A stretch of DNA of 64,000 bases from Ereboglobus sp. (GCA_029974595.1 JARKRC010000054.1:1-64000); one strand, 5' to 3'. Numbered from the stretch's first letter, positions 1 through 64,000 are shown. Translations and numbers: made by a program. Notes: generated by a model not told the origin, from the sequence alone.

Positions 1-104
1 AGCTGTCCATCAAGCTTTTTGACCTGATGATTCACTTGTGTTTGTTCGGCCAGCTCGTCGAGCCATCCCGATGGTATCAACGCCAAGAGTTCGCGCACTT
101 TCAT
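1..104 (-). CDS. IS4-type transposase, N-terminal fragment cut by window edge
   Basis: An open frame starts at an ATG at 102-104 and runs off the left end of the window, giving 34 residues that begin MKVRELLALIPSGWLDEL and continue into ELAEQTQVNHQVKKLDGQ. This helical start, with the pattern 'LA-x-x-T-x-V-x-x-x-V-x-K-L-x-G', resembles the N-terminus of IS4-superfamily transposases (family knowledge, matched by eye). The catalytic DDE domain would lie outside the window, so it cannot be checked whether the gene is intact. It sits just past the 3' end of the bat operon and is followed by a REP-like repeat at 223-276. No terminal inverted repeat is visible in the flank at 105-222. Confidence 0.5.
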   Translation of the reverse strand, partial: MKVRELLALIPSGWLDELAEQTQVNHQVKKLDGQ

Positions 105-222
105 GTCCGTTCAATAAATCACACATCTGACTGATTGCATGCGCTTTTTATGTTTCGGACAGCTATGCGGAGACCGTCACTTGTTTATTTTTTGCCTGTT
201 TGTTTTCCGTCTCGTTTTTTTT

Positions 223-276
223 GCGAGGCTTCGCCTCGTCGGGCGGCGAGGACGCCGCCCCTCCTTGTCGCACGCG
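223..276. repeat. REP-like double hairpin, copy 1
   Basis: Two adjacent GC-rich palindromes, GCGAGGC..GCCTCG and GGGCGGCGAGGACGCCGCCC, are followed by the tail CTCCTTGTCGCACGCG. The same hairpin-hairpin-tail unit recurs at 2887-2942, 4331-4387 and 7642-7694, in both orientations. Only this short element and AT-richer sequence occupy the gap between the transposase fragment and the end of the bat operon. Confidence 0.8.
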
Positions 277-312
277 TGGTTTTTCGATTTTCACGCAATC
301 GTCCGCGCGACC

Positions 313-2850
313 CTATTTCCAAAGGCTCACGGTATCTTCAACGGGCACCCAGCCGGTCTGGCCGTCCTCGAAAACAAGGCGCACCCAGCCGGGGAATGTT
401 TTATCGGCGACGGCGACCGTGCCCGCGGCGAGCGGCGTGGTTTTTTGCGCGGTGTCGGCGACCGTGGGAATCGAGCGCAGCGAACCCGCCTTCCAAACGA
501 GCACGGCGTTTTCGTTTTTTGCCGCGCCGTAGGCGTGCAGGCTGAGCAGCGAAACCGTCGCGCCGAGCGCCGCGCAGCCAAAGGCGACGGCGGCGAGAGT
601 CACAAACAATATGCGGCGGCGTCCGTAAACACCCAGGAGCACAAAGGCGAAGGCGAGCGCGGCCAGCCCCACCGAGACGCCAAGCGCGCACTGCCATTGC
701 GCGGGCGAATAGCGGAGCGCGACCTCGCGCGCGGGACCGGGGCGCGTGACCTCGGCGACCGCGCTCGGCGTGTAACCCGCGCGGCTGAGCGTCAGGAGCA
801 CATTGCGCAAAACCTCGGGCTCGCCCGGATGCTGCACAAACGCGGCGACGGCCTGCGCGCCCGCCTCGGCCCAGCGGTCCTGCTGCGCGAGGGCGAGCGA
901 GAGATTGTGCCGCGCCGTCCAGTCGGTCGGGGCGTCGGCGGTTTGTTTGCGCCAGATGGTTTCGGCCGTCTTGAAATCGCCAGCCTTGTAAGCGGCGTGG
1001 GGATCGGCGGTTTTTTCCAGACCATGCAGCGCGATTTGAAACGTGAAAAGCGAAACGAACAGCGCGACGGCGAGCGGGAACAGGTTTCGCGGGGCAAAGA
1101 GTGAGAGCGGATTGAAGCGGCGGACGCGCTTCGCGGCCAGCGCATCGTGGGCGCGCGCGCTCCAGTCGGGCGGAAGCGGCGAGCCGGAGCGGTAGAGCGA
1201 GCGTTCGCTGTCGGACCAGAGCGCCGACCAGACCGCGCCGGCCTGCGTGTCTTTCGCGTTCAGGAAAAGCGAGGCGGAAGGCACGACCTGCGGAATTTTC
1301 CAGAGGATGGCGGTTTCGCGCTGCCATGCTTGGAGGAGCGAGGCGAGGCGCGCGTGATCGGAAGCGGGCGTTTCGTCGATTTGCGCGAGGATTTTCTGGA
1401 GGCGCGCGCGGGCTTCGCGCTGCGGACGGCCCGGATCGGTGCGGCGGGCGCGGCGGAACGCGAGCGCGAGCCAGAGCAACAGGGGCCAGAGACCGGCGCA
1501 CAGGAGCCACATGACGAGTCTGGCGCGCGGAAGCGGAACTGGCGCGGGCTCGGCGGCGGGGAGCGGATCGCCGGGGATGTCGGCGGGCGGTTTCGGCGCT
1601 GCGGCGAGGCCGGGCGTCTCCGCGACCGGAGCGGCGGCAGGCACGCCGGTGCCGGTGAAGATGGGCGCGGCGGCGTTGGCGGCGGGAGCCACGTCGATCT
1701 TCGTCGCGGGCGCGGTGACGGTCACGTAGCGGCCTTGCGCGGGATCAAAATACGTCCACTCGACGGGGCCGAAGGTGTAGGAGCCGGGCTTTGTCGGAAC
1801 GAGCACGACATCCTCGGAAAGCGTCGCGCCGAAGAGCGCGTTTTCGCCCTCGGGCGTGCGCTTGACCTGCGGCTGGATGGCGTGGAAATCCTTCGACACC
1901 GAGCGCGGCGGGAGCGACTGGATGTCGGGCCAGTTGCCGGTTCCGGAAAGCGTGAGCGTCCACGTAATCGGCTCGCCGACGGCAGCGTTGTCGGGGACGA
2001 CTTTTGATTCGAGCTTAAACTGTCCGACCGCCCCGGCGAAGCTGGCGGGCGCGCCTGCGGGGAGTGGTTTCACGGTGATTTTCGGCTGGTCGCTGGTGAT
2101 GGCGAATTGCTCCTGTTGCTGCATTCCGAAAAAGGCGTCCATGCCGGTTGAGCGCCCGGTCACGAGAACGACGACTTGCTTGGCGGGATTTAGCGTGATG
2201 TCGCCGGGAGCGCGCGCGATGGCGCGGGTGTTGTAGATGACATTTATCCAAGGCTCGCCGTTTTTGAGTTCCTCGGAAACCTGATGCTTGGGCCACGGCT
2301 CGGGGTTGAGGGGAAGCGATTCCCACTCGGGGTGTTCACTGCCCAGCGAGGTGAGGAAACGCTTGAGCGCGGTGATGCGATAGGTGATCGGGAACACCTC
2401 GCCGGCCCAGACGGTTTGCGGCGCGATGAGCTTGGAGCTTGCGACCTGATCGAGCGTGAGCGCGCCGCCCTGCACGGTGGCGGCGCCGACATCGAAGCTG
2501 ACCGAAGCCACGGTAAGGCGACCCTTGTCGGTGTTGATTTCAAAGGCCGGAATGGTGACGCGCTGATCGGTGGTGGGACGGGCGTTGATGCCAAAGGAAA
2601 TGCTGACGGTGGTGCGGCCGTTGACGCTGTTGAAGTTTTGCGAGTTTCTGCCGCTGGGCTGGAGTTCGAGACCGGGCACGGCGGGAAGCGGGGCGTTGCC
2701 CTGCGGCTGACAGTTGTCGAACACGAGTTGGAGCTGCGTAACCTGACCCTTTGCGAGGCTGCCTCCGTCGGGCTCCCAACGGACGGATTGGGCGTGAGAG
2801 GTAGTAACGATCAGCGTGAAGAGGAAAACGAATACTGTGAAACGTGACAT
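313..2850 (-). CDS. batD: BatD-family membrane protein with C-terminal SH3-like domain
   Basis: The protein has 845 residues when started at the ATG directly before a clear signal peptide (MSRFTVFVFLFTLIVTTSHA). A long periplasmic part of Ig-like, beta-rich repeats carries the BatD pattern: LPAVPGLEL, a GRTT segment, PAFEINTDKG, WAGEVFPITYRI and GEPITWTLTLSGTGNWPDI. A membrane segment near the middle (LVMWLLCAGLWPLLLWLALAF), a cytoplasmic TPR-like part and two further membrane helices follow, and the protein ends in an SH3-like stretch (AGTVAVADKTFPGWVRLVFED). BatD proteins act with the VWA proteins BatA and BatB in the envelope and are linked to aerotolerance or stress in other bacteria; the biochemical role is not settled. 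The open frame continues upstream to an ATG that overlaps the preceding stop (TGATG at 3075), adding about 75 Arg-rich residues encoded by repeats, so the start is uncertain. It is the last gene of the operon and the full-length partner of the truncated copy at 3075-4295. Confidence 0.85.
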   Translation of the reverse strand: MSRFTVFVFLFTLIVTTSHAQSVRWEPDGGSLAKGQVTQLQLVFDNCQPQGNAPLPAVPGLELQPSGRNSQNFNSVNGRTTVSISFGINARPTTDQRVTIPAFEINTDKGRLTVASVSFDVGAATVQGGALTLDQVASSKLIAPQTVWAGEVFPITYRITALKRFLTSLGSEHPEWESLPLNPEPWPKHQVSEELKNGEPWINVIYNTRAIARAPGDITLNPAKQVVVLVTGRSTGMDAFFGMQQQEQFAITSDQPKITVKPLPAGAPASFAGAVGQFKLESKVVPDNAAVGEPITWTLTLSGTGNWPDIQSLPPRSVSKDFHAIQPQVKRTPEGENALFGATLSEDVVLVPTKPGSYTFGPVEWTYFDPAQGRYVTVTAPATKIDVAPAANAAAPIFTGTGVPAAAPVAETPGLAAAPKPPADIPGDPLPAAEPAPVPLPRARLVMWLLCAGLWPLLLWLALAFRRARRTDPGRPQREARARLQKILAQIDETPASDHARLASLLQAWQRETAILWKIPQVVPSASLFLNAKDTQAGAVWSALWSDSERSLYRSGSPLPPDWSARAHDALAAKRVRRFNPLSLFAPRNLFPLAVALFVSLFTFQIALHGLEKTADPHAAYKAGDFKTAETIWRKQTADAPTDWTARHNLSLALAQQDRWAEAGAQAVAAFVQHPGEPEVLRNVLLTLSRAGYTPSAVAEVTRPGPAREVALRYSPAQWQCALGVSVGLAALAFAFVLLGVYGRRRILFVTLAAVAFGCAALGATVSLLSLHAYGAAKNENAVLVWKAGSLRSIPTVADTAQKTTPLAAGTVAVADKTFPGWVRLVFEDGQTGWVPVEDTVSLWK

Positions 2851-2886
2851 GACGGAAAATGACATGACGGAAAATGAGCGAGTGGC

Positions 2887-3045
2887 GCGTGCGCAAGGAG
2901 CGGCGGCGTCCCGCCGCCGGACGAGGCTGCAAGCCTCGCCGCTTTTGAGATTGTTTTTGAAGGGGTTTGAATCCGGCGATTGCAGGGGCGGGCACGCGCG
3001 TTGCGCGTGTCGGGCGACGGGACGTCGCCCCTCCTTGCGCACGCG
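2887..3045. repeat. REP-like hairpins, copies between the two batD genes
   Basis: At 2887-2942 there is an inverted-orientation copy of the double hairpin seen at 223-276. At 3012-3045 there is a shorter relative, GGGCGACGGGACGTCGCCC plus the CTCCTTGCGCACGCG tail. Both lie in the leader between the stop of the truncated batD and the signal peptide of the full-length batD. They keep an open frame with that gene. Confidence 0.8.
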
Positions 3046-3074
3046 TTCATTGCAGTTGATCAGGATGTTCGTCA

Positions 3075-4295
3075 TCACCAGTCCTTGCCTTTCGGTTTTT
3101 GGGCGTCGGCGGGGCTAACTTCGATTGTGGTGGCTGGCGTGGTGATGGTCACGTAGCGATCTTCCACAGGGTCAAAGTAGCTCCATTCAATGGGGTCGAA
3201 TGTGCTGGGGCCGAATTTGGTTGGAACAAGCACAACCCTCTCGGAGAGCGTGACGTTGTAGAGAGAAGCTTCACTTTTCGGCGTGCGTTTGGCTTGCGGC
3301 AAGCTGGCACGAAAATCTTTGGGCGCAAAGCGCGGTGGGAGCAAGTGGATGTCAGGCCAATTTCCCGTTCCCGAAAGCGTGAGCGTCCACGTGATGGGCT
3401 CGCCGACGATTGCGTTTTCTGGAACAATTTTTGACTCAAGTTTGAATTGCCCCACGGCTCCGGAAAAACTTTTGGACGCACCGCCAGGGAGAGTTTTGAC
3501 AGTGATCGTCGGCTGGTCGCTGGTAATGAGGAATTGTTGCCTTTGCGTCATGCTCCCGGCAATGGTGGCGACAGAGGCATCCACTGGACGCTTGCTGTCT
3601 ATGTGCACGATTTGCGTGGCGGGATTTAATGTAACCTTACCAGACGTGCGCACAACGGCGCGGGTATTATAAATGATGTTTACCCAGAGTTCTCCACTCT
3701 GGATGGTTTCAGTAACTTGATGTTTGGGCCACGGTTCGATGTTGAGCGGAAGCGCGTCCCAATCGGGTATTTCATTACCGAGTGCGTGGATGAAGCGTTT
3801 GTCAGCGGTGATAGTGAAAGCGAGAGGGAAAACCTCGCCAGCCCAGACAGCTGCGGGAGCCGTGAGTTTGGCAGTGGCAATTTGATCCAAGGGAAGATGT
3901 CTGTTCTGATCGCCCAGCACGGTAGCGTCCCCGATGTCGAAGCTAGCGGAAGCCACGGTCAGTTCGCCCTTGTCCGTGTTGATTTTGAATGCGGGGATGA
4001 CGATGTGCTGGTCGGTGCTAGGCTGGACATCGATACCAATAGAAACGGTTTTGGTGGTGCGGCCGTTGACGGTGCTGAAGCTTTGCGAGCGGCCCTTGGT
4101 CGGTCGGAGCTCAAGTCCAGGCACGGCTGGGAGTGTGCCGGTGCCTTCCGGCTGACAATTTGTAAACACGAGTTGGATTTTGGTAACCTGCCCCTTGGCG
4201 AGACTGCCGTTCGAGGGTTCCCAACGCACGGATTGGGCGTGAGAGGTCGTGACGATCAGCGTGAAGAGGAAAACGAATACTGTGAAACGTGACAT
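3075..4295 (-). CDS. Truncated BatD paralogue (periplasmic half only)
   Basis: The product has 406 residues when started at the signal peptide (MSRFTVFVFLFTLIVTTSHA, identical to that of the downstream batD). It is collinear with the N-terminal half of the neighbouring BatD: LPAVPGLELRP, PAFKINTDKGELTVAS, WAGEVFPLAFTI, GEPITWTLTLSGTGNWPDI. It then stops before the membrane segment. Its last residues, PADAQKPKGKDW, are the same as the last residues of the upstream gene at 4517-5536. That is what a tandem duplication running from the tail of the upstream gene into batD would produce. The mature sequence has drifted noticeably from the full-length copy, while the leader and signal peptide are almost identical. 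The open frame also extends upstream to an ATG overlapping the previous stop (TGATG at 4515-4519), so translational coupling is possible. As annotated, it would be an exported soluble or loosely bound protein. Whether it is functional is unknown. Confidence 0.75.
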   Translation of the reverse strand: MSRFTVFVFLFTLIVTTSHAQSVRWEPSNGSLAKGQVTKIQLVFTNCQPEGTGTLPAVPGLELRPTKGRSQSFSTVNGRTTKTVSIGIDVQPSTDQHIVIPAFKINTDKGELTVASASFDIGDATVLGDQNRHLPLDQIATAKLTAPAAVWAGEVFPLAFTITADKRFIHALGNEIPDWDALPLNIEPWPKHQVTETIQSGELWVNIIYNTRAVVRTSGKVTLNPATQIVHIDSKRPVDASVATIAGSMTQRQQFLITSDQPTITVKTLPGGASKSFSGAVGQFKLESKIVPENAIVGEPITWTLTLSGTGNWPDIHLLPPRFAPKDFRASLPQAKRTPKSEASLYNVTLSERVVLVPTKFGPSTFDPIEWSYFDPVEDRYVTITTPATTIEVSPADAQKPKGKDW

Positions 4296-4330
4296 GACGG
4301 AAAATGGCATGACGGAAAGTGAGCGAGTGG

Positions 4331-4487
4331 CGCGTGCGCAAGGAGCGGCGGCGTCCCGCCGCCGGACGAGGCTGCAAGCCTCGCCGCTTTTGAGGTTGTT
4401 CTTGAAGAAATTTGAATGCGGCAATTGGAGCGGGCACGCGCGTTGCGCGTGTCGGGCGACGGGACGTCGCCCCTCCTTGCGCAAGCG
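4331..4487. repeat. REP-like hairpins upstream of truncated batD
   Basis: The double hairpin at 4331-4387 and the short single hairpin at 4454-4487 match the pair at 2887-3045 almost base for base. This supports duplication of the whole leader together with the gene. Confidence 0.8.
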
Positions 4488-4516
4488 TTCTTCACGGGTG
4501 ATTGAGATGTTCGTCA

Positions 4517-5536
4517 TCACCAGTCCTTCCCTTTCGGTTTTTGGGCGTCGGCGGGGATTTGCATCGTGCCGGATTGGGCGGCTTGCATGCGTTGGAAGAG
4601 AACAGCGGGGGCATCCTTGTCGCGCACCTGGTCGAGCTGGCGGAGGGGCATGATCATGCTCGAATCAACAGGTTGCTGCTGCTTGCCGTCGGCTCCGCCG
4701 ATTTGCTGCATGTCGGCGGGCTGGGGCTGCGGTTGCTGTTGTTCCTGCGGCGGCTGCTCTCCGGCGTTTTGCTGCGAGGCGTCGTCTTTCTTTTCATCCT
4801 CTTTTTTCCTCATGTCGCCGAAGGCGGACTCCTTTTGCGGCTTCGCGCTTTGCTCGCGCATGTCGTCAGTTTTGCCGTCTTTTTGTCCGTCCTGCTGCTG
4901 CGATTGTTGTTCGCCGCCCTGCTGGTTTTTTTGATCCTGGCCTTGCTGCTGCTGTTGCTGATCCTTGTTTTCGCCGGATTTATTTTGCTGCTGCTGGTCT
5001 TGTTTGTCGCCGGACTGGTTTTGCTGATCCTGCTGATTCTTCTGCTGATCTTTTTGCTGATCCTGCTTCTGGTCGTCCTTCTGGTTTTTGTCCTGCTGCT
5101 GCTGGTCTTGTTTTTGCTGCTCGGGTTTTTCGAGGAACTTTTCGAGGCGGGACTGAAGGTCGTCCCAGTCGGCGGCCTTGGCGTCGAGCTTGCGGCCTTG
5201 CGCGACGCCAGCGAGGGCGTCGTGTATCGGTTTTTCGGATACTTGCTGCTTCGCGCCCTGCACGGCCTGGCTGTAGGCGATGGTTTCGGTGGCAAAGTCG
5301 GCGAGGTCGCGCGGCGCGAGCGTTTCGAGGGCGGCGAGTTTTCCGACGAGTTCGCCGAGCGGTTTTGCAAGATCCTCGACGGACGCGGCAGGTTCGGCGG
5401 GTGCGGTCGGTTGGACGACGTCGATGGCGCGGAGCGATGTCGCGAGGAATAAAACCGCCAAGCCCTGGCACAGAAAAACGCCAAAGGAGCAAAGACATTT
5501 CGGCTTGGCGGAGACAGGTTTGGTTGGATTTCTCAT
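4517..5536 (-). CDS. BatC-position protein, Gln/Asp/Lys-rich low complexity
   Basis: The gene encodes about 339 residues from the ATG at 5534-5536, which overlaps the batB stop as ATGA and is preceded by the purine-rich GGGAGGAG, a good ribosome binding site. The N-terminus has a hydrophobic export signal or anchor (LCQGLAVLFLATSLRAID), followed by a helical stretch and then roughly 110 residues made almost only of Q, K, D, N, E and G. The C-terminus is short and ordered-looking (MIMPLRQLDQVRDKDAPA). In Bacteroidota, BatC has TPRs followed by a Gln-rich tail; here no convincing TPR remains, so the name rests on position in the operon and on composition. The final residues ADAQKPKGKDW are duplicated at the end of the next gene. 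Confidence 0.6.
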   Translation of the reverse strand: MRNPTKPVSAKPKCLCSFGVFLCQGLAVLFLATSLRAIDVVQPTAPAEPAASVEDLAKPLGELVGKLAALETLAPRDLADFATETIAYSQAVQGAKQQVSEKPIHDALAGVAQGRKLDAKAADWDDLQSRLEKFLEKPEQQKQDQQQQDKNQKDDQKQDQQKDQQKNQQDQQNQSGDKQDQQQQNKSGENKDQQQQQQGQDQKNQQGGEQQSQQQDGQKDGKTDDMREQSAKPQKESAFGDMRKKEDEKKDDASQQNAGEQPPQEQQQPQPQPADMQQIGGADGKQQQPVDSSMIMPLRQLDQVRDKDAPAVLFQRMQAAQSGTMQIPADAQKPKGKDW

Positions 5537-6576
5537 TTTTTCACTCCTCCCTTCGCGAGGCGGATGGCGCGATTTTTGGGACGCACGGGAAATTCGAAAA
5601 AGTAGCTGAGGCAGAGGAATGCGAGCGCGGCGGCGAGCGGCCACTGGAAACGCTCGGCGAGGCGCACGCGGTTTTCCTCGCGGAACTCGCCCTTGCGTCC
5701 GGTGGCGACGGTTTTGTCAACGAGATCGGCGAGATCGACCCAGGCGCTGGCGTCGGCATAGACGCCGTTGGTGGAGCCGGCGAGTTCCTGGAGCGTCTTG
5801 GGTTCGAGGCGCGAGAGGACGACCGCGCCGCGCTCGTCCTTGATGAGGCCGCCTTTCCCGTCGGACATGATCGAGCCGGCCTCGGTGCCGACCCCGAGGG
5901 CGATGACGCGGATGTTGCGCTCCTTCAATTTTCCGATGAGGGAGCGCCACGTCGTGTCGTTGGCCTCGCCGTCGCTGAGGATGATGAGGAAGCGGTCGGC
6001 GTTGTCGCTCTGACCGAAGGAGCTGAGCGCGGTGTTGAGGAGCATCGTGTAGTCGGTGCCACCTTGCGGGAGGTAGTCGGAGTTGAGGAGCGGGAGGAAA
6101 TCGCGGAGGATTTCGTAATCGGAACTGAGCGGGCTTTGGAGAAACGCGGTGCCGGCGAAAACGACAAGGCCGACGCGCTCGCCCTTGAGTCTTGAGAGGA
6201 GTCCGCTGACGAGGAGGCGGGCGCGGTCGAGGCGCGTGGGTTTTATGTCGGTTGCGTTCATCGAACGCGAGAGGTCTAGGGCGATGAGAATTTCGCGGGA
6301 CTGGTCGAAAACGGGTTCCTCGATGCGGCCCCATTGCGGGCGAGCGATGGCGACGGTGGCGAACGCGAGGCCGAGGCAGAGGAGGATTTTCGATTTTCGA
6401 CTTTCGATTTTCGACTTTCGATTTTCGGAAACAAGCTGGAGTGTGCGCGGGCCGGCATTGGCGCGAAGGATTTTCGGGCGGACGGCAATGACGCGCACGC
6501 GCCCGATGATCTCCACGAGCATGAGGAGCGCGGGGATTGCGAGGAGCCAGAGGAGCTGCGGCCAGTGAAAACTCAT
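5533..6576 (-). CDS. batB: BatB-like VWA-domain membrane protein
   Basis: The 347-residue protein has N-terminal membrane helices (PQLLWLLAIPALLMLVEIIG and LLCLGLAFATVAIA), a von Willebrand A domain with the metal-site motif DLSRS at about residues 101-105 plus later GGTDY and LSDGE elements, and a C-terminal helix (LAAALAFLCLSYFFEFPV). VWA proteins of this class bind divalent metal and partner proteins and work with MoxR AAA+ ATPases. The start ATG overlaps the batA stop (ATGA at 6573-6576), so the two genes are translationally coupled. Residues about 51-64 (ENRKSKIESRKSKI) are unusual: they are encoded by a tandem run of the CGATTTT-type repeat that elsewhere lies between genes, here inserted in frame just before the second membrane helix. 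Confidence 0.9.
   Translation of the reverse strand: MSFHWPQLLWLLAIPALLMLVEIIGRVRVIAVRPKILRANAGPRTLQLVSENRKSKIESRKSKILLCLGLAFATVAIARPQWGRIEEPVFDQSREILIALDLSRSMNATDIKPTRLDRARLLVSGLLSRLKGERVGLVVFAGTAFLQSPLSSDYEILRDFLPLLNSDYLPQGGTDYTMLLNTALSSFGQSDNADRFLIILSDGEANDTTWRSLIGKLKERNIRVIALGVGTEAGSIMSDGKGGLIKDERGAVVLSRLEPKTLQELAGSTNGVYADASAWVDLADLVDKTVATGRKGEFREENRVRLAERFQWPLAAALAFLCLSYFFEFPVRPKNRAIRLAKGGVKK
6386..6428. repeat. Tandem CGATTTT/CGACTTT repeat inside batB
   Basis: About six units of a 7-base repeat (CGATTTT with CGACTTT variants) run in tandem inside the coding sequence, without a paired inverted arm. The same heptamer forms the arms of the intergenic elements at 8721-8831, 12015-12120 and 37729-37830. 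Confidence 0.8.
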
Positions 6577-7616
6577 TGCGGGTTGCTGATTGCGGGTTGC
6601 GGGTTGCGGCGCGCGGTCCGGACGGCAAGCGCGGCGAGCAGGAGCAGCACGGCCCCGGGCGCGGCGAACCAGAAAAAGTATTCGGTGGTGACGAGATATG
6701 ACTTGGCCTGAAATTCGATTTTCTTGGCGCGGTCGATCGCGGCAAAGGCGGACTTGATGGTGCTGTTGTCGCGGGCCCGGAAATAGTTGCCGCCAGTTTC
6801 GCGGGCGATGGTGCGGAGGGTTTCCTCATCGAGATCGCTGATGGCACGGCGCGCGCCGATGCGGTTGCCGTTGTTGTCGAAAACGGGAACCGGCACCCAG
6901 CCTTCCTTGCCCGCGCCGATGGTGTAAACGGGGACGTGGCGCTCCTTGGCGATGGCGGTGGCTTGCTGCGGGGTAAGCGTGCCGCGATTGTTGGCGCCGT
7001 CGGTGAGAAGGATTACGAACGCGCCCTGGCGTTTTTGGCCGTCCTCGGTGCGCTCGGATTGTTCGAGCCGCGTGAGCGCAACGCCGAGCCCGTCGCCGAT
7101 CGCGGTGCCGTCCTCGACGAGTCCGATTTTGATTTGCTCGACCTGGCGCGCAAGCCAGTCGTGGTCGAAGGTGAGCGGGGCAAGCGTGTAGGCGCGTCCG
7201 GCAAAGAGAACGACGCCGATGCGATCGCTGGGGCGGTCGTTGATGAAAGCCTGGATCACGGGCTTGATGGCCTGGAGGCGGTTGACGGGCGTGCTGCCTT
7301 CGGTGAAATCCTCGGAAAGCATCGAGGTGGAAAGATCGATGGCGAGGATGAGGTCGTAGCCTTGCGTGCGGACTTCGCGCCTGTCCTCGACTTTTTGCGG
7401 GCGGGCGAGGCCGGCGATGACGAGCGTGAGGCCGAGCGCGGCGAGGATTGCCGGGATGCGCGAGGGGCCGGTAAGCGACACGCGATGCCACGACGAGGCA
7501 AAGGGAACGATGAGGACCGAGACGGTGCGGCGCGAACGCAGGAAGATGATCGCGGGAATGATCAGCAGCGCGAAAAACCAGAGCGGGTCTTTGAAGATGT
7601 AGGGGGAGTTAAACAT
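6573..7616 (-). CDS. batA: BatA-like VWA-domain membrane protein
   Basis: The product has 347 residues from the ATG at 7614-7616 (MFNSPYIFKDPLWFFALL). Translation further upstream would only read repeat DNA. Two N-terminal helices (DPLWFFALLIIPAIIFL and IPAILAALGLTLVIAGLA) precede a VWA domain with the metal-site motif DLSTS at about 94-98 and ILLTDGANN later. A C-terminal helix (YFFWFAAPGAVLLLLAALAV) closes the protein. BatA and BatB are expected to form an inner-membrane assembly facing the periplasm, loaded or remodelled by MoxR. The last residues, RRNPQPAISNPQ, are encoded by a tandem GCAACCC-type repeat, so the C-terminus looks extended by repeat expansion. The stop overlaps the batB start. 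Confidence 0.9.
   Translation of the reverse strand: MFNSPYIFKDPLWFFALLIIPAIIFLRSRRTVSVLIVPFASSWHRVSLTGPSRIPAILAALGLTLVIAGLARPQKVEDRREVRTQGYDLILAIDLSTSMLSEDFTEGSTPVNRLQAIKPVIQAFINDRPSDRIGVVLFAGRAYTLAPLTFDHDWLARQVEQIKIGLVEDGTAIGDGLGVALTRLEQSERTEDGQKRQGAFVILLTDGANNRGTLTPQQATAIAKERHVPVYTIGAGKEGWVPVPVFDNNGNRIGARRAISDLDEETLRTIARETGGNYFRARDNSTIKSAFAAIDRAKKIEFQAKSYLVTTEYFFWFAAPGAVLLLLAALAVRTARRNPQPAISNPQ
6576..6609. repeat. Tandem GGGTTGC repeat at batA 3' end
   Basis: The last codons of batA consist of imperfect tandem copies of a 7-base unit (GGGTTGC, with TGATTGC variants). This is a different heptamer from the one in batB but the same kind of structure. Confidence 0.75.
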
Positions 7617-7627
7617 CGGCGGTGGCG

Positions 7628-7739
7628 CCAAATTCCAGAGGGCGAGGCACTGCCTCGTCCGGCGGCGGGACGCCGCCGCTCCTTGTCGCACGCGTTCCTT
7701 GTCGCACGCGGCGTTCTGAGCGTTTGTTCTGGAATTTGG
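7628..7739. repeat. Compound element: inverted arms around a REP double hairpin
   Basis: The perfect 12-base arms CCAAATTCCAGA (7628-7639) and TCTGGAATTTGG (7728-7739) enclose a copy of the double hairpin and CTCCTTGTCGCACGCG tail (7642-7694), part of the tail being repeated. A short tandem of TTGGGAATTGGGATTT type follows on the right. The element fills the gap between the DUF58 gene and batA, which holds no other feature. Confidence 0.75.
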
Positions 7740-7767
7740 TCATTGGGAATTGGGATTTCCGCGCGCG

Positions 7768-8715
7768 TCAGCGCGCGGCCATGCGGCGGTGGAAAAAGCG
7801 GACGAGGGCGTCAAGGCGGTTGTCGTCGGTGCCGACATGGAGGCGGCTGAATTGGTCGGGAAAAAGCGAGCGCCACGCGGTGTCGCGGGCTTCGCGCCAG
7901 CGGGCGTGCGCGGCGCGTTCGGCGGAAGTGCCGCCGATGTTCACGAGGCGTCCGCTCACAGGATCGTAGGCGGCGAAGGCCTCGCCGGCGGGGAGTTCGC
8001 GCTCCCACGGGTCGTCGATGCGGAAACCCATCGTCTGGTAACGGCGCTGAAAGACGGGCCAGCCGTCGGGCGCGGGACGCGGGGCGAAGTCGCCGAGCCA
8101 GATCATGATGCTGTGCTTGGGCGCGGAGCGGGAGAGCAGACGCCAGGGAATGGCGGTGGCAGTGGCTTGAGCTCCGGGATGCAGGATTTCAGAAACGGCG
8201 CCGTCAGTGATATCCGGCGCGGGTTGCCCGAAAAGCTCGGCAGCGGCGTGCATGATGGGGCCGCGTCCGCGCACCGGCTCGCGGAGCGTGTAGCCGCGCG
8301 GCGTGGCGTGGATGACGCCGACGCGGTCGCGGTTGACCGCGCCGAGGAGCATGACGAGTCCGGCAAGTTCGAGGAGCGCCTCGCGTTTCGAGATGCCGGC
8401 GGAGCCGAATTGGAGGCTCGGCGTGTCCTCAAAAACGACGATGAGCGTGACCTCGCGTTCCTCGACGAATTTTTTGCGGTAGGGTTCGCCGAGGCGCGCG
8501 GTGACGTTCCAGTCGATGTCGCGGATGTCGTCGCCGAATTCGTAGCGCACGACCTGGTCGAACTCCATGCCGCGTCCGCGAAAGGCGGAGCGGTAGATGC
8601 CGCCGAGCGTGGTCTCGACGGCGTTGCGCACGCGCCACTCCAGCTTGCGCAGGAGCGCGAGCGGGTTGGAGATTCCCGGAAGGAGCGCGTTGGGCGTGAT
8701 GCTGGAGTCGGGCAT
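7768..8715 (-). CDS. DUF58 domain protein of the MoxR/Bat operon
   Basis: The 315-residue soluble protein contains the DUF58 signature: a basic helical start (LRKLEWRVRNAVETTLGG), then GRGMEFDQVVRYEFGDDIRDIDWNVTAR, EPYRKKFVEEREVTLIVVFEDTPSLQFGS and a VWA-like alpha/beta fold. DUF58 proteins almost always sit between moxR and the VWA genes and are thought to act with the ATPase on its substrates; the exact activity is not established. It lies downstream of moxR across the 8721-8831 element and upstream of batA across the 7628-7739 element, so all genes of this operon could be on one transcript. Confidence 0.9.
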   Translation of the reverse strand: MPDSSITPNALLPGISNPLALLRKLEWRVRNAVETTLGGIYRSAFRGRGMEFDQVVRYEFGDDIRDIDWNVTARLGEPYRKKFVEEREVTLIVVFEDTPSLQFGSAGISKREALLELAGLVMLLGAVNRDRVGVIHATPRGYTLREPVRGRGPIMHAAAELFGQPAPDITDGAVSEILHPGAQATATAIPWRLLSRSAPKHSIMIWLGDFAPRPAPDGWPVFQRRYQTMGFRIDDPWERELPAGEAFAAYDPVSGRLVNIGGTSAERAAHARWREARDTAWRSLFPDQFSRLHVGTDDNRLDALVRFFHRRMAAR

Positions 8716-8720
8716 TTTTG

Positions 8721-8831
8721 AATTTTTGATTTTTGATTCTCGATTTTCGATTGGGAGCTACCGCTCCGCTTTCGCATTCATTTCCGCGCAGTAGCGCGCA
8801 ATCGAAAATCGGGAATCGAAAATCGAAAATA
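8721..8831. repeat. Compound palindromic element, copy E1
   Basis: The left arm 8721-8752 and right arm 8800-8831 are tandem runs of the CGATTTT heptamer and are reverse complements with about 4 mismatches in 32. Between them lie two small hairpins, GGAGCTACCGCTCC and GCGCAGTAGCGC. The element at 37729-37830 carries the same two hairpins in reverse order and orientation. This copy fills the gap between moxR and the DUF58 gene. Confidence 0.85.
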
Positions 8832-8832
8832 C

Positions 8833-9810
8833 CTAGATTTTCGGCACCGGTGTCTTGTCGAGGACCATCGCGACGACTTTGTCCGTGGTGATGTTGTCGG
8901 CCTCGGCCTCATAGGTGAGGCCCATGCGGTGGCGGAGGACGTCGGTCGCGATGTCTTGCACGAGCGAGGGGCTCACGAAATCCTGCCCGCGCAGCCAGGC
9001 GAGGGCGCGGCTGGCCTGGTAGAGGGCGAGCGAGGCGCGGGGCGAGGCGCCAAAGGAGAGGTGGCGTTTCGCGTTGGGATCGAGGTGCGTGGCGGGATCG
9101 GCGGCGAGGGCGCGGGTGGCGCGGACAAGCGCGAGTATGTAGCCCTGCATGGCGGGGGCGATGTGGACTTTGTCAACCTCGGCCCGGAGCGCGAGGAGCT
9201 CTTCGCCGCTGGAAACGGGGAGCAGCTCGGGCTGCCTCGTGACCTGGCCCCAGCGCTGCATCATTTGGGATTCCTCGTCGTTGTTGGGATAATCGACGAT
9301 GAGCTTGAAGAGGAAGCGGTCGGTCTGCGCCTCGGGGAGCGGATAGGTGCCTTCCTGCTCGACGGGGTTTTGCGTGGCCATCACGAAAAACGGCTTCGGG
9401 AGCGGATGCGTGCGTCCGCCGATGGTGACCTGGCGTTCCTGCATGGCTTCGAGGAGGGCGCTCTGGACCTTGGCGGGAGCGCGATTGATTTCGTCAGCAA
9501 GGACGAGGTTCGCGAAAATGGGGCCGCGATGCGAGGTGAACTCGCCCGTCTTCGGCTGGAAGACCATCGTGCCGACGACATCGCTGGGGAGAAGATCGGG
9601 GGTGAACTGGATGCGCTCGAATTGCACGCCGAGCGCGGTGCCGAGCGATTTGACAAGGAGGGTTTTCGCAAGGCCGGGCATGCCTTCGAGGAGCACGTGG
9701 CCGTTGGCGAGCAAGGCGACGAGGAGGCGCTCAATGACGGCGTCCTGACCGATGACGGCTTTGGCAATTTCTTCGCGGAGTTTTTTGGACCAAACGGGGC
9801 CGGTAATCAT
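8833..9810 (-). CDS. MoxR-family AAA+ ATPase
   Basis: The product has 325 residues from the ATG at 9808-9810 (MITGPVWSKKLREEI); a TTG at 9895-9897 could add 29 residues but has no domain support. Walker A is GMPGLAKT at about residues 43-50 and Walker B is LVLADEIN at about 102-109, followed by the MoxR pattern RAPAKVQSALLEAMQE and MATQNPVEQEGTYPLPEAQ. MoxR ATPases act as chaperone-like remodelling factors for VWA proteins. This is the first gene of the minus-strand operon moxR-DUF58-batA-batB-batC-batD-batD. A perfect inverted repeat at 9873-9903 lies just upstream and is a candidate control site. Confidence 0.92.
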   Translation of the reverse strand: MITGPVWSKKLREEIAKAVIGQDAVIERLLVALLANGHVLLEGMPGLAKTLLVKSLGTALGVQFERIQFTPDLLPSDVVGTMVFQPKTGEFTSHRGPIFANLVLADEINRAPAKVQSALLEAMQERQVTIGGRTHPLPKPFFVMATQNPVEQEGTYPLPEAQTDRFLFKLIVDYPNNDEESQMMQRWGQVTRQPELLPVSSGEELLALRAEVDKVHIAPAMQGYILALVRATRALAADPATHLDPNAKRHLSFGASPRASLALYQASRALAWLRGQDFVSPSLVQDIATDVLRHRMGLTYEAEADNITTDKVVAMVLDKTPVPKI

Positions 9811-9872
9811 AAACGTAAATGTATCGTGGATGAGTGTGCGTGGAAAACGAAATGTCTGGAGACTGGATAAAG

Positions 9873-9903
9873 GCGTGATTGTTTCCCGCGGAAACAATCA
9901 CGC
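9873..9903. promoter_or_regulatory. Perfect 13-base inverted repeat upstream of moxR
   Basis: The arms GCGTGATTGTTTC and GAAACAATCACGC are exact reverse complements around the spacer CCGCG. The site lies 63 bases before the moxR ATG and 120 bases before the divergent lipoprotein gene. Neither side has a T run, so it does not look like a terminator. An operator for the bat operon or for both genes is the simplest reading. Confidence 0.55.
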
Positions 9904-10023
9904 AAGTTGGTTTTGCCCCAAAATGCCGCTGTTTTTTTGGAAAATTAACGCGCGCCACCGGCGGGCGGGCGGAACCGCGCGACTGGACACGGTCAAAACA
10001 GCGATGGGACTTTTTGTTTTCGC

Positions 10024-10494
10024 ATGAATTTTTCCGGAGTCAGAATCGCCGTTGCGCTTGCCGCCGGGCTGCTGCTGGTCGCGCTGCCCGCCGGATGCGC
10101 GGGCAATTCCAAAAACGGGACGCTCCGCAAACAAAACACAGCGGGGCTTGCGGCAAAAAATGTCCGGGGCGCGAATGATGCAAACGCAGTTGTTGATTTG
10201 CGGAACGGCCGGAAAAAAGCATCGGATTACGAGATGCGCATAGAATCCGAACCGGCAGGCGCGCAAGTGGTGATCAGCGGGCAGCCGGTCGCAAAAACGC
10301 CGTGCCGGGTGCTGGTGAACGGCTCGCAAACGGGATTTTTCCTGAACCCGCTCTCCGTGAAAGTGCGTTTCATCGCGACGGACGCGAGTGGGCAATCTCG
10401 GACGGTCGAGGAGTTGTTTTCGCGCCACGACAAGATTCCCGCGAAATTGCGTTTCTCACCGGAAGGGGCGAAGCGGACGCTGAGGGACGATTGA
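10024..10494 (+). CDS. Lipoprotein with PEGA-like domain
   Basis: The protein has 156 residues with a lipoprotein signal (ALAAGLLLVALPAGC, lipobox LPAGC at about residues 22-25 with Cys as the modified residue). After a polar linker, the sequence MRIESEPAGAQVVISGQPVAKTPCRVLV fits the PEGA-type carbohydrate-binding-like fold, although it does not carry the exact PEGA motif. It should be anchored in the outer or inner membrane facing the periplasm. It is divergent from moxR and converges on the ArsR-methyltransferase gene, with 6 bases between the stops. No enzymatic motif is seen and its function is unknown. Confidence 0.75.
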   Translation: MNFSGVRIAVALAAGLLLVALPAGCAGNSKNGTLRKQNTAGLAAKNVRGANDANAVVDLRNGRKKASDYEMRIESEPAGAQVVISGQPVAKTPCRVLVNGSQTGFFLNPLSVKVRFIATDASGQSRTVEELFSRHDKIPAKLRFSPEGAKRTLRDD

Positions 10495-10500
10495 GCGGCG

Positions 10501-11442
10501 TCATGCTTTCGTTCCGCAGGCGAGAAGCGTTTCGAAAAACGGTTCCATCGGCTCGCGGGCGACGACGGACACCTCGACCTGCTGGAAGCCGGCTTTTTTC
10601 AAAAAGCCGTGCAGCACGTTTTCCTGAAAACCGAGCCAGATGTCGGAATAGAGTTCGCGCGCCTTTTCAAAGGCGTGCGCCTTCAGGTCGAGCACGAGAA
10701 GGCGTCCGCCGGGGCGAAGGATGCGGTGGGCTTCGCCGACCGCCTTCTGCGGGTGCTGCGCGTGATGGAGCGCCTGGCTGAGTATCGCGAGATCGACGGA
10801 GGCGTCGGAGAGCGGCACGTCCTCGATGTCACCGAGTTTGTAGGCGAGATTGGCGAGGTTGTTGCGCTGCGCGAGCTCGGTGCCGACCTCGACCATGCGC
10901 GGGGAATTGTCGATGCACCAGACGCGTTCGGCGCGGCGTGCGAGAAGCTGCGAAATCAGGCCCTCCCCTGCCCCGAGATCGGCAATCGTGATCGCGGGCG
11001 CAAGCCGGAGCGCGAGGTGGCCGATGGCTTCCCACGAACGCCCGGGACAATGGTTTTTGCCGAGCTTGCCCGCGATGAGGTTGAAATACGCCTCGGATTG
11101 TTCGCGGCGGCGCGCGAGCACGCGGTCGAGGTTTTCGCGATCCTCAGCAAGCGCGAGGTCGGTTGCCGCCGCGTCGCACGCGGAGCGGACAAGCGCGGCT
11201 TGCGCGGGCGCGGCCTCCGCGATGTGCGCGTTGAACGAGTAGAAGGATTTTTTCCCCTCGCGCCGGTCGCCCACCAGTCCGGCCTGCCGGAGAATCGCGA
11301 GCTGCGACGAGATGCGTGATTGCGCCATGCCGAGGATGTCCTGCAATTCCGCGACAGCCAGCTCCTCGCGCATCAACAGCGCGAGCAACCGGACGCGGGT
11401 CGGGTCCGAAATGACTTTGAGGATATCCCAAGTGGCAGGCAT
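10501..11442 (-). CDS. ArsR-type regulator fused to SAM methyltransferase
   Basis: In this 313-residue protein, residues about 5-80 form an ArsR winged helix (ISDPTRVRLLALLMREELAVAEL, then MAQSRISSQLAILRQAGLVGDRREGKKSFY). Residues about 140-313 form a class I SAM-dependent methyltransferase with motif I ADLGAGEG, the acidic CIDNSPRMVEVG and LSQALHHAQHPQKAV. No Cys pair typical of metal sensing is visible in the HTH part. Related fusions often sit with methionine or SAM-cycle genes; here the neighbours are hisI and a lipoprotein, so the effector and target are open. The fusion could sense a small molecule through the methyltransferase domain. Confidence 0.88.
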   Translation of the reverse strand: MPATWDILKVISDPTRVRLLALLMREELAVAELQDILGMAQSRISSQLAILRQAGLVGDRREGKKSFYSFNAHIAEAAPAQAALVRSACDAAATDLALAEDRENLDRVLARRREQSEAYFNLIAGKLGKNHCPGRSWEAIGHLALRLAPAITIADLGAGEGLISQLLARRAERVWCIDNSPRMVEVGTELAQRNNLANLAYKLGDIEDVPLSDASVDLAILSQALHHAQHPQKAVGEAHRILRPGGRLLVLDLKAHAFEKARELYSDIWLGFQENVLHGFLKKAGFQQVEVSVVAREPMEPFFETLLACGTKA

Positions 11443-11456
11443 TGAGGGAAAGCAGG

Positions 11457-11553
11457 AAGTAAGAAGTAGAAATTAGGAAGTGGAAGACAGGCTTGAGCCG
11501 ATATTTGGCGCGGGAGCGCCCACTTCCTAATTCCTAATTTCTACTTCTCACTT
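11457..11553. repeat. Inverted repeat with unequal heptamer arms
   Basis: The left arm 11457-11483 (AAGTAAGAAGTAGAAATTAGG and on) pairs with the right arm 11520-11553, except that the right arm holds one extra 7-base unit (AATTAGG on the complementary strand). Between them is the hairpin-prone GGCGCGGGAGCGCC. The right arm runs over the hisI stop codon. Nothing else occupies this gap. Confidence 0.8.
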
Positions 11554-12006
11554 TTTCTTATACACCGTCGCGGGATCGAAGAGGCGCTCGGCGATGGTGG
11601 TGAGTTTGAAATCGGAGCCGGTTGCGGCGGCGTCGAGATCGGCGAATTTGCGGTAGAAGCAGCTCTTGAAACCGTTGTGGCAGGAAGCGTTGGCGGCGCC
11701 GGTTTGCTCGACCTTGATGAGCACGACATCCTGGTCGCAATCGGTGTAGATTTCCTTCACCCATTGCACATTGCCGGACTCCTCGCCCTTCACCCACAGT
11801 TTGTTGCGCGAACGGCTCCAGTAAGTGGCCTTGCGCGTCCTGAGCGTGTGCGCAAACGACTCGGCGTTCATGAAGGCGAACATGAGAACCTGGCCGGTGG
11901 CGATGTCCTGCGTAATGCACGGAATCAGACCGTCGGCGCCAAATTTCGGCTGAAACGTCGAGCCGAGTTCAATTTCCTGCGTGTTGGTGCGTGCTGGGTA
12001 GTTCAT
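11548..12006 (-). CDS. hisI: Phosphoribosyl-AMP cyclohydrolase
   Basis: The 152-residue enzyme catalyses the third step of histidine synthesis, opening the adenine ring of phosphoribosyl-AMP. The family core is clear: [41 protein letters not shown], then the metal-binding [17 protein letters not shown] and the Cys-containing [13 protein letters not shown]. It stands alone, without a fused HisE (phosphoribosyl-ATP pyrophosphatase) domain, and with a C-terminal tail longer than in the smallest family members. No other his gene is in the window. The 12015-12120 element separates it from the DUF971 gene upstream. Confidence 0.95.
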
Positions 12007-12014
12007 GTGAGAAA

Positions 12015-12120
12015 TTTTCGATTTTGGATTCTCGATTTTCGATTGCGCGCTACCGCGCGATTGCGAATGCGTTCACGCCGCGGAAACTCTAATCGGAAAT
12101 CGAGAATCCAAAATCGAAAA
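12015..12120. repeat. Compound palindromic element, copy E2
   Basis: The left arm 12015-12044 and right arm 12091-12120 are complementary at 29 of 30 positions and are built from the CGATTTT heptamer family. The core contains the hairpin GCGCGCTACCGCGCG. It has the same architecture as 8721-8831 and 37729-37830, and sits between two co-directional genes. Confidence 0.85.
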
Positions 12121-12138
12121 TCAAAAAAGCGTTTCGCG

Positions 12139-12441
12139 TCACGATTGGCGAGCCAACTCTGACAAATAATCGTAACTGTAAATGCCCGTGCGATGTCCGT
12201 CGCTGAAATCGAAGCGGATCGCGTAGTTGCCCACGCGCTCCCAAGCGACGACCGTCACGCCCGGAAACGCCCTCGGCCCATCGCCGCCGTATTGGTTGCC
12301 GAGGATGTCGCGCTCGCCGCGCGTCTCGGCGCTGGGCGAGGCGGCGCGCAGCTTTTCAAACGGCAAATACGACTCGCTGCCGTCGTCCCAAACGATGGCG
12401 ACCTCGCGGCCGATGAGCTGTATGTTTTGCGGTGTTTTCAA
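12139..12441 (-). CDS. DUF971 (GBBH-like N-terminal domain) protein
   Basis: The 100-residue protein matches the small DUF971 family, which resembles the N-terminal domain of gamma-butyrobetaine hydroxylase: VAIVWDDGSESYLPFEKLR, then a loop rich in acidic residues, VVAWERVGNYAIRFDFSDGH and TGIYSYDYL. Members are often found near iron-sulfur or cofactor genes, but no such neighbour is present here. The role is not known. It may share a transcript with hisI across the E2 element. Confidence 0.85.
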   Translation of the reverse strand: MKTPQNIQLIGREVAIVWDDGSESYLPFEKLRAASPSAETRGERDILGNQYGGDGPRAFPGVTVVAWERVGNYAIRFDFSDGHRTGIYSYDYLSELARQS

Positions 12442-12560
12442 GGATTGCGAAAAATGAAGGCAACTTTTCTAGGCGACTTTGCCCATTTGGGAAAGAATGG
12501 ATTCTTGCTTCGCGAAACGTGGCGACTTCGCAAAACGTGGCAACCAGTCCCGCAGGGACT

Positions 12561-12750
12561 GAATATCAATAACCGTGGGTGAAGCCCTTTGGGGGCGTAA
12601 CCCACGGAAACCCAAAAAATGACATCGTCCCTGACAAGGGGCGAACTCGCCCGTCCCGAAGACAAGTTCGCCCCTTGTCAGGGACGACATCTCGACACCG
12701 CGATTCCGTGGGTTGCGTCGCTGCGCTCCTCACCCACGGTTATTCATATT
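12561..12750. repeat. Nested palindrome array in a 570-base gene-free gap
   Basis: Three hairpins lie in a row: CCGTGGGT/ACCCACGG at 12573-12607; a perfect 22-base inverted repeat with arms 12625-12646 and 12666-12687; and CCGTGGGT/ACCCACGG again at 12706-12739. The outer flanks (CAATAACCGTGGGTGA on the left and TCACCCACGGTTATT on the right) are also reverse complements, so the whole block can fold as one structure. The rest of the gap 12442-13011 holds a tandem CTTCGCGAAACGTGGC-type repeat near 12510, short CCTCCGATCT-like tandems at 12780-12823 and an 11-base C tract at 12837-12847. No gene is seen. Confidence 0.8.
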
Positions 12751-13011
12751 TGCCCGCTTCGCGGACGTTTATTCCCTGACCTCCGAGCCTCCGATCTCTG
12801 AACCTCTGATCTCCGAACCTCGCTCGCGCGCACTCTCCCCCCCCCCCTCCGATTCCGATCTTGCGGCCAATCGCAATTTCCCGCCCGCCCTCGCTCCTCC
12901 GCAGTCATGCCGCGCCGATTTCCAATCTTGCGCGAATAGCGCGCGGGCGATGTGTTTGCGAATCGCGCATTTTCCGATCACGCATATACACACACATACA
13001 TACGCATCGCC

Positions 13012-13479
13012 ATGCCGCCCGCATCCTCCGCCGTCACCGATCTCATCCCGCATCGCCCGCCGTTTTTGTTTGTCGACGAAATCGTCGCCGAAACCGCCGA
13101 CGGCATCACCGCACGCCGCGCATGGCGCGCCGACGAGGACTTTTATCGCGGCCACTACCCCGACGCGCCCATCACGCCCGGCGTGCTCCTGTGCGAAGCC
13201 GTTTTCCAAACCGGCGCGTGTTACCTCGCCCGCCAGGCCGCTGCCGCCGGGGCCAAACCCGGCGAAGGCGTGCCCCTCCTCGCCAAAATCAACGACGTGC
13301 GCTTCCGCAATCCCGTCTATCCCGGCGACACCATCGTTATCGACGTGACAAAAAAGGAGACACTCGGCGGCTTCACCATGATGAGCGGCGCAATCAAAAA
13401 ATCCGATGGCACCCGCGTCCTCACCGTCGATTTCTCCGTCGCGTGGAAAACGCCCGAAGGACAGGCGGCAAAAGCCTGA
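13012..13479 (+). CDS. fabZ: 3-hydroxyacyl-ACP dehydratase, FabZ type
   Basis: The product has 155 residues from the ATG at 13012. The hot-dog fold signature is present: LIPHRPPFLFVDEI at the start and GHYPDAPITPGVLLCEAVFQTGA, with the catalytic His and Glu. It dehydrates 3-hydroxyacyl-ACP in fatty-acid elongation, in the cytoplasm. An ATG 60 bases upstream would add residues encoded by a CA/TA microsatellite (12980-13005) and is less likely. The gene is followed by fabI after 26 bases, so the two probably form an operon covering dehydration and enoyl reduction. Given the divergence from the commonest FabZ spacing, a FabA-like or accessory dehydratase role is not excluded. Confidence 0.85.
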   Translation: MPPASSAVTDLIPHRPPFLFVDEIVAETADGITARRAWRADEDFYRGHYPDAPITPGVLLCEAVFQTGACYLARQAAAAGAKPGEGVPLLAKINDVRFRNPVYPGDTIVIDVTKKETLGGFTMMSGAIKKSDGTRVLTVDFSVAWKTPEGQAAKA

Positions 13480-13505
13480 ATGACTGGAAACCTAAGGGCC
13501 GAAAA

Positions 13506-14336
13506 ATGAGTACCGATTTCCTCAACATCGCCGGAAAAACATTCCTCGTTTTCGGCGTGGCCAACCGCAAAAGCGTCGCGTGGCACATCGCCCGCACGCT
13601 TGAGGAACAGGGCACCCGCGTCCTTTACAGCGTCCGCTCCGAAGCCCGCAAAAAATCCCTCGAAACCCTGCTCGCCGGCAAACCCGTCTTCATTTGCGAC
13701 GTCGAACAGGAAGACGCCCCCGCGCGCCTCGCCACCGAAATCGCCGCCGCCGGTCATTCCGCCATCCATGGGATCGTCCACTCCATCGCCTTTGCCAATT
13801 ACTCCGAGGGTTTCAAGCCCTTCCACGAAACCAAGCGCGCCGATTTCCTCCAGGCCACGACGATCTCGGCCTTTTCGCTCGTCGAGATCGCACGCGCCTT
13901 CAAGCCGCTCCTCGCGCGCGACGCGGCGGTGGTGGCGATTGGCATTTCCTCGCTCCTCGTCACGCCCGACAACTACGGCTACATGGGCCCGATCAAGGCC
14001 GCGCTCGAATCCGCCTCGCGTTTCCTTGCGAAATCCTTTTCCGCCGATGCCGCCACGCGCGACGTGCGTTTCAACGTCGTCGGCGCGGGCCCGCTCAAGA
14101 CAAGCGCCTCCGCGGGCATCCCCGGCTACATCGAAAGCTATCTCTACGCGGAAAAACTCACCCACCGCAAACGCAACCTCGCCACGCAGGAAGTCGCCGA
14201 CGCCGCCGTGTATCTCCTCAGCCCCCGAAGCAGCGGCATCAATGGCTCAACACTCACGATCGACGCCGGTTTGGGCAGCAACTACTTCGATGCGGAAATC
14301 ATCCGGCTCGCCATGCGCCCCGCGCGCGAAGTTTGA
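13506..14336 (+). CDS. fabI: Enoyl-ACP reductase, FabI type
   Basis: The 276-residue protein is of the SDR superfamily with the FabI form of the cofactor loop (VFGVANRKSVAWHIARTLEEQG). It carries HSIAFANYSEGF, the active-site region DNYGYMGPIKAALESASRFLA with the spaced Tyr and Lys, and the C-terminal LSPRSSGINGSTLTIDAG. It reduces trans-2-enoyl-ACP with NAD(P)H, the last step of the fatty-acid cycle. The start MSTDFLNIAGKTFLV was chosen at the ATG 26 bases after fabZ; longer readings in the frame are not protein-like. Confidence 0.93.
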   Translation: MSTDFLNIAGKTFLVFGVANRKSVAWHIARTLEEQGTRVLYSVRSEARKKSLETLLAGKPVFICDVEQEDAPARLATEIAAAGHSAIHGIVHSIAFANYSEGFKPFHETKRADFLQATTISAFSLVEIARAFKPLLARDAAVVAIGISSLLVTPDNYGYMGPIKAALESASRFLAKSFSADAATRDVRFNVVGAGPLKTSASAGIPGYIESYLYAEKLTHRKRNLATQEVADAAVYLLSPRSSGINGSTLTIDAGLGSNYFDAEIIRLAMRPAREV

Positions 14337-14478
14337 TTTTTTGGTTCACAACAAAGGCGCAACGGGCACGAAGGAATGAAAAGAAGGCGGAGCGTCTTTT
14401 TGCGCCGTTGATCCAAGGCGGAGTGCCTGTCGAAATTGAAGCGAATGACCACGGATGGCCATGTTCATCGCGGCGAGG

Positions 14479-15897
14479 TTACGATTCCAAGGCCTGTTTG
14501 GCTTGGGCGGTGAGCGGGGTGGAGGCAAGGGCGGGCGGAGTGGCGGGAAGAGAGTCGGAGAGGCCGAGGTGTTGGGCGCGGGCGGCGAGCGTGAGGTAGG
14601 CGAAGGTTTCGCGTTCGGAATTGGCGGCGTGACCAGCGGCTTGCGCGAGGGCGTCGGAGGGAGCCGTGACGTGCGAGAGCGGGAGGGCGTCTTTTTCGGC
14701 GAGGAAAAAGCTGAGCGAAGCTCCCAAGGTCTGGCACCAGGCGTAGGCGCTGGCGGGCGGGGTGCAGGCAGGGGCGCCCGGCTCCTCCCGCCACTCCATG
14801 AAGAGGCAGATTTGTTCGTGGAGCTTGGCGATCTCGGCGTCGGCCGTGGCCGCCGTCCAAGCGGCGCGAAATTGTTTTCGTTCGCGGAGTTTTTTCACTT
14901 CCCAGAGACGCACGAGGATTTCAGTCGCGCCGTCTTTTTGCCGGAGGGCGCCGGTGAACACATAGTCGAGGCCGTCGGGGCTGCTCGCGACGAGCTGCTC
15001 GATGTTGCTCTTGCTCCACTCGACGGGAAAAATGGCGTAATGATCCTTGGCCATGAGCGCGAGGGCGGCGATGGGATTGTAATCCGGGCTGTAATAAAAC
15101 GTTTCCGAGAGCCAGAGGGGAAAGCCGCGGGTGAAGCGGGAGAGTTCGTCCTCGGGCTGTTTTGATTTTCCAATGGCCTCGGAGGGTTCGATGCCGAGGA
15201 TGGAGATTTGCCCGAAGGCGATGCGGCGGAAGCGCGGGTTTTGTTTCGGCGGAGGCACGACGCCGGGAACGTTTTCGATGCCGTAAGACCAGATGGGACG
15301 GGAAATACTGCAAAGGTTGATTGTCTTGGGCTCGGCGGCGGGTTTGCCGTCGGGGGCGCTGGCGCCGGGCGGGGAAAGCTCGCCGCGTCTTTCGGCTTCG
15401 ATGAGTTCGGCGAGGGCGTTGGAAAAACCGTAGAGGCGTTCTTCGAGTTCGGGGTGCTGGAGCGCGAAGAGGATGTCGAGAAGGTGCTGCGCGGCGGTGG
15501 TGTTGTGGGTGGCGAGATAGGCCTGGAGGAGGTTGATGCCGGTGGCCGGGCCGTGACGCTCGGCATCGTAACGGGGCGCGACGAGTTCGACGATTTGCGG
15601 AATGTGGCCGGCGGTGCCGAGGTCGGCGGAGATTGTCACGAGGACATCGGCGCGGTCGCCTGCGACGCGGAGGAGCTCCTCATAAATGGCCATGGCGGCG
15701 GGGAGGTCGCGGGCCTGCAGTTTGGCGTTGGCGGCGAGAAGCTGGGATTTGATTGTGAGGGCAGGCGTGCTTTCAACGGGAGCGGGGGCAGCGGGGACGG
15801 GGTGCACGGGCTCGGGAGCGACGGATTTGCCGACGGCGGCTGCGGGGGCGGGCGCGGTGTCGTTCTTCTTGGATATGAAGCGGTCAAAAAATCCCAT
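14479..15897 (-). CDS. Hypothetical protein with TPR-like helical N-terminal half
   Basis: The product has 472 residues from the ATG at 15895-15897 (MGFFDRFISKKND), with an Ala/Pro-rich linker up to about residue 50. Helical repeats reminiscent of TPRs follow (KLQARDLPAAMAIYEELLRV, then LLQAYLATHNTTAAQHLLDILFAL). The C-terminal half has an alpha/beta look (YVFTGALRQKDGATEILVRLWEV). No signal peptide or enzymatic motif is evident, so it is probably cytoplasmic. It lies downstream of the terminator that ends the TonB-coiled-coil operon and is a separate unit. I do not recognise a named family. Confidence 0.6.
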   Translation of the reverse strand: MGFFDRFISKKNDTAPAPAAAVGKSVAPEPVHPVPAAPAPVESTPALTIKSQLLAANAKLQARDLPAAMAIYEELLRVAGDRADVLVTISADLGTAGHIPQIVELVAPRYDAERHGPATGINLLQAYLATHNTTAAQHLLDILFALQHPELEERLYGFSNALAELIEAERRGELSPPGASAPDGKPAAEPKTINLCSISRPIWSYGIENVPGVVPPPKQNPRFRRIAFGQISILGIEPSEAIGKSKQPEDELSRFTRGFPLWLSETFYYSPDYNPIAALALMAKDHYAIFPVEWSKSNIEQLVASSPDGLDYVFTGALRQKDGATEILVRLWEVKKLRERKQFRAAWTAATADAEIAKLHEQICLFMEWREEPGAPACTPPASAYAWCQTLGASLSFFLAEKDALPLSHVTAPSDALAQAAGHAANSERETFAYLTLAARAQHLGLSDSLPATPPALASTPLTAQAKQALES

Positions 15898-15999
15898 GTG
15901 TCGAGAAAAGGAAAGGGTTGGGCAAAGTGCGAAGCTTTTTTGGCCCATGCCGATTTTTCAACATGAAAACGGCGCGGCAGTGTTCGTGATGAAAACGGG

Positions 16000-16035
16000 C
16001 GAAAAAGAAAAAGCCGCCGAGGAATTCGGCGGCTT
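16000..16035 (-). terminator. Rho-independent terminator of the exbB-coiled-coil operon
   Basis: On the minus strand a perfect stem, AAGCCGCCGA paired with TCGGCGGCTT around a 5-base loop (ATTCC), is followed directly by TTTCTTTTTC. It lies 26 bases after the stop of the last coiled-coil gene. Confidence 0.85.
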
Positions 16036-16060
16036 GCGGGAATGCTCTTGTTTTGTGCGA

Positions 16061-16594
16061 TTACTGGGCGGGCGCAGGCGTCGCGGGGAGCTTGGCGAGC
16101 GCGCTTTCGTTGGCACGGCGGGCGACCATGGCGGCGTAGCGCTGCACTTCCATCTCGGCGTTCTGGCGCTCGATATACGCGGCGGCAATCGATTTGCTCA
16201 TGTCAATTGACTGGCGGCTGAGCTTTTCCTTTTCAGCGCGGAGGGCGCCAAGTTCTTTTTCGAGGTCGGCAATCTGCTGCTTGTATTTGTTAAGGTCGGC
16301 AACGTAGGTGGCCTCTTCGTCACGGATTTTCTTGAGGCTGGCTTCGTAATCTTCCTTCTTTTTGAGCTCCTTGGCCGCGTCTTCCTGGCGGCGTTTTTCA
16401 TCTGCTATCCGGGCTCTTTCCTCGTTTTGCTTGCGGAGTTCCTCCTTTGCCTTGTCTTCGGCGGCCTTTTTCTCGGCGGCGGCGACTTCCTCCTGCCTCT
16501 GCTTCTCGGCAAGTTCCTTTTTGCTGCTCGCATAGAGGAAGATAAAGGCGGCCATTAGCACAATGGGGGCAATGATGTAGAGTAAGCGATTCAT
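16061..16594 (-). CDS. One-TM coiled-coil protein (third of three paralogues)
   Basis: The 177-residue protein has a single N-terminal membrane helix (LLYIIAPIVLMAAFIFLYA), then about 130 residues of charged heptad coiled coil rich in K, E, A, R and Q (for example ELAEKQRQEEVAAAEKKAAE), and a short Pro/Ala tail. The predicted topology is inner-membrane anchored with the coiled coil either periplasmic or cytoplasmic; the basic residues after the helix suggest the cytoplasm, but this is uncertain. It is the last of three adjacent genes with the same layout and little exact sequence identity. No enzyme motif is present. A structural role in bridging or regulating the TonB motor encoded upstream is inference from position. 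Confidence 0.7.
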   Translation of the reverse strand: MNRLLYIIAPIVLMAAFIFLYASSKKELAEKQRQEEVAAAEKKAAEDKAKEELRKQNEERARIADEKRRQEDAAKELKKKEDYEASLKKIRDEEATYVADLNKYKQQIADLEKELGALRAEKEKLSRQSIDMSKSIAAAYIERQNAEMEVQRYAAMVARRANESALAKLPATPAPAQ

Positions 16595-16614
16595 ATGATG
16601 TGTGGTTTTTAAAA

Positions 16615-17154
16615 TTAGCTTTTTTTGGCGGTTGCCGCGAGGCGCGCGGCTTCGGCTGCGGCGGCTCTTTCGGCGATTTCCAACTTGTCCAGTGCGTCCT
16701 GATAGATGGATCTCTTGGCCGCAGCCTCTTTTGCGGAAGCCTTGATGTGATCGATCTGGACTTGCTGCAATCTGACCCGCTCACGCGCACGCGCCAGCTG
16801 GTCCTTCGCCGCTGCGAGATCGTCCTGGGATTTGATTGATTGCTTATACATGCGCTCGCGTTCCTGAAGGGCTTTTTCGCGATCGCTGTTGGCGGTTTGC
16901 AGGGCCTCTTTTTGGGCTTCTTCCTCAAGCCGCTTTTGTTCGCGTTCCTTGGCGCGTTGCTCGGCTTGGATGACGGCTTCCTTGCGGGCGCGATCCTGCT
17001 TTGCCAGTTCCTCCTGCCTGCGTATTTCGGCTTCCTGCTCCAAGCGCGCCTTTTGTGCCGCGACGCTGATCTCAATTGCCTTTCTTTCGCTCAGGTAGAA
17101 ATAAAGAAAGATGAAAGCCAAAATCGCGGGAATAATGAAATAAAGTTTTTTCAT
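16615..17154 (-). CDS. One-TM coiled-coil protein (second of three paralogues)
   Basis: The 179-residue protein starts MKKLYFIIPAILAFIFLYFYLSER, a single membrane helix shared in pattern with the gene upstream (MKKLYFIVPIIGAIIFFFFY). A continuous charged coiled coil follows (EAEIRRQEELAKQDRARKE, AKEREQKRLEEEAQKE), ending in Ala-rich AERAAAAEAARLAATAKKS. The intergenic spaces on both sides are about 20 bases, which supports co-transcription. Its similarity to TolA-like stalks is one of composition only; no TonB or TolA C-terminal domain is present. Confidence 0.7.
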   Translation of the reverse strand: MKKLYFIIPAILAFIFLYFYLSERKAIEISVAAQKARLEQEAEIRRQEELAKQDRARKEAVIQAEQRAKEREQKRLEEEAQKEALQTANSDREKALQERERMYKQSIKSQDDLAAAKDQLARARERVRLQQVQIDHIKASAKEAAAKRSIYQDALDKLEIAERAAAAEAARLAATAKKS

Positions 17155-17175
17155 CGTTGGTATTTGATGTGTAGA

Positions 17176-17712
17176 TTAACCTCTCTTGGCAGCTCTTTCA
17201 GCCTCTCTCGCCATGGCGGCTGCCTTTTCGGCAGCGTCCATCTTATTCAGGGCGCGTTCGTAGTTCATTTTGTTTTCGACGACTTCCTTGACGGTTTTTT
17301 CGAGGTAAGCGGCCTGAATCGCCTGAAGTTCGAGTTGCTCCTTGACGCGGGCCACTTGCTCGTTGGCTACGATGCGGCTGTCGGTCAATTCAACAAGGCG
17401 CTTGTACTGGCGCTCACGTTCACGGTAGGCAAGGTCGCGGGCATCCTTGGCGGCTTCCGTTTCCTCGGCTTTGCGCGCCTCTTCTTTTTTCTTGGCTTCG
17501 ATTTCGGCAATGCGGCGATTGGCCTCGTCTAGAGCCATCTGGAATGCTTTTTTCCGGTTCTCAACGTCCATTCGGACGCGTTCGGCCTGCTCTTCAAGCT
17601 GCTTCTTTTTATGCGCTTGTTCCTGGAGCTTGATGTCGTCTTTGACAGCGGAATAGAAGAAGAAGAAAATGATGGCGCCGATAATCGGGACTATGAAGTA
17701 AAGTTTTTTCAT
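17176..17712 (-). CDS. One-TM coiled-coil protein (first of three paralogues)
   Basis: The 178-residue protein begins with a very hydrophobic helix (MKKLYFIVPIIGAIIFFFFY), followed by a long coiled coil (EQAHKKKQLEEQAERVRMDV, AEIEAKKKEEARKAEETEAA) and the tail AEKAAAMAREAERAAKRG. It lies 16 bases downstream of the TPR gene. The three adjacent copies point to local gene duplication and then divergence, perhaps to form a hetero-oligomeric bundle. Function unknown. Confidence 0.7.
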   Translation of the reverse strand: MKKLYFIVPIIGAIIFFFFYSAVKDDIKLQEQAHKKKQLEEQAERVRMDVENRKKAFQMALDEANRRIAEIEAKKKEEARKAEETEAAKDARDLAYRERERQYKRLVELTDSRIVANEQVARVKEQLELQAIQAAYLEKTVKEVVENKMNYERALNKMDAAEKAAAMAREAERAAKRG

Positions 17713-17728
17713 GGTCTGAATATAATGG

Positions 17729-19207
17729 TTACTTTGAAGGTTGCGCGGGAGCGGCCTGCGTGGTGGCAGGCTGCTCCGGTTTGCCTTTGTCCGCTTGTTT
17801 TTCGGCCGGCTGGTCTTTCTTCAGATTGCGATCTCGCATGGCAATGGCCTCGGTGATGGCTTGTTTCACGTCCTTGGCATTCTGGCTCTTGGGATCGATT
17901 TCCAAGGATTGGATGACCGAGGCAAGGGCTTCGTCCAGTTCCTTGAGTTCGAAATGCAGGTAGCCGATGAAGAAGAGAAGGGATGCCTTTCTGTTTTCGG
18001 CAACGCCTTTGTCGCGGGCGATCTTCATGTAATCAAGCGCCTTGCGATATTGCTCGTTACCATAGTACAGATAGCCGATCTGCATGTCTATATCGCCCTT
18101 GTCCGGAAACCTCTTGGATGCTTCGATCAGGGTGTCGATGGCTTTCTGGGTTTGGTTGAGCTGCAAATAGCAAGAGGAGAGGAGTTCCCAGTTTCTCTGG
18201 TCGGCTTCCATTTTTCCGGTGCGGAGCCCGTCTTCAAGAACATCAACGGATCCTTCATATTGCCCGGAGTTAAAATAGCAGGCAAACAAACGCTGGTAAT
18301 CCTGCGGGCCGGTCATGAAACCGTTCTTCTGGGCGCGCTCGATGGTGTAGACAGCCTTGGCATAAGCGTCATTGCGCAAGAACGAGCCTTCAGGCATGGT
18401 GTCCGCAGCGGTCAGATAAGTGGAAAGGAGCATCGTCCAGTAATTGGAGCTCTTGGGATTCGCCGCCACCATGAGTTCGAGATATTTGGATGCGGTTTCC
18501 TGATCATTGGAGGCTTGGGAAATGGCAACCAAGAGTTGATAGATTTGATCGCGAGGCTTGAGAATGGTCGTGAGCGCGTGTTCGCATTCAATCGCGGCTT
18601 CTTTCAGGAGCTTTTTGTCAGGTTCCTTGGCCGCGCCGCTGCCAGTGGCTTGCTGATAAAGAATGCTGGCGGCAAAGTAATAGGCATCGAAGGTGGGTTT
18701 GGGGGTTTCCTTCAGCCAGTCGCGGACTGTCGAAAGCGCTTTTGCGAACTTCAGTTTCTGGAGTTCCGTATTCTTTTCCAAACTGGCGTCTTGCACATAA
18801 AGCTGGGCGAGCATCCAGAGAATTCCCAATTCCTGCGTCTTGTCAAAGAAACCGTAGGCCTTGGAAAGGCGGTATACCGTCTCCAAAACCGGAAGGCTTG
18901 CGGCATAATCCTGCTTACCGATGTAGGCCTGCGCCTTCATCTGCGAGAGGTATGCGGTGTCGTAGCTCTCCGGTTTGACTTGCGCAAGGAGCGCATTGAT
19001 ATCTTGGATCGCGCCGTCGTAATCGGGGGGCTGGCCCGGCTGGCCTGTGAGTTTAATGCCAATGGCTTGGAGGCTTTCGGCAACCTTGTCGCTGAATTCT
19101 TTTTTGGGCGCTTCCTGAGCCGCGAGGGAAACAGGAATGACAATTGCCACCAAAAGAGCGCTGATTTGGGCCAGAGAGGAAAAAAGTGTGCGTCTGATAA
19201 GGGACAT
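17729..19207 (-). CDS. Exported TPR protein of the TonB operon
   Basis: The 492-residue protein has a signal peptide (ISALLVAIVIPVSLAAQ) and many tetratricopeptide-like helix pairs over about residues 60-440. Examples are LSQMKAQAYIGKQDYAASLPVLETVY, LLVAISQASNDQETASKYLELMV, LFACYFNSGQYEGSVDVLEDGL and LLFFIGYLHFELKELDEALA. The C-terminus is Lys/Gln/Ala-rich. It should reside in the periplasm as a scaffold. TPR proteins accompany some TonB systems of Gram-negative bacteria, where they help couple the motor to receptors; an equivalent role here is inferred from its position between tonB and the coiled-coil genes. Confidence 0.75.
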   Translation of the reverse strand: MSLIRRTLFSSLAQISALLVAIVIPVSLAAQEAPKKEFSDKVAESLQAIGIKLTGQPGQPPDYDGAIQDINALLAQVKPESYDTAYLSQMKAQAYIGKQDYAASLPVLETVYRLSKAYGFFDKTQELGILWMLAQLYVQDASLEKNTELQKLKFAKALSTVRDWLKETPKPTFDAYYFAASILYQQATGSGAAKEPDKKLLKEAAIECEHALTTILKPRDQIYQLLVAISQASNDQETASKYLELMVAANPKSSNYWTMLLSTYLTAADTMPEGSFLRNDAYAKAVYTIERAQKNGFMTGPQDYQRLFACYFNSGQYEGSVDVLEDGLRTGKMEADQRNWELLSSCYLQLNQTQKAIDTLIEASKRFPDKGDIDMQIGYLYYGNEQYRKALDYMKIARDKGVAENRKASLLFFIGYLHFELKELDEALASVIQSLEIDPKSQNAKDVKQAITEAIAMRDRNLKKDQPAEKQADKGKPEQPATTQAAPAQPSK

Positions 19208-19223
19208 GGGCGGGCGAGGATTA

Positions 19224-19907
19224 TTATTCGTCGTTCAGATTGAAAGCGATGGGGATTTGCATGCGGGTGGTGACCGCCTTGCCGCCTTTTCTACCGGCGT
19301 GGAATTTCCATTTCTGAACAGCTGCGATTGCGGGAGATTCAAACTCGCGGTGGGATGATTTGACGACGGTAACGTCGTGGACATCGCCCCGGGAATCGAC
19401 GAGGAACTGCAACGTGACTTCGCCGCTGATACCCTGGCGCTTCATCTCGTGGGGATACTGCGGCGCTTCACGCATGCCGCGGGCTCTTGGTTGTTGATCG
19501 AGATCCCTGATATCAAAAATCTGGCCCATGTTGCTCCTGACACCGCCGCCGGGAGGTCCTTTCGGAATGGTCATCGTGCCACCGTCGGGACGTCCGAGCG
19601 AGGGAGGAGGCGGAGGAGCCATTGTTTGCGTGAAAGAGTCAACGGTGACGTTGCCGGGAATATCCATGAGACTGGGTGGCGCGATGGTCGCCACGTCAAC
19701 GGATTGTTCTTCAGCTGCTTCCGTGGGATCGGGTGGCACAGGAGGGATTTCCGGCGCCTGCCAGATTTCAACATCCACAGCAGAGGCCTGCTGGACGGCT
19801 TTCTTTGTAGGGGGGCCGAAAAGCCAGCCATAGGCTTTTTCGCCATAGCCCAACCCGCCATGGATGCCGATGGAAAGTATCAAGCCTATAATCAAATCGC
19901 GTCTCAT
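19224..19907 (-). CDS. tonB: TonB-family energy transducer
   Basis: The 227-residue protein has an N-terminal membrane anchor (IIGLILSIGIHGGLGYGEKAYG) containing the His of the SxxxH-type TonB helix, and a Pro-rich and acidic linker (APEIPPVPPDPTEAAEEQ, PPPPPSLGRP). The C-terminal TonB domain is marked by PQYPHEMKRQGISGEVTLQF, then DSRGDVHDVTVVKSSHREFE and AVQKWKFHAGRKGGKAV. It carries proton-motive energy from ExbB/ExbD to outer-membrane receptors. It lies 19 bases downstream of the second exbD. Confidence 0.92.
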   Translation of the reverse strand: MRRDLIIGLILSIGIHGGLGYGEKAYGWLFGPPTKKAVQQASAVDVEIWQAPEIPPVPPDPTEAAEEQSVDVATIAPPSLMDIPGNVTVDSFTQTMAPPPPPSLGRPDGGTMTIPKGPPGGGVRSNMGQIFDIRDLDQQPRARGMREAPQYPHEMKRQGISGEVTLQFLVDSRGDVHDVTVVKSSHREFESPAIAAVQKWKFHAGRKGGKAVTTRMQIPIAFNLNDE

Positions 19908-19926
19908 GTTTTATGCGTGGTGGTTG

Positions 19927-20373
19927 TTATTTGCCAGAGGCACGGTAATTGGTTTCGAAGGAGATTTCAGTGACTCCTGCGGCTTTGGTGAGATCGAGCG
20001 CCCTGATTAGAGTGCCATATTTGGCGCGATCATCGCCACTGATGAGGACACGAGGAGTCTCACCAGAGGCATTTGTGGTCTCTTTATAGTGAAGCACACG
20101 CGCGTAAACGTCATTTATGTCAGAAGGCTCCCGATTAATATAAACAGTCGATCCATCTGAAACTTGAAGGATGAGAGGTTCAGAGGTTTTTGGCCCCGGT
20201 TCTCCGGACACCGGCAGCTTGGTCTCCATGGACTGAATTCTGTTCAGCGAAAGGCTAAACAGCACGAAGGTGGCGAGCAGAAAGAAGATAACGTCAATGA
20301 GAGGAATGATCTCAATGCGCGCCTTCTTTTTGACATCGGTGTCAAAGGGTGTGCCTGCGGATTTATCAGCCAT
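19927..20373 (-). CDS. exbD: ExbD/TolR biopolymer transport protein (second copy)
   Basis: The 148-residue protein shows the ExbD layout: a short cytoplasmic start, the membrane helix IEIIPLIDVIFFLLATFVLFSLSLN carrying the essential Asp, and a periplasmic domain ending in ALDLTKAAGVTEISFETNYRA. The helix and the sequence before it (KKARIEIIPLIDV) are nearly identical to those of the gene directly upstream, while the periplasmic parts have diverged strongly. That fits a duplication followed by specialisation. The two probably form a heteromeric ExbD pair in one motor. Confidence 0.92.
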   Translation of the reverse strand: MADKSAGTPFDTDVKKKARIEIIPLIDVIFFLLATFVLFSLSLNRIQSMETKLPVSGEPGPKTSEPLILQVSDGSTVYINREPSDINDVYARVLHYKETTNASGETPRVLISGDDRAKYGTLIRALDLTKAAGVTEISFETNYRASGK

Positions 20374-20399
20374 GGGTATTGTTTGTTAAAGTGGTTATA

Positions 20400-20849
20400 T
20401 TACCGGCCCTGGCGCTCATGCTCAGGGGTGATGCGCGTCTCGATCATGATTTTCTGGATGCCGGTGCGCTTGATCTGGTCGATGACGTAGCGGGCGGAGG
20501 AGTAGTTGGCGTTTTCGTCGCCGTTGATGAGGATGCGGGCGTTTTCAGGGCCGACCTGCAGGGAGTAGTTGTGGATGCGGTTGACGAATTCCTCGAGGGA
20601 GATCGGATCCTTTTCCCAGCCGATTTCGTTGTTGTCGGTGATGGAAATGGTGACCGTGTTCGTGGGGTCGCGAGGCACGCTGTTTTCGACCTTGGGCAGG
20701 AGCACGCTCAAACCGTTGGACTTGTTCAGCGAAAGGGTGAACAGGATGAAGGTGGCGAGCAGAAAGAAGATAACGTCAATGAGAGGAATGATCTCAATGC
20801 GCGCTTTTTTTGGACCGTCGCCTGAATGTGAGCCGCCGCCGCCTGCCAT
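20400..20849 (-). CDS. exbD: ExbD/TolR biopolymer transport protein (first copy)
   Basis: The 149-residue protein has the helix KKARIEIIPLIDVIFFLLATF with the conserved Asp for proton translocation, and the periplasmic domain VGPENARILINGDENANYSS up to RTGIQKIMIETRITPE. It is separated from exbB by 97 bases that contain a stem-loop (20893-20921), and from the second exbD by 26 bases. Two-exbD systems are known in several Gram-negative groups. Confidence 0.92.
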   Translation of the reverse strand: MAGGGGSHSGDGPKKARIEIIPLIDVIFFLLATFILFTLSLNKSNGLSVLLPKVENSVPRDPTNTVTISITDNNEIGWEKDPISLEEFVNRIHNYSLQVGPENARILINGDENANYSSARYVIDQIKRTGIQKIMIETRITPEHERQGR

Positions 20850-20892
20850 AGTGGTATAAAAGTTCGATGTTACTGGTTGTTATGTTTTTTCA

Positions 20893-20921
20893 AAGCCGCC
20901 AAGCGCGGGGCCGGGCGGCTT
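20893..20921 (-). promoter_or_regulatory. Intercistronic stem-loop between exbB and exbD
   Basis: AAGCCGCC at 20893-20900 pairs perfectly with GGCGGCTT at 20914-20921. On the transcribed strand it is followed by TGAAAAAAC, not a T run, so it is not a standard terminator. An RNA processing or stabilising hairpin that sets a higher exbB than exbD level is plausible. Confidence 0.45.
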
Positions 20922-20946
20922 CAAACGAAATCTTACGCCTGAATCA

Positions 20947-21615
20947 TCAAGCGTGAACCTTGTCCGTCTTATAGTAAATGGTCAGGAAGTTCGAAGCGTC
21001 GGCCATGTCGTGCTTGATCTGCTCGATGCTCGAATTGAGAACATTGTAGGGGACGAGGCCCATGATGGCGATGGCCAGACCGCACATGGTGGCGATGAGC
21101 GCCTCGGCCACGCCGCCGGTGATCTTGCTGGAGGCCTGGCTGATGTCGCCCTGGCCGAGGGCGCCGAAGGTTTCCATCATGCCCGTGATCGTGCCGAGAA
21201 GGCCGAGGTAGGGGGCCGCCGTGATGACGGTGTCGAGAACCGCGCCGCCTTGCTGATACTTCTTGAGCTGGTCGTTGGCCTCGCGGGTGAAGGCGCTGAA
21301 CATCGCGTGAGGAGGAACAGTGAGGGCCGCCGTGATGGCCTTGGCAATGGGATCCTTGGCCTTGGCGCCGAGCTGCTTGGCCGCCTCATAATCACCGTCC
21401 TGAATCTTCTTATACATGGTCTCGACGACGTGCGGCTGGCGGCTGAGCGCCGAGCGCACGAGGAAGATCACGCGCTCGATGGCGACGGTGACGCCGACAA
21501 ACGAGGTTATGAGGATGGGCCACATGATGGGACCGCCATGGATGAAGAGCTCCATGGGCCCGAGATTCATGAGCTTGAAGAACGCTAGCGGTGAACTGAG
21601 GACTGCAGTGATCAT
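20947..21615 (-). CDS. exbB: ExbB/TolQ/MotA proton channel protein
   Basis: The 222-residue protein has three membrane segments: HGGPIMWPILITSFVGVTVAIERVIFL near the start, and two around VLDTVITAAPYLGLLGTITGMMETFGAL and ITGGVAEALIATMCGLAIAIMGLVPYN. The last two carry the family Thr and small-residue patterns. It forms the pentameric proton channel of the TonB motor with ExbD. It is the first gene of the operon exbB-exbD-exbD-tonB-TPR-three coiled-coil genes. Starts at MNLGPMELF or MELFIHGGP, 15 or 20 residues in, are equally possible. Confidence 0.93.
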   Translation of the reverse strand: MITAVLSSPLAFFKLMNLGPMELFIHGGPIMWPILITSFVGVTVAIERVIFLVRSALSRQPHVVETMYKKIQDGDYEAAKQLGAKAKDPIAKAITAALTVPPHAMFSAFTREANDQLKKYQQGGAVLDTVITAAPYLGLLGTITGMMETFGALGQGDISQASSKITGGVAEALIATMCGLAIAIMGLVPYNVLNSSIEQIKHDMADASNFLTIYYKTDKVHA

Positions 21616-21975
21616 AGTATTGTTGATTTCGTTTGGGAGTGAGAGTTAAGGGAAAAATTGAGTTTTTTTTTGGGCTTTTGCGGGACCTGTTAGACAACGC
21701 GGTTGATCGGGTTTTCTTAATGTTTTGCTTAATGTTTTGGTTAAAAAAAGCGGCAGGATGTTACAGGGTTCTAGTTTTGATCCATCTGACAGTTTGAGGA
21801 AGGCCCGGTGAGGGATGTCCGTTTTCCGGGGAGGGTGATGGAGGGTGATGATTGGTTAAGTTTTGGTGAATGAATTGACGTAATTTGGCGGGAAACTTGT
21901 TCGGCTGCTGCTTTCCTAGTCAACGTTCTTCTTTCGATTTTTTGCTGCATCATGCGCAAGGCGCTCATCCAGAGC
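21616..21975. promoter_or_regulatory. Gene-free leader upstream of exbB
   Basis: This 360-base gap has no supportable gene. It is AT-richer than its surroundings near exbB and holds a tandem CTTAATGTTTTG repeat (about 21716-21741), a T tract next to the exbB start and a tandem GAGGGTGATG pair (about 21832-21851). The promoter of the exbB operon must lie here. I cannot fix the -35 and -10 boxes with confidence. Confidence 0.4.
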
Positions 21976-22049
21976 TGGCTGCCCGACTAGGACTCGAACC
22001 TAGACAAGCAGAGTCAGAATCTGCTGTGCTACCATTACACCATCGGGCA
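21976..22049 (-). tRNA. tRNA-Gln (CTG)
   Basis: The 74-base cloverleaf includes an encoded CCA. The acceptor stem is TGCCCGA/TCGGGCA, the anticodon stem GCAGA/TCTGC with loop TTCTGAC (anticodon CTG), and the T arm CTAGG TTCGAGT CCTAG. Confidence 0.93.
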
Positions 22050-22143
22050 GTTGATCCGCCTGGAAAATCGAGGAGGAAAAACATGAAGCGGTCCAAGGCA
22101 ACGCATCTGCAAGAGCGGCGGTTTTGCCGCCGTGTTTTCAAAC

Positions 22144-22218
22144 TGGAGCCGACGATGGGATTCGAACCCGCAACCGCCTGTTTACAAAACAGGTGCTCTA
22201 CCGTTGAGCTACGTCGGC
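22144..22218 (-). tRNA. tRNA-Thr (TGT)
   Basis: The 75-base cloverleaf includes an encoded CCA. The acceptor stem is GCCGACG/CGTCGGC, the anticodon stem CCTGT/ACAGG with loop TTTGTAA (anticodon TGT), and the T loop TTCGAAT. Confidence 0.93.
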
Positions 22219-22374
22219 ACGAAAAAAATGTGGTTCGTGAGAAACCATTGTCCGGCTTCTGCGTCACTTGTAACCTGCTGGAGTGGGAAAGAACGAGGCA
22301 TTCGTCCGGATGACAGTGCGCTTGGCGCATTGATGCGCCCGTGCGGGTGTTATTCAGACATGCAAAAAAGAACT

Positions 22375-22449
<75 letters not shown>

Positions 22450-22579
22450 AGAAATGAAAGGGGGCGAATACCTCGCGATTGGCTTCAAGTGTCAAACTCT
22501 TTTCTAGGATTTGATCCTGTTTTTTTCCATGAGCCGCGCGCCAGTTGACGCAAAAGACAATCGGGTCCAGATTTTGAGC

Positions 22580-22885
22580 ATGAACGAAAATATTCCAGAA
22601 GTGCGTCATAATGCGTCCGCCTCGCGCTATGAATGCGCGATGCCGGGAGTCGCAGCGCTCGCGGTCGCCGAGTATGCGCTGGACAGCGGCGCGGGCGAAG
22701 CCCGGATGATTCTCACGCATACCTTTGTGCCGCCGGAGATGCGCGGGAAAGGCGTCGCGGAAGCGCTGGTGCGCGCCGCGCTGGCCGATGCGCGTTCGCA
22801 AGGGAGGCGCGTCGTGCCGGAATGCTCGTATGTGGCGAAATTCATCGAGCGGCACGCGGCGGAATACGGGGATTTGCTGGTTTAG
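22580..22885 (+). CDS. Small GNAT-like N-acetyltransferase (YidJ/YjdJ type)
   Basis: The product has 101 residues from the ATG at 22580 (MNENIPEVRHN); an in-frame start at 22529 would add 17. The core MILTHTFVPPEMRGKGVAEALVRAALADAR contains the acetyl-CoA-binding R-G-x-G-x-A signature, and VVPECSYVAKFIERH closes the fold as in the short COG2388-type acetyltransferases. The substrate is not predictable. Its 3' end overlaps the convergent GH105 gene by 44 bases. Confidence 0.8.
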   Translation: MNENIPEVRHNASASRYECAMPGVAALAVAEYALDSGAGEARMILTHTFVPPEMRGKGVAEALVRAALADARSQGRRVVPECSYVAKFIERHAAEYGDLLV

Positions 22886-24251
22886 CGTGCGCCGGCGCGG
22901 AGACCAGCTTGTGAACTTCCGCTCCGGCGAGCAGGAACGCGCCCACGCCATAAGGCGCGGTTGAATCCGCGCCGGCGTTGCCAGGCGCTGCGCCGGGTTG
23001 TTGGATGAAGCCGAGGTGTCCGTCGGGCTGCACGCACGCGACGAGCGCGTTCCATGTTTTCAAAACGAGTGGCGCGTATCTGGCGCGGTCGAGGTGCCCG
23101 CGATTAATGCCCCACGCAAACGCGTAACAAAAAAACGCCGAGCTGCTGACTTCCGGTCCCGGATACGCGGCGGGATCGAGCAGGCTGGAGCGCCAGAGTC
23201 CGTCGGCGGGTTGGAGCGCTGCGATGCGCGCGGCCATGTCGCGATAAAGCGCGATGTATTTCTGGCGTGTCGGATAATCCGCGGGCATTTCGTCGAGCAC
23301 GCGGGCAAGCGCGGCCAGCACCCAGCCATTGCCCCGGCTCCAGAAGATTTTCGCGCCGTTGGCTTCGCGGCGGTCAAAGAAAGTCGCATCGCGAAAAAAG
23401 AGATGCTCGTCGGAGGCGTAAAGGTGCGCGGCCACGGCCCACCATTCGCGATCCATGTAATCGAGATAGGCGCGGTCGCCAGTCATGCGGGCGAGGCGCG
23501 CCCAGACGGGAGGCGCCATGAAGAGCGCGTCGCACCAAGTCCATCGTTGCTGGCCGGATTTGATTGTCATGGGTTGCGCGTCGGGGTGGCTCATAATCCA
23601 ATCGAAACGCGATTGCACGCCGGTGATGATCAGCGGGGCGCGAGTTTCTTCGTAGAAGGCGAGCCATGCGTAACCGACTATGTGGTCGTCGGCGTGATAT
23701 ACGCGTTCGCCAAGCCGCCAGTCGTTGGCTTCGCCGATGGCACGGAGCGCGGCGCGATAGGTTTTGTTTGTCGAAACAGTATCGAGCGCGAGGAGTCCGT
23801 GGTAGAGAGCGCCCATCTCCCACCCACGCGTGGAGCCGTCGAGCATTTGGATGCGCGTAATATCGGCAGGAGCGCAACCGGTTTTGTCGAGCCACGCGTT
23901 TCTCGCCGCGTCGGGGAGCGCACAGAAGGTGATGTCGTCGCGTTCGGCGCGCGCGAGTTGCAGCCAGGCGGCGGGAAGCGGGGAGGATTGCTCTGGAGCG
24001 CCTCGTGTGAGGCTGCGGAGGATGGCGCCGTTCCAGCCAACGCGGGTAAGTTGCTGGCGTTTGTCTCCGGGACGCTGGGAGTAGATGTCGAAACCGATGG
24101 GATTGGCCAGCTGCCAGTCGGCGACGCGCTCCATGATGCGCACGATGCCGGCAGGGGCGGGTTCAGCCGCGGACGAGCCGGCGGCGCGCACGACGCCGAA
24201 TGAAAAGGCCCCAATGATGAGGGCTGCAAAGATTTTTTCGGAAGGGGTCAT
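22842..24251 (-). CDS. GH105 unsaturated uronyl hydrolase (YteR/YesR type)
   Basis: The 469-residue protein has an N-terminal export signal (IFAALIIGAFSFGVVRA). The alpha/alpha barrel motifs of GH88/GH105 are present: RVYHADDHIVGYAWLAFYEE, RWTWCDALFMAPPVWARL, FWSRGNGWVLAALARVLDEM and the late STAPYGVGAFLLAGAEV. Such enzymes hydrate and cleave the unsaturated uronic acid left at the non-reducing end by a polysaccharide lyase. A lyase candidate lies at 30286-32208 and a TonB-dependent receptor at 26157-28994, so the set forms a utilisation locus. The exact glycan is not determined by sequence. Confidence 0.87.
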   Translation of the reverse strand: MTPSEKIFAALIIGAFSFGVVRAAGSSAAEPAPAGIVRIMERVADWQLANPIGFDIYSQRPGDKRQQLTRVGWNGAILRSLTRGAPEQSSPLPAAWLQLARAERDDITFCALPDAARNAWLDKTGCAPADITRIQMLDGSTRGWEMGALYHGLLALDTVSTNKTYRAALRAIGEANDWRLGERVYHADDHIVGYAWLAFYEETRAPLIITGVQSRFDWIMSHPDAQPMTIKSGQQRWTWCDALFMAPPVWARLARMTGDRAYLDYMDREWWAVAAHLYASDEHLFFRDATFFDRREANGAKIFWSRGNGWVLAALARVLDEMPADYPTRQKYIALYRDMAARIAALQPADGLWRSSLLDPAAYPGPEVSSSAFFCYAFAWGINRGHLDRARYAPLVLKTWNALVACVQPDGHLGFIQQPGAAPGNAGADSTAPYGVGAFLLAGAEVHKLVSAPAHAKPANPRIPPRAAR

Positions 24252-24266
24252 GTCAATGGTTGCGGT

Positions 24267-26030
24267 TTATTTTTCGATGCTGAACTCGTCGCGAAGTTTT
24301 CCCGCAGCGTCGCAGGCGCGATAGCGAAGGCGGTTTTGCACGGGGTCGAGGTCCACAATCTGCCAGGTGGGCGTGTCCTGAAAGCCGACGAGCGTGTAGA
24401 GATGCGGACCTTGCGGGTAGAATTTCGTGCCGGAGACGCTGATAATGTAGATGGTGCCTTCGCGTGCGCTGGCGGCGGGTTTTCCGCCGCGCATCGGGGG
24501 CGTGCGGAGGTAGGAATGGTCGTGGCCCTGGAACGCGACATCGACGTGGTATTTGTCGAAAAGCGGCACCCAGTGTTCGTTGATTTCGGGATAAAAACGT
24601 CCGGGGCGCGCGGCGTAGGCAGGCTGGTGATACATGACAAACTTCCAGCGGGCGGAGGTGTCGCGGAGTTGTTGCTCAAGCCAGGGGGCTTGTTTTTTCA
24701 CGCCGGTGTTTCCGTCGAGGACGACGAAAAGCGCGCCGGCGTAATGAAAGGAATACGCGAGGCCGGGGCCGATGGTTTCGGGGCCGTTGGCGCGCGTGGC
24801 GAAGAGGCGCGAGTAGAGGCGGGGCGCGCCGCCGTGGTATTCGTGGTTGCCGGGCGCGGGCGCGAGGGGGATGCGATTGAAGATCGTCGCGGCCTGGGCG
24901 AAAAAGGCGTCCCAGTTGTCGCGTTCTTCGCCGCGGTTCACCTGATCGCCGGCCATGAGGCAGAAGGCGGCGGCGGGACGGGCGGCGATGGCGCAACGGA
25001 CGAGTCTGCCCCAATCTTTGAAACCGTTTTGCGCGTCGCCGAGGTAGAGGAACGAGAAGGGTTGCGGTTGCGCGGGAGCGGTTGTGAACGCGGCGCGTGT
25101 TTGTTGATCGTCGTTGATTGTGTAGGTGTAGGTCGTCGCGGGCGCGAGGTCGCGGAGCGCGACGGTGTGGAGGTGCTCGACGGGGTCGTTGGCGACATCG
25201 GGCGTGGAAAGAACGGTGACGAGCGATTCGGCGGTTGATGTGGAAAACGTTCCCGTCGCATATGTGACGTGGCCGCGCGTAATGGTGGTGCTGGTGCGCC
25301 AGCGGATGGTTTGCGTGGCGGAGGAGTCGCCCGTCCAGGTGAGCATGATTTGGTCGGGACGCGGTGTGGAGGGATTCCCAGTGAGGCGGTAAACGCGGAA
25401 GAGGCGCGCGTCCTGTTTGCGATTGTTGGGACAACGGATCAGCGTGGCTCCGTGAAAGCGCGCGGGAATTTTTTCGGCACGGCGTCCGCTGTCGGCATAA
25501 AAGACGGCGTTGGGAGTGACCTTTGCGATTTTGAGAGAGACGGGGGCGAGGTTGGTGATTTGCGGCGCGGGCCTGTCGGGTGCCGCTGTTGCGCCGGGTG
25601 TGATGACGACGGAATACACGTCGGGTTCGGCGGAGAGTGAAGGCGCGCCGAGTCCGACAAGACCCGCGTTGTAGTGGCGCGACCACGTTTCGTAGGTGCC
25701 GCCGCCGATGGTCCAGTCGTCGGCGCCGGAGCGGGTGAAGCCGTTTGCGCGGAGCCAGAATGGATCGTCGTTTTTGACGGCAGGGATGATGACGTGCACC
25801 ATGGCGGGCGCGGAGAGTTCGAAGCGCACGAAGCCGGTGGCAAGCGTATCGCGTTCGGCGGCGGTGAGTCTGGCAAAGATTTCGGCGGGCGTGGCGCGGG
25901 CGTAGGCTTCGGCGCCGTTTTCGGCAGTGAGGCGGTCGCGCGTGGCGGTGATGAAGGCGGCAAAATCCGCGGCGCAAGCGGCGTTGAGAGCGAATGCAAA
26001 TGCGAGTGAAAAAAAGAGGCGGCGGTGCAT
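24267..26030 (-). CDS. Purple-acid-phosphatase-like metallophosphoesterase
   Basis: The 587-residue protein has a signal peptide (FFSLAFAFALNAACAADF). The middle has a fibronectin-III-like domain (about residues 215-300, including QIMLTWTGDSSATQTIRWRT). The C-terminal metallophosphatase carries the ordered metal blocks GDAQ, GDQVN, GNHEYHG, MYHQPAY and GHDHSYLR. The first block has Gln where GDxG is usual. It is a periplasmic or surface phosphohydrolase whose substrate may be a phosphorylated glycan or an organophosphate. Only 15 bases separate it from GH105 downstream, so the two are probably co-transcribed. Confidence 0.87.
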   Translation of the reverse strand: MHRRLFFSLAFAFALNAACAADFAAFITATRDRLTAENGAEAYARATPAEIFARLTAAERDTLATGFVRFELSAPAMVHVIIPAVKNDDPFWLRANGFTRSGADDWTIGGGTYETWSRHYNAGLVGLGAPSLSAEPDVYSVVITPGATAAPDRPAPQITNLAPVSLKIAKVTPNAVFYADSGRRAEKIPARFHGATLIRCPNNRKQDARLFRVYRLTGNPSTPRPDQIMLTWTGDSSATQTIRWRTSTTITRGHVTYATGTFSTSTAESLVTVLSTPDVANDPVEHLHTVALRDLAPATTYTYTINDDQQTRAAFTTAPAQPQPFSFLYLGDAQNGFKDWGRLVRCAIAARPAAAFCLMAGDQVNRGEERDNWDAFFAQAATIFNRIPLAPAPGNHEYHGGAPRLYSRLFATRANGPETIGPGLAYSFHYAGALFVVLDGNTGVKKQAPWLEQQLRDTSARWKFVMYHQPAYAARPGRFYPEINEHWVPLFDKYHVDVAFQGHDHSYLRTPPMRGGKPAASAREGTIYIISVSGTKFYPQGPHLYTLVGFQDTPTWQIVDLDPVQNRLRYRACDAAGKLRDEFSIEK

Positions 26031-26156
26031 GGCGTGTTTTTGGAGCGCGGTGGCAGGGCAAAGCGGCGGCGCCGCTTTCGTGCGCAGAGTGACTTCGCGA
26101 ATCGCTCAAAGCGGCGGCGCCGGGCTTCACCCTCTGCCATCGCACTCCAAAGTTTT

Positions 26157-28994
26157 TCAGAGGTTCACTTTCACGCCGAGGATCATGGTCCAGGAACGGT
26201 ATTCGTTTTTCTCGACGAAGCGGTCGTTGTTTTCGAGGAGCGATTGCGAGTTTTTGCGGAGCATGTTGTTCATCTGCGCAAAAAGGCGGATGTTTTTGGT
26301 GACCATGTATTCGACCGTTGATTGGAGGCGGGTGCCGCCTTTGTCGTAGAGGCCGACGTTGATCACATCGCCGCCGTTGCCGGCCTTGGTCATGATGCCG
26401 GCGCCGAGGCTGCGGAAAAAGGCAATCGCGGCGGGATCGGAATAGGAATACTTGGTGTCGAGCACGACACCGTCATCCACGATCGCCAGGCGGGCGAGGA
26501 GGCGTTTGCTTTCGTAATCGAGCGAGAGGCGCAGAAGCCGGCTGGTTTGGCCGGGAACGCGGTCGAGGCCGGTTTGCGCCTCGTTGACGTCGAAGGTGAG
26601 CCAGGTGGCGTTGGCACCGACGGAGAAGCCCCAGCCGATTGCTTTTTGCAGGTTGAGTTCCACGCCGTAGACGTCGGCAGTGTCGCCGTTGAGCGTGGAA
26701 TTGACCTCGACGGAGCGGAGGTTGGCGACGGAGGCGTATTGGGGGAAGAGCGCGGGATCGGCGATGTAGGTGGTTTGGTACACCCAGTTTTTCATGTGCT
26801 TGTAGAAGCCTGCAACGGAAGCCATGCCGCCATCCTTGAAGTAATATTCGAGGCTCAGGTCGATGTTGGTGGATTGGGTGGGTTTGAGGCCGGCGTTGCC
26901 TTCCTGCACGGTGATGTAGGTGTTGCTTGCGTCGGAATCGGCGCGCTTGGTGGCGTAGGAGGACGGCGAGATGTCTTTGAACTCGGGACGGGCGAGGGTG
27001 CGTCCCATCGAGAGGCGGGCGAGGAGCTGGCTGGTGAGTTGGTAGCTCAAGTGCACGCTCGGGTAGAAATCGTTGTAATCGTGTTTGGTGGCGACGGGGC
27101 GGATGCCGTCGATGGAGGCCACACCCGTGACATCGGCGGAGTAGCCGGAGTAACGGGCGGAGGTGTTCTCCCAACGGACGCCGCCGAGAATGGCGAAGCG
27201 GTCCTTGCGCCACGAGGCCTGGGCATAGAGGGCGGCGACTTCTTCGCGCGCGCCGATGTCGAGAATGGTGCTGTCGCGCACGGAGTCGGAGGGAGGCGTG
27301 GCGCCGCCGAGGATGCCGGCGATGTATTCGGCGGGCCTCTGGGGATTTTGTGCGTAAAGGCTGTCGTAGGTGGGATAGAGGCCGAGGTCGGCGCGCCCGT
27401 CGAAGAAGCCGTTTTGGGCGGCAAATTGCGTGGCGGTGCCGCTGTAAGCGAAAGGCGCGGGCCCGATGACGTAATTGCGGTCGTTGACTTTGTCCTGCTT
27501 GCGATATTTGGCGCCGATTTTGACGGTGGTGTTTTCGGTGAGCATTTTTTTGTAGTTCACGGCATAGGCGTAAAGTTGATCCTTGGCGTCGATCGTTTCG
27601 GCGCGGCGGTTTTCGACGTTGAAGTTGCCGTTGGTGCCGCCGGCGGAGTAGATCGCGGGGTCGTTGAAGTCGGGCACGAGCGGTTTTACCGACGTGCTGT
27701 AGTAGGGTGAATCTTTCGGGATGAGGCCGAGCTGGGGATCGTAGGCGTCGCTGAAGTTGACGCGCATCTGAATGCGGTCGGCGAGAAAATTATACATGTC
27801 GGCGGCGAGGTCGCGTTTCGACTGGCCGTAGCTGACAGAGTAATCGAGGACGGAATCGGTCCAGCGGTGCACGCTTTCGAGCTGGAGGCGGAGATTTTTC
27901 TCGGTCTCGTCCTGATCCATGACGCGGCGTTGGATGCGCTGGTTGGGGCCGTAGTAGAAGGTGCCGTCGGTGTCGTCGTGGTAAACGTAGTAGCGGCTCA
28001 TGGTGGCGGCGCCGTTGACGTTGCCGGCGGCGGAGCGGTCGAAGCGCCAGAGGTTGCGAATCTGCGGGCGCTTTTCGTCAAATTGCGTGTAGAAGGTGCG
28101 GAGGCTGACGCGCCAGTCGGGGCGCACTTGCCAGTCGAGGTTCAGGTTTGCGCCGAGCGTGTCCTGCTTCTGCGTGGTACGGCGGTAGTCGATGCGTCCG
28201 GGCGTGAAATAGTTTTGGGAATTGGCCGCCGAGATTTTCGGGAGAGTGGCGTCGTTGGTGGCGAGTTGGGAGAAAAAGTAGTCGGCGGGATCGGAGCGGA
28301 TTTCGTCGCGAAGGCGTTCGCTTTCCGAATAGCTGAGCGAGAAAAATATGCCTATCTTTTTTGCGAAACGGTCGCTGTAGCTGATCGATGCGCGATATTG
28401 GTCGCCGCTGCCATAATCATCGAAGCCGTACGACGCGCGCGCAGAAATAAGACGGCGTTTGAGGTCGAGGCCGGATTTTGTGCCGACGTTGACGAGACCG
28501 CCAATGGAGTCGGCTTCTTTTTCGGGCGTGGGAGCCTTGAGGATTTCGATGGCGCCGATGAGTTCGGCGGGGATGTTGTCGATGGAAACACCGCGCGTGC
28601 CGCCTTGGTTGGAGGGGAGGCGGTCGCCGTCAACTTGGAGCGAGTTGAAGCCGCCGCCGAGTCCGCGCACCGAGATGCCGTCGCCGCCGCTTTGGCCCGC
28701 GCCGGAGGTGTAGACGCCGGGGAGGCGTTCGACGACGCTGCCGATGTTGCTGTCGACAAACTGGCCGAGCCGGTCGGTGGACATAAAATCGCCGATGCCG
28801 ACGGTGGCGCGCTTGGTTTCGATGGAGCGGTTGCGTTCGTCGGTGAGCGCCTTCACGACAAAGGTGTCCATTTCGACGATTTCGTCATTTTGCGTGGCCG
28901 CCGAAGTGGCGGGAGCGGGAGCGTTTTGCGCGGCAAGCGGAACCGCGAGTGCGGCGGCAAGCAGTAGCGCAAGGATGCGGGTTTTGTCATTCAT
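26157..28994 (-). CDS. TonB-dependent outer-membrane receptor
   Basis: The product has 945 residues from the ATG at 28992-28994, with signal peptide ILALLLAAALAVPLAAQ. A putative TonB box region is EIVEMDTFVVKA. The plug domain shows VVERLPGVYTSGAGQSGGDG and ISVRGLGGGFNSLQVDGDR, and a 22-strand barrel is implied by alternating aromatic strands up to the end YRSWTMILGVKVNL. Receptors of this kind import oligosaccharides or chelates across the outer membrane. The palindrome at 29099-29128 lies 105 bases upstream. The neighbours (LacI regulator, lyase, GH105) suggest a carbohydrate ligand. Confidence 0.92.
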   Translation of the reverse strand: MNDKTRILALLLAAALAVPLAAQNAPAPATSAATQNDEIVEMDTFVVKALTDERNRSIETKRATVGIGDFMSTDRLGQFVDSNIGSVVERLPGVYTSGAGQSGGDGISVRGLGGGFNSLQVDGDRLPSNQGGTRGVSIDNIPAELIGAIEILKAPTPEKEADSIGGLVNVGTKSGLDLKRRLISARASYGFDDYGSGDQYRASISYSDRFAKKIGIFFSLSYSESERLRDEIRSDPADYFFSQLATNDATLPKISAANSQNYFTPGRIDYRRTTQKQDTLGANLNLDWQVRPDWRVSLRTFYTQFDEKRPQIRNLWRFDRSAAGNVNGAATMSRYYVYHDDTDGTFYYGPNQRIQRRVMDQDETEKNLRLQLESVHRWTDSVLDYSVSYGQSKRDLAADMYNFLADRIQMRVNFSDAYDPQLGLIPKDSPYYSTSVKPLVPDFNDPAIYSAGGTNGNFNVENRRAETIDAKDQLYAYAVNYKKMLTENTTVKIGAKYRKQDKVNDRNYVIGPAPFAYSGTATQFAAQNGFFDGRADLGLYPTYDSLYAQNPQRPAEYIAGILGGATPPSDSVRDSTILDIGAREEVAALYAQASWRKDRFAILGGVRWENTSARYSGYSADVTGVASIDGIRPVATKHDYNDFYPSVHLSYQLTSQLLARLSMGRTLARPEFKDISPSSYATKRADSDASNTYITVQEGNAGLKPTQSTNIDLSLEYYFKDGGMASVAGFYKHMKNWVYQTTYIADPALFPQYASVANLRSVEVNSTLNGDTADVYGVELNLQKAIGWGFSVGANATWLTFDVNEAQTGLDRVPGQTSRLLRLSLDYESKRLLARLAIVDDGVVLDTKYSYSDPAAIAFFRSLGAGIMTKAGNGGDVINVGLYDKGGTRLQSTVEYMVTKNIRLFAQMNNMLRKNSQSLLENNDRFVEKNEYRSWTMILGVKVNL

Positions 28995-29098
28995 GGCAGG
29001 TGGGTGGTGCGAGGGGATGAGATCGAGGGAAGCGATTTTGCCCGCCGTTGCGGCAGGCATGGAGACACTATCAACAAGGTAGGCGCCCGGCGAAATAC

Positions 29099-29128
29099 CG
29101 GATTTACTCTGATTTGAGAGTAAATCCG
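29099..29128. promoter_or_regulatory. Operator candidate 1 upstream of the TonB-dependent receptor
   Basis: Perfect 12-base arms CGGATTTACTCT and AGAGTAAATCCG flank the spacer GATTTG. The central 22 bases match the site at 30223-30244 at 20 positions. It lies between the end of the LacI-type gene and the receptor start. Confidence 0.75.
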
Positions 29129-29146
29129 ATTCGGCGCAAAAAAACC

Positions 29147-30178
29147 TCACTGCCGCCGCAGCGTGTTGCCCGGCTGCCACACGCCTTCGATGAGGGTGCG
29201 GAGTGGGTTCGCCGGAATCCCGCGCTCGTTGCGCTGGCACATGGCGCTGAGCTGATCCATCGCGGTCGCGCCTATCACACGGGGAATTTCAGAAATGCCG
29301 GAACGTTTGTCGCCCAGGTCGTGCAGCGAGGCAAAGGCGAAACCCATGTCCTCGGGAACGCGTATTTTGAGACGCGCCAGGACATCCCACACCTGGTCGG
29401 TTTGCGTAATGGCTGAGATGATTACGTCCGGGCGCGTGCGTTTGATCCACCTCGCGAGTCCGGCCTCCGAAAGACTGCCGAACAGGAAGGGCGCCAGGCG
29501 GTTGGCCGCAGGCAGTTCAAGTTGTGCGACCAGATAGCCGCCCATCCAGCCGCGCTGCACGCGTTGATCGACGATGTTTGCGAACGCGAGCCCGGGGCGC
29601 CGATATCCGAGCGCGAAGAGTTTTTGCATGAGCAGGCGCATCGATGCGAAGTGATGGCTCGTGACGATGTTCAATTGCGGACGCGCCAGCGTGTAGCCAA
29701 GCGCCACCGCGGAAACTTCGTCCCAATCAAGCTCAAGCGAAACGCCGTATTGCTGCTGCGGAGCGAGGAGGAGCGCCGTGATGCCGCGCGCCTTGAAAAT
29801 CTGCCGCGCGCGCGTGGCGGACATGTTGTTTTCGCGCAGCCAGAACTCCTCCAACCGGAAGCCGAGTTGATCGGCCCGTTCGCGCGCGCCGTTGAAATAC
29901 TCCTCGAAGACGCGCGTTTTGCGCCACTGGTGCCGCGTGGCGTAGTTGGTGAGCCAAAGCGCGACCGGCCGCTGTTTGCTCGCGTGCATGGATCGCCGGT
30001 ATTGCATCAACGCCGCGAGCATCGGATCGGGCCGGTAGCCGATTTCGTCGGCGACGGCGCGAATGCGGGCGCGCGTGTGCTCGGGTATGCTGGGGTGGTT
30101 GCGCAACGCCAGCGAAACCGTCGTGTGGTGCACGCCGGCGCGCAGGCCGATGTCCTTGATCGTGGGTCGCAATGGCAT
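29147..30178 (-). CDS. LacI-family transcriptional regulator
   Basis: The product has 343 residues from the ATG at 30176-30178. The N-terminal HTH is typical: TIKDIGLRAGVHHTTVSLAL, RNHPSIPEHTRARIRAVADE and the hinge IGYRPDPMLAALMQYRR. The rest is a periplasmic-binding-protein-like effector domain (LLMQKLFALGYRRPGLAFAN, RTRPDVIISA). It lies between the receptor gene and the divergent lyase gene. Two near-identical palindromes flank it, at 29099-29128 and 30223-30244. It is the obvious candidate to bind them, controlling the receptor, the lyase and probably itself in response to a sugar. Confidence 0.92.
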   Translation of the reverse strand: MPLRPTIKDIGLRAGVHHTTVSLALRNHPSIPEHTRARIRAVADEIGYRPDPMLAALMQYRRSMHASKQRPVALWLTNYATRHQWRKTRVFEEYFNGARERADQLGFRLEEFWLRENNMSATRARQIFKARGITALLLAPQQQYGVSLELDWDEVSAVALGYTLARPQLNIVTSHHFASMRLLMQKLFALGYRRPGLAFANIVDQRVQRGWMGGYLVAQLELPAANRLAPFLFGSLSEAGLARWIKRTRPDVIISAITQTDQVWDVLARLKIRVPEDMGFAFASLHDLGDKRSGISEIPRVIGATAMDQLSAMCQRNERGIPANPLRTLIEGVWQPGNTLRRQ

Positions 30179-30222
30179 GGTAAAATAAGCCGGGGCAATA
30201 AACAAAAGTCGTCCGGAGGGTG

Positions 30223-30244
30223 TTTACTCTGATGTGAGAGTAAT
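30223..30244. promoter_or_regulatory. Operator candidate 2 between lacI-type gene and lyase
   Basis: TTTACTCT-GATGTG-AGAGTAAT is a near-perfect palindrome matching the site at 29103-29124 at 20 of 22 bases. It lies in the divergent promoter region, 45 bases before the regulator start and 42 before the lyase start. Confidence 0.75.
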
Positions 30245-30285
30245 CAAGTCTTTTTTGTTTTTCGGAAACTTGCTTGAGTGGCGTC

Positions 30286-32208
30286 ATGCACACAACCCGC
30301 GCCCTCGCCCCGATCGCCGCATTCCTCTTCGCGTTATTTATCAGCATCCAGGATTCGCATGCCGGCGCGGCAAACACCGCGTTGAATATCGATACCTTGC
30401 GCGCGGCGCACCCGCGCCTGATGCTGACCTCCGGACGCGAGGCGGCCTTGCGCGAACGGGCAAAGGACGATCCGTTTTTGAAAACGATGATCGCGCATCT
30501 GCGCCTCGGGGCGGACTGGGCGCTCGCGGAGCCGCCGGTGAGTTACCAGAAAGTCGGCCCGCGCTTGCTCGCCCAAAGCCGCGCGTGTTTGGGAAAAGTT
30601 GCCACCCTTTCGTTCGCGTATCGATGGTTTGGGGACGAGCGTTATGCGCGGCGCGCGCTCACCGAAATGCGCGCCGCCGCCGCGTTTCCCGACTGGAACC
30701 CAAGCCATTTCCTCGACACCGCGGAACTCTGCGCCGCGTTTGCCATCGGCTACGATTGGCTGCACGACTGGCTGGCGCCGGAGGAGCGCGCCTTTTTGCG
30801 CCGCGTGATGATCGAAAAAGGTCTCCAGCCCGGACGCGCCGCGCACGCGCGCCAGGCCGCAAAGGTCAACAACTGGAACCCCGTGTGCAACGGCGGCATG
30901 GTGCTCGCCGCGCTTGCCATCGCGGAGGACGAGCCCGCAATCGCACGCGAATTTCTCGGCCTCATGGAAAACAGCATCATGAAGGCACTCTCGCTCTACG
31001 CGCCCGACGGCGCGTGGTATGAAGGGCCGGGGTATTGGAAATATGGCACCACCTATCTCGTGATGCTTCTCGATTCGCTCGAGACCGCGCTTGGCGGGGA
31101 CGGCGGCCTGTCTGCCGCGCGCGGGCTCGACCGCACGGGAGATTTTTTCATGCGCTCCATCGGCACGAGCGGCGCGATGTTCAACTATGCCGACTCCGGC
31201 GCCGAGCCAGGCTCCTCGCCGGCGCTCTTCTGGCTCGCGCGACGCCATGGAAAAAATGCGCTGGCGGTATTTGAGAAACATTTGCTTTCCGAACACTTTT
31301 CCAAACTCGACGCCGCCGCGAACAAGGCGAACGCCTCGCATCCTGGAAAACTCGACCGGCAGGAACTCATGCTGGGCAATCTGCCCAACGCCGATCTGGT
31401 CTATTCAAATCGTTTTTATGCGCTCGAGATCGTCTGGTATCCACCCGCCAACCTGCCCGATGCCACATCCGAAAAAACACGATCCGCGCTGTTTCGCGGG
31501 GCGACCGACACGACGTTTCTATCGGGCAGGGACTCCGGAGTGTATGTCGGGCTCAAAGGCGCGGGCATGCCCAACAACCACGCGCACCTCGACGCCGGAT
31601 CGTTCGTGCTCGACACGCCCGGCACACGCTGGGTCGCAGACCTCGGCGTGGACGATTACGATCTGCCTGATTACTTCGACATGCGCGAAGGCGGCAAACG
31701 GTGGGAATACTTCCGCCTCGGCTCACTGAGCCACAATGTCATCACGATCAACGGCCAAAACCAACGCACACCCTGCCGCGCGCCGATCACCGGATTCTCC
31801 GAGGATGAAAACGAAAGCCTCGCGACAGTCGATCTCTCGGATGCGTATCGCCAACAAGCCGCGCGCGTTTCGCGCAGCATCAGTGTAAGCGCGGACGGCC
31901 TCGTGCGCGTGCGCGATGAAATCGTGGCATCGCAAGACGGTGACACAGCGCGCTGGGCTGTGATGACCGATGCGAAAATCAAGGTCAGCGGAAACAAGGC
32001 CCGTCTCCTCAAAAATGGGAAAACCATGCGGGCGCGAATCGTCTCGCCCGCAAATGCCGTGTGGGAAAACGAATCCGCGCGCCCGGCAACCGCCTTCGAA
32101 AAACAAAACGAGGGTTTTGCAATGCTCGCGTGCCGCGTGCCCATGAAAGCGGGCGCATCGACGGAGATCATCGTGGAATTTTCGCCCGCCCCTGAAAACG
32201 CAAAGTAG
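30286..32208 (+). CDS. Heparinase II/III-like polysaccharide lyase
   Basis: The 640-residue protein has a signal peptide (LAPIAAFLFALFISIQDSHA). The N-terminal alpha/alpha toroid carries AFAIGYDWLHDWLAPEERAF, VNNWNPVCNGGMVLAALAIA and PDGAWYEGPGYWKYGTTY. The C-terminal beta-sandwich carries MPNNHAHLDAGSFVLDTPG, DLGVDDYDLPDYF and SLSHNVITINGQ, a pattern of the heparinase II/III family that includes alginate, heparin and oligo-alginate lyases. Asn/His/Tyr residues in these blocks are the usual catalytic ones. An ATG at 30286 was preferred to the TTG 12 bases upstream. The target polyuronide cannot be told from sequence. Confidence 0.85.
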   Translation: MHTTRALAPIAAFLFALFISIQDSHAGAANTALNIDTLRAAHPRLMLTSGREAALRERAKDDPFLKTMIAHLRLGADWALAEPPVSYQKVGPRLLAQSRACLGKVATLSFAYRWFGDERYARRALTEMRAAAAFPDWNPSHFLDTAELCAAFAIGYDWLHDWLAPEERAFLRRVMIEKGLQPGRAAHARQAAKVNNWNPVCNGGMVLAALAIAEDEPAIAREFLGLMENSIMKALSLYAPDGAWYEGPGYWKYGTTYLVMLLDSLETALGGDGGLSAARGLDRTGDFFMRSIGTSGAMFNYADSGAEPGSSPALFWLARRHGKNALAVFEKHLLSEHFSKLDAAANKANASHPGKLDRQELMLGNLPNADLVYSNRFYALEIVWYPPANLPDATSEKTRSALFRGATDTTFLSGRDSGVYVGLKGAGMPNNHAHLDAGSFVLDTPGTRWVADLGVDDYDLPDYFDMREGGKRWEYFRLGSLSHNVITINGQNQRTPCRAPITGFSEDENESLATVDLSDAYRQQAARVSRSISVSADGLVRVRDEIVASQDGDTARWAVMTDAKIKVSGNKARLLKNGKTMRARIVSPANAVWENESARPATAFEKQNEGFAMLACRVPMKAGASTEIIVEFSPAPENAK

Positions 32209-32255
32209 GTTGAAGCGCCCCCGCCGAACCGATCTTTTGTGCCGCTGTTTTCGGA

Positions 32256-34796
32256 TCATCCCTTGCGCTGGATGATCTGCGGGGCGGCTTCCATCTGGCC
32301 CCGGGTGACGCCGAGCTGGTTGAGCAGCTTCAGCTCGCGCCAGAGGGCCGCGCCGTCGATTTCTCCCCGCAGGAGTTGCCGGTAACGCGCAAGCGTGCGC
32401 GCGACTTCGGCGGCAGTTTCGGTCACGAACTCCACACGGAAATGGCGCGCGCCGAGCGCGATCATGCGCGCGACGTATTCGGCGCCGGTCTGGGCACGGT
32501 TGTTGAAAACGGTGTTGCGACAGCCGGCATCGGCTTTCAACGGAAACTCCGCCCCCACCCTGTCGCGCAGGCGAACCTGGTGCTTCTCACAGGGGCGTCC
32601 GCAATCGTGATAGTCCTTTCCGGTCGAGAGAAACGCGCAAAACACGCAATGCTCCATGTGAAACATCGGCATGTGCTGGTGAATCGTGATGTCGTAGGAC
32701 GCGGCCAGGCGCGGCTCGGCGGCGAGAAGCGCCTCGAGTTGCGCGATGTTGAGATCGTAGGAGGCCGTGATGCGCTCCAAGCCATAACGGGAGAGAAAAT
32801 GCGCGGCCGCGAGCTGGTTGGCGACATTGAGCGAAAAATCGCCGCGTTTGCGATCAGCCGCGAAATGACAAAGATGCCAGGCGTTGCGCACGAGATAGCC
32901 GTCGGCATTGCAAGAGCGGACCTGGTTGAGAATCCACTCCTCGCCCGGCTTGCTGATGCGCGGCGGCGCGACCCATATCGTGGAATCATCGGAACGCTGC
33001 TCGCGAAAACGCGCGACGGCGTCGCGGTAATGTTTCGGATTTTCGAACTCGCAATAGAACGTCGAGAGACCCGGGACGGTGAGCGCGGCATCGAGCTGGG
33101 CGAGGCTGCGAACGACGGGAATGATTTCGGGATCGGGCAACGCGGGCTTTTCAATTTCACTCTCCACATTTTTCGAGGGCGCGGGCCGCGGAACCGCGTC
33201 GCGCATCGTCCAGCGTTTCGGCGCGGCGCGAAGCAAGGTGAGCTGCCCGACGGCGTCGCGGCGCAGGCGGTTGAGTTCGCTCATCGGCAGCATCACGCCG
33301 CCTTCGAGTCGCGAGACGAGCGCGCCGAGGCTGTAGGGCGTGCCGCCGAGGCGTCCGAGCTGGTCGCGCAAACGCGCCTCGGTGAGCGGCTGCGTTTGCG
33401 CGGCGGCAAGCGCGACGGCGGAGTCGAGCCGCACGACGTGGCCTGCGCGGTCGTTGAGAATAAGCGTGAGCGGCGCGCCCGCGTGGCCGTGCACCTCGAT
33501 GTCGACGGGGCGCGTGTGGCGGATTTTTTCGCCCTCGTAAGTGGCGCGCAGCTCGCGGTCGAGCGCGGGGTCGTTCGTTTTCCAGAGAAGCTGCCCGGGG
33601 CGGACGCGGTTGAAATTGATGTCGCCGTGCCCGAAGCGCAGCGTCGGGTCGCCGCCACGCATGTCCACCTGGTAAACGCGGCCGCCTTCCTCGCGGATTT
33701 CGGGCGTGCCGGCGTCGAAGACAACGCCGTCGCCGGGCTTGAGCGGAGCGGCGAGGCGGAGCGTGACGCTTTCGTTTTGCACGCGGGAAATCTCGCCGAG
33801 AAACACGCCGCGCTTCGTGCCGAAACGCGCATGGACGAGGCGCTGGTTGTCGATGCCGCGAAACCATCCGGCGCCCAGACCGCGCGAAAAAGTCATTTCG
33901 AGCTCGTAGCGCGTCTTGGCGATTTCCGCGCCCTCCAGCGCCTGATCGAGCGCCTTGCGATAAACGCGCGTGATGCTCGCCACGTATTCGGGCGATTTGA
34001 GGCGGCCCTCGATTTTAAGGGACGCGACGCCGAGGCGCACAAGCTCCGGCAGCACCTCGATGCCCGCGAGATCCTGCGGGCTGAGCAGGTAGCGGCGGTC
34101 GCCAAGAGCGACCTTGTGATCGTCGCAAATCAATTCGTAAGGCAGGCGGCATGCCTGCGCGCACTCGCCGCGGTTCGCGGAGCGCCCGCCGAGCGATTCG
34201 CTCGTGAGACACTGGCCGGAATACGCCACGCAAAGCGCGCCGTGCACAAAAACCTCCAGGGGAATCGGCGCAGGGATTTTGCCTGATGCGGCGAGCGCGT
34301 GCTGCGCGGCCTGGATCGCCTCGATGTCGGCGAGCGTGTTTTCGCGGGCGAGCACGACAAGCTCCGCGCCGAGCTCGCGCGCAAATTCGACACCCGCTGC
34401 GCTTGTGACCGTCATTTGCGTGGACGCGTGGATCGGAAAATCGGGCGAGATTTCGCGAATGAGCCGGCAAACGCCGACGTCCTGGACAATGGCCGCATCG
34501 GCCCCGGCGGCGATGATCGCGCGGACGTAATCGCGCGCGTCGTCGATTTCGTTGGCAAACACGAGCGTGTTGAATGTCACGTAGCCGCGCACGCCGCGCT
34601 TGTGCAGAAACTCCATCAGCGCGGGCAGGTCAGCCTGGGTGAAGTTTTTCGCGCGCATGCGGGCGTTGAAACGCTCCAGCCCGAAGTAAACCGCATCGGC
34701 CCCGTTTTCGACAGCGGCGCGCACGCAATCCCAATCGCCCGCCGGCGCGAGGATTTCGGGACGATGTGGATTTGTATTTGCGTGCCGCGTGGACAT
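32256..34796 (-). CDS. U32 family peptidase-like protein with collagenase-type domain
   Basis: The 846-residue protein opens with the U32 core: PEILAPAGDWDCVRAAVENGA, GADAVYFGLERFNAR, YVTFNTLVFANE and HASTQMTVTS. The Cys cluster GQCLTSESLGGRSANRGECAQACRLPY follows. The C-terminal half has a second Cys-rich block (MEHCVFCAFLSTGKDYHDCG RPC) and the DUF3656-type domain. Some U32 proteins, such as RlhA, are now known to hydroxylate RNA rather than cut protein, and the Cys cluster supports an iron-sulfur enzyme. It stands alone between the lyase and the MFS gene, and its substrate is unknown. Confidence 0.87.
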   Translation of the reverse strand: MSTRHANTNPHRPEILAPAGDWDCVRAAVENGADAVYFGLERFNARMRAKNFTQADLPALMEFLHKRGVRGYVTFNTLVFANEIDDARDYVRAIIAAGADAAIVQDVGVCRLIREISPDFPIHASTQMTVTSAAGVEFARELGAELVVLARENTLADIEAIQAAQHALAASGKIPAPIPLEVFVHGALCVAYSGQCLTSESLGGRSANRGECAQACRLPYELICDDHKVALGDRRYLLSPQDLAGIEVLPELVRLGVASLKIEGRLKSPEYVASITRVYRKALDQALEGAEIAKTRYELEMTFSRGLGAGWFRGIDNQRLVHARFGTKRGVFLGEISRVQNESVTLRLAAPLKPGDGVVFDAGTPEIREEGGRVYQVDMRGGDPTLRFGHGDINFNRVRPGQLLWKTNDPALDRELRATYEGEKIRHTRPVDIEVHGHAGAPLTLILNDRAGHVVRLDSAVALAAAQTQPLTEARLRDQLGRLGGTPYSLGALVSRLEGGVMLPMSELNRLRRDAVGQLTLLRAAPKRWTMRDAVPRPAPSKNVESEIEKPALPDPEIIPVVRSLAQLDAALTVPGLSTFYCEFENPKHYRDAVARFREQRSDDSTIWVAPPRISKPGEEWILNQVRSCNADGYLVRNAWHLCHFAADRKRGDFSLNVANQLAAAHFLSRYGLERITASYDLNIAQLEALLAAEPRLAASYDITIHQHMPMFHMEHCVFCAFLSTGKDYHDCGRPCEKHQVRLRDRVGAEFPLKADAGCRNTVFNNRAQTGAEYVARMIALGARHFRVEFVTETAAEVARTLARYRQLLRGEIDGAALWRELKLLNQLGVTRGQMEAAPQIIQRKG

Positions 34797-34899
34797 GTAA
34801 AAAGCGCAGACCTTACGCGCAGCCCGCGCTGTAGCAAGCGCGCGTGGAGGCGAAGGCAGCGAGGACGCGCGGAGGGTATGTGAGTGAGTAAGGATTGAG

Positions 34900-34999
34900 T
34901 GGCACGGACATCCTGCCCGTGTTCAGTGTCTAGCAATCAACATGGGCAGGATGCCCATGGCACCCGAACCCACGGGCTGGAAGCCCGTGCCACGCGACC
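34900..34999. repeat. REP-like palindromes of the GTGGCACGG family
   Basis: Three linked palindromes are present: CATGGGCAGGATGCCCATG (34941-34959) and CACGGGCTGGAAGCCCGTG (34971-34989), with GTGGCACGGACA at the left. The last unit matches the element at 41921-41951. They lie in the 215-base gap between the U32 and MFS genes, which otherwise shows nothing. Confidence 0.75.
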
Positions 35000-35011
35000 C
35001 GCGCCCCCGCG

Positions 35012-36340
35012 TCACTTCGGGCCGGACTTGTCCGCCGACTCCGCTTCGGCATTGCTCGCGAGGCGGTTCATCAACGTGCCCGACGCCATCACCACGGGGC
35101 GGTGCGGGCCAGGTTGCGCGGCCCAAGGCGCCGCCGCGGCCAGTCGCCGCGCAAGCAAATAGGTGAGACCCATGAAAAGCGCCGACATGATGCCGACATA
35201 CGAATACCCGACGAGCCGCCCCGTCGCCGGATCGCCCGACACGAGCAGCCCCGCCGTGATCGTCGCCAGCCCGCCCGCCGCCTGCTGGACGGCGGCGTTC
35301 ACGCTCATGAATCCGCCGCGATAGCGCGCCTCGACCGCATTGGCGATCATCGCCATCGTCGGGCCGAAACGCGACGACATCGATGCCATGAAAAACGTCG
35401 CCGCCAGCAGCGCGACCGCCAGCGGCACGCGCGGCAGGTTCGTGATCAGGAGCGCCGCGAAGGTCGCCCCGCACGAGAACAGGCCGATCAGCCGCACCTT
35501 GTTGTAACGATCCGTCCAGCGCCCGATGAGCGGCGTCGTCAAAAACGTCAGCGCGCCGCCGCACAGGTAGATGAGAAACAGCCTGTCCTCGGGAATGCCC
35601 GCGTTGGCCACCATCGCCGGCGCCATGAGCGGAATCACCGACGCGCCGCCAAACACGAGCACCGTCGTGAGCACGAAACAACGCAGGTGAACCGGATGCG
35701 CCATGATCCCGCTCATCTGCTTCCACGGATTGGCCGAGGGCGCAAACGCCCGGATCGACGGCAGGTTTTTCGCGCCGACCGCAAACACGATCGCGCTCAA
35801 TCCCACCAGCAGCACAAACGGCGCGTGCCATTCAAACATGTCCGTGAGTTTGAGCCCGAGCGGAATCCCGAAAATCGATGCCAGCGGGAACGCCGCTCCC
35901 ACGATACTCATCGCGCGCCCGCGCCGCTCCGGCGGGATGATGTCGCCGACCATCGCGACCACGACCGAGCTCGCCACCCCGCCAAACGCCCCCGCCGCGC
36001 AACGCGCCGCGAGCAGCGCCCAGTACGTCGGCGCCAGCGCGCAACACAGCGTGGACAGCCCGAACCCGCCGTAAAGCACCAGCAGCGCGTGCTTGCGATT
36101 CATGCGGTCGAGCACGAATCCCGCCAGGAAACCCGTCACCGCCGCCGCCAGCCCGTACACCGCGACGAGCCGCGTGAACTGCCCCGGGGAAATCGAAAAC
36201 ACCGCCATCAACCGCGTCCCGAGCGGCTGCATCACCATGAAATCCAGGATGTGCGTGAACTGCACCGCTGCCAGCACGAACAGCGTGAGGCGTTCGTTGA
36301 CGGGCTTTCCGTTTGGCAGGGTTGCAGGCGTGAAGCTCAT
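35012..36340 (-). CDS. MFS transporter (12 TM)
   Basis: The product has 442 residues from the ATG at 36338-36340. About 12 hydrophobic helices follow the start (LTLFVLAAVQFTHILDFMVM). The MFS loop pattern is seen at GFVLDRMNRKHALLVLYGGF and in the second half at PLIGRWTDRYNKVRLIGLFS. The Asp in helix 1 (HILDFMVMQPLG) is typical of drug-efflux-like DHA1 proteins. The substrate is unknown. The C-terminus after TM12 is a polar tail rich in Ala and Ser (SNAEAESADKSGPK). The gene is divergent from the RND genes, with 207 bases between the starts. Confidence 0.85.
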   Translation of the reverse strand: MSFTPATLPNGKPVNERLTLFVLAAVQFTHILDFMVMQPLGTRLMAVFSISPGQFTRLVAVYGLAAAVTGFLAGFVLDRMNRKHALLVLYGGFGLSTLCCALAPTYWALLAARCAAGAFGGVASSVVVAMVGDIIPPERRGRAMSIVGAAFPLASIFGIPLGLKLTDMFEWHAPFVLLVGLSAIVFAVGAKNLPSIRAFAPSANPWKQMSGIMAHPVHLRCFVLTTVLVFGGASVIPLMAPAMVANAGIPEDRLFLIYLCGGALTFLTTPLIGRWTDRYNKVRLIGLFSCGATFAALLITNLPRVPLAVALLAATFFMASMSSRFGPTMAMIANAVEARYRGGFMSVNAAVQQAAGGLATITAGLLVSGDPATGRLVGYSYVGIMSALFMGLTYLLARRLAAAAPWAAQPGPHRPVVMASGTLMNRLASNAEAESADKSGPK

Positions 36341-36547
36341 GGGCAGAAAACGCCGCAACATGCCCGAACACCCCCGCCGCCGCTAGAACTATTTCTCCTG
36401 TTTTTTCTCCTGAATAAAAATGCTCTCTTGTTTTCTTTCACGCATGGCGCAACTTTGGCCTTTTTTCTCCGTCGTGTGTTCGCCAACTTCCGGTTTTGCG
36501 CCGCCGCACGCGCGCGCGACGGCAATGTTTGCAAACCGTTTTTCAAA

Positions 36548-37723
36548 ATGACCCTTCACGATCATTCCGTTTTCACAAAAAGAATCCTGCCCTGCCTTGC
36601 AGCCGCCTCCGCGCTCGCCCTCGCCGGCTGCGGCGCAAGCGTCGAAACCCAGCCCGGCAAAGACGGGAAAAAAGGAGGCAAAGGCGGAGCCGGGGGCCGC
36701 GTGCAACCCGTCGAGGTCGTCAACATCCAGCGCCGCGACCTCATCGAAAACCTCAACCTCGTCGGCTCGCTCGCGCCCAACGAAACCGCGCAAATCCGCG
36801 CCGAAATCGCCGGGCAGATTCGGGAAGTCCTCTTTGAGGAAGGCCAGCAAGTGAAAAAGGGCCAGCTCCTCGTCCGCGTTGACGACTCCGAACTGCGCGC
36901 CCAGCTCGCCCAAGCCGAGGCCAAGCTCGCCCTCGCCACCCAGAACCTCAAGCGCATCCAAAGCCTCACCTCGCAACAATTCATCTCCGAGGCCGAGGCA
37001 GACCAGACCCGCTCCGCCTACGATGCCGCCGTCGCCGAGGCCGAATACCTCCGCGTCCGCGTCGCCAAGATGGAAATCAAAGCCCCCTTCGACGGCGTCG
37101 CCGGCGCGCGCACCGTGTCGCCTGGCGACTTTGTCAACGTCTCGATGACCGCCACGGCCATCACCACGATCGACGACCTCAGCCGCTTCAAAATCGAATT
37201 CCAAGTCCCCGAGCGCTTCGTTTCCCGCGTGAAACCCGGCACCCGCTTCAAAGTGCGCGCCCGCACCCCGAACGGCGAAGTCGAAACCTCCGGCGAAGTT
37301 TATTTCGCCTCCGCGATCATCGACCGCGCCACGCGCTCCACCCAGGTCAAAGGCTACCTCAACGACGTTCCCGAAGGTTTCCGCCCGGGCATGTTCGCCA
37401 ACATCGAGCTCGAACTCTCCGTCCACAAAAACGTCCTCGTTGTTCCCGAAGGCTCCATCCTCGTCACCGCCGGCGGCGGCACGCAAATCGTCGCCGTCCG
37501 CGAGCGCGGCAAGGAATACTACGCCGACTTTGTGGGCGTCGATCTCGGCATGCGCACGCGCGGTCTCGTTGAAATCACGCCCGCCGCCGGCGCCAATGCC
37601 TCCTTCGACGAAAACACCCGCGTCGTCGCATCCGGCGTGGGCGCCCTGATTCTTTATCAAGACGGCAAGGTCGAGCCCCGCGCCCTGCGCAAGGAATTCG
37701 CGATCGGAGGCGGGGAACAGTGA
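36548..37723 (+). CDS. RND efflux periplasmic adaptor (MFP) lipoprotein
   Basis: The product has 391 residues from the ATG at 36548. The lipoprotein signal CLAAASALALAGC gives a lipobox with Cys at about residue 28. A Gly/Lys-rich linker is followed by the HlyD/MexA fold: SLAPNETAQIRAEIAGQIRE, EGQQVKKGQLLVRVDDSE, the alpha hairpin, MEIKAPFDGVAGARTVSPGD and the beta-barrel VPERFVSRVKPGTRFKVR. It bridges the inner-membrane RND pump to an outer-membrane channel. No TolC-type gene is in the window, so the pair must use one encoded elsewhere. The RND gene follows after 118 bases that contain a palindromic element. Confidence 0.92.
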   Translation: MTLHDHSVFTKRILPCLAAASALALAGCGASVETQPGKDGKKGGKGGAGGRVQPVEVVNIQRRDLIENLNLVGSLAPNETAQIRAEIAGQIREVLFEEGQQVKKGQLLVRVDDSELRAQLAQAEAKLALATQNLKRIQSLTSQQFISEAEADQTRSAYDAAVAEAEYLRVRVAKMEIKAPFDGVAGARTVSPGDFVNVSMTATAITTIDDLSRFKIEFQVPERFVSRVKPGTRFKVRARTPNGEVETSGEVYFASAIIDRATRSTQVKGYLNDVPEGFRPGMFANIELELSVHKNVLVVPEGSILVTAGGGTQIVAVRERGKEYYADFVGVDLGMRTRGLVEITPAAGANASFDENTRVVASGVGALILYQDGKVEPRALRKEFAIGGGEQ

Positions 37724-37728
37724 AGGGG

Positions 37729-37830
37729 ATTTTCGATTCTCGATTCCCGATTGCGCGCTACTGCGCGTGCCCGAAATCGAAAACGGAGCGGCAGCTCCCA
37801 ATCGAAAATCGAAAATCCAAAATCGAAAAT
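37729..37830. repeat. Compound palindromic element, copy E3 (inverted relative to E1)
   Basis: The arms 37729-37753 and 37799-37830 are built from the CGATTTT heptamer family; the right arm has one unit more than the left. The core hairpins GCGCGCTACTGCGC and GGAGCGGCAGCTCC are the two hairpins of 8721-8831 in reverse order and complement, so this copy sits in the opposite orientation. It fills the gap between the adaptor and RND permease genes. Confidence 0.85.
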
Positions 37831-37841
37831 TCTAAAACCCA

Positions 37842-40800
37842 ATGATTCTCTCCGACACCTCCATCAAGCGCCCCGTCGTCAGCCTCGTCGCATCAATCTT
37901 CATCGTCCTGCTCGGCGTGCTCAGCTTCGTGCGGCTCCCCGTGCGCGAGTATCCGATGACCGACACCGCCGTCATCTCCGTCAACACCACCTACCGCGGC
38001 GCCTCCGCCGAGGTCGTTGAGACAAAAATCACCGAACCCATCGAGAAGGAACTCGCGAGCATCGACGGCATCCGCAACATCCAGTCCTCCTCGCAGGACG
38101 AAAGCTCAAGCATCACCATCGAGTTCAACCTCAACCGCAACATCGACGAAGCCGCCAACGACATCCGCGACCGCATGAGCCGCGCCCGCCGTCGCCTCCC
38201 CACCGACATCGACGAACCGCGCATCACCAAGGCCGACCCCGACGCCACCCCCGTCATCACCCTCTCCTTCAATTCCGACCGCTACTCGCGCCTTGAACTC
38301 GTGGAACTCGTCGAGCTCCTCGCCATCCAGCGCATCCAGACTGTGCCCGGCGTCGGTTCCGTGACCGTGCGCGGCCCCCGCTTTGCGATGCGCCTTTGGA
38401 TCGACTCCGACCGCCTCGCCGCCTACCAGCTGACGGTCGCCGACGTTGAAAACGCCCTGCGCCAGCAAAACGTCGAGGTGCCCAGCGGGCGCATCGAATC
38501 CAGCGCCCGCGAGTTCCCCGTCCGCATGGAAGGCCGCATGGAGGAAGTCTCCGATTTTGAAAACCTGGTCCTCGTCACGCGCGGCGATTACCAGGTGAAA
38601 TTTTCCGACATCGGACGCGTCGAACTCGGCTCCGAGGACTACCGCTCCGAGACGTATTTCAACGGCAACCGCACCGTCAGCGTCGCCGTCGTCCGCCAGC
38701 CCAACGCCAACCTCCTCGACGTCGTCAAAGGCGTGAAGTCCGTCATCCCCCTCGTCCGCTCCGACCTTCCCGCCGGCGTCAATGTCGAGGTGGCTTTTGA
38801 CAACTCCACCTTCGTCGAACGCTCCGTCCGCGAAGTTTACAAAACCCTCATCGAAGCCGCCTGCCTCGTCATCCTGATCATATTCCTCTTCCTGCGCAAC
38901 GCGCGCGCCACACTCGTCCCGCTCGTCGCAATCCCCGTGTCAATCATCGGCACCTTCAGCGTGATGGCCATCCTCGGCTTCTCGATCAACATCCTCACGC
39001 TGCTCGCCCTCGTGCTCGCCGTCGGCCTCGTCGTGGACGATGCCATCGTCGTGTTGGAAAACATCTACCGCCGCATGGAAGGAGGCGAGAAACCCATCCA
39101 GGCCGCCATCTTCGGCACGCGCCAGGTCGCTTTCGCCGTCATTGCCACCACCCTCACGCTCGCGGCCGTGTTTCTGCCCGTCGCCTTTCAATCCGGGCAG
39201 ACCGGGCGCCTCTTTTATGAGTTTGGCATCACGCTCGCCGTCGCCGTCCTCGTGTCGGCCTTCGTCGCGCTCACGCTCACGCCCATGCTCTGCTCGCGGC
39301 TCCTCAAGCCCGCGAAAACCATCGATGGCAAACAGCGCCACGGCTGGCTCTACGACAAAACCGAACCCTTCTTCGTCTGGTTCAACGGCTGCTACGAACG
39401 CCTCCTGCGCATAGCGACAAAAACCAAGACGCTCGTCCTCCTCGGCGCGCTCGCCTTCACCGCCGCCGGTCTCTGGCTCTACACGCAACTTCAGCGCGAA
39501 CTCACGCCCGCCGAGGATCGCGGCGTGTTCACAGCCAACCTCATAGCGCCCGTCGGCTCCACCCCCGAATACCTGCGCCTCTACTCCTACGACATGGAGC
39601 AGATGATCCTGAAAGTCCCCGAAATCGACCGCACTTACCACCGCACCGGCGACAGCGGACGCGCATGGATTTACGCCACCCTGAAACCTTGGGAAGAACG
39701 CACCCGCAAAACCCAGGAAGTCAGCGCCGAGCTCCGGCAGCAATTCGCCAAGGAAGTCACCGGCGGCCAGGCCACGGTCAGCGCCATCCGCTCGCTCGGC
39801 GGCGGGCGCGGCGGCTCCGGCGTGCGCATGGTGCTCCTCGGAAGCGAATTCGACGAACTCCAACGCCTCGGCGCGCTCTTCGTGCACGACATGCAGCAAA
39901 GCGGAAGATTCGTGCAACCCCGCGTCGATCCCTCCCCCACCAAACCGCAACTCCAGGTGCGCATCGACCGCGCCAAGGCCGCCGACCTGCGCGTGCGTGT
40001 CAGCGAAATCGCCTCCACCCTCGAATCGCTCCTCGGCAGCCGCCGCGTCACGGAGTTCCAGCGCGGCAACCAGCAATACTACGTGATGGTGCAGGTCGAA
40101 AACGAAAAACGCGCCACGCCCTCCGATCTCGCCCGCCTCTACGTGCGCTCGACCGACGGAAACCTCGTCCAGCTCAGCAACCTTGTCAGCTGGACGGAAA
40201 ACGCCGTCGCCGAAAGCTACCGCCACTTCGACCGCATGCGCTCGGTTATCATCACCTCGCAGCTCAATACCGGCTTCACCATCGGCGACGCCGTCGATTA
40301 CCTCACGGCAAAAAGCAAGGACATCCTCCCCGCCGGCTACACCATCGCTTGGGACGGCGAGACCCGCGAATACATCGAAAGCGGCTCCGACACCTACGTC
40401 CTCTTCGGCCTCGCGCTCCTCTTCACCTTCCTGATCCTCGCCGCGCAATTCGAGTCGTGGATACACCCGGCTACGATCTTCAGCGGCGTCGTGCTCGCCA
40501 TCGCCGGCGGCATCCTCGTGCTCTGGTCAACGCGCTTCTGGGCCGGCACGCCCATGACCGACAACCTCTTCTCGCGCTTCGGCCTGATCATGTTGATCGG
40601 CCTCGTGGCGAAAAACGGCATCCTGATTGTCGAATTCGCGAACCAGCTCCAAATCGAAGGCAGGGATGCGTTCACCGCCGCGTTCCAGTCGGCGACGATC
40701 CGCTTCCGCCCCATCCTGATGACCTCCATCGCCACCGTGCTCGGCGCGGTGCCGATCGCGTTTGCGACGGGCGCCGGCGCCGAAACCCGCAACCCGATGG

Positions 40801-40991
40801 GCATCGTGGTCGTCGGCGGCCTGACGCTCGCGACCATAATCACGCTCTTCGTGATTCCCGTGCTCTACATCCTGATGGATCGCATATGCGTGAAGTTCAC
40901 CGGCAAATCGAGCGCCTACGGCCTCAAGCGCGCCGATGAAATCGACCGTGAAACCCGCGCCCTCGCCAGCAGCGGGCCGCTGGAAAAATAA
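37842..40991 (+). CDS. RND multidrug efflux permease (AcrB/MexB type)
   Basis: The 1049-residue protein begins ILSDTSIKRPVVSLVASIFIV, typical of the HAE1 group. It has the large periplasmic loop with KITEPIEKELASIDGI and the transmembrane helix IIFLFLRNARATLVPLVAIP. Helix 4 carries the proton-relay Asp pair (ALVLAVGLVVDDAIVVLENI), and RMEGGEKPIQAAIFG follows. The second half repeats the fold (LIMLIGLVAKNGILIVEFAN). It is the inner-membrane proton antiporter partner of the adaptor encoded just upstream. Many paralogues export diverse compounds, so the substrate is open. Confidence 0.93.
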   Translation: MILSDTSIKRPVVSLVASIFIVLLGVLSFVRLPVREYPMTDTAVISVNTTYRGASAEVVETKITEPIEKELASIDGIRNIQSSSQDESSSITIEFNLNRNIDEAANDIRDRMSRARRRLPTDIDEPRITKADPDATPVITLSFNSDRYSRLELVELVELLAIQRIQTVPGVGSVTVRGPRFAMRLWIDSDRLAAYQLTVADVENALRQQNVEVPSGRIESSAREFPVRMEGRMEEVSDFENLVLVTRGDYQVKFSDIGRVELGSEDYRSETYFNGNRTVSVAVVRQPNANLLDVVKGVKSVIPLVRSDLPAGVNVEVAFDNSTFVERSVREVYKTLIEAACLVILIIFLFLRNARATLVPLVAIPVSIIGTFSVMAILGFSINILTLLALVLAVGLVVDDAIVVLENIYRRMEGGEKPIQAAIFGTRQVAFAVIATTLTLAAVFLPVAFQSGQTGRLFYEFGITLAVAVLVSAFVALTLTPMLCSRLLKPAKTIDGKQRHGWLYDKTEPFFVWFNGCYERLLRIATKTKTLVLLGALAFTAAGLWLYTQLQRELTPAEDRGVFTANLIAPVGSTPEYLRLYSYDMEQMILKVPEIDRTYHRTGDSGRAWIYATLKPWEERTRKTQEVSAELRQQFAKEVTGGQATVSAIRSLGGGRGGSGVRMVLLGSEFDELQRLGALFVHDMQQSGRFVQPRVDPSPTKPQLQVRIDRAKAADLRVRVSEIASTLESLLGSRRVTEFQRGNQQYYVMVQVENEKRATPSDLARLYVRSTDGNLVQLSNLVSWTENAVAESYRHFDRMRSVIITSQLNTGFTIGDAVDYLTAKSKDILPAGYTIAWDGETREYIESGSDTYVLFGLALLFTFLILAAQFESWIHPATIFSGVVLAIAGGILVLWSTRFWAGTPMTDNLFSRFGLIMLIGLVAKNGILIVEFANQLQIEGRDAFTAAFQSATIRFRPILMTSIATVLGAVPIAFATGAGAETRNPMGIVVVGGLTLATIITLFVIPVLYILMDRICVKFTGKSSAYGLKRADEIDRETRALASSGPLEK

Positions 40992-41081
40992 AAGCGAAAC
41001 GCCGCCCGCCCCGCGCGAGACGGACGGCACGCCGCTTCCACCTTTACAACACGATGCGCCTCCCGTATCGAGACATGCATT

Positions 41082-41798
41082 ATGGTGAACGTAATCTGCA
41101 TGAAGTGGGGCGTGAAATACGGGCCCGAATTCGTGAACAAACTCCACTCGATGGTGCAGCGCCACCTCTCGCGCCCCCATCGCTTCGTGTGTTTTACTGA
41201 GAATACCGCCGGCCTCAATCCCGGCATCGAAGTCAAGCCCCTCCCCCCCATGAACCTGCCACCCGGCAAGGAGCGCGGCTGGCGCAAACTTTCCACCTTC
41301 AGCAAACCGCTCGCCGACCTCGCCGGCCCCACCCTTTTCCTCGACATCGATGTCGTCATCGTCGGCTCGATCGATTGCTTCTTCGATCACCCCGGCGAGT
41401 TCTGCATCATCCATGACTGGCAAAAACCCTGGCGCATCACGGGCAACTCCTCCGTCTATCGCTTCGAGGCCGGCGCGCACCCCGACATCCTCGATTATTT
41501 CATCCACAACATCGACCGCGTGAAAAGCGAAGTGCGTCACGAGCAGGCCTACCTCACGCGCGAAATCCACAAGCAGGGAAAACTCACCTACTGGCCCAAG
41601 GAATGGTGCGTGAGTTTCAAATACGGCTGCATGCCAAAGTTCCCCCTCAATTATTTTCTCGCTCCCAAAGTCCCCGCAGGCGCCCGCATCGTCGTCTTCC
41701 ACGGATTGCCGAATCCCGACGAAGCGGTGATCGGCAAAGGCCACGGAATCCTGCGCCATTGCCGCCCCACCCCGTGGATCAACGACCACTGGCGTTGA
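41082..41798 (+). CDS. Glycosyltransferase-like protein (paralogue A)
   Basis: The 238-residue protein begins MVNVICMKWGVKYGPEFVNK. It has the nucleotide-sugar motif FLDIDVVIVGS (DxD) at about residues 87-97, NSSVYRFEAGAHPDIL, then HEQAYLTREI and HGLPNPDEAV. The layout recalls small GT-A glycosyltransferases of the GT8/GT32-like type. It is clearly related to the convergent gene at 42028-42870, which has IKWGTFYGSEYVN and FIDLDSIIVGN at the same places. The pair was probably duplicated. It may act on cell-surface glycan; the donor and acceptor are not predictable. Confidence 0.7.
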   Translation: MVNVICMKWGVKYGPEFVNKLHSMVQRHLSRPHRFVCFTENTAGLNPGIEVKPLPPMNLPPGKERGWRKLSTFSKPLADLAGPTLFLDIDVVIVGSIDCFFDHPGEFCIIHDWQKPWRITGNSSVYRFEAGAHPDILDYFIHNIDRVKSEVRHEQAYLTREIHKQGKLTYWPKEWCVSFKYGCMPKFPLNYFLAPKVPAGARIVVFHGLPNPDEAVIGKGHGILRHCRPTPWINDHWR

Positions 41799-41920
41799 AA
41801 AACGCCACAGCAAAGGCGCCAAGGCCGCAAAGATCGGAAAAGGAGGAAGGGGATCAGAGGAGGGAGGTTTTTAACCGCGAATGGACGCCAATAATCGCGA
41901 ATGCTTCGACAGAGTTATTT

Positions 41921-41951
41921 GAGTGGCACGGGCTGGAAGCCCGTGCCACTC
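41921..41951. repeat. Palindrome of the GTGGCACGGGCT family
   Basis: A 14-base perfect inverted repeat (GAGTGGCACGGGCT-GGA-AGCCCGTGCCACTC) matches the unit at 34971-34989. It lies between convergent glycosyltransferase genes. The rest of this 229-base gap shows only short purine-rich repeats. Confidence 0.8.
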
Positions 41952-42027
41952 AACCCATCCGCACTTCACCTCAATGGATTGTGTTCCGTGCTTCCGTGTT
42001 TTCGTGATCTATAAAAATCCCTCCGCC

Positions 42028-42870
42028 TCAATCCTCGCGCCAGTGCTGCGCGACCCACGACGAGGGGCGCACGTAACACGCGATTTCACGCAAAAACGAT
42101 TTCGGCATCTCGCGCCGGTGTTTCCATTTGTAGGCGATGTGCGCCCAAGGCGCGCGATATTCCTCGCCCTTGCGCCAGTGCCCATACATCGAGTCCGAGG
42201 GATTCGGTCCGCCCGGACATGCGATGATCTTCGCGCCCTCGGGCAGGACCGGATCGCGCCAATACCGCAGCGGCCACGACGGCAGGCAATGCTTGCGAAA
42301 ATGCCGCGTCCATTCCGCCGGCCACGTCTTGAAGCCGCCCCGCACGCAATGCGTCACGTAGTTTTGCTCCCATTTGTATTTTCGCGAAACGCCCTCCGGA
42401 TCAGCCCGCAGATTGTCGAGCATGTAGGCATGACGCCCGATCTCGATGCGAAACACCGATGTCTGCGCCATCTTTTCCCACGGTTTCAGCCAGTTGCGCG
42501 CCGCGATCACATCGCCCGGATCGCCATGCGTGAAATAGTCGTCGATATTCCCGACAATGATCGAGTCGAGGTCGATGAAAAGCACCGTGCCCTTGAGTCC
42601 AAAAAGCTCCCGCCCCCAAAGCGCCTGCTTCTTCCACTTGCCCGGAATGTCCGGCGGAATCTCGCAGCCGAGTTCCGGCAGCGGCAGGCACGCCACCTCC
42701 GGACGAATCCCCTTCGCGTCATCCGTGAAGCAATACACCTGGAACGCCCCGGTGATATTGCGCGCGACCATGCTGTATAAAATGTTCACGTATTCGGAGC
42801 CGTAAAAAGTCCCCCATTTTATACAAATCACCTGTTTCACCGCCTGTTGCGTCAGCAAGGTCATGGCCAT
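42028..42870 (-). CDS. Glycosyltransferase-like protein (paralogue B)
   Basis: The product has 280 residues from the ATG at 42868-42870. It shares with paralogue A the start VICIKWGTFYGSEYVNILYS, the DxD block VLFIDLDSIIVGNIDDYF, SVFRIEIGRHAYMLDN and WEQNYVTHCV. It adds a C-terminal extension (PWAHIAYKWKHRREMPKSFL). The pair is in convergent orientation. A GT-A fold is likely and the function is in glycan assembly, with no further resolution from sequence. Confidence 0.7.
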   Translation of the reverse strand: MAMTLLTQQAVKQVICIKWGTFYGSEYVNILYSMVARNITGAFQVYCFTDDAKGIRPEVACLPLPELGCEIPPDIPGKWKKQALWGRELFGLKGTVLFIDLDSIIVGNIDDYFTHGDPGDVIAARNWLKPWEKMAQTSVFRIEIGRHAYMLDNLRADPEGVSRKYKWEQNYVTHCVRGGFKTWPAEWTRHFRKHCLPSWPLRYWRDPVLPEGAKIIACPGGPNPSDSMYGHWRKGEEYRAPWAHIAYKWKHRREMPKSFLREIACYVRPSSWVAQHWRED

Positions 42871-42935
42871 GAACAAGCACTAACGCGCCCGCCTGCCAAT
42901 GCCCTTTTTGCGCCCCCGCGCCATTTGCCGCGCCG

Positions 42936-44054
42936 CTACGCGAGCTCCCTGAACAGCGCATCATACTCGCCCGCCATCCGCTCGATCGTGAAACGCGCAA
43001 GCGCATCCTCGCAACCGTTGTCGGCGATTCGCTGCACATCCTCGCCACCGGCCAGCACGCGCTTCAAAATACCAGCCAGCGCGCGCGCATCGCCCACCGG
43101 AAACAAAAAACCCGTCTGCGCGTCGCGGATCACATCGCGCACACCAGCCACGTTGCTCGCCACGGCGACGCAATTTGCGGCCATCGCCTCCGAGAGCGAC
43201 AACCCGAAACCCTCATAAAATGTCGATAGCACCGACACGCGGCACGACCGCAACAGCGCCGGCACGTCCGACACGTAACCCGCAAAACGCACGCGCTCTC
43301 CAAGTCCCAGCCGCGACACCAGTTTCTCGCACGCGCGGCGGTGCGACGCCTTGCCACCGCCCGCCAGCACAAGCGTCCCCGTCCAGCCTTCGTCGGCCAG
43401 CAGCCGAGCGGCGCGCACGAGTGTCGCATGATCCTTCTGCCGCGCAAAACGCGCCGCCATCACCACGTCCTGCCCGCGTTGCGCCAGGGGCACCCGCCCG
43501 CCGCTCGCGTAGCGCGCGATGTCACTGCCATTGAGCACAACGCGCACATTTGCCGACCCGATCCCGAGCGCGCGCACGTGATCCGCCACCGCATTGGACA
43601 CGCACACCGTCAAGTCCGTGCGCGCCGCGAGCCGCGCCACCTGCCAGCGCCGCCACAGCCTGTATTTTTCGATATTGTGCTCCACGTGCACGATGCGCGG
43701 GACGCCTGCGGCGATCGCCCCCTTGCGCCCCCACAAATGCTCGCTGTTGCCATGCGCCACAAAAATCCGCGGCGCGTATTCACGGCACACGCGCTCCAGT
43801 TGCGAAACCGTGCACCACTTCGGCCAGCAATTGCGGACAAACCGGAACTCCACGCCGCCTTCGCGCAACTGCCGCGCGACCGACTCCGGCAGCGGATTCT
43901 TTTTTTTCCTGAACAGCACCAGCGGCCTGAACACGCCGCCCGCCTGCTGCCCCAGCGCCAAGTCCACGACGACGCGCGTGGCGCCCGAGCCGCCGCCGGT
44001 CACAAAGTGCACGATCCGCACGCGTCCGTCGCTGTCCGCGCCGCCGGGGCTCAT
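42936..44054 (-). CDS. GT4-type glycosyltransferase
   Basis: The product has 372 residues from the ATG at 44052-44054, which overlaps the upstream stop as ATGA. The GT-B fold is shown by VRIVHFVTGGGSGATRVVVD at the start, DLTVCVSNAVADHVRALGIG, the hinge VVLNGSDIARYASGG, and the C-terminal nucleotide-binding set ARFARQKDHATLVRAARLLA, AGYVSDVPALLRSC and FYEGFGLSLSEAMAANC with the E-x7-E pair. It adds a sugar from an activated donor, probably to a surface glycan. It is translationally coupled to the GT2 gene upstream. Confidence 0.9.
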   Translation of the reverse strand: MSPGGADSDGRVRIVHFVTGGGSGATRVVVDLALGQQAGGVFRPLVLFRKKKNPLPESVARQLREGGVEFRFVRNCWPKWCTVSQLERVCREYAPRIFVAHGNSEHLWGRKGAIAAGVPRIVHVEHNIEKYRLWRRWQVARLAARTDLTVCVSNAVADHVRALGIGSANVRVVLNGSDIARYASGGRVPLAQRGQDVVMAARFARQKDHATLVRAARLLADEGWTGTLVLAGGGKASHRRACEKLVSRLGLGERVRFAGYVSDVPALLRSCRVSVLSTFYEGFGLSLSEAMAANCVAVASNVAGVRDVIRDAQTGFLFPVGDARALAGILKRVLAGGEDVQRIADNGCEDALARFTIERMAGEYDALFRELA

Positions 44055-44989
44055 GACGCGCGCCCTCCGGATTTTGGAAACAGATAATGCGCCATCAACC
44101 CGCGCCACAACGAGAGCATGCGCCCCGCCGTCAACGCGTCCTTGTGTTTCCAGACCGCCTTCATGTACATGCGGAAAAAAGCGGCGGGCGGACGGTCATG
44201 CTGCCGGAATTCAGAGACCAGCAACGCATCCACATTTTCCGGCACGCCCGTGATCTCGCGCACATGCCCGTACATGGCGGACCTGAATTTCATGTATTCC
44301 TCCTTTTTGTCATCGCTTTGTTTTTTGCGCGCATAGTTGTTCGAGCCGTGAATGCGGTAGTTCACCGTCACCGCGTCGAGATAATATTTGCGGCTGCCCG
44401 CCACCGCCATCCCATGCGACAGCCAGTCGTCGGCCCGCGTCCGCCATTTCGCATAAAATTCCCGGCCGACCGGAAATACACGCGCCGCCACGCCGCGCCT
44501 GACCGACACCGTGCTCGTGACTCCGCCTATGTATTTCTGGCCCATGCACGCCAGCGCGACCGTGCGGCCAAAATAAACCGATCTCGCGCACGAACGATAC
44601 TCGCCGTTCTGCACGCCGAATCTCCGGAATCCCGTCCACACCTGGTCAACCTGCGGGTTCTCCTCATAAACACGGCAGGCTCGCTCCACATGGTCCGCGT
44701 CGTAGACATCGTCCGCGTCGAGAAAGAACAAAACGTCGCCCGTGGCATTCTCGAATCCCGCATTGAACGCCGAGAGCTGCCCCTCGTTTGTCTTCGTGAC
44801 TACAACGATGTTTCGAGCGCCTTCCGCCGCCTCCCTGATGCGCGCGAGCGAAGCATCCGAGGAACCGTCGTCCACCACGATGATCTCATCGACCGGGCGC
44901 GTCTGGTTCAGCGCGCTCCGTATCGCATCGGCGACATATTTTTCGTAGTTGTAGCAATTGATCAAGACGCTCGTTCTCAAGTTGGTCAT
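44051..44989 (-). CDS. GT2-type glycosyltransferase
   Basis: The 312-residue protein begins SVLINCYNYEKYVADAIRS. The family motifs IIVVDDGSSDASLARIRE, NEGQLSAFNAGF and the DxD block VLFFLDADDVYD are all present, and the acidic and aromatic middle region GQKYIGGVTSTVSVRR is as expected for a soluble GT-A enzyme. No membrane helix is seen. It is co-transcribed with the GT4 gene downstream. The acceptor is unknown. Confidence 0.92.
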   Translation of the reverse strand: MTNLRTSVLINCYNYEKYVADAIRSALNQTRPVDEIIVVDDGSSDASLARIREAAEGARNIVVVTKTNEGQLSAFNAGFENATGDVLFFLDADDVYDADHVERACRVYEENPQVDQVWTGFRRFGVQNGEYRSCARSVYFGRTVALACMGQKYIGGVTSTVSVRRGVAARVFPVGREFYAKWRTRADDWLSHGMAVAGSRKYYLDAVTVNYRIHGSNNYARKKQSDDKKEEYMKFRSAMYGHVREITGVPENVDALLVSEFRQHDRPPAAFFRMYMKAVWKHKDALTAGRMLSLWRGLMAHYLFPKSGGRAS

Positions 44990-45039
44990 TTGAATTTATC
45001 CATCTTTCGATCCTCGTTTGCCTTTCTTGTTCCCGGCCC

Positions 45040-45267
45040 TCACACGCCGCGAACCTCGCGGTAATCGCGCTCCACGCGTTTCGTGACCAGGCACAGCATC
45101 TCCCAGAGAGTCGTGCCGGCCAACTGGCAGGACCCGGCGATCGTGATCTCCGCGCCCTGCTGCCGGCCCACGATCACGCATTCGTCGCCGCTCGCGACTT
45201 TTTCCGGCGCGGGGATGTCAGTTATGTTGATTATGCTCTGGTTCATCGTAACGCGCCCGAGAATCGG
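45040..45267 (-). pseudogene. Duplicated 3' end of alr (fragment)
   Basis: The frame reads ...PILGRVTMNQSIINITDIPA and then EKVASGDECVIVGRQQGAEITIAG, which is the C-terminal part of alanine racemase. It is very close to the last 75 residues of the full alr at 46712-47866, including a stretch of about 60 bases with almost no changes. It lacks the PLP lysine and all of the N-terminal barrel, so it cannot encode an enzyme. Its upstream border coincides with the stop of the glycosyltransferase gene at 45268. It is in the same orientation as the full alr. Confidence 0.85.
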
Positions 45268-46476
45268 TCAGATAATATCATAGGCGTTCAATAATTTTGT
45301 AAAAGATTTCTTCAACGCCTGGAATGAATGCCTATCTTTATATTCTTTCCACCTCGGCCTTGCAGCCTCGCTCCACGAGGGCTTCGCGCCCACAATCCGT
45401 TTGATCGCATTTGCGATCCCGGCCACATCGTCCTGCGCGATCACCTCCCCCAGACGGTACTCCCTCGTCCTCGCAGCCATGATATGTCCATCGCTCACGA
45501 TAAGCGGCCTCTCCAGCACCGCCGCCTTGGTCAGCGTATTGCTGCTGTGTGGAAAATCGCGATACGCCGCAAACAGGATGTCGCAGGCATACACATAGGC
45601 ATTATAATCACCGTCGTCCACGATGTACCCATCCCTGAAATAACAGTTGCGGGCGGTTGCCTTCGCCGTATCGAGCGCCAAGAGCTCCTCTTCGGAAAAT
45701 TTCGACCTGCTCATCTCGCCCACAAACGCAAAAGCAATGTGCGCGCACTCCGGGGACATGGCCGCCCGCGCAAGAGAGGCCACGCCCTTGGTCCCCTGCA
45801 AATGCCCTATCGCCAGCACAAGCGGGCGCCCCTTCGCAAAAGCCCGGAGCTCGCCGATCACCGGATGCGCCGGATCGCAGACCTCTGCGGTCAGATCGGG
45901 AAACAGTATTGCCCGCCCGGGAGCGCCTTCCTGCGGCGTTGCCAATGTTTCGTCCAGCACGGCATACGCCTTCACACCGGGCCGGTGCAGAAACTCTCGC
46001 ACCTTTTTTGTCCGCGGCGTTTCATTCTCCGGAAACCGGTGCAGCAAAAGTCCGGAGTAAGGAAAGTCGCACTTGCTCGCAAAACGCTCGTACCGCCCGC
46101 CGTTCCAATAATATATACAATTGAAAAACAACAAGCCCGGCGGGCGCCCAAATATGCCCGGACACTCCTCTATGCCCTTTCGAAAATCGCTCATCATGAC
46201 GCAATGGTTCAGCAATGAGCGCAAAGGTTTCGGCCACGGAGACCCGTATTTTGCCCTCCGCAAGGGCCGCAAGGCGACAATCACCCCCGTTTCTGCATTT
46301 GTATAACGCTCCCTCAAGTCCTCGTACACCGATACATCACGGCAAAACGCGAGGACCGACACGCCCAGCTCGGCCAGGACCTGAATATACAATCTCATAT
46401 ACATCACGTGATGTCCGGAAAAATACCAATCATGCAACACCACCGGAGGTTTTTTATTCTTTTGGGTTTTCATCAT
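45268..46476 (-). CDS. GT-B-like glycosyltransferase inserted at alr
   Basis: The 402-residue protein opens VVLHDWYFSGHHVMYMRLYI and has a C-terminal Rossmann-like half with RPLVLAIGHLQGTKGVASLA, YVYACDILFAAYRDFPHSSN and LGEVIAQDDVAGIANAIKRI, as in GT1/GT4-related enzymes without the fullest motif set. The gene and the 235 bases upstream are AT-richer than the surroundings. It is bounded by the full alr on one side and the alr fragment on the other, which suggests arrival by recombination. Its role is probably in a surface polysaccharide. Confidence 0.72.
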   Translation of the reverse strand: MMKTQKNKKPPVVLHDWYFSGHHVMYMRLYIQVLAELGVSVLAFCRDVSVYEDLRERYTNAETGVIVALRPLRRAKYGSPWPKPLRSLLNHCVMMSDFRKGIEECPGIFGRPPGLLFFNCIYYWNGGRYERFASKCDFPYSGLLLHRFPENETPRTKKVREFLHRPGVKAYAVLDETLATPQEGAPGRAILFPDLTAEVCDPAHPVIGELRAFAKGRPLVLAIGHLQGTKGVASLARAAMSPECAHIAFAFVGEMSRSKFSEEELLALDTAKATARNCYFRDGYIVDDGDYNAYVYACDILFAAYRDFPHSSNTLTKAAVLERPLIVSDGHIMAARTREYRLGEVIAQDDVAGIANAIKRIVGAKPSWSEAARPRWKEYKDRHSFQALKKSFTKLLNAYDII

Positions 46477-46711
46477 ACAAAAATAACTTCAAATGCCGGG
46501 CGGGCCGCCCCGCCCCGGCGTTTCCCGCGAAGCATCATATTCTTATCAGCATTCTTCCCCCGCGCATTTCCAGCTCAATCGCACCGCAGCCCCGCATATG
46601 CATCTTATAAAAATCCTGCGCAACCATCCAAAGGCCAGGCTCCTCATGATTCTATAATATTTAAATGACAATCTCGATATGAGGCCGTCTTTTGCAAAAT
46701 CATCCATGCAA

Positions 46712-47866
46712 TCACACCCCCAGCGCCGTACGGTAGATGCGCGGCACGCGTTTGGTCACGGAGCACAGGGTTTCCCACGGGATCGTGTCGGCTTTCTGGC
46801 TGAACTCGGCGATCGTGATCTCCGCGCCCTGCTGCCGGCCCACGATCACGCATTCGTCGCCACTCGCGACCTTTTCCGGCGCGGGAATGTCGGTTATGTC
46901 GATTATGGTCTGGTCCATCGTCACGCGCCCGAGCACCGGGCAGCGGACGCCGTGCACGAGGACGTGCGCGCGGTTGCTCACGGCGCGCGGGATGCCGTCG
47001 CCGTAGCCCGCCGTGAGCACGGCGATCGTGCTGTCGCGGCGCAGCCTGTGCGTGCTGCCGTAGCTGATGCCGGTGCCGGCGGGGAGTCGTTTCACGATGC
47101 CGACGCGCGTCTTGAAACTGAACACGGGCTCGGTGCGCACGTGCGCGAGCAATCCCACGCCGGGACGCGGCACGATGCCGAATTGCAGCAGGCCGATGCG
47201 CACGGCGTTGAACGGTCCGGCGGCTTCGAGCGTGTCGAGGCCGGCGCTGTTGTCGGCGTGAATGAAGAGTTGCGAAAGATCGAGCTTCGGAGAGCACGCG
47301 AGCGCCTTGAGAAAACGGCGGCGCTGCTCCGCCGTGAACACGGGGTCTTCGTCCGGACTCGCAAAATGGGTGAACACGCCCGCAAGCTTGATGTTCGGCG
47401 ACGTGAGAATCTCCGCGCAAAGTTTCTCCGCGTGCTCGTGCCACACGCCGGCGCGTCCCATGCCGGTGTCGATTTTCAGGTGGACGTTGACGTGCCTGCC
47501 CGCAGCGCGCCCGACCGCATCAAAACGGCGCACTTCGTCGCTCGTCGAGACGGTCGCGATCAAATCGTATTCGACCAAATATTGATCCTCCTCGGGCAGC
47601 AGCGGGGAGAGCAGCAAAATCGGCCAGCCGGGACCGATCTCGCGAAGCGCGGCGGCCTCGGCGAGATTGGCGACGGCGAAGAGGTCGGCGCCCGCGTGCA
47701 TGAGGCGCGCGGCGGCCTGCTGCAACCCGTGCCCGTAGGCATCCGCTTTCACAACTGCCGCATAACGCATATACGGAGGCAGCGACGCGCGGATAAGACG
47801 CAGATTGCGTTCAAGCGCAGCGAGATCGATCTCTGCCCAGCAACGAAGTGGTAGTCGCGGATTCAT
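46712..47866 (-). CDS. alr: Alanine racemase
   Basis: The product has 384 residues from the ATG at 47864-47866. It makes D-alanine for peptidoglycan in the cytoplasm. The PLP lysine lies in YAAVVKADAYGHG, and RCWAEIDLAALERNL opens the fold. The C-terminal domain shows VLTAGYGDGIPRAVSNRAHV with the catalytic Tyr region, then VLGRVTMDQTIIDITDI. It is complete. Its last 75 or so codons are repeated at 45040-45267. The gene downstream on the same strand is the inserted glycosyltransferase. Confidence 0.95.
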   Translation of the reverse strand: MNPRLPLRCWAEIDLAALERNLRLIRASLPPYMRYAAVVKADAYGHGLQQAAARLMHAGADLFAVANLAEAAALREIGPGWPILLLSPLLPEEDQYLVEYDLIATVSTSDEVRRFDAVGRAAGRHVNVHLKIDTGMGRAGVWHEHAEKLCAEILTSPNIKLAGVFTHFASPDEDPVFTAEQRRRFLKALACSPKLDLSQLFIHADNSAGLDTLEAAGPFNAVRIGLLQFGIVPRPGVGLLAHVRTEPVFSFKTRVGIVKRLPAGTGISYGSTHRLRRDSTIAVLTAGYGDGIPRAVSNRAHVLVHGVRCPVLGRVTMDQTIIDITDIPAPEKVASGDECVIVGRQQGAEITIAEFSQKADTIPWETLCSVTKRVPRIYRTALGV

Positions 47867-47960
47867 CGGAATGCGGATTCCGAAGCGCGGAACGCTGAAT
47901 GGCAAACAAATCATGGCCCGAATTATTCACCGCGTGTTCGCACCGGTCATTTTTTGCACG

Positions 47961-49244
47961 TCACTCGACGCCAAAAACTCTTTTCAGCTCGTCGATCGCG
48001 GCGGCGGGCATGGGGACAAGCGGGCCGAGCGGGCGGCTCAGGAAAAGCGCCTCGCTCGTCGCCTCCAGCACTTCGAGGCGGTCAAAGGCGTCGAGCACGT
48101 TTTTGCCGACGACGAGCGCGCCTTCGTTTTCGATGAGGATCACGGGGCGTTTCGCCAGGGAAACATGCGAGGCGATTTGCGCGGCGTCGGCGACGACGCA
48201 TGCGTGCTTCAGGCGCGGCACGTCGTTGAGCATGATAAAACTCTCCGGAATCGTGCGCGCGCTCAACTCGGCGCCGGTCATGCAAAACGCGCTGGCATGC
48301 GAGGGCTGGGCGTTGATGATCGCGCCGACATCGGGATTCTGCCGGTAAATGAGCGCGTGCAAAAGCGCCGTGCGGCTGGGGCGTTTGCCGGCCTCGCAGG
48401 CGTCCTTTGTGGCGCGAACCATGCCGGACGGTTCGAGTTCGAGGCGGTCGCGACGGCGCGGCGTGATGAGAAACTCATCCCCGGCGAGGCGCGCCGAAAA
48501 CGCGCCGACCGTGCTCGTAAGCAGGCGCAGTTCGTAGGAGCGGTGCACAAAATCGCAGATTTGCGTGCGCAGTTCCTTTTCGCGGCTCGTAGGCCCGGCA
48601 TGGGGAAGCTCGGCGAGGTCGGGCAGGACGCGTTCGACGAGTTGCGCGTCGGAAAGCGTGGAGATTTTGCCGAGCGCGGCGGCCTTGGCGAGCGTCTGCG
48701 CGACGTATTCGAGCGTCTCGAAACGCTGGAACGCATCCTTCAAATCGCGTCCGCCGATGACGACGCCGTGGTTTTCCAGCATCACGCAATCGGCGCCGCC
48801 CGCAAAGGTCTCCGCGATGTTGCGCCCGAGTTCCTCGCTGCCCGGGCACGCATACGCCGCATACGCGACCTTCCCGCAAATCGTGTGCGCGAGAACCTGC
48901 GCGCGCGTATCGGGAATCCGGCGGCAGATGCTGAACGCCACGAGCGCGCCCGGATGCGCGTGCACGATGGCCTTGATGTCCGGGCGGCGGCGGTAGATTT
49001 CGCGGTGAAAAGGAAACTCCGATGACGGCGGGTGCAGCCCCTCGCGCGTGCCGTCCGGGCGGACGCACACGATGTCCGCCGCCTGAAGACGCCCTTTGTC
49101 CACGCGGGAAGGCGTGATCCACAGGCTCCCGTCGGCGTCCCGAATCGAAAGATTGCCGCCGGAAGTGGTGGTCATCTTGAAACGATAAATGCGCCGCATC
49201 GTTTCAACGAGTTCGTCGCGCGGATGTAGCCAGCTTGAGTCCAT
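47961..49244 (-). CDS. Tandem-domain class II aldolase/adducin family protein
   Basis: The 427-residue protein consists of two class II aldolase domains. The first (residues about 1-200) has the phosphate-loop TTTSGGNLSIR, PPSSEFPFHREIYR, metal histidines in IVHAHPGALVAF and MLENHGVVIGG. The second (about 220-427) keeps the fold, with STVGAFSARLAGDEFLITPR. It replaces the metal motif by INAQPSHASAF and the late motif by IENEGALVVGK, so its metal site is probably lost. The family includes fuculose- and rhamnulose-phosphate aldolases. A pseudo-enzyme second domain may be structural or regulatory. It is divergent from rsmE across a long perfect inverted repeat. Confidence 0.87.
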   Translation of the reverse strand: MDSSWLHPRDELVETMRRIYRFKMTTTSGGNLSIRDADGSLWITPSRVDKGRLQAADIVCVRPDGTREGLHPPSSEFPFHREIYRRRPDIKAIVHAHPGALVAFSICRRIPDTRAQVLAHTICGKVAYAAYACPGSEELGRNIAETFAGGADCVMLENHGVVIGGRDLKDAFQRFETLEYVAQTLAKAAALGKISTLSDAQLVERVLPDLAELPHAGPTSREKELRTQICDFVHRSYELRLLTSTVGAFSARLAGDEFLITPRRRDRLELEPSGMVRATKDACEAGKRPSRTALLHALIYRQNPDVGAIINAQPSHASAFCMTGAELSARTIPESFIMLNDVPRLKHACVVADAAQIASHVSLAKRPVILIENEGALVVGKNVLDAFDRLEVLEATSEALFLSRPLGPLVPMPAAAIDELKRVFGVE

Positions 49245-49248
49245 GGAC

Positions 49249-49359
49249 GGAATTAAGAATTAAGATTTAAGAATTAAGAAGTCAGAAAGTGCAGGCGCCG
49301 GTGTTTCCAAACAACGTCGTTTTCTACTTCTTAATTCTTAAATCTTAATTCTTAATTCC
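49249..49359. repeat. Perfect 34-base inverted repeat between divergent genes
   Basis: The arms 49249-49282 and 49326-49359 are exact reverse complements, made of tandem AATTAAG-type units (GGAATTAAGAATTAAG and so on). The core contains GGCGCCGGTG. The element lies between the starts of the aldolase-like gene (minus) and rsmE (plus), leaving only a few bases on each side, so both promoters must lie in or across it. Confidence 0.85.
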
Positions 49360-49362
49360 ACC

Positions 49363-50133
49363 GTGCCCGATTTCCGCTCCCATTGCCCGACACCCGCCGA
49401 CGCCGCGAACGCCGCCGAAATCACGCTCCAAGCCGACGAGTCGCACCACCTCGTCGTCGTGAACCGCGCCCGTCGCGGCGCGCCCGTGGTCGCCTTCGAC
49501 GGACACGGCCGCGAATGGATGTGCGAACTCGTGCGCGACTCAAAAAACGCCGCCGTCCTCAAGGTCATCTCCGCGCGCCAGGCCGCTCCCCTGCCCTGCC
49601 GCATCACGCTCGCGCAAGCGCTGCCCAAAGGCCCCGCGATGGACGCCATCGTGCGCAAGGCCACTGAAATCGGCGCCGCGCGCATCGTCCCCCTCGAAAG
49701 CGAGCGCACCCAGGTCCACCTCGATCCGGGCCGCGGGGACAAAAAAGCGGACAAATGGCACACCGCCGCGCTGGAAGCCGCCAAGCAATGCGGCAACCCC
49801 TGGCTCCCCGAAATCCTCCCCGTGCAAAATGCGACCGCCTTCATGCGCGCGAGCGCGGACGCCGGCTACGACCTCTGCCTCATCGCCAGCCTGCACGACG
49901 GCGCGCGTTCCCTCAAAACCGTCCTCGCCGCCTATCGTGACACGCACGGCGGCGGCCTCCCGAAAAACGTGCTCTGGCTCATCGGCCCGGAAGGCGATTT
50001 CTCGCCCGCCGAGATGCGCGCCGCCGCCGATTCCGGAATCGTCCCCGTGACGCTCGGCCCGCTCGTGCTCCGCTGCGAAACCGCCGCCACCTGCGCGCTC
50101 GGCATCCTGAGCTACGAACTGCAAAACGCCTGA
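49363..50133 (+). CDS. rsmE: 16S rRNA m3U1498 methyltransferase
   Basis: The product has 256 residues from a GTG at 49363 directly after the repeat. The small N-terminal PUA-like part has ESHHLVVVNRARRGAPVVAF. The C-terminal SPOUT domain has VRKATEIGAARIVPLESERT, LWLIGPEGDFSPAEMRAA and the knotted end TLGPLVLRCETAATCALGIL. It methylates N3 of U1498 in 16S rRNA in the cytoplasm. It stands alone as a transcription unit. Confidence 0.94.
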   Translation: MPDFRSHCPTPADAANAAEITLQADESHHLVVVNRARRGAPVVAFDGHGREWMCELVRDSKNAAVLKVISARQAAPLPCRITLAQALPKGPAMDAIVRKATEIGAARIVPLESERTQVHLDPGRGDKKADKWHTAALEAAKQCGNPWLPEILPVQNATAFMRASADAGYDLCLIASLHDGARSLKTVLAAYRDTHGGGLPKNVLWLIGPEGDFSPAEMRAAADSGIVPVTLGPLVLRCETAATCALGILSYELQNA

Positions 50134-50247
50134 ATCGCACCCGCGGTGGAAACCCATGTTTTTTGGCATGCCGCAAGATTCCTGCTCGACGCGAAGTGAA
50201 TAGAAGCGCACACAAGAGGCTTTCTTATTTTAGCCGCTCAATTCTCC

Positions 50248-51087
50248 ATGAAAACGATCCTCCCCTCTCTCCTGTTCGTTTTGGCCGCAACACCGGCCAT
50301 TAACGCGCAATCGGCCTCCGAGACGCGCCCTCCGCTCCCGAAGCCTGAGCTGACCGAGCAATGGACGCCTGTCCCGCCCGTCGTCAGCGTGCCCGCCGCG
50401 ACCGGCATCCCGTCCGACGCCATCGTGCTCTTCGACGGCTCGAACCTCGACGCCTGGGTCTCCACCGACCCGAAAAACGCCACTCCGCGCTGGACCCTCG
50501 AACCCGAATCGCGCGCCATGGTCGTCGCCCCCAAGACCGGCAACCTCCGCACCAAGGCCTCTTTCGGCGACGTGCAGCTCCACATCGAATGGCGCTCCCC
50601 CGCCGTGGTGAAAAAGTCCGGCCAGGGCCGCGGCAACAGCGGTATTTTCTTCATGGACCTTTATGAACTGCAAGTCCTCGACTCCCATAACAACGAAACC
50701 TATTGCAACGGGCAGGCCGCCTCCATTTACAAACAATTCCCCCCGCTCGCAAACGCCTCCCGCGCGCCCGGCGAATGGCAGACCTATGACATCGTGTTCA
50801 TCGCCCCGCGCTTCAAGGACGACGGCAGCCTCGACACGCCCGCCCGCCTGACCGTCTTCCACAACGGCGTGCTCGTCCAGAACAACACCGCCCTCCGCGG
50901 CCCCACCGAGTATCGCGGCCTGCCCAGCTACAAAAAACACGCCGACAAACTCCCCCTCGCCCTCCAGAACCACGGCGGCGACCTCGTCGCCTTCCGCAAC
51001 ATCTGGGTGCGCGAACTCTCCTTCCCGCCTCCCCCTCCCATTCCCGACCTCCCGCCGCCGCCCTACGCGCCGCCCCCGAAGAAATAA
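50248..51087 (+). CDS. DUF1080 (3-keto-disaccharide hydrolase-type) protein
   Basis: The 279-residue protein has a signal peptide (ILPSLLFVLAATPAINAQ). The concanavalin-like DUF1080 fold carries VLFDGSNLDAWVSTDPKNAT, KASFGDVQLHIEWRSP, GRGNSGIFFMDLYELQVLDS and the end LQNHGGDLVAFRNIWVREL. A Pro-rich tail closes it (PPPPPIPDLPPPPY). Members act on 3-keto-sugars or 3-keto-glycosides (hydrolysis or elimination). It is periplasmic or surface-located. It is the first of a three-gene operon with a Tat-exported oxidoreductase and an isomerase-DUF1080 fusion. Confidence 0.87.
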   Translation: MKTILPSLLFVLAATPAINAQSASETRPPLPKPELTEQWTPVPPVVSVPAATGIPSDAIVLFDGSNLDAWVSTDPKNATPRWTLEPESRAMVVAPKTGNLRTKASFGDVQLHIEWRSPAVVKKSGQGRGNSGIFFMDLYELQVLDSHNNETYCNGQAASIYKQFPPLANASRAPGEWQTYDIVFIAPRFKDDGSLDTPARLTVFHNGVLVQNNTALRGPTEYRGLPSYKKHADKLPLALQNHGGDLVAFRNIWVRELSFPPPPPIPDLPPPPYAPPPKK

Positions 51088-51125
51088 TCTCCCCGCAAGA
51101 CACCCGAATAAGTTTATCCGACAAC

Positions 51126-52532
51126 ATGAATTCCAAGACAATGACATCCAGTAACCTGACTCGACGCCACTTCATCAAAACCGCGGCGGCGGCGACCGCC
51201 GCAGCCGCCTTCGGCGCGCCCTTCATCTCGCGCGCCTGGGCTGCAGCCGGCTCGAAATCGCCCTATTCCAACCTCGTCCCCGCCACTCGCAAAGTCCGCA
51301 TTGCCGGCATCGGCGTCGGAGGCAGGGGTTATAGCAACCTGACCGGCCTCGCCGAGGCCGGCGCTGAAATCGTCGCCCTCTGCGACGTGCATTTCGCCCA
51401 CGCCTCCCGCGCCTTTTACGAATATCCCGGCGCCGCGCGCTACACCGATTTCCGCCAGATGCTCGACGAGATGAGCGACAAGATCGACGCCGTCTTCGTC
51501 TCCACCCCCGACCACATGCACTTTCCGGCCGCGCTCATGGCGATCGAACGCGGCAAGCACGTTTACGTCGAAAAGCCCCTCACCCACACCATCGGCGAAG
51601 CGCGCATCCTGAAAGCCGCCGCCGCGAAAGCCGGCGTCGTCACCCAGATGGGCAACCAAGGCCACGCCAACGAAGGCACCCGCCTCATCAAGGAATGGAT
51701 CGAAGCCGGCGTCATCGGCACCGTGCGCGAAGTCCACAGCTGGACCAACCGCCCCGGCGTGCCCGGTCGTCCCGTCTGGCCGCAAGGCATTCCCTGGCCC
51801 GCCAAGGATACCAAGGAAAAAAAAGGCAACCCCGCCACGCTCGACTGGAACCTCTGGCTCGGCGTCGCGCCGAAACGCGAATACATCCCCAATATCGCCC
51901 CCTTCAACTGGCGCGGCTTCTGGGACTACGGCTGCGGCGCGCTCGGCGACATGGGCTGCCACATCATGGACGCCCCCTACTGGTCGCTTGACCTCGGCGG
52001 CAGCTGCAAAGTCACCGCCGATCAGGAAGGCGGCTCCGCCGTCTGCGGCCCGACAGCCTCCACAATCACGTACGATATCCCCGCCCGCGGCTCGCTCCCC
52101 CCGATCAAGTATGTCTGGTATGACGGCGGCCGCAAACCCGCCGCGCCCAAGGAACTCGGCAACGGCAAACTCGCCCAAGGCGGCACCCTCTACTACGGCG
52201 ACAAAGGCATCATGTATTCCGACAGCGACTACAGCGGCTCGGTCAAGCTCCTCCCCGAGTCACGCATGAAAGAATTCACCAACCGCCCCGCAAAGACGAT
52301 CCCCCGCGTGCCCAAGGCCAATCAGCACCTCGAATTCATCACCGCCATCCAAGGCGGCCCCAAACCCGGCTCGAACATCGTGGATTATTCCGCCGGCCTC
52401 ACCGAATTCGTCTCGCTCGGCAACCTCGCGCTGCGCACCGGCAAGGCCATCGACTGGGACGCCGCGCGCGGCGTCTGCTCCAACGCACCCGAAGCCCAGA
52501 TCCTCATCAATAAAAACTACCGCGTTTACTAA
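51126..52532 (+). CDS. Gfo/Idh/MocA family oxidoreductase with Tat signal
   Basis: In this 468-residue protein the twin-arginine region is TRRHFIKTAAAATAAAAFGA. The nucleotide-binding domain follows: VRIAGIGVGGRGYSNLTGLA, STPDHMHFPAALMAIERGKH and VYVEKPLTHTIGEARILK, with the EKP motif. The C-terminal substrate domain has GALGDMGCHIMDAPYWSL. Enzymes of this type oxidise or isomerise sugars at C3 with a tightly held NAD(P). Tat export implies that the folded, cofactor-loaded enzyme acts in the periplasm. The start may be the ATG at 51141 (MTSSNLTRRHF). It lies 38 bases after the DUF1080 gene and 6 before the next, so one operon. Confidence 0.9.
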   Translation: MNSKTMTSSNLTRRHFIKTAAAATAAAAFGAPFISRAWAAAGSKSPYSNLVPATRKVRIAGIGVGGRGYSNLTGLAEAGAEIVALCDVHFAHASRAFYEYPGAARYTDFRQMLDEMSDKIDAVFVSTPDHMHFPAALMAIERGKHVYVEKPLTHTIGEARILKAAAAKAGVVTQMGNQGHANEGTRLIKEWIEAGVIGTVREVHSWTNRPGVPGRPVWPQGIPWPAKDTKEKKGNPATLDWNLWLGVAPKREYIPNIAPFNWRGFWDYGCGALGDMGCHIMDAPYWSLDLGGSCKVTADQEGGSAVCGPTASTITYDIPARGSLPPIKYVWYDGGRKPAAPKELGNGKLAQGGTLYYGDKGIMYSDSDYSGSVKLLPESRMKEFTNRPAKTIPRVPKANQHLEFITAIQGGPKPGSNIVDYSAGLTEFVSLGNLALRTGKAIDWDAARGVCSNAPEAQILINKNYRVY

Positions 52533-52538
52533 ACCTAC

Positions 52539-54080
52539 ATGCGCATCATGAAAAACACCCTTATCGCAGCCCTCGCCCTTGTCGCCGGCACGTTCGCCAT
52601 CGCCGCGCCCGCGCCCGACATCGAGCTCGGCCTCCAAGCCTACACCTTCCGCCAAATCACGCTCGCCGAGACGCTTGACCGCGCCGTCGCGATGAAAATC
52701 AAGAACATCCAGGCCTACGGCGGACAAAAAATCTCCGCCAAGGTCGATGAAAAATTCGGCCATAACATGAGCGATGCCGCCAAGGCCGAGGTTCGCGCCC
52801 TCTTCAAGGCGCGCAACCTCAACCTCACCAGCTACGGCGTCGTCACCGGCAAGAGCGAGGACGACTGGCGCAAAATCTTCGCCTTCGCCAAGGAAATGGG
52901 CCTGCGCGACATCGCCACCGAGCCGCCCCTCGACAAATGGCCCGAAATCCTTCCCAAACTCGCCGCCCTCTCCAAGGAATACGGCATTCCCGTCGGCCTT
53001 CACAACCACGCCGCCACCACCATCTCCCCGGAAAAATTCAAGGAACTCGACACGCTCGATCCCGAGAAAACCATCGGCCTCTATGCCGACACCGGCCACA
53101 TGGTCCGCGCCGGCTACGACCCCATCGCACTCCTCAAAACCTACAAAGGCCGCATCCTCGCCCTCCACTTCAAGGACCTTACAGAACGCGGCGTGAAAGC
53201 CGCCAAGGACATGCCTTGGGGTACCGGCGCCTGCGACGCCCATCTCCAAGTCCTCGAACTCCGCCGCCAGGGCTTCAAGGGCATCGCCTACATGGAATAT
53301 GAAAACAAAGTCCCCCAGGATATTTCCCAAGCCCAACTCGACGTCGAAACCGCTGCCTGCGCCGACTGGTTTCCCCGCGCCGTCGCCGCCGGGGAAGCCG
53401 ACCTCGTCGCCGGCCGCGTCCTCCCCTACGGCTACGTCGCCGAGAAAGACGCCTCCAAGACATGGGCCGGCAAAAACGCCTCCAACGCCAAGCGCTGGGA
53501 CGCCCCCCAGCCCCTCTTCGCAAAAGACCTCTCCAACGCCGACTTCAAAGCCGGCTCCTGGGAATACAAGAACGGCGTCCTCACCGCCAAGGGCGGCGAC
53601 AATATCTGGACAAAAGAAAACTACGGCGACTTCGCCCTGAACCTCGATTTCCGCTGCGAGGAAAAAACCGACAGCGGCATCCTCCTGCGCTGCAGCGACA
53701 CCGCCGCCTGGGTACAAAACACCATCGAGGTGCAGATCAGCCAGAACGAGCGCGCCAACGACAGGCACAACACCGGCGGCATCTTCGATGTCCTCGCGCC
53801 CAACCGCGCCGTCGAGATCGAACCCGGCAAATGGCATCACCTCACCATCACCGTCCAAGGCCCGAAGATCCAAGTCGTCCTCGACGGCGAGCGTCTGGTC
53901 AACGACGACCTCGCCAAATGGAAGGAAGCCGGCAAAAACCCGAACGGCACGAAGAACAAATTCAAGAAAGCCATGGCTGAAATGGCCCGCGAAGGCCGCA
54001 TCGGCCTGCAAGGCAGCAAGACGATCTCCTTCCGCAACATCGTCGTGGATCGCATCGACCCCGCGACGCTCAAAAAGTGA
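52539..54080 (+). CDS. Sugar isomerase/epimerase domain fused to DUF1080 domain
   Basis: The 513-residue exported protein has signal peptide LIAALALVAGTFAIAAPA. Residues about 25-280 form an AP-endonuclease-2-like TIM barrel with LGLQAYTFRQITLAETLDRA, VGLHNHAATTISPEKF, GLYADTGHMVRAGYDPIALL and ALHFKDLTERG, carrying the metal-binding His, Asp and Glu. Residues about 320-510 form a DUF1080 domain with NLDFRCEEKTDSGILLRCSD, VQISQNERANDRHNTGGIFD and ISFRNIVVDRI. The fusion puts isomerisation and 3-keto-sugar chemistry in one protein. A strong terminator lies at 54112-54146. Confidence 0.85.
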   Translation: MRIMKNTLIAALALVAGTFAIAAPAPDIELGLQAYTFRQITLAETLDRAVAMKIKNIQAYGGQKISAKVDEKFGHNMSDAAKAEVRALFKARNLNLTSYGVVTGKSEDDWRKIFAFAKEMGLRDIATEPPLDKWPEILPKLAALSKEYGIPVGLHNHAATTISPEKFKELDTLDPEKTIGLYADTGHMVRAGYDPIALLKTYKGRILALHFKDLTERGVKAAKDMPWGTGACDAHLQVLELRRQGFKGIAYMEYENKVPQDISQAQLDVETAACADWFPRAVAAGEADLVAGRVLPYGYVAEKDASKTWAGKNASNAKRWDAPQPLFAKDLSNADFKAGSWEYKNGVLTAKGGDNIWTKENYGDFALNLDFRCEEKTDSGILLRCSDTAAWVQNTIEVQISQNERANDRHNTGGIFDVLAPNRAVEIEPGKWHHLTITVQGPKIQVVLDGERLVNDDLAKWKEAGKNPNGTKNKFKKAMAEMAREGRIGLQGSKTISFRNIVVDRIDPATLKK

Positions 54081-54111
54081 TCGCAACCGGATAAAACTTC
54101 CAATCCGACGC

Positions 54112-54146
54112 AAAGAGGCGGCTGTTTCAGCCGTCTCTTTTTTTTT
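54112..54146 (+). terminator. Rho-independent terminator after the 3-keto-sugar operon
   Basis: The stem AAAGAGGCGGCTG pairs with CAGCCGTCTCTTT (one G-T pair) around the loop TTT, followed by a run of at least six T. Confidence 0.88.
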
Positions 54147-54149
54147 GAC

Positions 54150-54180
54150 AAAAAACTCCGGAAACGCGCGGCGTTTCCGG
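54150..54180 (-). terminator. Terminator of the tRNA-Phe unit
   Basis: On the minus strand the perfect 10-base stem CCGGAAACGC/GCGTTTCCGG with loop CGC is followed by AGTTTTTTG. It lies 10 bases past the end of tRNA-Phe, back to back with the plus-strand terminator. Confidence 0.8.
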
Positions 54181-54189
54181 GGTTGAAAG

Positions 54190-54265
<76 letters not shown>

Positions 54266-54385
54266 ATTTCACGCTTCCCGAAGGAAGGGGTGCAAAACGG
54301 AAGGGAAAAGGGACACCGGCTCAAGACAAATTTTTGCCATCCTAAAATTTATCATTTTCGGATGGCATTTGTCCTGAAACGGCAC

Positions 54386-56026
54386 TCAAAACGCCTTTCC
54401 GTCGGCCTTCGTTCCGCAGAGGCTTACCTGAATGCCCAGCTCCGCCGCGAGCGCGGCCTTGGCATACATGGCGAGGTCGGCTTCCTTCGCGTTCTTGGCG
54501 TAGGCCACCTGGATGTGGTTCGCCTTGTGGCGGCCCATCATCTGGTCACGGCTCACGCCGTAAGTGACGGCGTGCATGATCGGCCATACATTCGAGGTGG
54601 CGTCCCAGCGGCGCTGCGTTTCTTCCGCGGGCAACTCGACGACCTTGGCGCGGCCAAGGTCCATCTTGAGCCTGCCGCCTTCGACAAAGACGCGGCTCCA
54701 AACGATTTCGCCGGGCTTGGCAATGCCGCGCAACGTCGAACCGCCGAGCCGGAAATACCATTTGCTCTGCCGGTGTCCGTCGCTGCCCGCCCAGCCGCCG
54801 ATGTGATGCTCCGCGGGAGCCGCGCCGGAAATGAGGCACACCCAGATGTAGTCCTTGACCGTGCCGCTCGCGTCCCAGTCGCCCCAGCGCAAATCGTGCA
54901 GCGTGTTTTCCACGGGCTGGCCGAGCGCCTTGTGGACGCGATACGTCATGAGGCCGTCGATGCCGGCACACTCGTCAACCTCGTTGAAATGCGGAATCGG
55001 CTCGCCGGCGCGAATGACTTTTCCGGCAGCGTTTTTGACGGGCGGACGGTCGGAGTTGTTGAGTGTGCCCTCGACGAGGTCGGAGGCGGGCATGAGGTCT
55101 TTGAGTCCTTGCTGGTATTGGATGCCGATGGCATCGCAGCCGAACTCGTCGGCGATGCGGCAGGCGGCGACATACATTTTGCACTGCCAGAGCACCTGAT
55201 TTTCGGTGAGTTCGTTTTCCTCGTCCGTGCCGAGGTGGAACGTGAAGCCTTTTTTCTTATACCACTCGAACACGTCGCGCGCCTCGGCGTCGCTCACTTG
55301 CGTCGCGCCGTAGTAGAGGGCGGATTGCGAAAGGCGCTCCTTGTAGATGCCGGCCGGGAAGAGAAGCTCGTCGGGGATGATGGCGTTATACATGCCCATG
55401 CAGCCTTCGTCGAAGACGCCGATGATGGCTTTTTTGGCGCGGAATTCGGCGGCGAGTTTTTTGGCGAGGGCTTTCGCCTTCGCGGGCACGGCGCATTTTG
55501 CGAGCGCCTTGACGTGGTTCGTCCGGTGCTTCGTGACGTCGGTCGCGAGCCATTCCCGGAGGTGCGAAAGGAAATAATCGTCGTCGAAATTTTCGCTCCA
55601 GAGCGTGGAATATTTTTTGCCGGCCTTGGTGAGGCCGCCATTGAGATTGAGCATTCCGACGAGGCCGGGCCACTGGCCCGACCAGTTGGCGACGGTGAGG
55701 ATCGGCCCCTGGTGCGAGATCAGGCCGGGGAGCACATGGTGTGAATACTGCCAGACCGCCTCGGCGACGATGATCGGCGCCTTCGGGTCGATCTTGGCGA
55801 AAATCTCCATGCCTTCCTTTTGCGAGGCGATGAAGCCGTGCTTGAGGGCGGGTTTGTAGGGATGCGCGCGGACGAGCTTGCAGCCGAGTTTGGCAAGGCA
55901 GGCGGCTAGCTGTTTTTCCATCGCGGCCTGCGCGGGCCAGCAGGTTTCGTTGGCAGACTGCCGGAGATCGCCGGAGGCGACGAGGAGGACGGTTTTCCTG
56001 TTTTTGGATGAGGCGGATTTTTTCAT
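54386..56026 (-). CDS. L-fucose/D-arabinose isomerase-like protein
   Basis: The 546-residue cytoplasmic protein begins [20 protein letters not shown]. Features recalling the L-fucose/L-arabinose isomerase fold are [60 protein letters not shown] and the acidic residues around [19 protein letters not shown]-fucose isomerases also convert D-arabinose to D-ribulose. The match to a named subgroup is by overall pattern, not a search. It has its own leader (56027-56073), which resembles that of the GH172 operon, and so is probably controlled together with it. Confidence 0.7.
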
Positions 56027-56073
56027 AGGGATCGGGAGGTTTGTTTAAGAAGGATGGATAAAATTAGCAAAAT
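56027..56073 (-). promoter_or_regulatory. Shared leader motif upstream of the isomerase-like gene
   Basis: The sequence holds GATCGGGAGG next to the start codon and GGATGGATAAAATTAGCAAA further up (plus-strand reading). Both parts recur in the same order and spacing at 60973-61019. The consensus of the distal part is GGATNGATANAATTNGCAAA, with 3 differences in 21 bases between the two sites. Confidence 0.65.
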
Positions 56074-56118
56074 GTGTTTCGAATTTGATATGTTGGTCTC
56101 GCGACTTCGTAGCCAGAC

Positions 56119-57048
56119 TTACTCCTGTGTGAACGAGCGTCCGCTGAGTGTGATTTCCTTGGGCACTTTTTCTCCGGCCAGGATTTTGACCGCATTTTCA
56201 ATCGCCTCAGCGCCGCCGGTGGGATATTCAAACGATGCCTGAAGGACTCCCTGCCTCACGTATGCCTGGCCTTCCTGCATCAGACCGTCGATGCCCACAA
56301 AAACGATGTCCTTCTCGCGCCCCGCCGCTTTTGCGGCCAGATACGCGCCGTGCGCCGCCGGGTCGTTGTGCGCATAAACAATGTCAATCTCGCGATGCAC
56401 CGCCAGCGCCGACTCCATCTCGCGGCGCGCCTCCGGTTCGAGCCACTTCGTGTCGGCCTCAAATATGATTTCAACAGGCGCATCTTTTATTCCCGCAAGA
56501 AATCCCAAGTGGCGGTCCAGCGCGGGTGTTGAGGTCATCAATCCCTTAAGTTCGACAATCCGCGCTTTGCCTCCCTGCTTGACGCGCGACAGATTGGCGG
56601 CGTGTCTGGCGATCCATTCGCCGGCATTTTTGCCGATGAGTTTGTTGTCCGCGCCGATGAACTGCGTGAACCTGTTTCCGAGCACGCGGCGGTCGAGCAC
56701 GATCACCGGAATGCCCTGACGGAACGCGGCGGTGACAGGAGGCGTGAGCGGCGCGGCCTCCTTGGGGGAAACGATGATCAGGTCAACATCGGCGTTGATG
56801 AACTCCTCGATTTGCGCGCGTTGCTTGAGGGTGTCGTTTTGCGCATCCTTGAAAATGACAGTGAGCGACGGATGCGACTCGGCGGCTTTTCTGATGTCGG
56901 CGTTCATTTGCACGCGCCATGGCTCGCCAAGGTTGCACTGGCTCATGCCGATCACATATTTCTTGCCTTTTTTGGGAGCGGCGGCGTTTGCGACGAACGG
57001 TATCATCGAGGCCGCGAGGACGATGAGGATGGTGATAGTTTTTTTCAT
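56119..57048 (-). CDS. Ribose-type ABC transporter substrate-binding protein
   Basis: The 309-residue protein has a signal peptide (ITILIVLAASMIPFVANA). The type I periplasmic-binding fold is shown by KYVIGMSQCNLGEPWRVQMN, INADVDLIIVSPKEAAPLTP, GIPVIVLDRRVLGNRFTQFI, ALAVHREIDIVYAHNDPAAH and FVGIDGLMQEGQAYVRQG. Such proteins deliver pentoses, hexoses or furanosides to the RbsC-type permease. The binding-pocket residues do not settle the ligand. It is the last gene of the minus-strand operon GH172-ATPase-permease-binding protein. Confidence 0.92.
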   Translation of the reverse strand: MKKTITILIVLAASMIPFVANAAAPKKGKKYVIGMSQCNLGEPWRVQMNADIRKAAESHPSLTVIFKDAQNDTLKQRAQIEEFINADVDLIIVSPKEAAPLTPPVTAAFRQGIPVIVLDRRVLGNRFTQFIGADNKLIGKNAGEWIARHAANLSRVKQGGKARIVELKGLMTSTPALDRHLGFLAGIKDAPVEIIFEADTKWLEPEARREMESALAVHREIDIVYAHNDPAAHGAYLAAKAAGREKDIVFVGIDGLMQEGQAYVRQGVLQASFEYPTGGAEAIENAVKILAGEKVPKEITLSGRSFTQE

Positions 57049-57089
57049 GGAAACCGGTTGTTAAAAAGTGTTTTTGGAGGAAAGACCTG

Positions 57090-58079
57090 TCATGCTTCCT
57101 TGCGGCGTTGCAGGAGGACGGCGGCGATAATGATCACACCGGTGAGCATGAGCCGTCCCGATTCAGGAACGGCGTTTATACTAAGGATTTTTTCAAGGTA
57201 GCCGATGGTGAGCGCGCCCATGAGGGTCAGGCCAATGCCACCGCGTCCTCCTGTCAGGCTGTTTCCGCCAATGACCGCGATTGCGATGGCCGTGAGCTCA
57301 TACGAAACGCCAGATTCGGGATCGCCCTGCCGCTCCTGCACTGTCTGGCAAATGCCCGCCACCGCGGAGAAGAAACCGCCCATTCCGTAGGCGAGCAGAC
57401 GCGCGCCCACAGTGGGCACGCCGGAAAGCCGGGCGGCGGCCTCGTTGCCACCGGTCGCATAGAGGTAGCGTCCGTAGCGCAGCTTGCAAAGCACGAACCA
57501 AGTGATCACGAGGCAACCGATAAACACGAGTGTAACCGCCGAGATGTTTCCGCCGAGCAGACGGGCGTCCAGCCAGTCAAAAATCGGCGGCAAATCCACG
57601 TAGGAATAAGAACCGTCGGGCTGTTGCACGGCGCTGGAAATTTTTTGCCCGCCCGACAACCATTTCGCCAGTCCGCGCGCGAAAACCATCATTGAGAGCG
57701 TAGCGACAAAAGGCTGGAAGCGCCAGCGGGTGACGAGTGTGCCGGAGACAAGACCGCATGCGACACCTGCGCCCAGCACGATGGGCAGCACGGCGAGAAG
57801 CGGCAGCCCAAGGTGGATGGAAAGCATGGCGAAGAGAACCGCGCTGAACCCGAGCACGCTGCCCACGGCCAGATCGATGCCGCCGGTGATGATGACGAGC
57901 GTCATACCGCACGCGAGTATGCCATATACGGAAACCTGCCGCAGCATGTCGCGGTGCGTGCTCCAGCGGCCAAAGGCCCCGTCCGCATTAAAGATGCAGC
58001 CGACGGCAAAAATAAGCACAAGGGCAAACAGGGCGCGAACCCACGGTTTGGAAAAACAGGAACTGAGAAAAAGTTTCAT
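57090..58079 (-). CDS. Ribose-type ABC transporter permease
   Basis: The 329-residue protein has about eight to ten membrane helices with the BPD_transp_2 pattern: GILACGMTLVIITGGIDLAV, GSVLGFSAVLFAMLS, YATGGNEAAARLSGVPTVG and ELTAIAIAVIGGNSLTGGRG. The EAA-like loop for the ATPase is the GGNEAAARLSGV stretch. It is encoded 14 bases after the ATPase gene and 41 before the binding-protein gene. Confidence 0.93.
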   Translation of the reverse strand: MKLFLSSCFSKPWVRALFALVLIFAVGCIFNADGAFGRWSTHRDMLRQVSVYGILACGMTLVIITGGIDLAVGSVLGFSAVLFAMLSIHLGLPLLAVLPIVLGAGVACGLVSGTLVTRWRFQPFVATLSMMVFARGLAKWLSGGQKISSAVQQPDGSYSYVDLPPIFDWLDARLLGGNISAVTLVFIGCLVITWFVLCKLRYGRYLYATGGNEAAARLSGVPTVGARLLAYGMGGFFSAVAGICQTVQERQGDPESGVSYELTAIAIAVIGGNSLTGGRGGIGLTLMGALTIGYLEKILSINAVPESGRLMLTGVIIIAAVLLQRRKEA

Positions 58080-58093
58080 GCAGGGAAAGTTTG

Positions 58094-59662
58094 TCAGACG
58101 GTTGAAGCGCCCATGGCGACGGCGAGAATCTTTTCGGGATCGGCCTCGGCGCGTGAAAACCCGGCGGTGATTTCGCCGCGATGCATCACGAGAATGCGAT
58201 CACAGAGGCGAAGCACCTCCGGCATCTCGGTCGAAAGCATGAGGATGGCAACGCCCCGCGCCGTCCATTCGTTTATCATTTCGTAGATTTCGTGCTTGGC
58301 CCCGATATCGATACCGCGGGTCGGCTCCTCCATCAGGAGCACGCGCGGGCCGGTGTTCATCCATTTGGCAAGGACGACTTTTTGCTGGTTGCCGCCGGAG
58401 AGCGCGGAGACGGGTTGTTCGATCGAGTGAACGCGTATCCCGAAATCGGATACGTTTTTAACCGCGATGTTACGCTCCCGTTTTTTGTCAACCAAACCGT
58501 GATCTGACAGGCGAGGAAGCGCGGCGAGCGTGAGATTGTCCTGCACGCTCAAATCCAAAATGAGGCCGGTGCCCTTGCGGTCGCCTGTCAGAAGCGCCAC
58601 GCCACGGGCGATGGCGTCATGCGGGCTGGCGGGTTTGCAGGCGGCGTTTCCGGCAAGGGAGACTGTGCCTTCGCACACGGGGCCGTAGGCGCCGAACAGC
58701 CCTTGCAATAATTCAGACGCGCCCGAGCCTTGCAACCCGGCAAGCCCGACAATTTCGCCGGCGCGAACAGTGAAACTTGCCTTATGCACGCGAGGGGGAC
58801 GTCCGGGCGAGGAGGGCGGCACGGTGAAATCCTTCACACTGAGCGCCGGCACTGCCGATTCGGGAGGCGCGGCGCGCGGCGGAGCAAAGCCGTCGAGATC
58901 GCGTCCGATCATCCAGCGCAGTAGCACGGGCTGGGGACAGCCGGCCCTTGGCGCGGTGCCGACGAGCCTGCCGTCGCGCAGGACGGTGATGCGATCGGCA
59001 ATCCGGTAGATTTCCTCCATTTTGTGCGAGATGTAAACGATGGCACAACCACGCGCCCGGAGCGATTCGATGAGAACAAAAAGCCGCTCGACCTCGGTGG
59101 AGTTAAGCGCGCTGGTGGGTTCATCCATCACGATCACACGCGCGTCGAGGCTGAGCGCCTTGGCAATCTCGATACGGTTTTTGATGGCGAGGGAAAATTC
59201 CTCGACGTTGCGATCGAGATCGGCGGCAGTGAAGGCGAGGTCCAGTTGCGCGCACAGGTCGAACGCTCGTCGTGTGAGTTGCGATCGGTCAAGGAGCGGG
59301 CCGCGCGAAGGCTCGTGGCCGAGAAAAATATTCTCGGCTACGCTCATGCTTTCAACGAGCGACATTTCCTGGTGAATGACGGAGATGCCGCTGTGGCTGG
59401 CATCGTGCGGATTGTTGAAGCGCGTGGGCTTGCCCCCGACCATGACCATGCCGTCGTAATCGGTGTGAATACCGGCGAGGATTTTTATAAGCGTGCTTTT
59501 GCCCGCGCCGTTTTCACCGGCGAGGACATGCACCTCGCCAGGAAACAAATCCATCGACACATCATCGAGCACACGATGCGCGCCGAAGGATTTGCCGATG
59601 CCGGTCAGCTTTACCGAGGGCGCGAGTGCGGCGGGTTCAACAAAGCCTTCGATCTCGTGCAT
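58094..59662 (-). CDS. Sugar ABC transporter ATPase (two-domain, RbsA type)
   Basis: The 522-residue protein has two ABC domains. The first has Walker A GENGAGKST and Walker B VIVMDEPTSALNSTE, with the signature region in EEFSLAIKNRIEIAKAL. The second has GLAGLQGSGASELLQGLFGA in place of a normal Walker A, signature ALSGGNQQKVVLAKWM and Walker B VLLMEEPTRGIDIGAKHEIY. That asymmetry is normal for the CUT2 sugar importers. It energises the RbsC-type permease encoded next. Confidence 0.94.
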   Translation of the reverse strand: MHEIEGFVEPAALAPSVKLTGIGKSFGAHRVLDDVSMDLFPGEVHVLAGENGAGKSTLIKILAGIHTDYDGMVMVGGKPTRFNNPHDASHSGISVIHQEMSLVESMSVAENIFLGHEPSRGPLLDRSQLTRRAFDLCAQLDLAFTAADLDRNVEEFSLAIKNRIEIAKALSLDARVIVMDEPTSALNSTEVERLFVLIESLRARGCAIVYISHKMEEIYRIADRITVLRDGRLVGTAPRAGCPQPVLLRWMIGRDLDGFAPPRAAPPESAVPALSVKDFTVPPSSPGRPPRVHKASFTVRAGEIVGLAGLQGSGASELLQGLFGAYGPVCEGTVSLAGNAACKPASPHDAIARGVALLTGDRKGTGLILDLSVQDNLTLAALPRLSDHGLVDKKRERNIAVKNVSDFGIRVHSIEQPVSALSGGNQQKVVLAKWMNTGPRVLLMEEPTRGIDIGAKHEIYEMINEWTARGVAILMLSTEMPEVLRLCDRILVMHRGEITAGFSRAEADPEKILAVAMGASTV

Positions 59663-59685
59663 GGGCGTTCGCGCGGGTATGGGTT

Positions 59686-60972
59686 TCAGTTGACTTCAAG
59701 TTCGTCCTTCGAGGGGAGTTTCGGAAACGGCGTGTGCGGCTCGACTTGATACCAGAAGGCCACGGAGGCGATGTCGGATTTTTGCGGCAGATACCGCCGT
59801 CCGCTGCGCCAGCCCAAGTCTTGCATTGTGATTTTCAAATCCTTCGTGAACCGCACCGGATCGGTGATGTGCCAGCGATACAGGCCGAAGCGCTGCTGCG
59901 ATTTATACAGGCCGTCGGGCCTTATGACCTGCGAAAGCCCGGCGTAGGCCGTGGTGAAGACCTCGTATTTTTTCTCGGCCTTGTTCTCAAAATTATACGA
60001 GCCGCAGAAATAATCCTCGGTTCCCGTGCCACAGATGGTGGGATGCTCCTTGTCGCCGTCCATGAAAAATTTGATTTCACCCTCGCCCCACCAGCCGTTG
60101 TTGTTCACGCCCCAAGCCATGTAGACGCCGACGTAATGGCCCCGGCCCTTGACGCCGTCGAGGATTGTGTAGTCGGAGGTCATGTTCGGATTTGTGCGGC
60201 GAAATTGCGCGTGAAAATACGCAGCATCATCCGGCACCTTCGTGAGCGCGTAATCAATTTGATAATAGAGCCGCATTTCCGACGCATCCAGATTCTCCAT
60301 GGTAATGCGGCATTTTTTGCGAAATGGCATGGTCCAGTAACAATTAAAAGCGCTACCGGGGTTCACGCACACAGCCAGGGAGGAGAGCGGCGCATATTGG
60401 CCCCATCCCATTGCAAAAAAATCACCCACGGGGCATTCAACCGAAGGCTCGGTTTCATCATCCCAATAGATGCGGATGATCGAAAAACGCCAGTTGCCGG
60501 TGGGCGTCATCCAGATGTGCTGGATGGCGCCCGGGCCATCGATTTCGGCAAGCGTGAAAGTCTGCCCGGATTTGATCCTGACAAATGGATTGACCTTCCA
60601 GCCCTTGCCAAGATCGCGCGCGGCCTGATGGGCGTTGGCGGTATTGGGCTTGTCCTTGTCGGCTGGATCGGCCTTTGCCCCGCCGCCTTTTTCCCCGGTA
60701 AAGTTTTCCGGACTGATGGAACGCGTCCTAGCCTCGGAAAGCAGGTGAAGGTTGCTCATATTGACACCGATCCCATCGAACGGTCCGGCGCTGTTCCTCG
60801 CCGTGAGCGGAAGGGGCGAGAACAAAAACGTCACCGCCAATGCGGGTAGCAATAGCGGGCATGACGTCTTGAGGAATGTGATGAGGAAATGGAGGATGCG
60901 TAGTTTCATGGGTTTGGTTTTAGCAGAAGGAAACGAAGATCGCCGAAGATGGAAGGGGAAGAGGGTTTTCAT
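59686..60972 (-). CDS. GH172/DUF2961 family exported glycosidase
   Basis: The product has 428 residues from the ATG at 60970-60972. A second ATG at 60907-60909 gives MKLRILHFLITFLK directly in front of the signal peptide (LLLPALAVTFLFSPLPLTA) and is an alternative. The DUF2961 core is clear: FTLAEIDGPGAIQHIWMTPT, IIRIYWDDETEPSVECPVGD, FFAMGWGQYAPLSSLAVCVN and the hallmark CGTGTEDYFCGSYNF with its acidic residue. GH172 members act on alpha-D-fructofuranosides or alpha-D-arabinofuranosides. It heads an operon with a CUT2 transporter and is divergent from an AraC-type regulator. Confidence 0.88.
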   Translation of the reverse strand: MKTLFPFHLRRSSFPSAKTKPMKLRILHFLITFLKTSCPLLLPALAVTFLFSPLPLTARNSAGPFDGIGVNMSNLHLLSEARTRSISPENFTGEKGGGAKADPADKDKPNTANAHQAARDLGKGWKVNPFVRIKSGQTFTLAEIDGPGAIQHIWMTPTGNWRFSIIRIYWDDETEPSVECPVGDFFAMGWGQYAPLSSLAVCVNPGSAFNCYWTMPFRKKCRITMENLDASEMRLYYQIDYALTKVPDDAAYFHAQFRRTNPNMTSDYTILDGVKGRGHYVGVYMAWGVNNNGWWGEGEIKFFMDGDKEHPTICGTGTEDYFCGSYNFENKAEKKYEVFTTAYAGLSQVIRPDGLYKSQQRFGLYRWHITDPVRFTKDLKITMQDLGWRSGRRYLPQKSDIASVAFWYQVEPHTPFPKLPSKDELEVN

Positions 60973-61019
60973 CAGAATCGGGAGGATGGAATTAAAAAGG
61001 ATAGATAGAATTGGCAAAA
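60973..61019 (-). promoter_or_regulatory. Shared leader motif upstream of the GH172 operon
   Basis: The sequence holds AATCGGGAGG next to the start codon and GGATAGATAGAATTGGCAAA further up (plus-strand reading), aligning with 56027-56073. It lies in the divergent region between the GH172 gene and the AraC-type regulator. It is a candidate binding site for that regulator. Confidence 0.65.
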
Positions 61020-61129
61020 AACATACTAGATTGCCAGTCTATCATCATGCAGATAACGCGCATCGATATGGACAAAATTGGCGCATTTTTGATTGTCTGC
61101 TTGAACATGTGGAAACATTGTCTTCGATT

Positions 61130-62041
61130 ATGCCATCCGGATCAAATGCCCCTCATGTTGCCGCCGGCGCGCTTCTGTCGCCGCACGTTTCCAAGCCGGG
61201 CTCGCGCTATTTTTTCCTCAATCCGAGCCTCCGCCCGCAACGCCGCGCGCGGCTGGTCGCGCTCGGCGGCCTTGAGCATTGCAACCCCGATTACCTCATC
61301 GACCGCCCCGGCTTCGCGTATCACGTGATCGAGTTCATCACCGAGGGCGCGGGCCGCGTGCGCCTCGGCGGGGGCATCGGGCACGCGATCTCGCCGGGCA
61401 GTGTTTTTGTTTGCGAAAAAAACACCCGCTGCACCATGCGCTCCGACCCGGCGCGCCCGCTGGTGAAATACTTCCTGTGCTTTTCCGGTCGCGCTCCCCT
61501 CGCCCGCCTGCGCCGCGCCGGACTGCCGCCCAACCGCGTCCGCACGCTCGCCGCGCAGGGCGAAATCCGCAGCGTGCTGGAGGATTTGATCCGCGAGGGC
61601 CGCCGCCCCGGACGCCGCGCTGCCGAGATTTGCAACGTCCTTTTCGAACTGCTCTGCCTCAAGATGGCCGGCGCGCTCGCACCCGCTGCCCGCAGGCCGC
61701 GCGCCTCCGCGCAGCGCGGCCCGCAGGAGGCTTTTGTCCGTTGCAAAGCCATCATCGACGGACATGCCGAGAGCCTCATGTCGCTCTCCGAGATCGCGGC
61801 AAAGGCGCGCCTCGACGCATCGAGCATCTGCCGCCTTTTCCGGCGGCATCAGGGCATCAGCCCCTACCAATATCTCCTGCGGCGCAAGATGAACATCGCC
61901 GCCGAGCTGCTTGTTGACGGAGGCACGCTCGTCAAGGAGGCCGCGCAACGCGTGGGGTTTCCCGACGCGCTGCATTTTTCGCGCGTCTTCCGCGCCGTGC
62001 ACGGCGTCCCGCCGAGCCAGCTCCAGCTTCGCAACCGCTAG
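61130..62041 (+). CDS. AraC-family transcriptional regulator
   Basis: The product has 303 residues from the ATG at 61130. The N-terminal cupin-like sensor domain is seen at YHVIEFITEGAGRVRLGGGI and SPGSVFVCEKNTRCTMRSDP. The C-terminal double HTH has MSLSEIAAKARLDASSICRL, FRRHQGISPYQYLLRRKMNI and VKEAAQRVGFPDALHFSRVF. It is divergent from the GH172-ABC operon and presumably activates it and the isomerase-like gene in response to the imported sugar. The inferred target is the pair of related leaders at 56027-56073 and 60973-61019. Confidence 0.9.
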   Translation: MPSGSNAPHVAAGALLSPHVSKPGSRYFFLNPSLRPQRRARLVALGGLEHCNPDYLIDRPGFAYHVIEFITEGAGRVRLGGGIGHAISPGSVFVCEKNTRCTMRSDPARPLVKYFLCFSGRAPLARLRRAGLPPNRVRTLAAQGEIRSVLEDLIREGRRPGRRAAEICNVLFELLCLKMAGALAPAARRPRASAQRGPQEAFVRCKAIIDGHAESLMSLSEIAAKARLDASSICRLFRRHQGISPYQYLLRRKMNIAAELLVDGGTLVKEAAQRVGFPDALHFSRVFRAVHGVPPSQLQLRNR

Positions 62042-62214
62042 CGCGGGCCGCATTCGCTTGTATCCTTTGCCCGCCGCGAAGCGTCTCACAGCAGATTCCA
62101 CTCAAAACCGGCGTCCGCGCGCTCGACAACCGCGCCGCCCCGCAGCAACATCCGCCTCGCCATTTTTCTCCGCACCTGCAATCTTGCCGCGAACTTTTTT
62201 CACCAACACACATC

Positions 62215-62712
62215 ATGCAAAAGCCCCTCGCTCTCCACGCCACGCCACGCTACGCTCGCCGCATCACCCGCGAGGCCACGCGCGCGTTCACGCTCATCGA
62301 AATCCTCGTCGTGCTCGCCATCGCCGGCATGATCATCGGCCTCGCCGTCTCCAACTTCGACAAGATCTTCGGCGGCGCCAAGGAGGACATCGCCCGCATG
62401 TTTGTCTCCAACAGCCTCAAGGTCCCCCTCCAATCCTACCGCATGCACATGGGCGATTTCCCCTCCACCGCCGAGGGCCTCCAAGCCCTCATCGTCGCCC
62501 CCGCCGACAAAGCCGAGCGCTGGCGCGGCCCCTATCTCGAAGGCGGCAAATCCGTCCTCAACGATCCTTGGGGCAACCCCTACCGCTACGCCTATCCCGG
62601 CGCGCACAACAAAGGCGGCTACGATGTCTGGTCCGTCGGCGTCGACAAACAGGACGGCACCGCCGACGACATCGGCAACTGGTCCAACGACACCACGCCC
62701 ATCGGCCAGTAA
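62215..62712 (+). CDS. gspG: Type II secretion major pseudopilin GspG
   Basis: The 165-residue protein has a prepilin leader with cleavage expected at A/FTLIEILVVLAIAGMIIGLA, the conserved Glu at +5 and a hydrophobic stretch. It carries the GspG calcium-loop region DPWGNPYRYAYPGAHNKGGY DVWSVG. The residue before the cleavage site is Ala, not the usual Gly. It polymerises into the pseudopilus that pushes proteins through the outer membrane. It is the first of gspG-gspH-(gspI or gspJ). Confidence 0.92.
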   Translation: MQKPLALHATPRYARRITREATRAFTLIEILVVLAIAGMIIGLAVSNFDKIFGGAKEDIARMFVSNSLKVPLQSYRMHMGDFPSTAEGLQALIVAPADKAERWRGPYLEGGKSVLNDPWGNPYRYAYPGAHNKGGYDVWSVGVDKQDGTADDIGNWSNDTTPIGQ

Positions 62713-62750
62713 CCGCCCCCGCAACCGCACCTCGCGCGCCAACAACAACG

Positions 62751-63371
62751 GTGGGGTCGCCGACACACAACCGCCTCCAAATCCGCCCGGCCAGCCCATG
62801 TTCCCCGCCTTGGGATGCGGGCGCCGGCATTTGGAATTCACCGCGCCGCAAACGCGGGCATCGAGCCTTCACATTGCTGGAAGTGCTGCTCGTCCTCGCG
62901 CTCATCGGGCTGATGACCGGCGTGTTTGTCGTTGGCGCCGCCCGCCTCGGCGATGACAAACCCGCCACTCCCGACGAAGTCTTCTGGAACGCCGTCATCG
63001 CCTCGCGTCGGCAGGCACTCCTCTCAGGCCGCGAAGTCCGCCTCGTCTATGAACCCGGCGTCACCGGCGAAGGCTCCGACACACCCGCCAGCCTCAACGC
63101 CACCTGGGACGACGGCGGACAGCAGTTTTTCCCCTTTGAAAAAATGGGCGATGTCGTCTGCGAATTCCTGACCACGCAAAAAGGCGCCAGCTCCATCCTC
63201 GTCGGCGGCGAACTCGTCGAGACGCAAACGATACCCCACGTCACATTCTATGGCGACGGCACCTGCACACCCTTCCGCGTGCAATTCCGCATAGGAACCA
63301 GCGTCCACACCCTCGCCATCGATCCGTGGACATGCGCCCAAATGCTCGAAGCCAAGGAGAACACGCAATGA
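62751..63371 (+). CDS. gspH: Minor pseudopilin, GspH-like
   Basis: The product has about 206 residues from a GTG at 62751; the start is uncertain because no ATG is in frame nearby. The prepilin segment is RAFTLLEVLLVLALIGLMTG, again with Ala at -1. The rest has the GspH beta-rich shape: ARLGDDKPATPDEVFWNAVI, ASRRQALLSGREVRLVYEPG and HVTFYGDGTCTPFRVQFRIG. It forms part of the pseudopilus tip. Its stop overlaps the next start as ATGA (63368-63371). Confidence 0.8.
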   Translation: MGSPTHNRLQIRPASPCSPPWDAGAGIWNSPRRKRGHRAFTLLEVLLVLALIGLMTGVFVVGAARLGDDKPATPDEVFWNAVIASRRQALLSGREVRLVYEPGVTGEGSDTPASLNATWDDGGQQFFPFEKMGDVVCEFLTTQKGASSILVGGELVETQTIPHVTFYGDGTCTPFRVQFRIGTSVHTLAIDPWTCAQMLEAKENTQ

Positions 63372-64000
63372 CCCACCGCCCTTGGAACCCAAAATCGGCG
63401 CGCCGTGATTTCCAGGGCCGCAAATGCGACACCCGCGGTTTCACCGTCGTCGAAGTCCTCATCGCGCTCGCCATCTGCGCCATGATGAGCGTCGTCCTCG
63501 TCGCGTCGTATATGAACATCCTCAACGCCTACGACGCCATGGCGAAAAACCCCAGGCGCAACCTCGACGTCCGTTTCGCCCGCAACGCCCTCCTTGCCGA
63601 AGCCGATTTCGAAACCGCCCAGAAAGGCGACCAGCTCGAAGGCGCGAGCGGGCGGCACATCACCTGGACTTCCATCATCGAACCCACCTCCACTGCCAAT
63701 CTCTTCCAAGTCACATTCACCTGCGAGATCAGCGCCGGCGACAATCCCGGGGACAAGGAGGAAACCGTCACCGAGGTTTTCCGCGTCCTCCGTCCCACTT
63801 GGGCAAACACCTCCGGCTTTTCTCCCGACGCCGCCACGCTCCGCGCCGAAGCCCGCGACCGCATCACGCAGGCCCAGCAACCCTCGCCGCTCTCCGGACT
63901 CGGCCCCTCCAGCGGCAGCGTCTCCGGCGGCTCGTCGGGCGGCAGCACAAACACCGGACGCGGCGGCGGCGCATCCATAAACAAAAATTCCGGCGGCAGG
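63368..64000 (+). CDS. Minor pseudopilin, GspI/GspJ-like, truncated by window edge
   Basis: From the ATG at 63368 the frame stays open to the end of the window (211 codons). The prepilin segment is TRGFTVVEVLIALAICAMMS, with Gly at -1 and Glu at +5. The mature part begins SYMNILNAYDAMAKNPRRNL and ends, within the window, in a Gly/Ser-rich stretch (SGLGPSSGSVSGGSSGGSTN). Translational coupling with gspH is indicated by the ATGA overlap. Order suggests GspI; the Gly/Ser tail is unusual for that family. Confidence 0.8.
   Translation, partial: MTHRPWNPKSARRDFQGRKCDTRGFTVVEVLIALAICAMMSVVLVASYMNILNAYDAMAKNPRRNLDVRFARNALLAEADFETAQKGDQLEGASGRHITWTSIIEPTSTANLFQVTFTCEISAGDNPGDKEETVTEVFRVLRPTWANTSGFSPDAATLRAEARDRITQAQQPSPLSGLGPSSGSVSGGSSGGSTNTGRGGGASINKNSGGR

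Follow-up and report, generated by a model that had tools for sequence, protein, structure and literature searches.

Some TonB systems depend on helper proteins whose role is puzzling. The TonB2 operon of Vibrio vulnificus reads ttpB2-ttpC2-exbB2-exbD2-tonB2-ttpD2, and two of its helpers, TtpB2 (255 aa, with a leucine zipper) and TtpD2 (425 aa, with TPRs), are essential (PMC6957404). For TonB itself, a sequence pattern has been given for the D-box, the stretch that binds ExbD (PMC10907165).

Here we have analysed a 64,000-nt stretch of DNA from Ereboglobus sp. (GCA_029974595.1 JARKRC010000054.1:1-64000), hereafter the window, in which a TonB motor operon is extended by a TPR gene and by genes for coiled-coil membrane proteins, and we have followed this unit across the Opitutaceae and beyond.

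Results

Layout of the unit and its motor genes

The unit consists of eight genes, all on the minus strand between 21615 and 16061, in the order exbB-exbD-exbD-tonB-TPR-CC1-CC2-CC3 (Table 1); proteins of the CC1/CC2 type are called CCA here and those of the CC3 type CCB. A first-pass annotation of the window had described a motor operon continued by a TPR protein and three similar coiled-coil genes and closed by a single terminator, and all eight genes are indeed present, with 97 nt between exbB and exbD1 and then gaps of 26, 19, 16, 16, 21 and 20 nt as calculated from the coordinates. The sole terminator-like minus-strand site of the region lies directly after CC3, and a scan of the window's unit found no promoter-like site beyond chance within it, leaving independent promoters for the coiled-coil genes, a possibility raised in the same annotation, without a candidate site. 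Upstream of exbB no Fur box was found, the best match (11 of 19 positions) being no better than those in shuffled sequence.

Table 1. Genes and sequence features of the unit, in window coordinates
Feature	Coordinates	Strand	Details
exbB	20947..21615	-	222 aa, proton-channel ring subunit; MotA_ExbB 4e-27 (Pfam)
exbD1	20400..20849	-	149 aa; ExbD 6e-22 (Pfam); TM Asp25 present
exbD2	19927..20373	-	148 aa; ExbD 3e-22 (Pfam); TM Asp27 present
tonB	19224..19907	-	227 aa; TonB_C 1e-23 (Pfam); TIGR01352 above cut-off
TonB TM Ser12...His16, SHLS-type motor contact	19860..19874	-	locus alignment
TonB D-box-like VDVEIWQ, residues 44-50, then Pro52	19758..19778	-	pattern of PMC10907165
TPR protein, exported, TtpD-like	17729..19207	-	492 aa; TPR 8e-12 (Pfam)
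CCA1 (CC1), one TM + single periplasmic helix (predicted)	17176..17712	-	178 aa; alignments, AF2
CCA2 (CC2), duplicate of CCA	16615..17154	-	179 aa; window's genus only
CCB (CC3), one TM + single periplasmic helix (predicted)	16061..16594	-	177 aa; alignment, AF2
CCB TM signature Y6-x3-P10-x6-F17-x3-Y21	16532..16579	-	same signature in CCA
CCB distal conserved patch, residues 137-152	16139..16186	-	consensus ELAxIxRRNAELEIQR
Rho-independent terminator at the unit's end	16011..16035	-	10-pair stem + T-rich tail

Judged by their sequences, ExbB, the two ExbD paralogues and TonB are a standard proton-driven motor with its transducer, and the ExbB, ExbD and TonB_C domains are united in one operon (Pfam, NCBIfam, locus reading). 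The channel Thr/Glu residues of ExbB (T129, T132, T142, T149 and E171) are present in 95 of 95 loci; the TM Asp is found in 97 of 97 loci for ExbD1 and in 97 of 98 for ExbD2, with one gap, the two paralogues of the window being 36% identical. Of 99 loci, 87 have the Ser and 91 the His at the SHLS-type spacing in the TonB TM. The D-box-like stretch of the window's TonB matches the published pattern, while its relatives are looser, with variable first positions, and the Pro that follows (Pro52) is retained in 99 of 99 loci. The ExbBs of CC-type units form a single clade (support 100/99) apart from those of TtpC-type operons, in a tree whose long branches were flagged by the tree tool.

Occurrence across the Opitutaceae

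Relatives were found with CC1 and their loci were read, and the block exbB-exbD-exbD-tonB-TPR-CCA-CCB was recovered at 108 distinct loci in total, some of them ended by a contig edge, with an identical order wherever the contig is long enough. Exactly that order stands in 99 of the 126 locus records read, duplicates counted; the remainder are loci truncated at a contig end, loci whose ORFs are split or overlap, those of the window's genus with its doubled CCA, and a single TtpC-type operon (L113). The divergent units of G004, G026, G031, G032 and G484 were recovered via ExbB or the TPR gene, and so were those of G013 and G027, which a contig end interrupts. Such recurrence in 108 distinct loci argues that the block is more than chance, and the survey of relatives that had been suggested found the gene order conserved family-wide rather than lost in related genomes. 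The number three that was originally attached to the coiled-coil proteins is right for the window and its genus, Ereboglobus, in which CCA is doubled; elsewhere there are two. An apparent doubled CCA in L042 proved to be a 40-bit overlapping ORF and not a gene.

A species-level scan (one genome per species) returned 119 encoding stretches, and of the 80 retained nearly all bear the label Opitutaceae, Opitutia or Verrucomicrobia; two small Acidobacteria-labelled contigs are probably mis-binned. Outside the Opitutaceae the block occurs in two other Opitutales genomes, G055 and, in diverged form, G484. Broad searches of the phylum gave no convincing CC genes elsewhere or outside the block, and a scan of viral contigs gave no relatives. 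Weak CC-profile matches outside the unit (G539, G044 and G164:C24) were unrelated coils with no adjoining motor genes. The unit is missing from some Opitutaceae genomes; the culturable isolate IMCC26134, whose genome is complete, carries it.

Two families of rods of near-constant length

CC1 and CC2 share 35% identity (E 3e-20). CC3 is linked to them through its TM (37.5% over 24 aa, E 4e-4), and a profile comparison (99.4%) places it in the same superfamily. The coiled-coil proteins had at first been assigned to no family that could be named, an impression borne out by every search made: Pfam and NCBIfam gave no family above cut-off for CC1-3, and against the PDB, where only CCB was used, a sequence search returned generic coils (keratin, bZIP) and a Foldseek search with the CCB model returned no match. 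A literature search found no paper on CCA or CCB proteins. CCA and CCB are two undescribed protein families across one bacterial family.

Both carry the TM signature Tyr-x3-Pro-x6-Phe-x3-Tyr, which holds the best conserved positions of the N-terminal end in either family. Conservation is higher in the TM than along most of the coil; a charged residue or His falls within its residues 4-19 in one sequence of 92 and one of 94, and the CC TM helices have neither the SHLS His nor a pore Asp. Outside the TM, the highest information content is that of the distal patch of CCB. Each rod is predicted by AF2 to be one long, unbroken helix of 160-174 residues, spanning 4-163 in CCB (mean pLDDT 92) and 4-177 in CCA (mean pLDDT 93), on input alignments of 92 and 94 sequences, with a pTM of about 0.5 and with a method prone to render any coil as a single helix; no folded C-terminal domain appears in either model.

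The length of the rods is nearly invariant. From F17 to Q151, CCB measures 135 residues in 86 of 90 sequences, and CCA measures 132 residues from F16 to N147 in 83 of 86; an alignment-free count gave the same CCB length in 73 of 77. In the same locus set, 96-97% of CCA and CCB sequences share one core length, as against 15-60% in the remaining five genes, among which the fraction with the commonest core length is 0.54 for ExbB, 0.60 and 0.33 for the ExbDs, 0.26 for TonB and 0.15 for the TPR protein (60 loci). Pro makes up less than 0.1% of the rod core. A heptad signal with a period of about 3.5 shows clearly in the distal half of CCA, which alone clearly passes the control, and is borderline in CCB. 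The ~142 residues past the membrane, at 0.15 nm per residue, would give a rod of ~21 nm, close to the width of the E. coli periplasm. Constancy of length, low Pro, heptad and distal patch fit rods whose length and register matter. The near-invariant length in particular favours the role of scaffold or stalk that had been proposed for the coiled-coil proteins and that we likewise infer.

The TPR protein and TtpC-type operons

The TPR protein of the window aligns with those of local TtpC-type operons at an hhalign probability of 99.9% (E 1.6e-31), and its gene occupies the position after tonB that TtpD2 has in V. vulnificus. The early picture of a motor with added scaffold or stalk parts holds for the TonB motor and the one-TM coiled-coil proteins, which form one conserved block, but the TPR gene is, on sequence homology to the gene that ends TtpC-type operons, not novel in kind. 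Operons of the form DUF3450-TtpC-ExbB-ExbD-TonB-TPR are present in other Opitutales and in some Opitutaceae (the DUF3450 match in L208 is 1.5e-29). Among 37 genomes of the family, 24 have the CC-type system only, five have both, seven have a full-length TtpC only and one has neither (Fisher p 5e-4, or 1e-3 with one genome per genus, shared ancestry being ignored), suggesting that the two systems are largely, if not strictly, alternatives in the family.

Genomic setting and receptors

The unit is often divergent to the genes for ribosomal protein L20 and pheS (38 and 34 loci, where flanks are long enough), and in subsets it precedes pyrE, prs and OmpH-type genes; the main copy often lies among core genes. 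Two copies are present in the window's genome, in G006 and in G036, and four in G007. In the window genome's second copy (L032), the gene for a polar amino-acid-type binding protein follows the unit, overlapping it by 4 nt, and further on come an OsmC-domain gene, genes for an ABC permease and ATPase, and a receptor. Two TonB-dependent receptors stand immediately downstream on the same strand in L052, an amidase and a receptor adjoin L053, and a CirA-like receptor and a periplasmic binding protein adjoin L056. The extra copies beside uptake genes support a role in uptake.

Genomes that bear the unit are rich in receptor plugs, with at least 67 each in G033 and G020. The TonB_C domains of these two genomes belong to the unit's TonB and to a TolA-like protein adjoining a motor gene, with one 134-aa ORF in addition in G020, so that, in a count that includes drafts (G033 is 87% complete), the unit's TonB appears to be the sole full-length TonB, the TolA-like protein aside, for at least 67 plugs; G028 has one additional TonB. 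The link between the unit and TonB-dependent receptors is a genomic association, made up of receptor-rich genomes with hardly another TonB and of receptors by second copies. Being nearly alone in such genomes, the unit's TonB is, as far as gene content tells, most likely their general energiser. The idea of a specialised envelope machine, entertained in the first-pass annotation, is not supported: nearly sole TonB for at least 67 plugs, the core-gene setting and the extra copies by receptors all make the unit look like the family's general TonB energiser.

Discussion

We favour, with slightly better than even confidence, a reading in which the unit is the general TonB energising complex of the Opitutaceae in a new architecture, with a CCA/CCB strut as a passive stator or guide; the function, TonB energising, is an ordinary one. 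To motor and transducer the unit adds the exported TtpD-like TPR protein and two inner-membrane-anchored rods, predicted to be all-helical. CCA and CCB would associate as a coiled-coil strut. Its TM helices may pack on the ExbB ring through the shared Tyr/Pro/Phe/Tyr face, and it would reach ~21 nm through the periplasm, where the conserved distal end of CCB may dock the TPR protein, or some other partner, close to the outer membrane or cell wall. With TonB carrying the force, the rods would hold motor and receptor at a set spacing, and would do the job of the DUF3450 protein and of the TtpC coiled-coil domain in TonB2-type systems. Gene order, conservation, motor residues, TPR homology and length constancy are read directly from the sequences; that the parts belong to one complex, that the far end docks and that the strut is passive we infer, and the pairing of CCA with CCB, the packing on ExbB and the docking of the TPR protein are guesses.

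More tentative is the proposal that the two rods, paired into a strut of fixed length, determine how far the Ton motor stands from the outer membrane or cell wall, which we regard as possible though somewhat doubtful. If it is true, bare TonB and TtpB/TtpC would be joined by a third means of supporting the transfer of force through the periplasm, and motor-receptor spacing could be tested by altering rod length. A whole family appears to use a different, simpler helper pair, short rods of near-constant and periplasm-spanning length that share an operon with the motor.

The rods may instead be driven: turned or pulled by the motor in the manner of TolA or TonB, they would be additional transducers whose force acts on the outer membrane or cell wall. 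One TM followed by a long periplasmic helix is also the plan of E. coli TolA, and PVC bacteria have other families of motor-driven transducers by TolQR-like genes and a TPR gene (PMC12204202). The absence from the CC TM helices of both coupling marks, His and Asp, and of any folded end domain for gripping a partner nevertheless argues against a driven shaft, and the unit already has a TonB; we consider driven rods unlikely. Still less likely, in our view, is that CCA and CCB stand outside the motor, as periplasmic chaperones, regulators or cell-wall spacers on a shared transcript. The coil points to no partner, since the PDB sequence matches of the CCB profile are only generic coils, but the linkage is strict in 108 loci, second copies in other settings included, no stray CC genes were found, and the TM is conserved above most of the coil.

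The two coiled-coil proteins beside the motor and the homologous TPR protein would also be expected of a TtpC-type (Vibrio TonB2) system in which CCA and CCB are TtpB and TtpC diverged past recognition. Profile comparison showed no similarity between CC and TtpC (2-4%), and their homology was rejected; TM and coil stand in the opposite order, the gene position differs and the ExbB clade is separate, and we hold this derivation to be very improbable. The least probable reading, to which we give hardly any weight, is that of a Tol-Pal-like machine, in which the TPR protein would be CpoB and the task outer-membrane integrity or division. Besides its TPR gene, it has in its favour that the unit's ExbB and ExbD score somewhat better on the TolQ/TolR than on the ExbB/ExbD NCBIfam models, all far below cut-offs; the TonB C-domain, however, is above the TonB subfamily cut-off, none of TolB, Pal and TolA is among the operon genes, a separate TolQ/TolR-like pair exists at G000:C8, and receptors adjoin the second copies.

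Comparison with known systems

Like the vWA transducers of PVC bacteria (PMC12204202), the unit brings together a TolQ-like gene, a TolR-like gene pair and a TPR gene; unlike them, it has no vWA domain (Pfam), and its rod TMs are without a motor-coupling His or Asp. With Tol-Pal (TolQRA, CpoB) it shares a related motor and a TPR partner, the periplasmic part of E. coli TolA being likewise long and helical, but its transducer domain is of the TonB type, TolB and Pal are absent and its rods have no C-terminal domain. The Vibrio TonB2 system (PMC6957404) resembles it in the ExbB-ExbD-TonB core, in the TPR gene after tonB and in coiled-coil partners, whereas the unit has two ExbDs throughout, two short one-TM rods at its 3' end and a separate ExbB clade, and neither TtpB (DUF3450) nor a long TtpC (ExbB with an N-terminal coil) was found in it by Pfam and locus reading. 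The ExbB Thr/Glu residues, the ExbD TM Asp, the SHLS-type Ser/His of TonB and TonB_C are those of E. coli Ton, and the D-box-like stretch may be so too; the unit differs from that system in having a second ExbD paralogue, a TPR protein and two rod proteins.

Copy number and gene surroundings of the unit

Four copies of the unit (L042, L054, L055 and L056) are carried by genome G007 with only about 18 receptor plug domains, so unit copy number does not track receptor number. The second copy in the window's own genome (locus L032) is directly followed, with a 4-nt overlap, by a gene for a polar amino-acid-type binding protein, beyond which lie a gene with an OsmC domain, genes for an ABC-type permease and ATPase, and one for a TonB-dependent receptor. 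The weak-TPR protein, for which no NCBIfam family was matched, has its gene adjoining the unit only in the window genome and G002 (L033); it is absent there in G001 and G003.

Neither TonB nor small-ExbB profiles matched within two TtpC-containing blocks (L212, L213). Separately, TonB_C domains were seen three or four in a row, either inside a single long ORF or spread over small ORFs in tandem; the genomes concerned have about 11-23 TonB_C matches.

Locations of the features discussed
Feature	Location	Strand	Remark
Weak-TPR protein gene, 489 aa	window:14479-15948	-	directly behind the unit's terminator
tRNA genes Lys, Thr, Gln	window:21976-22449	-	just upstream of exbB, same strand
Second unit copy with downstream uptake genes	L032:4394-17308		window's genome
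TtpC-ExbD-ExbD-TPR blocks	L212:4273-8097; L213:4674-8448		genomes G034, G035
TonB_C rows	G000:C58:55180-56100; G000:C26:68701-70163; G000:C25:210317-211252; G032:C26:24671-26252		genome coordinates
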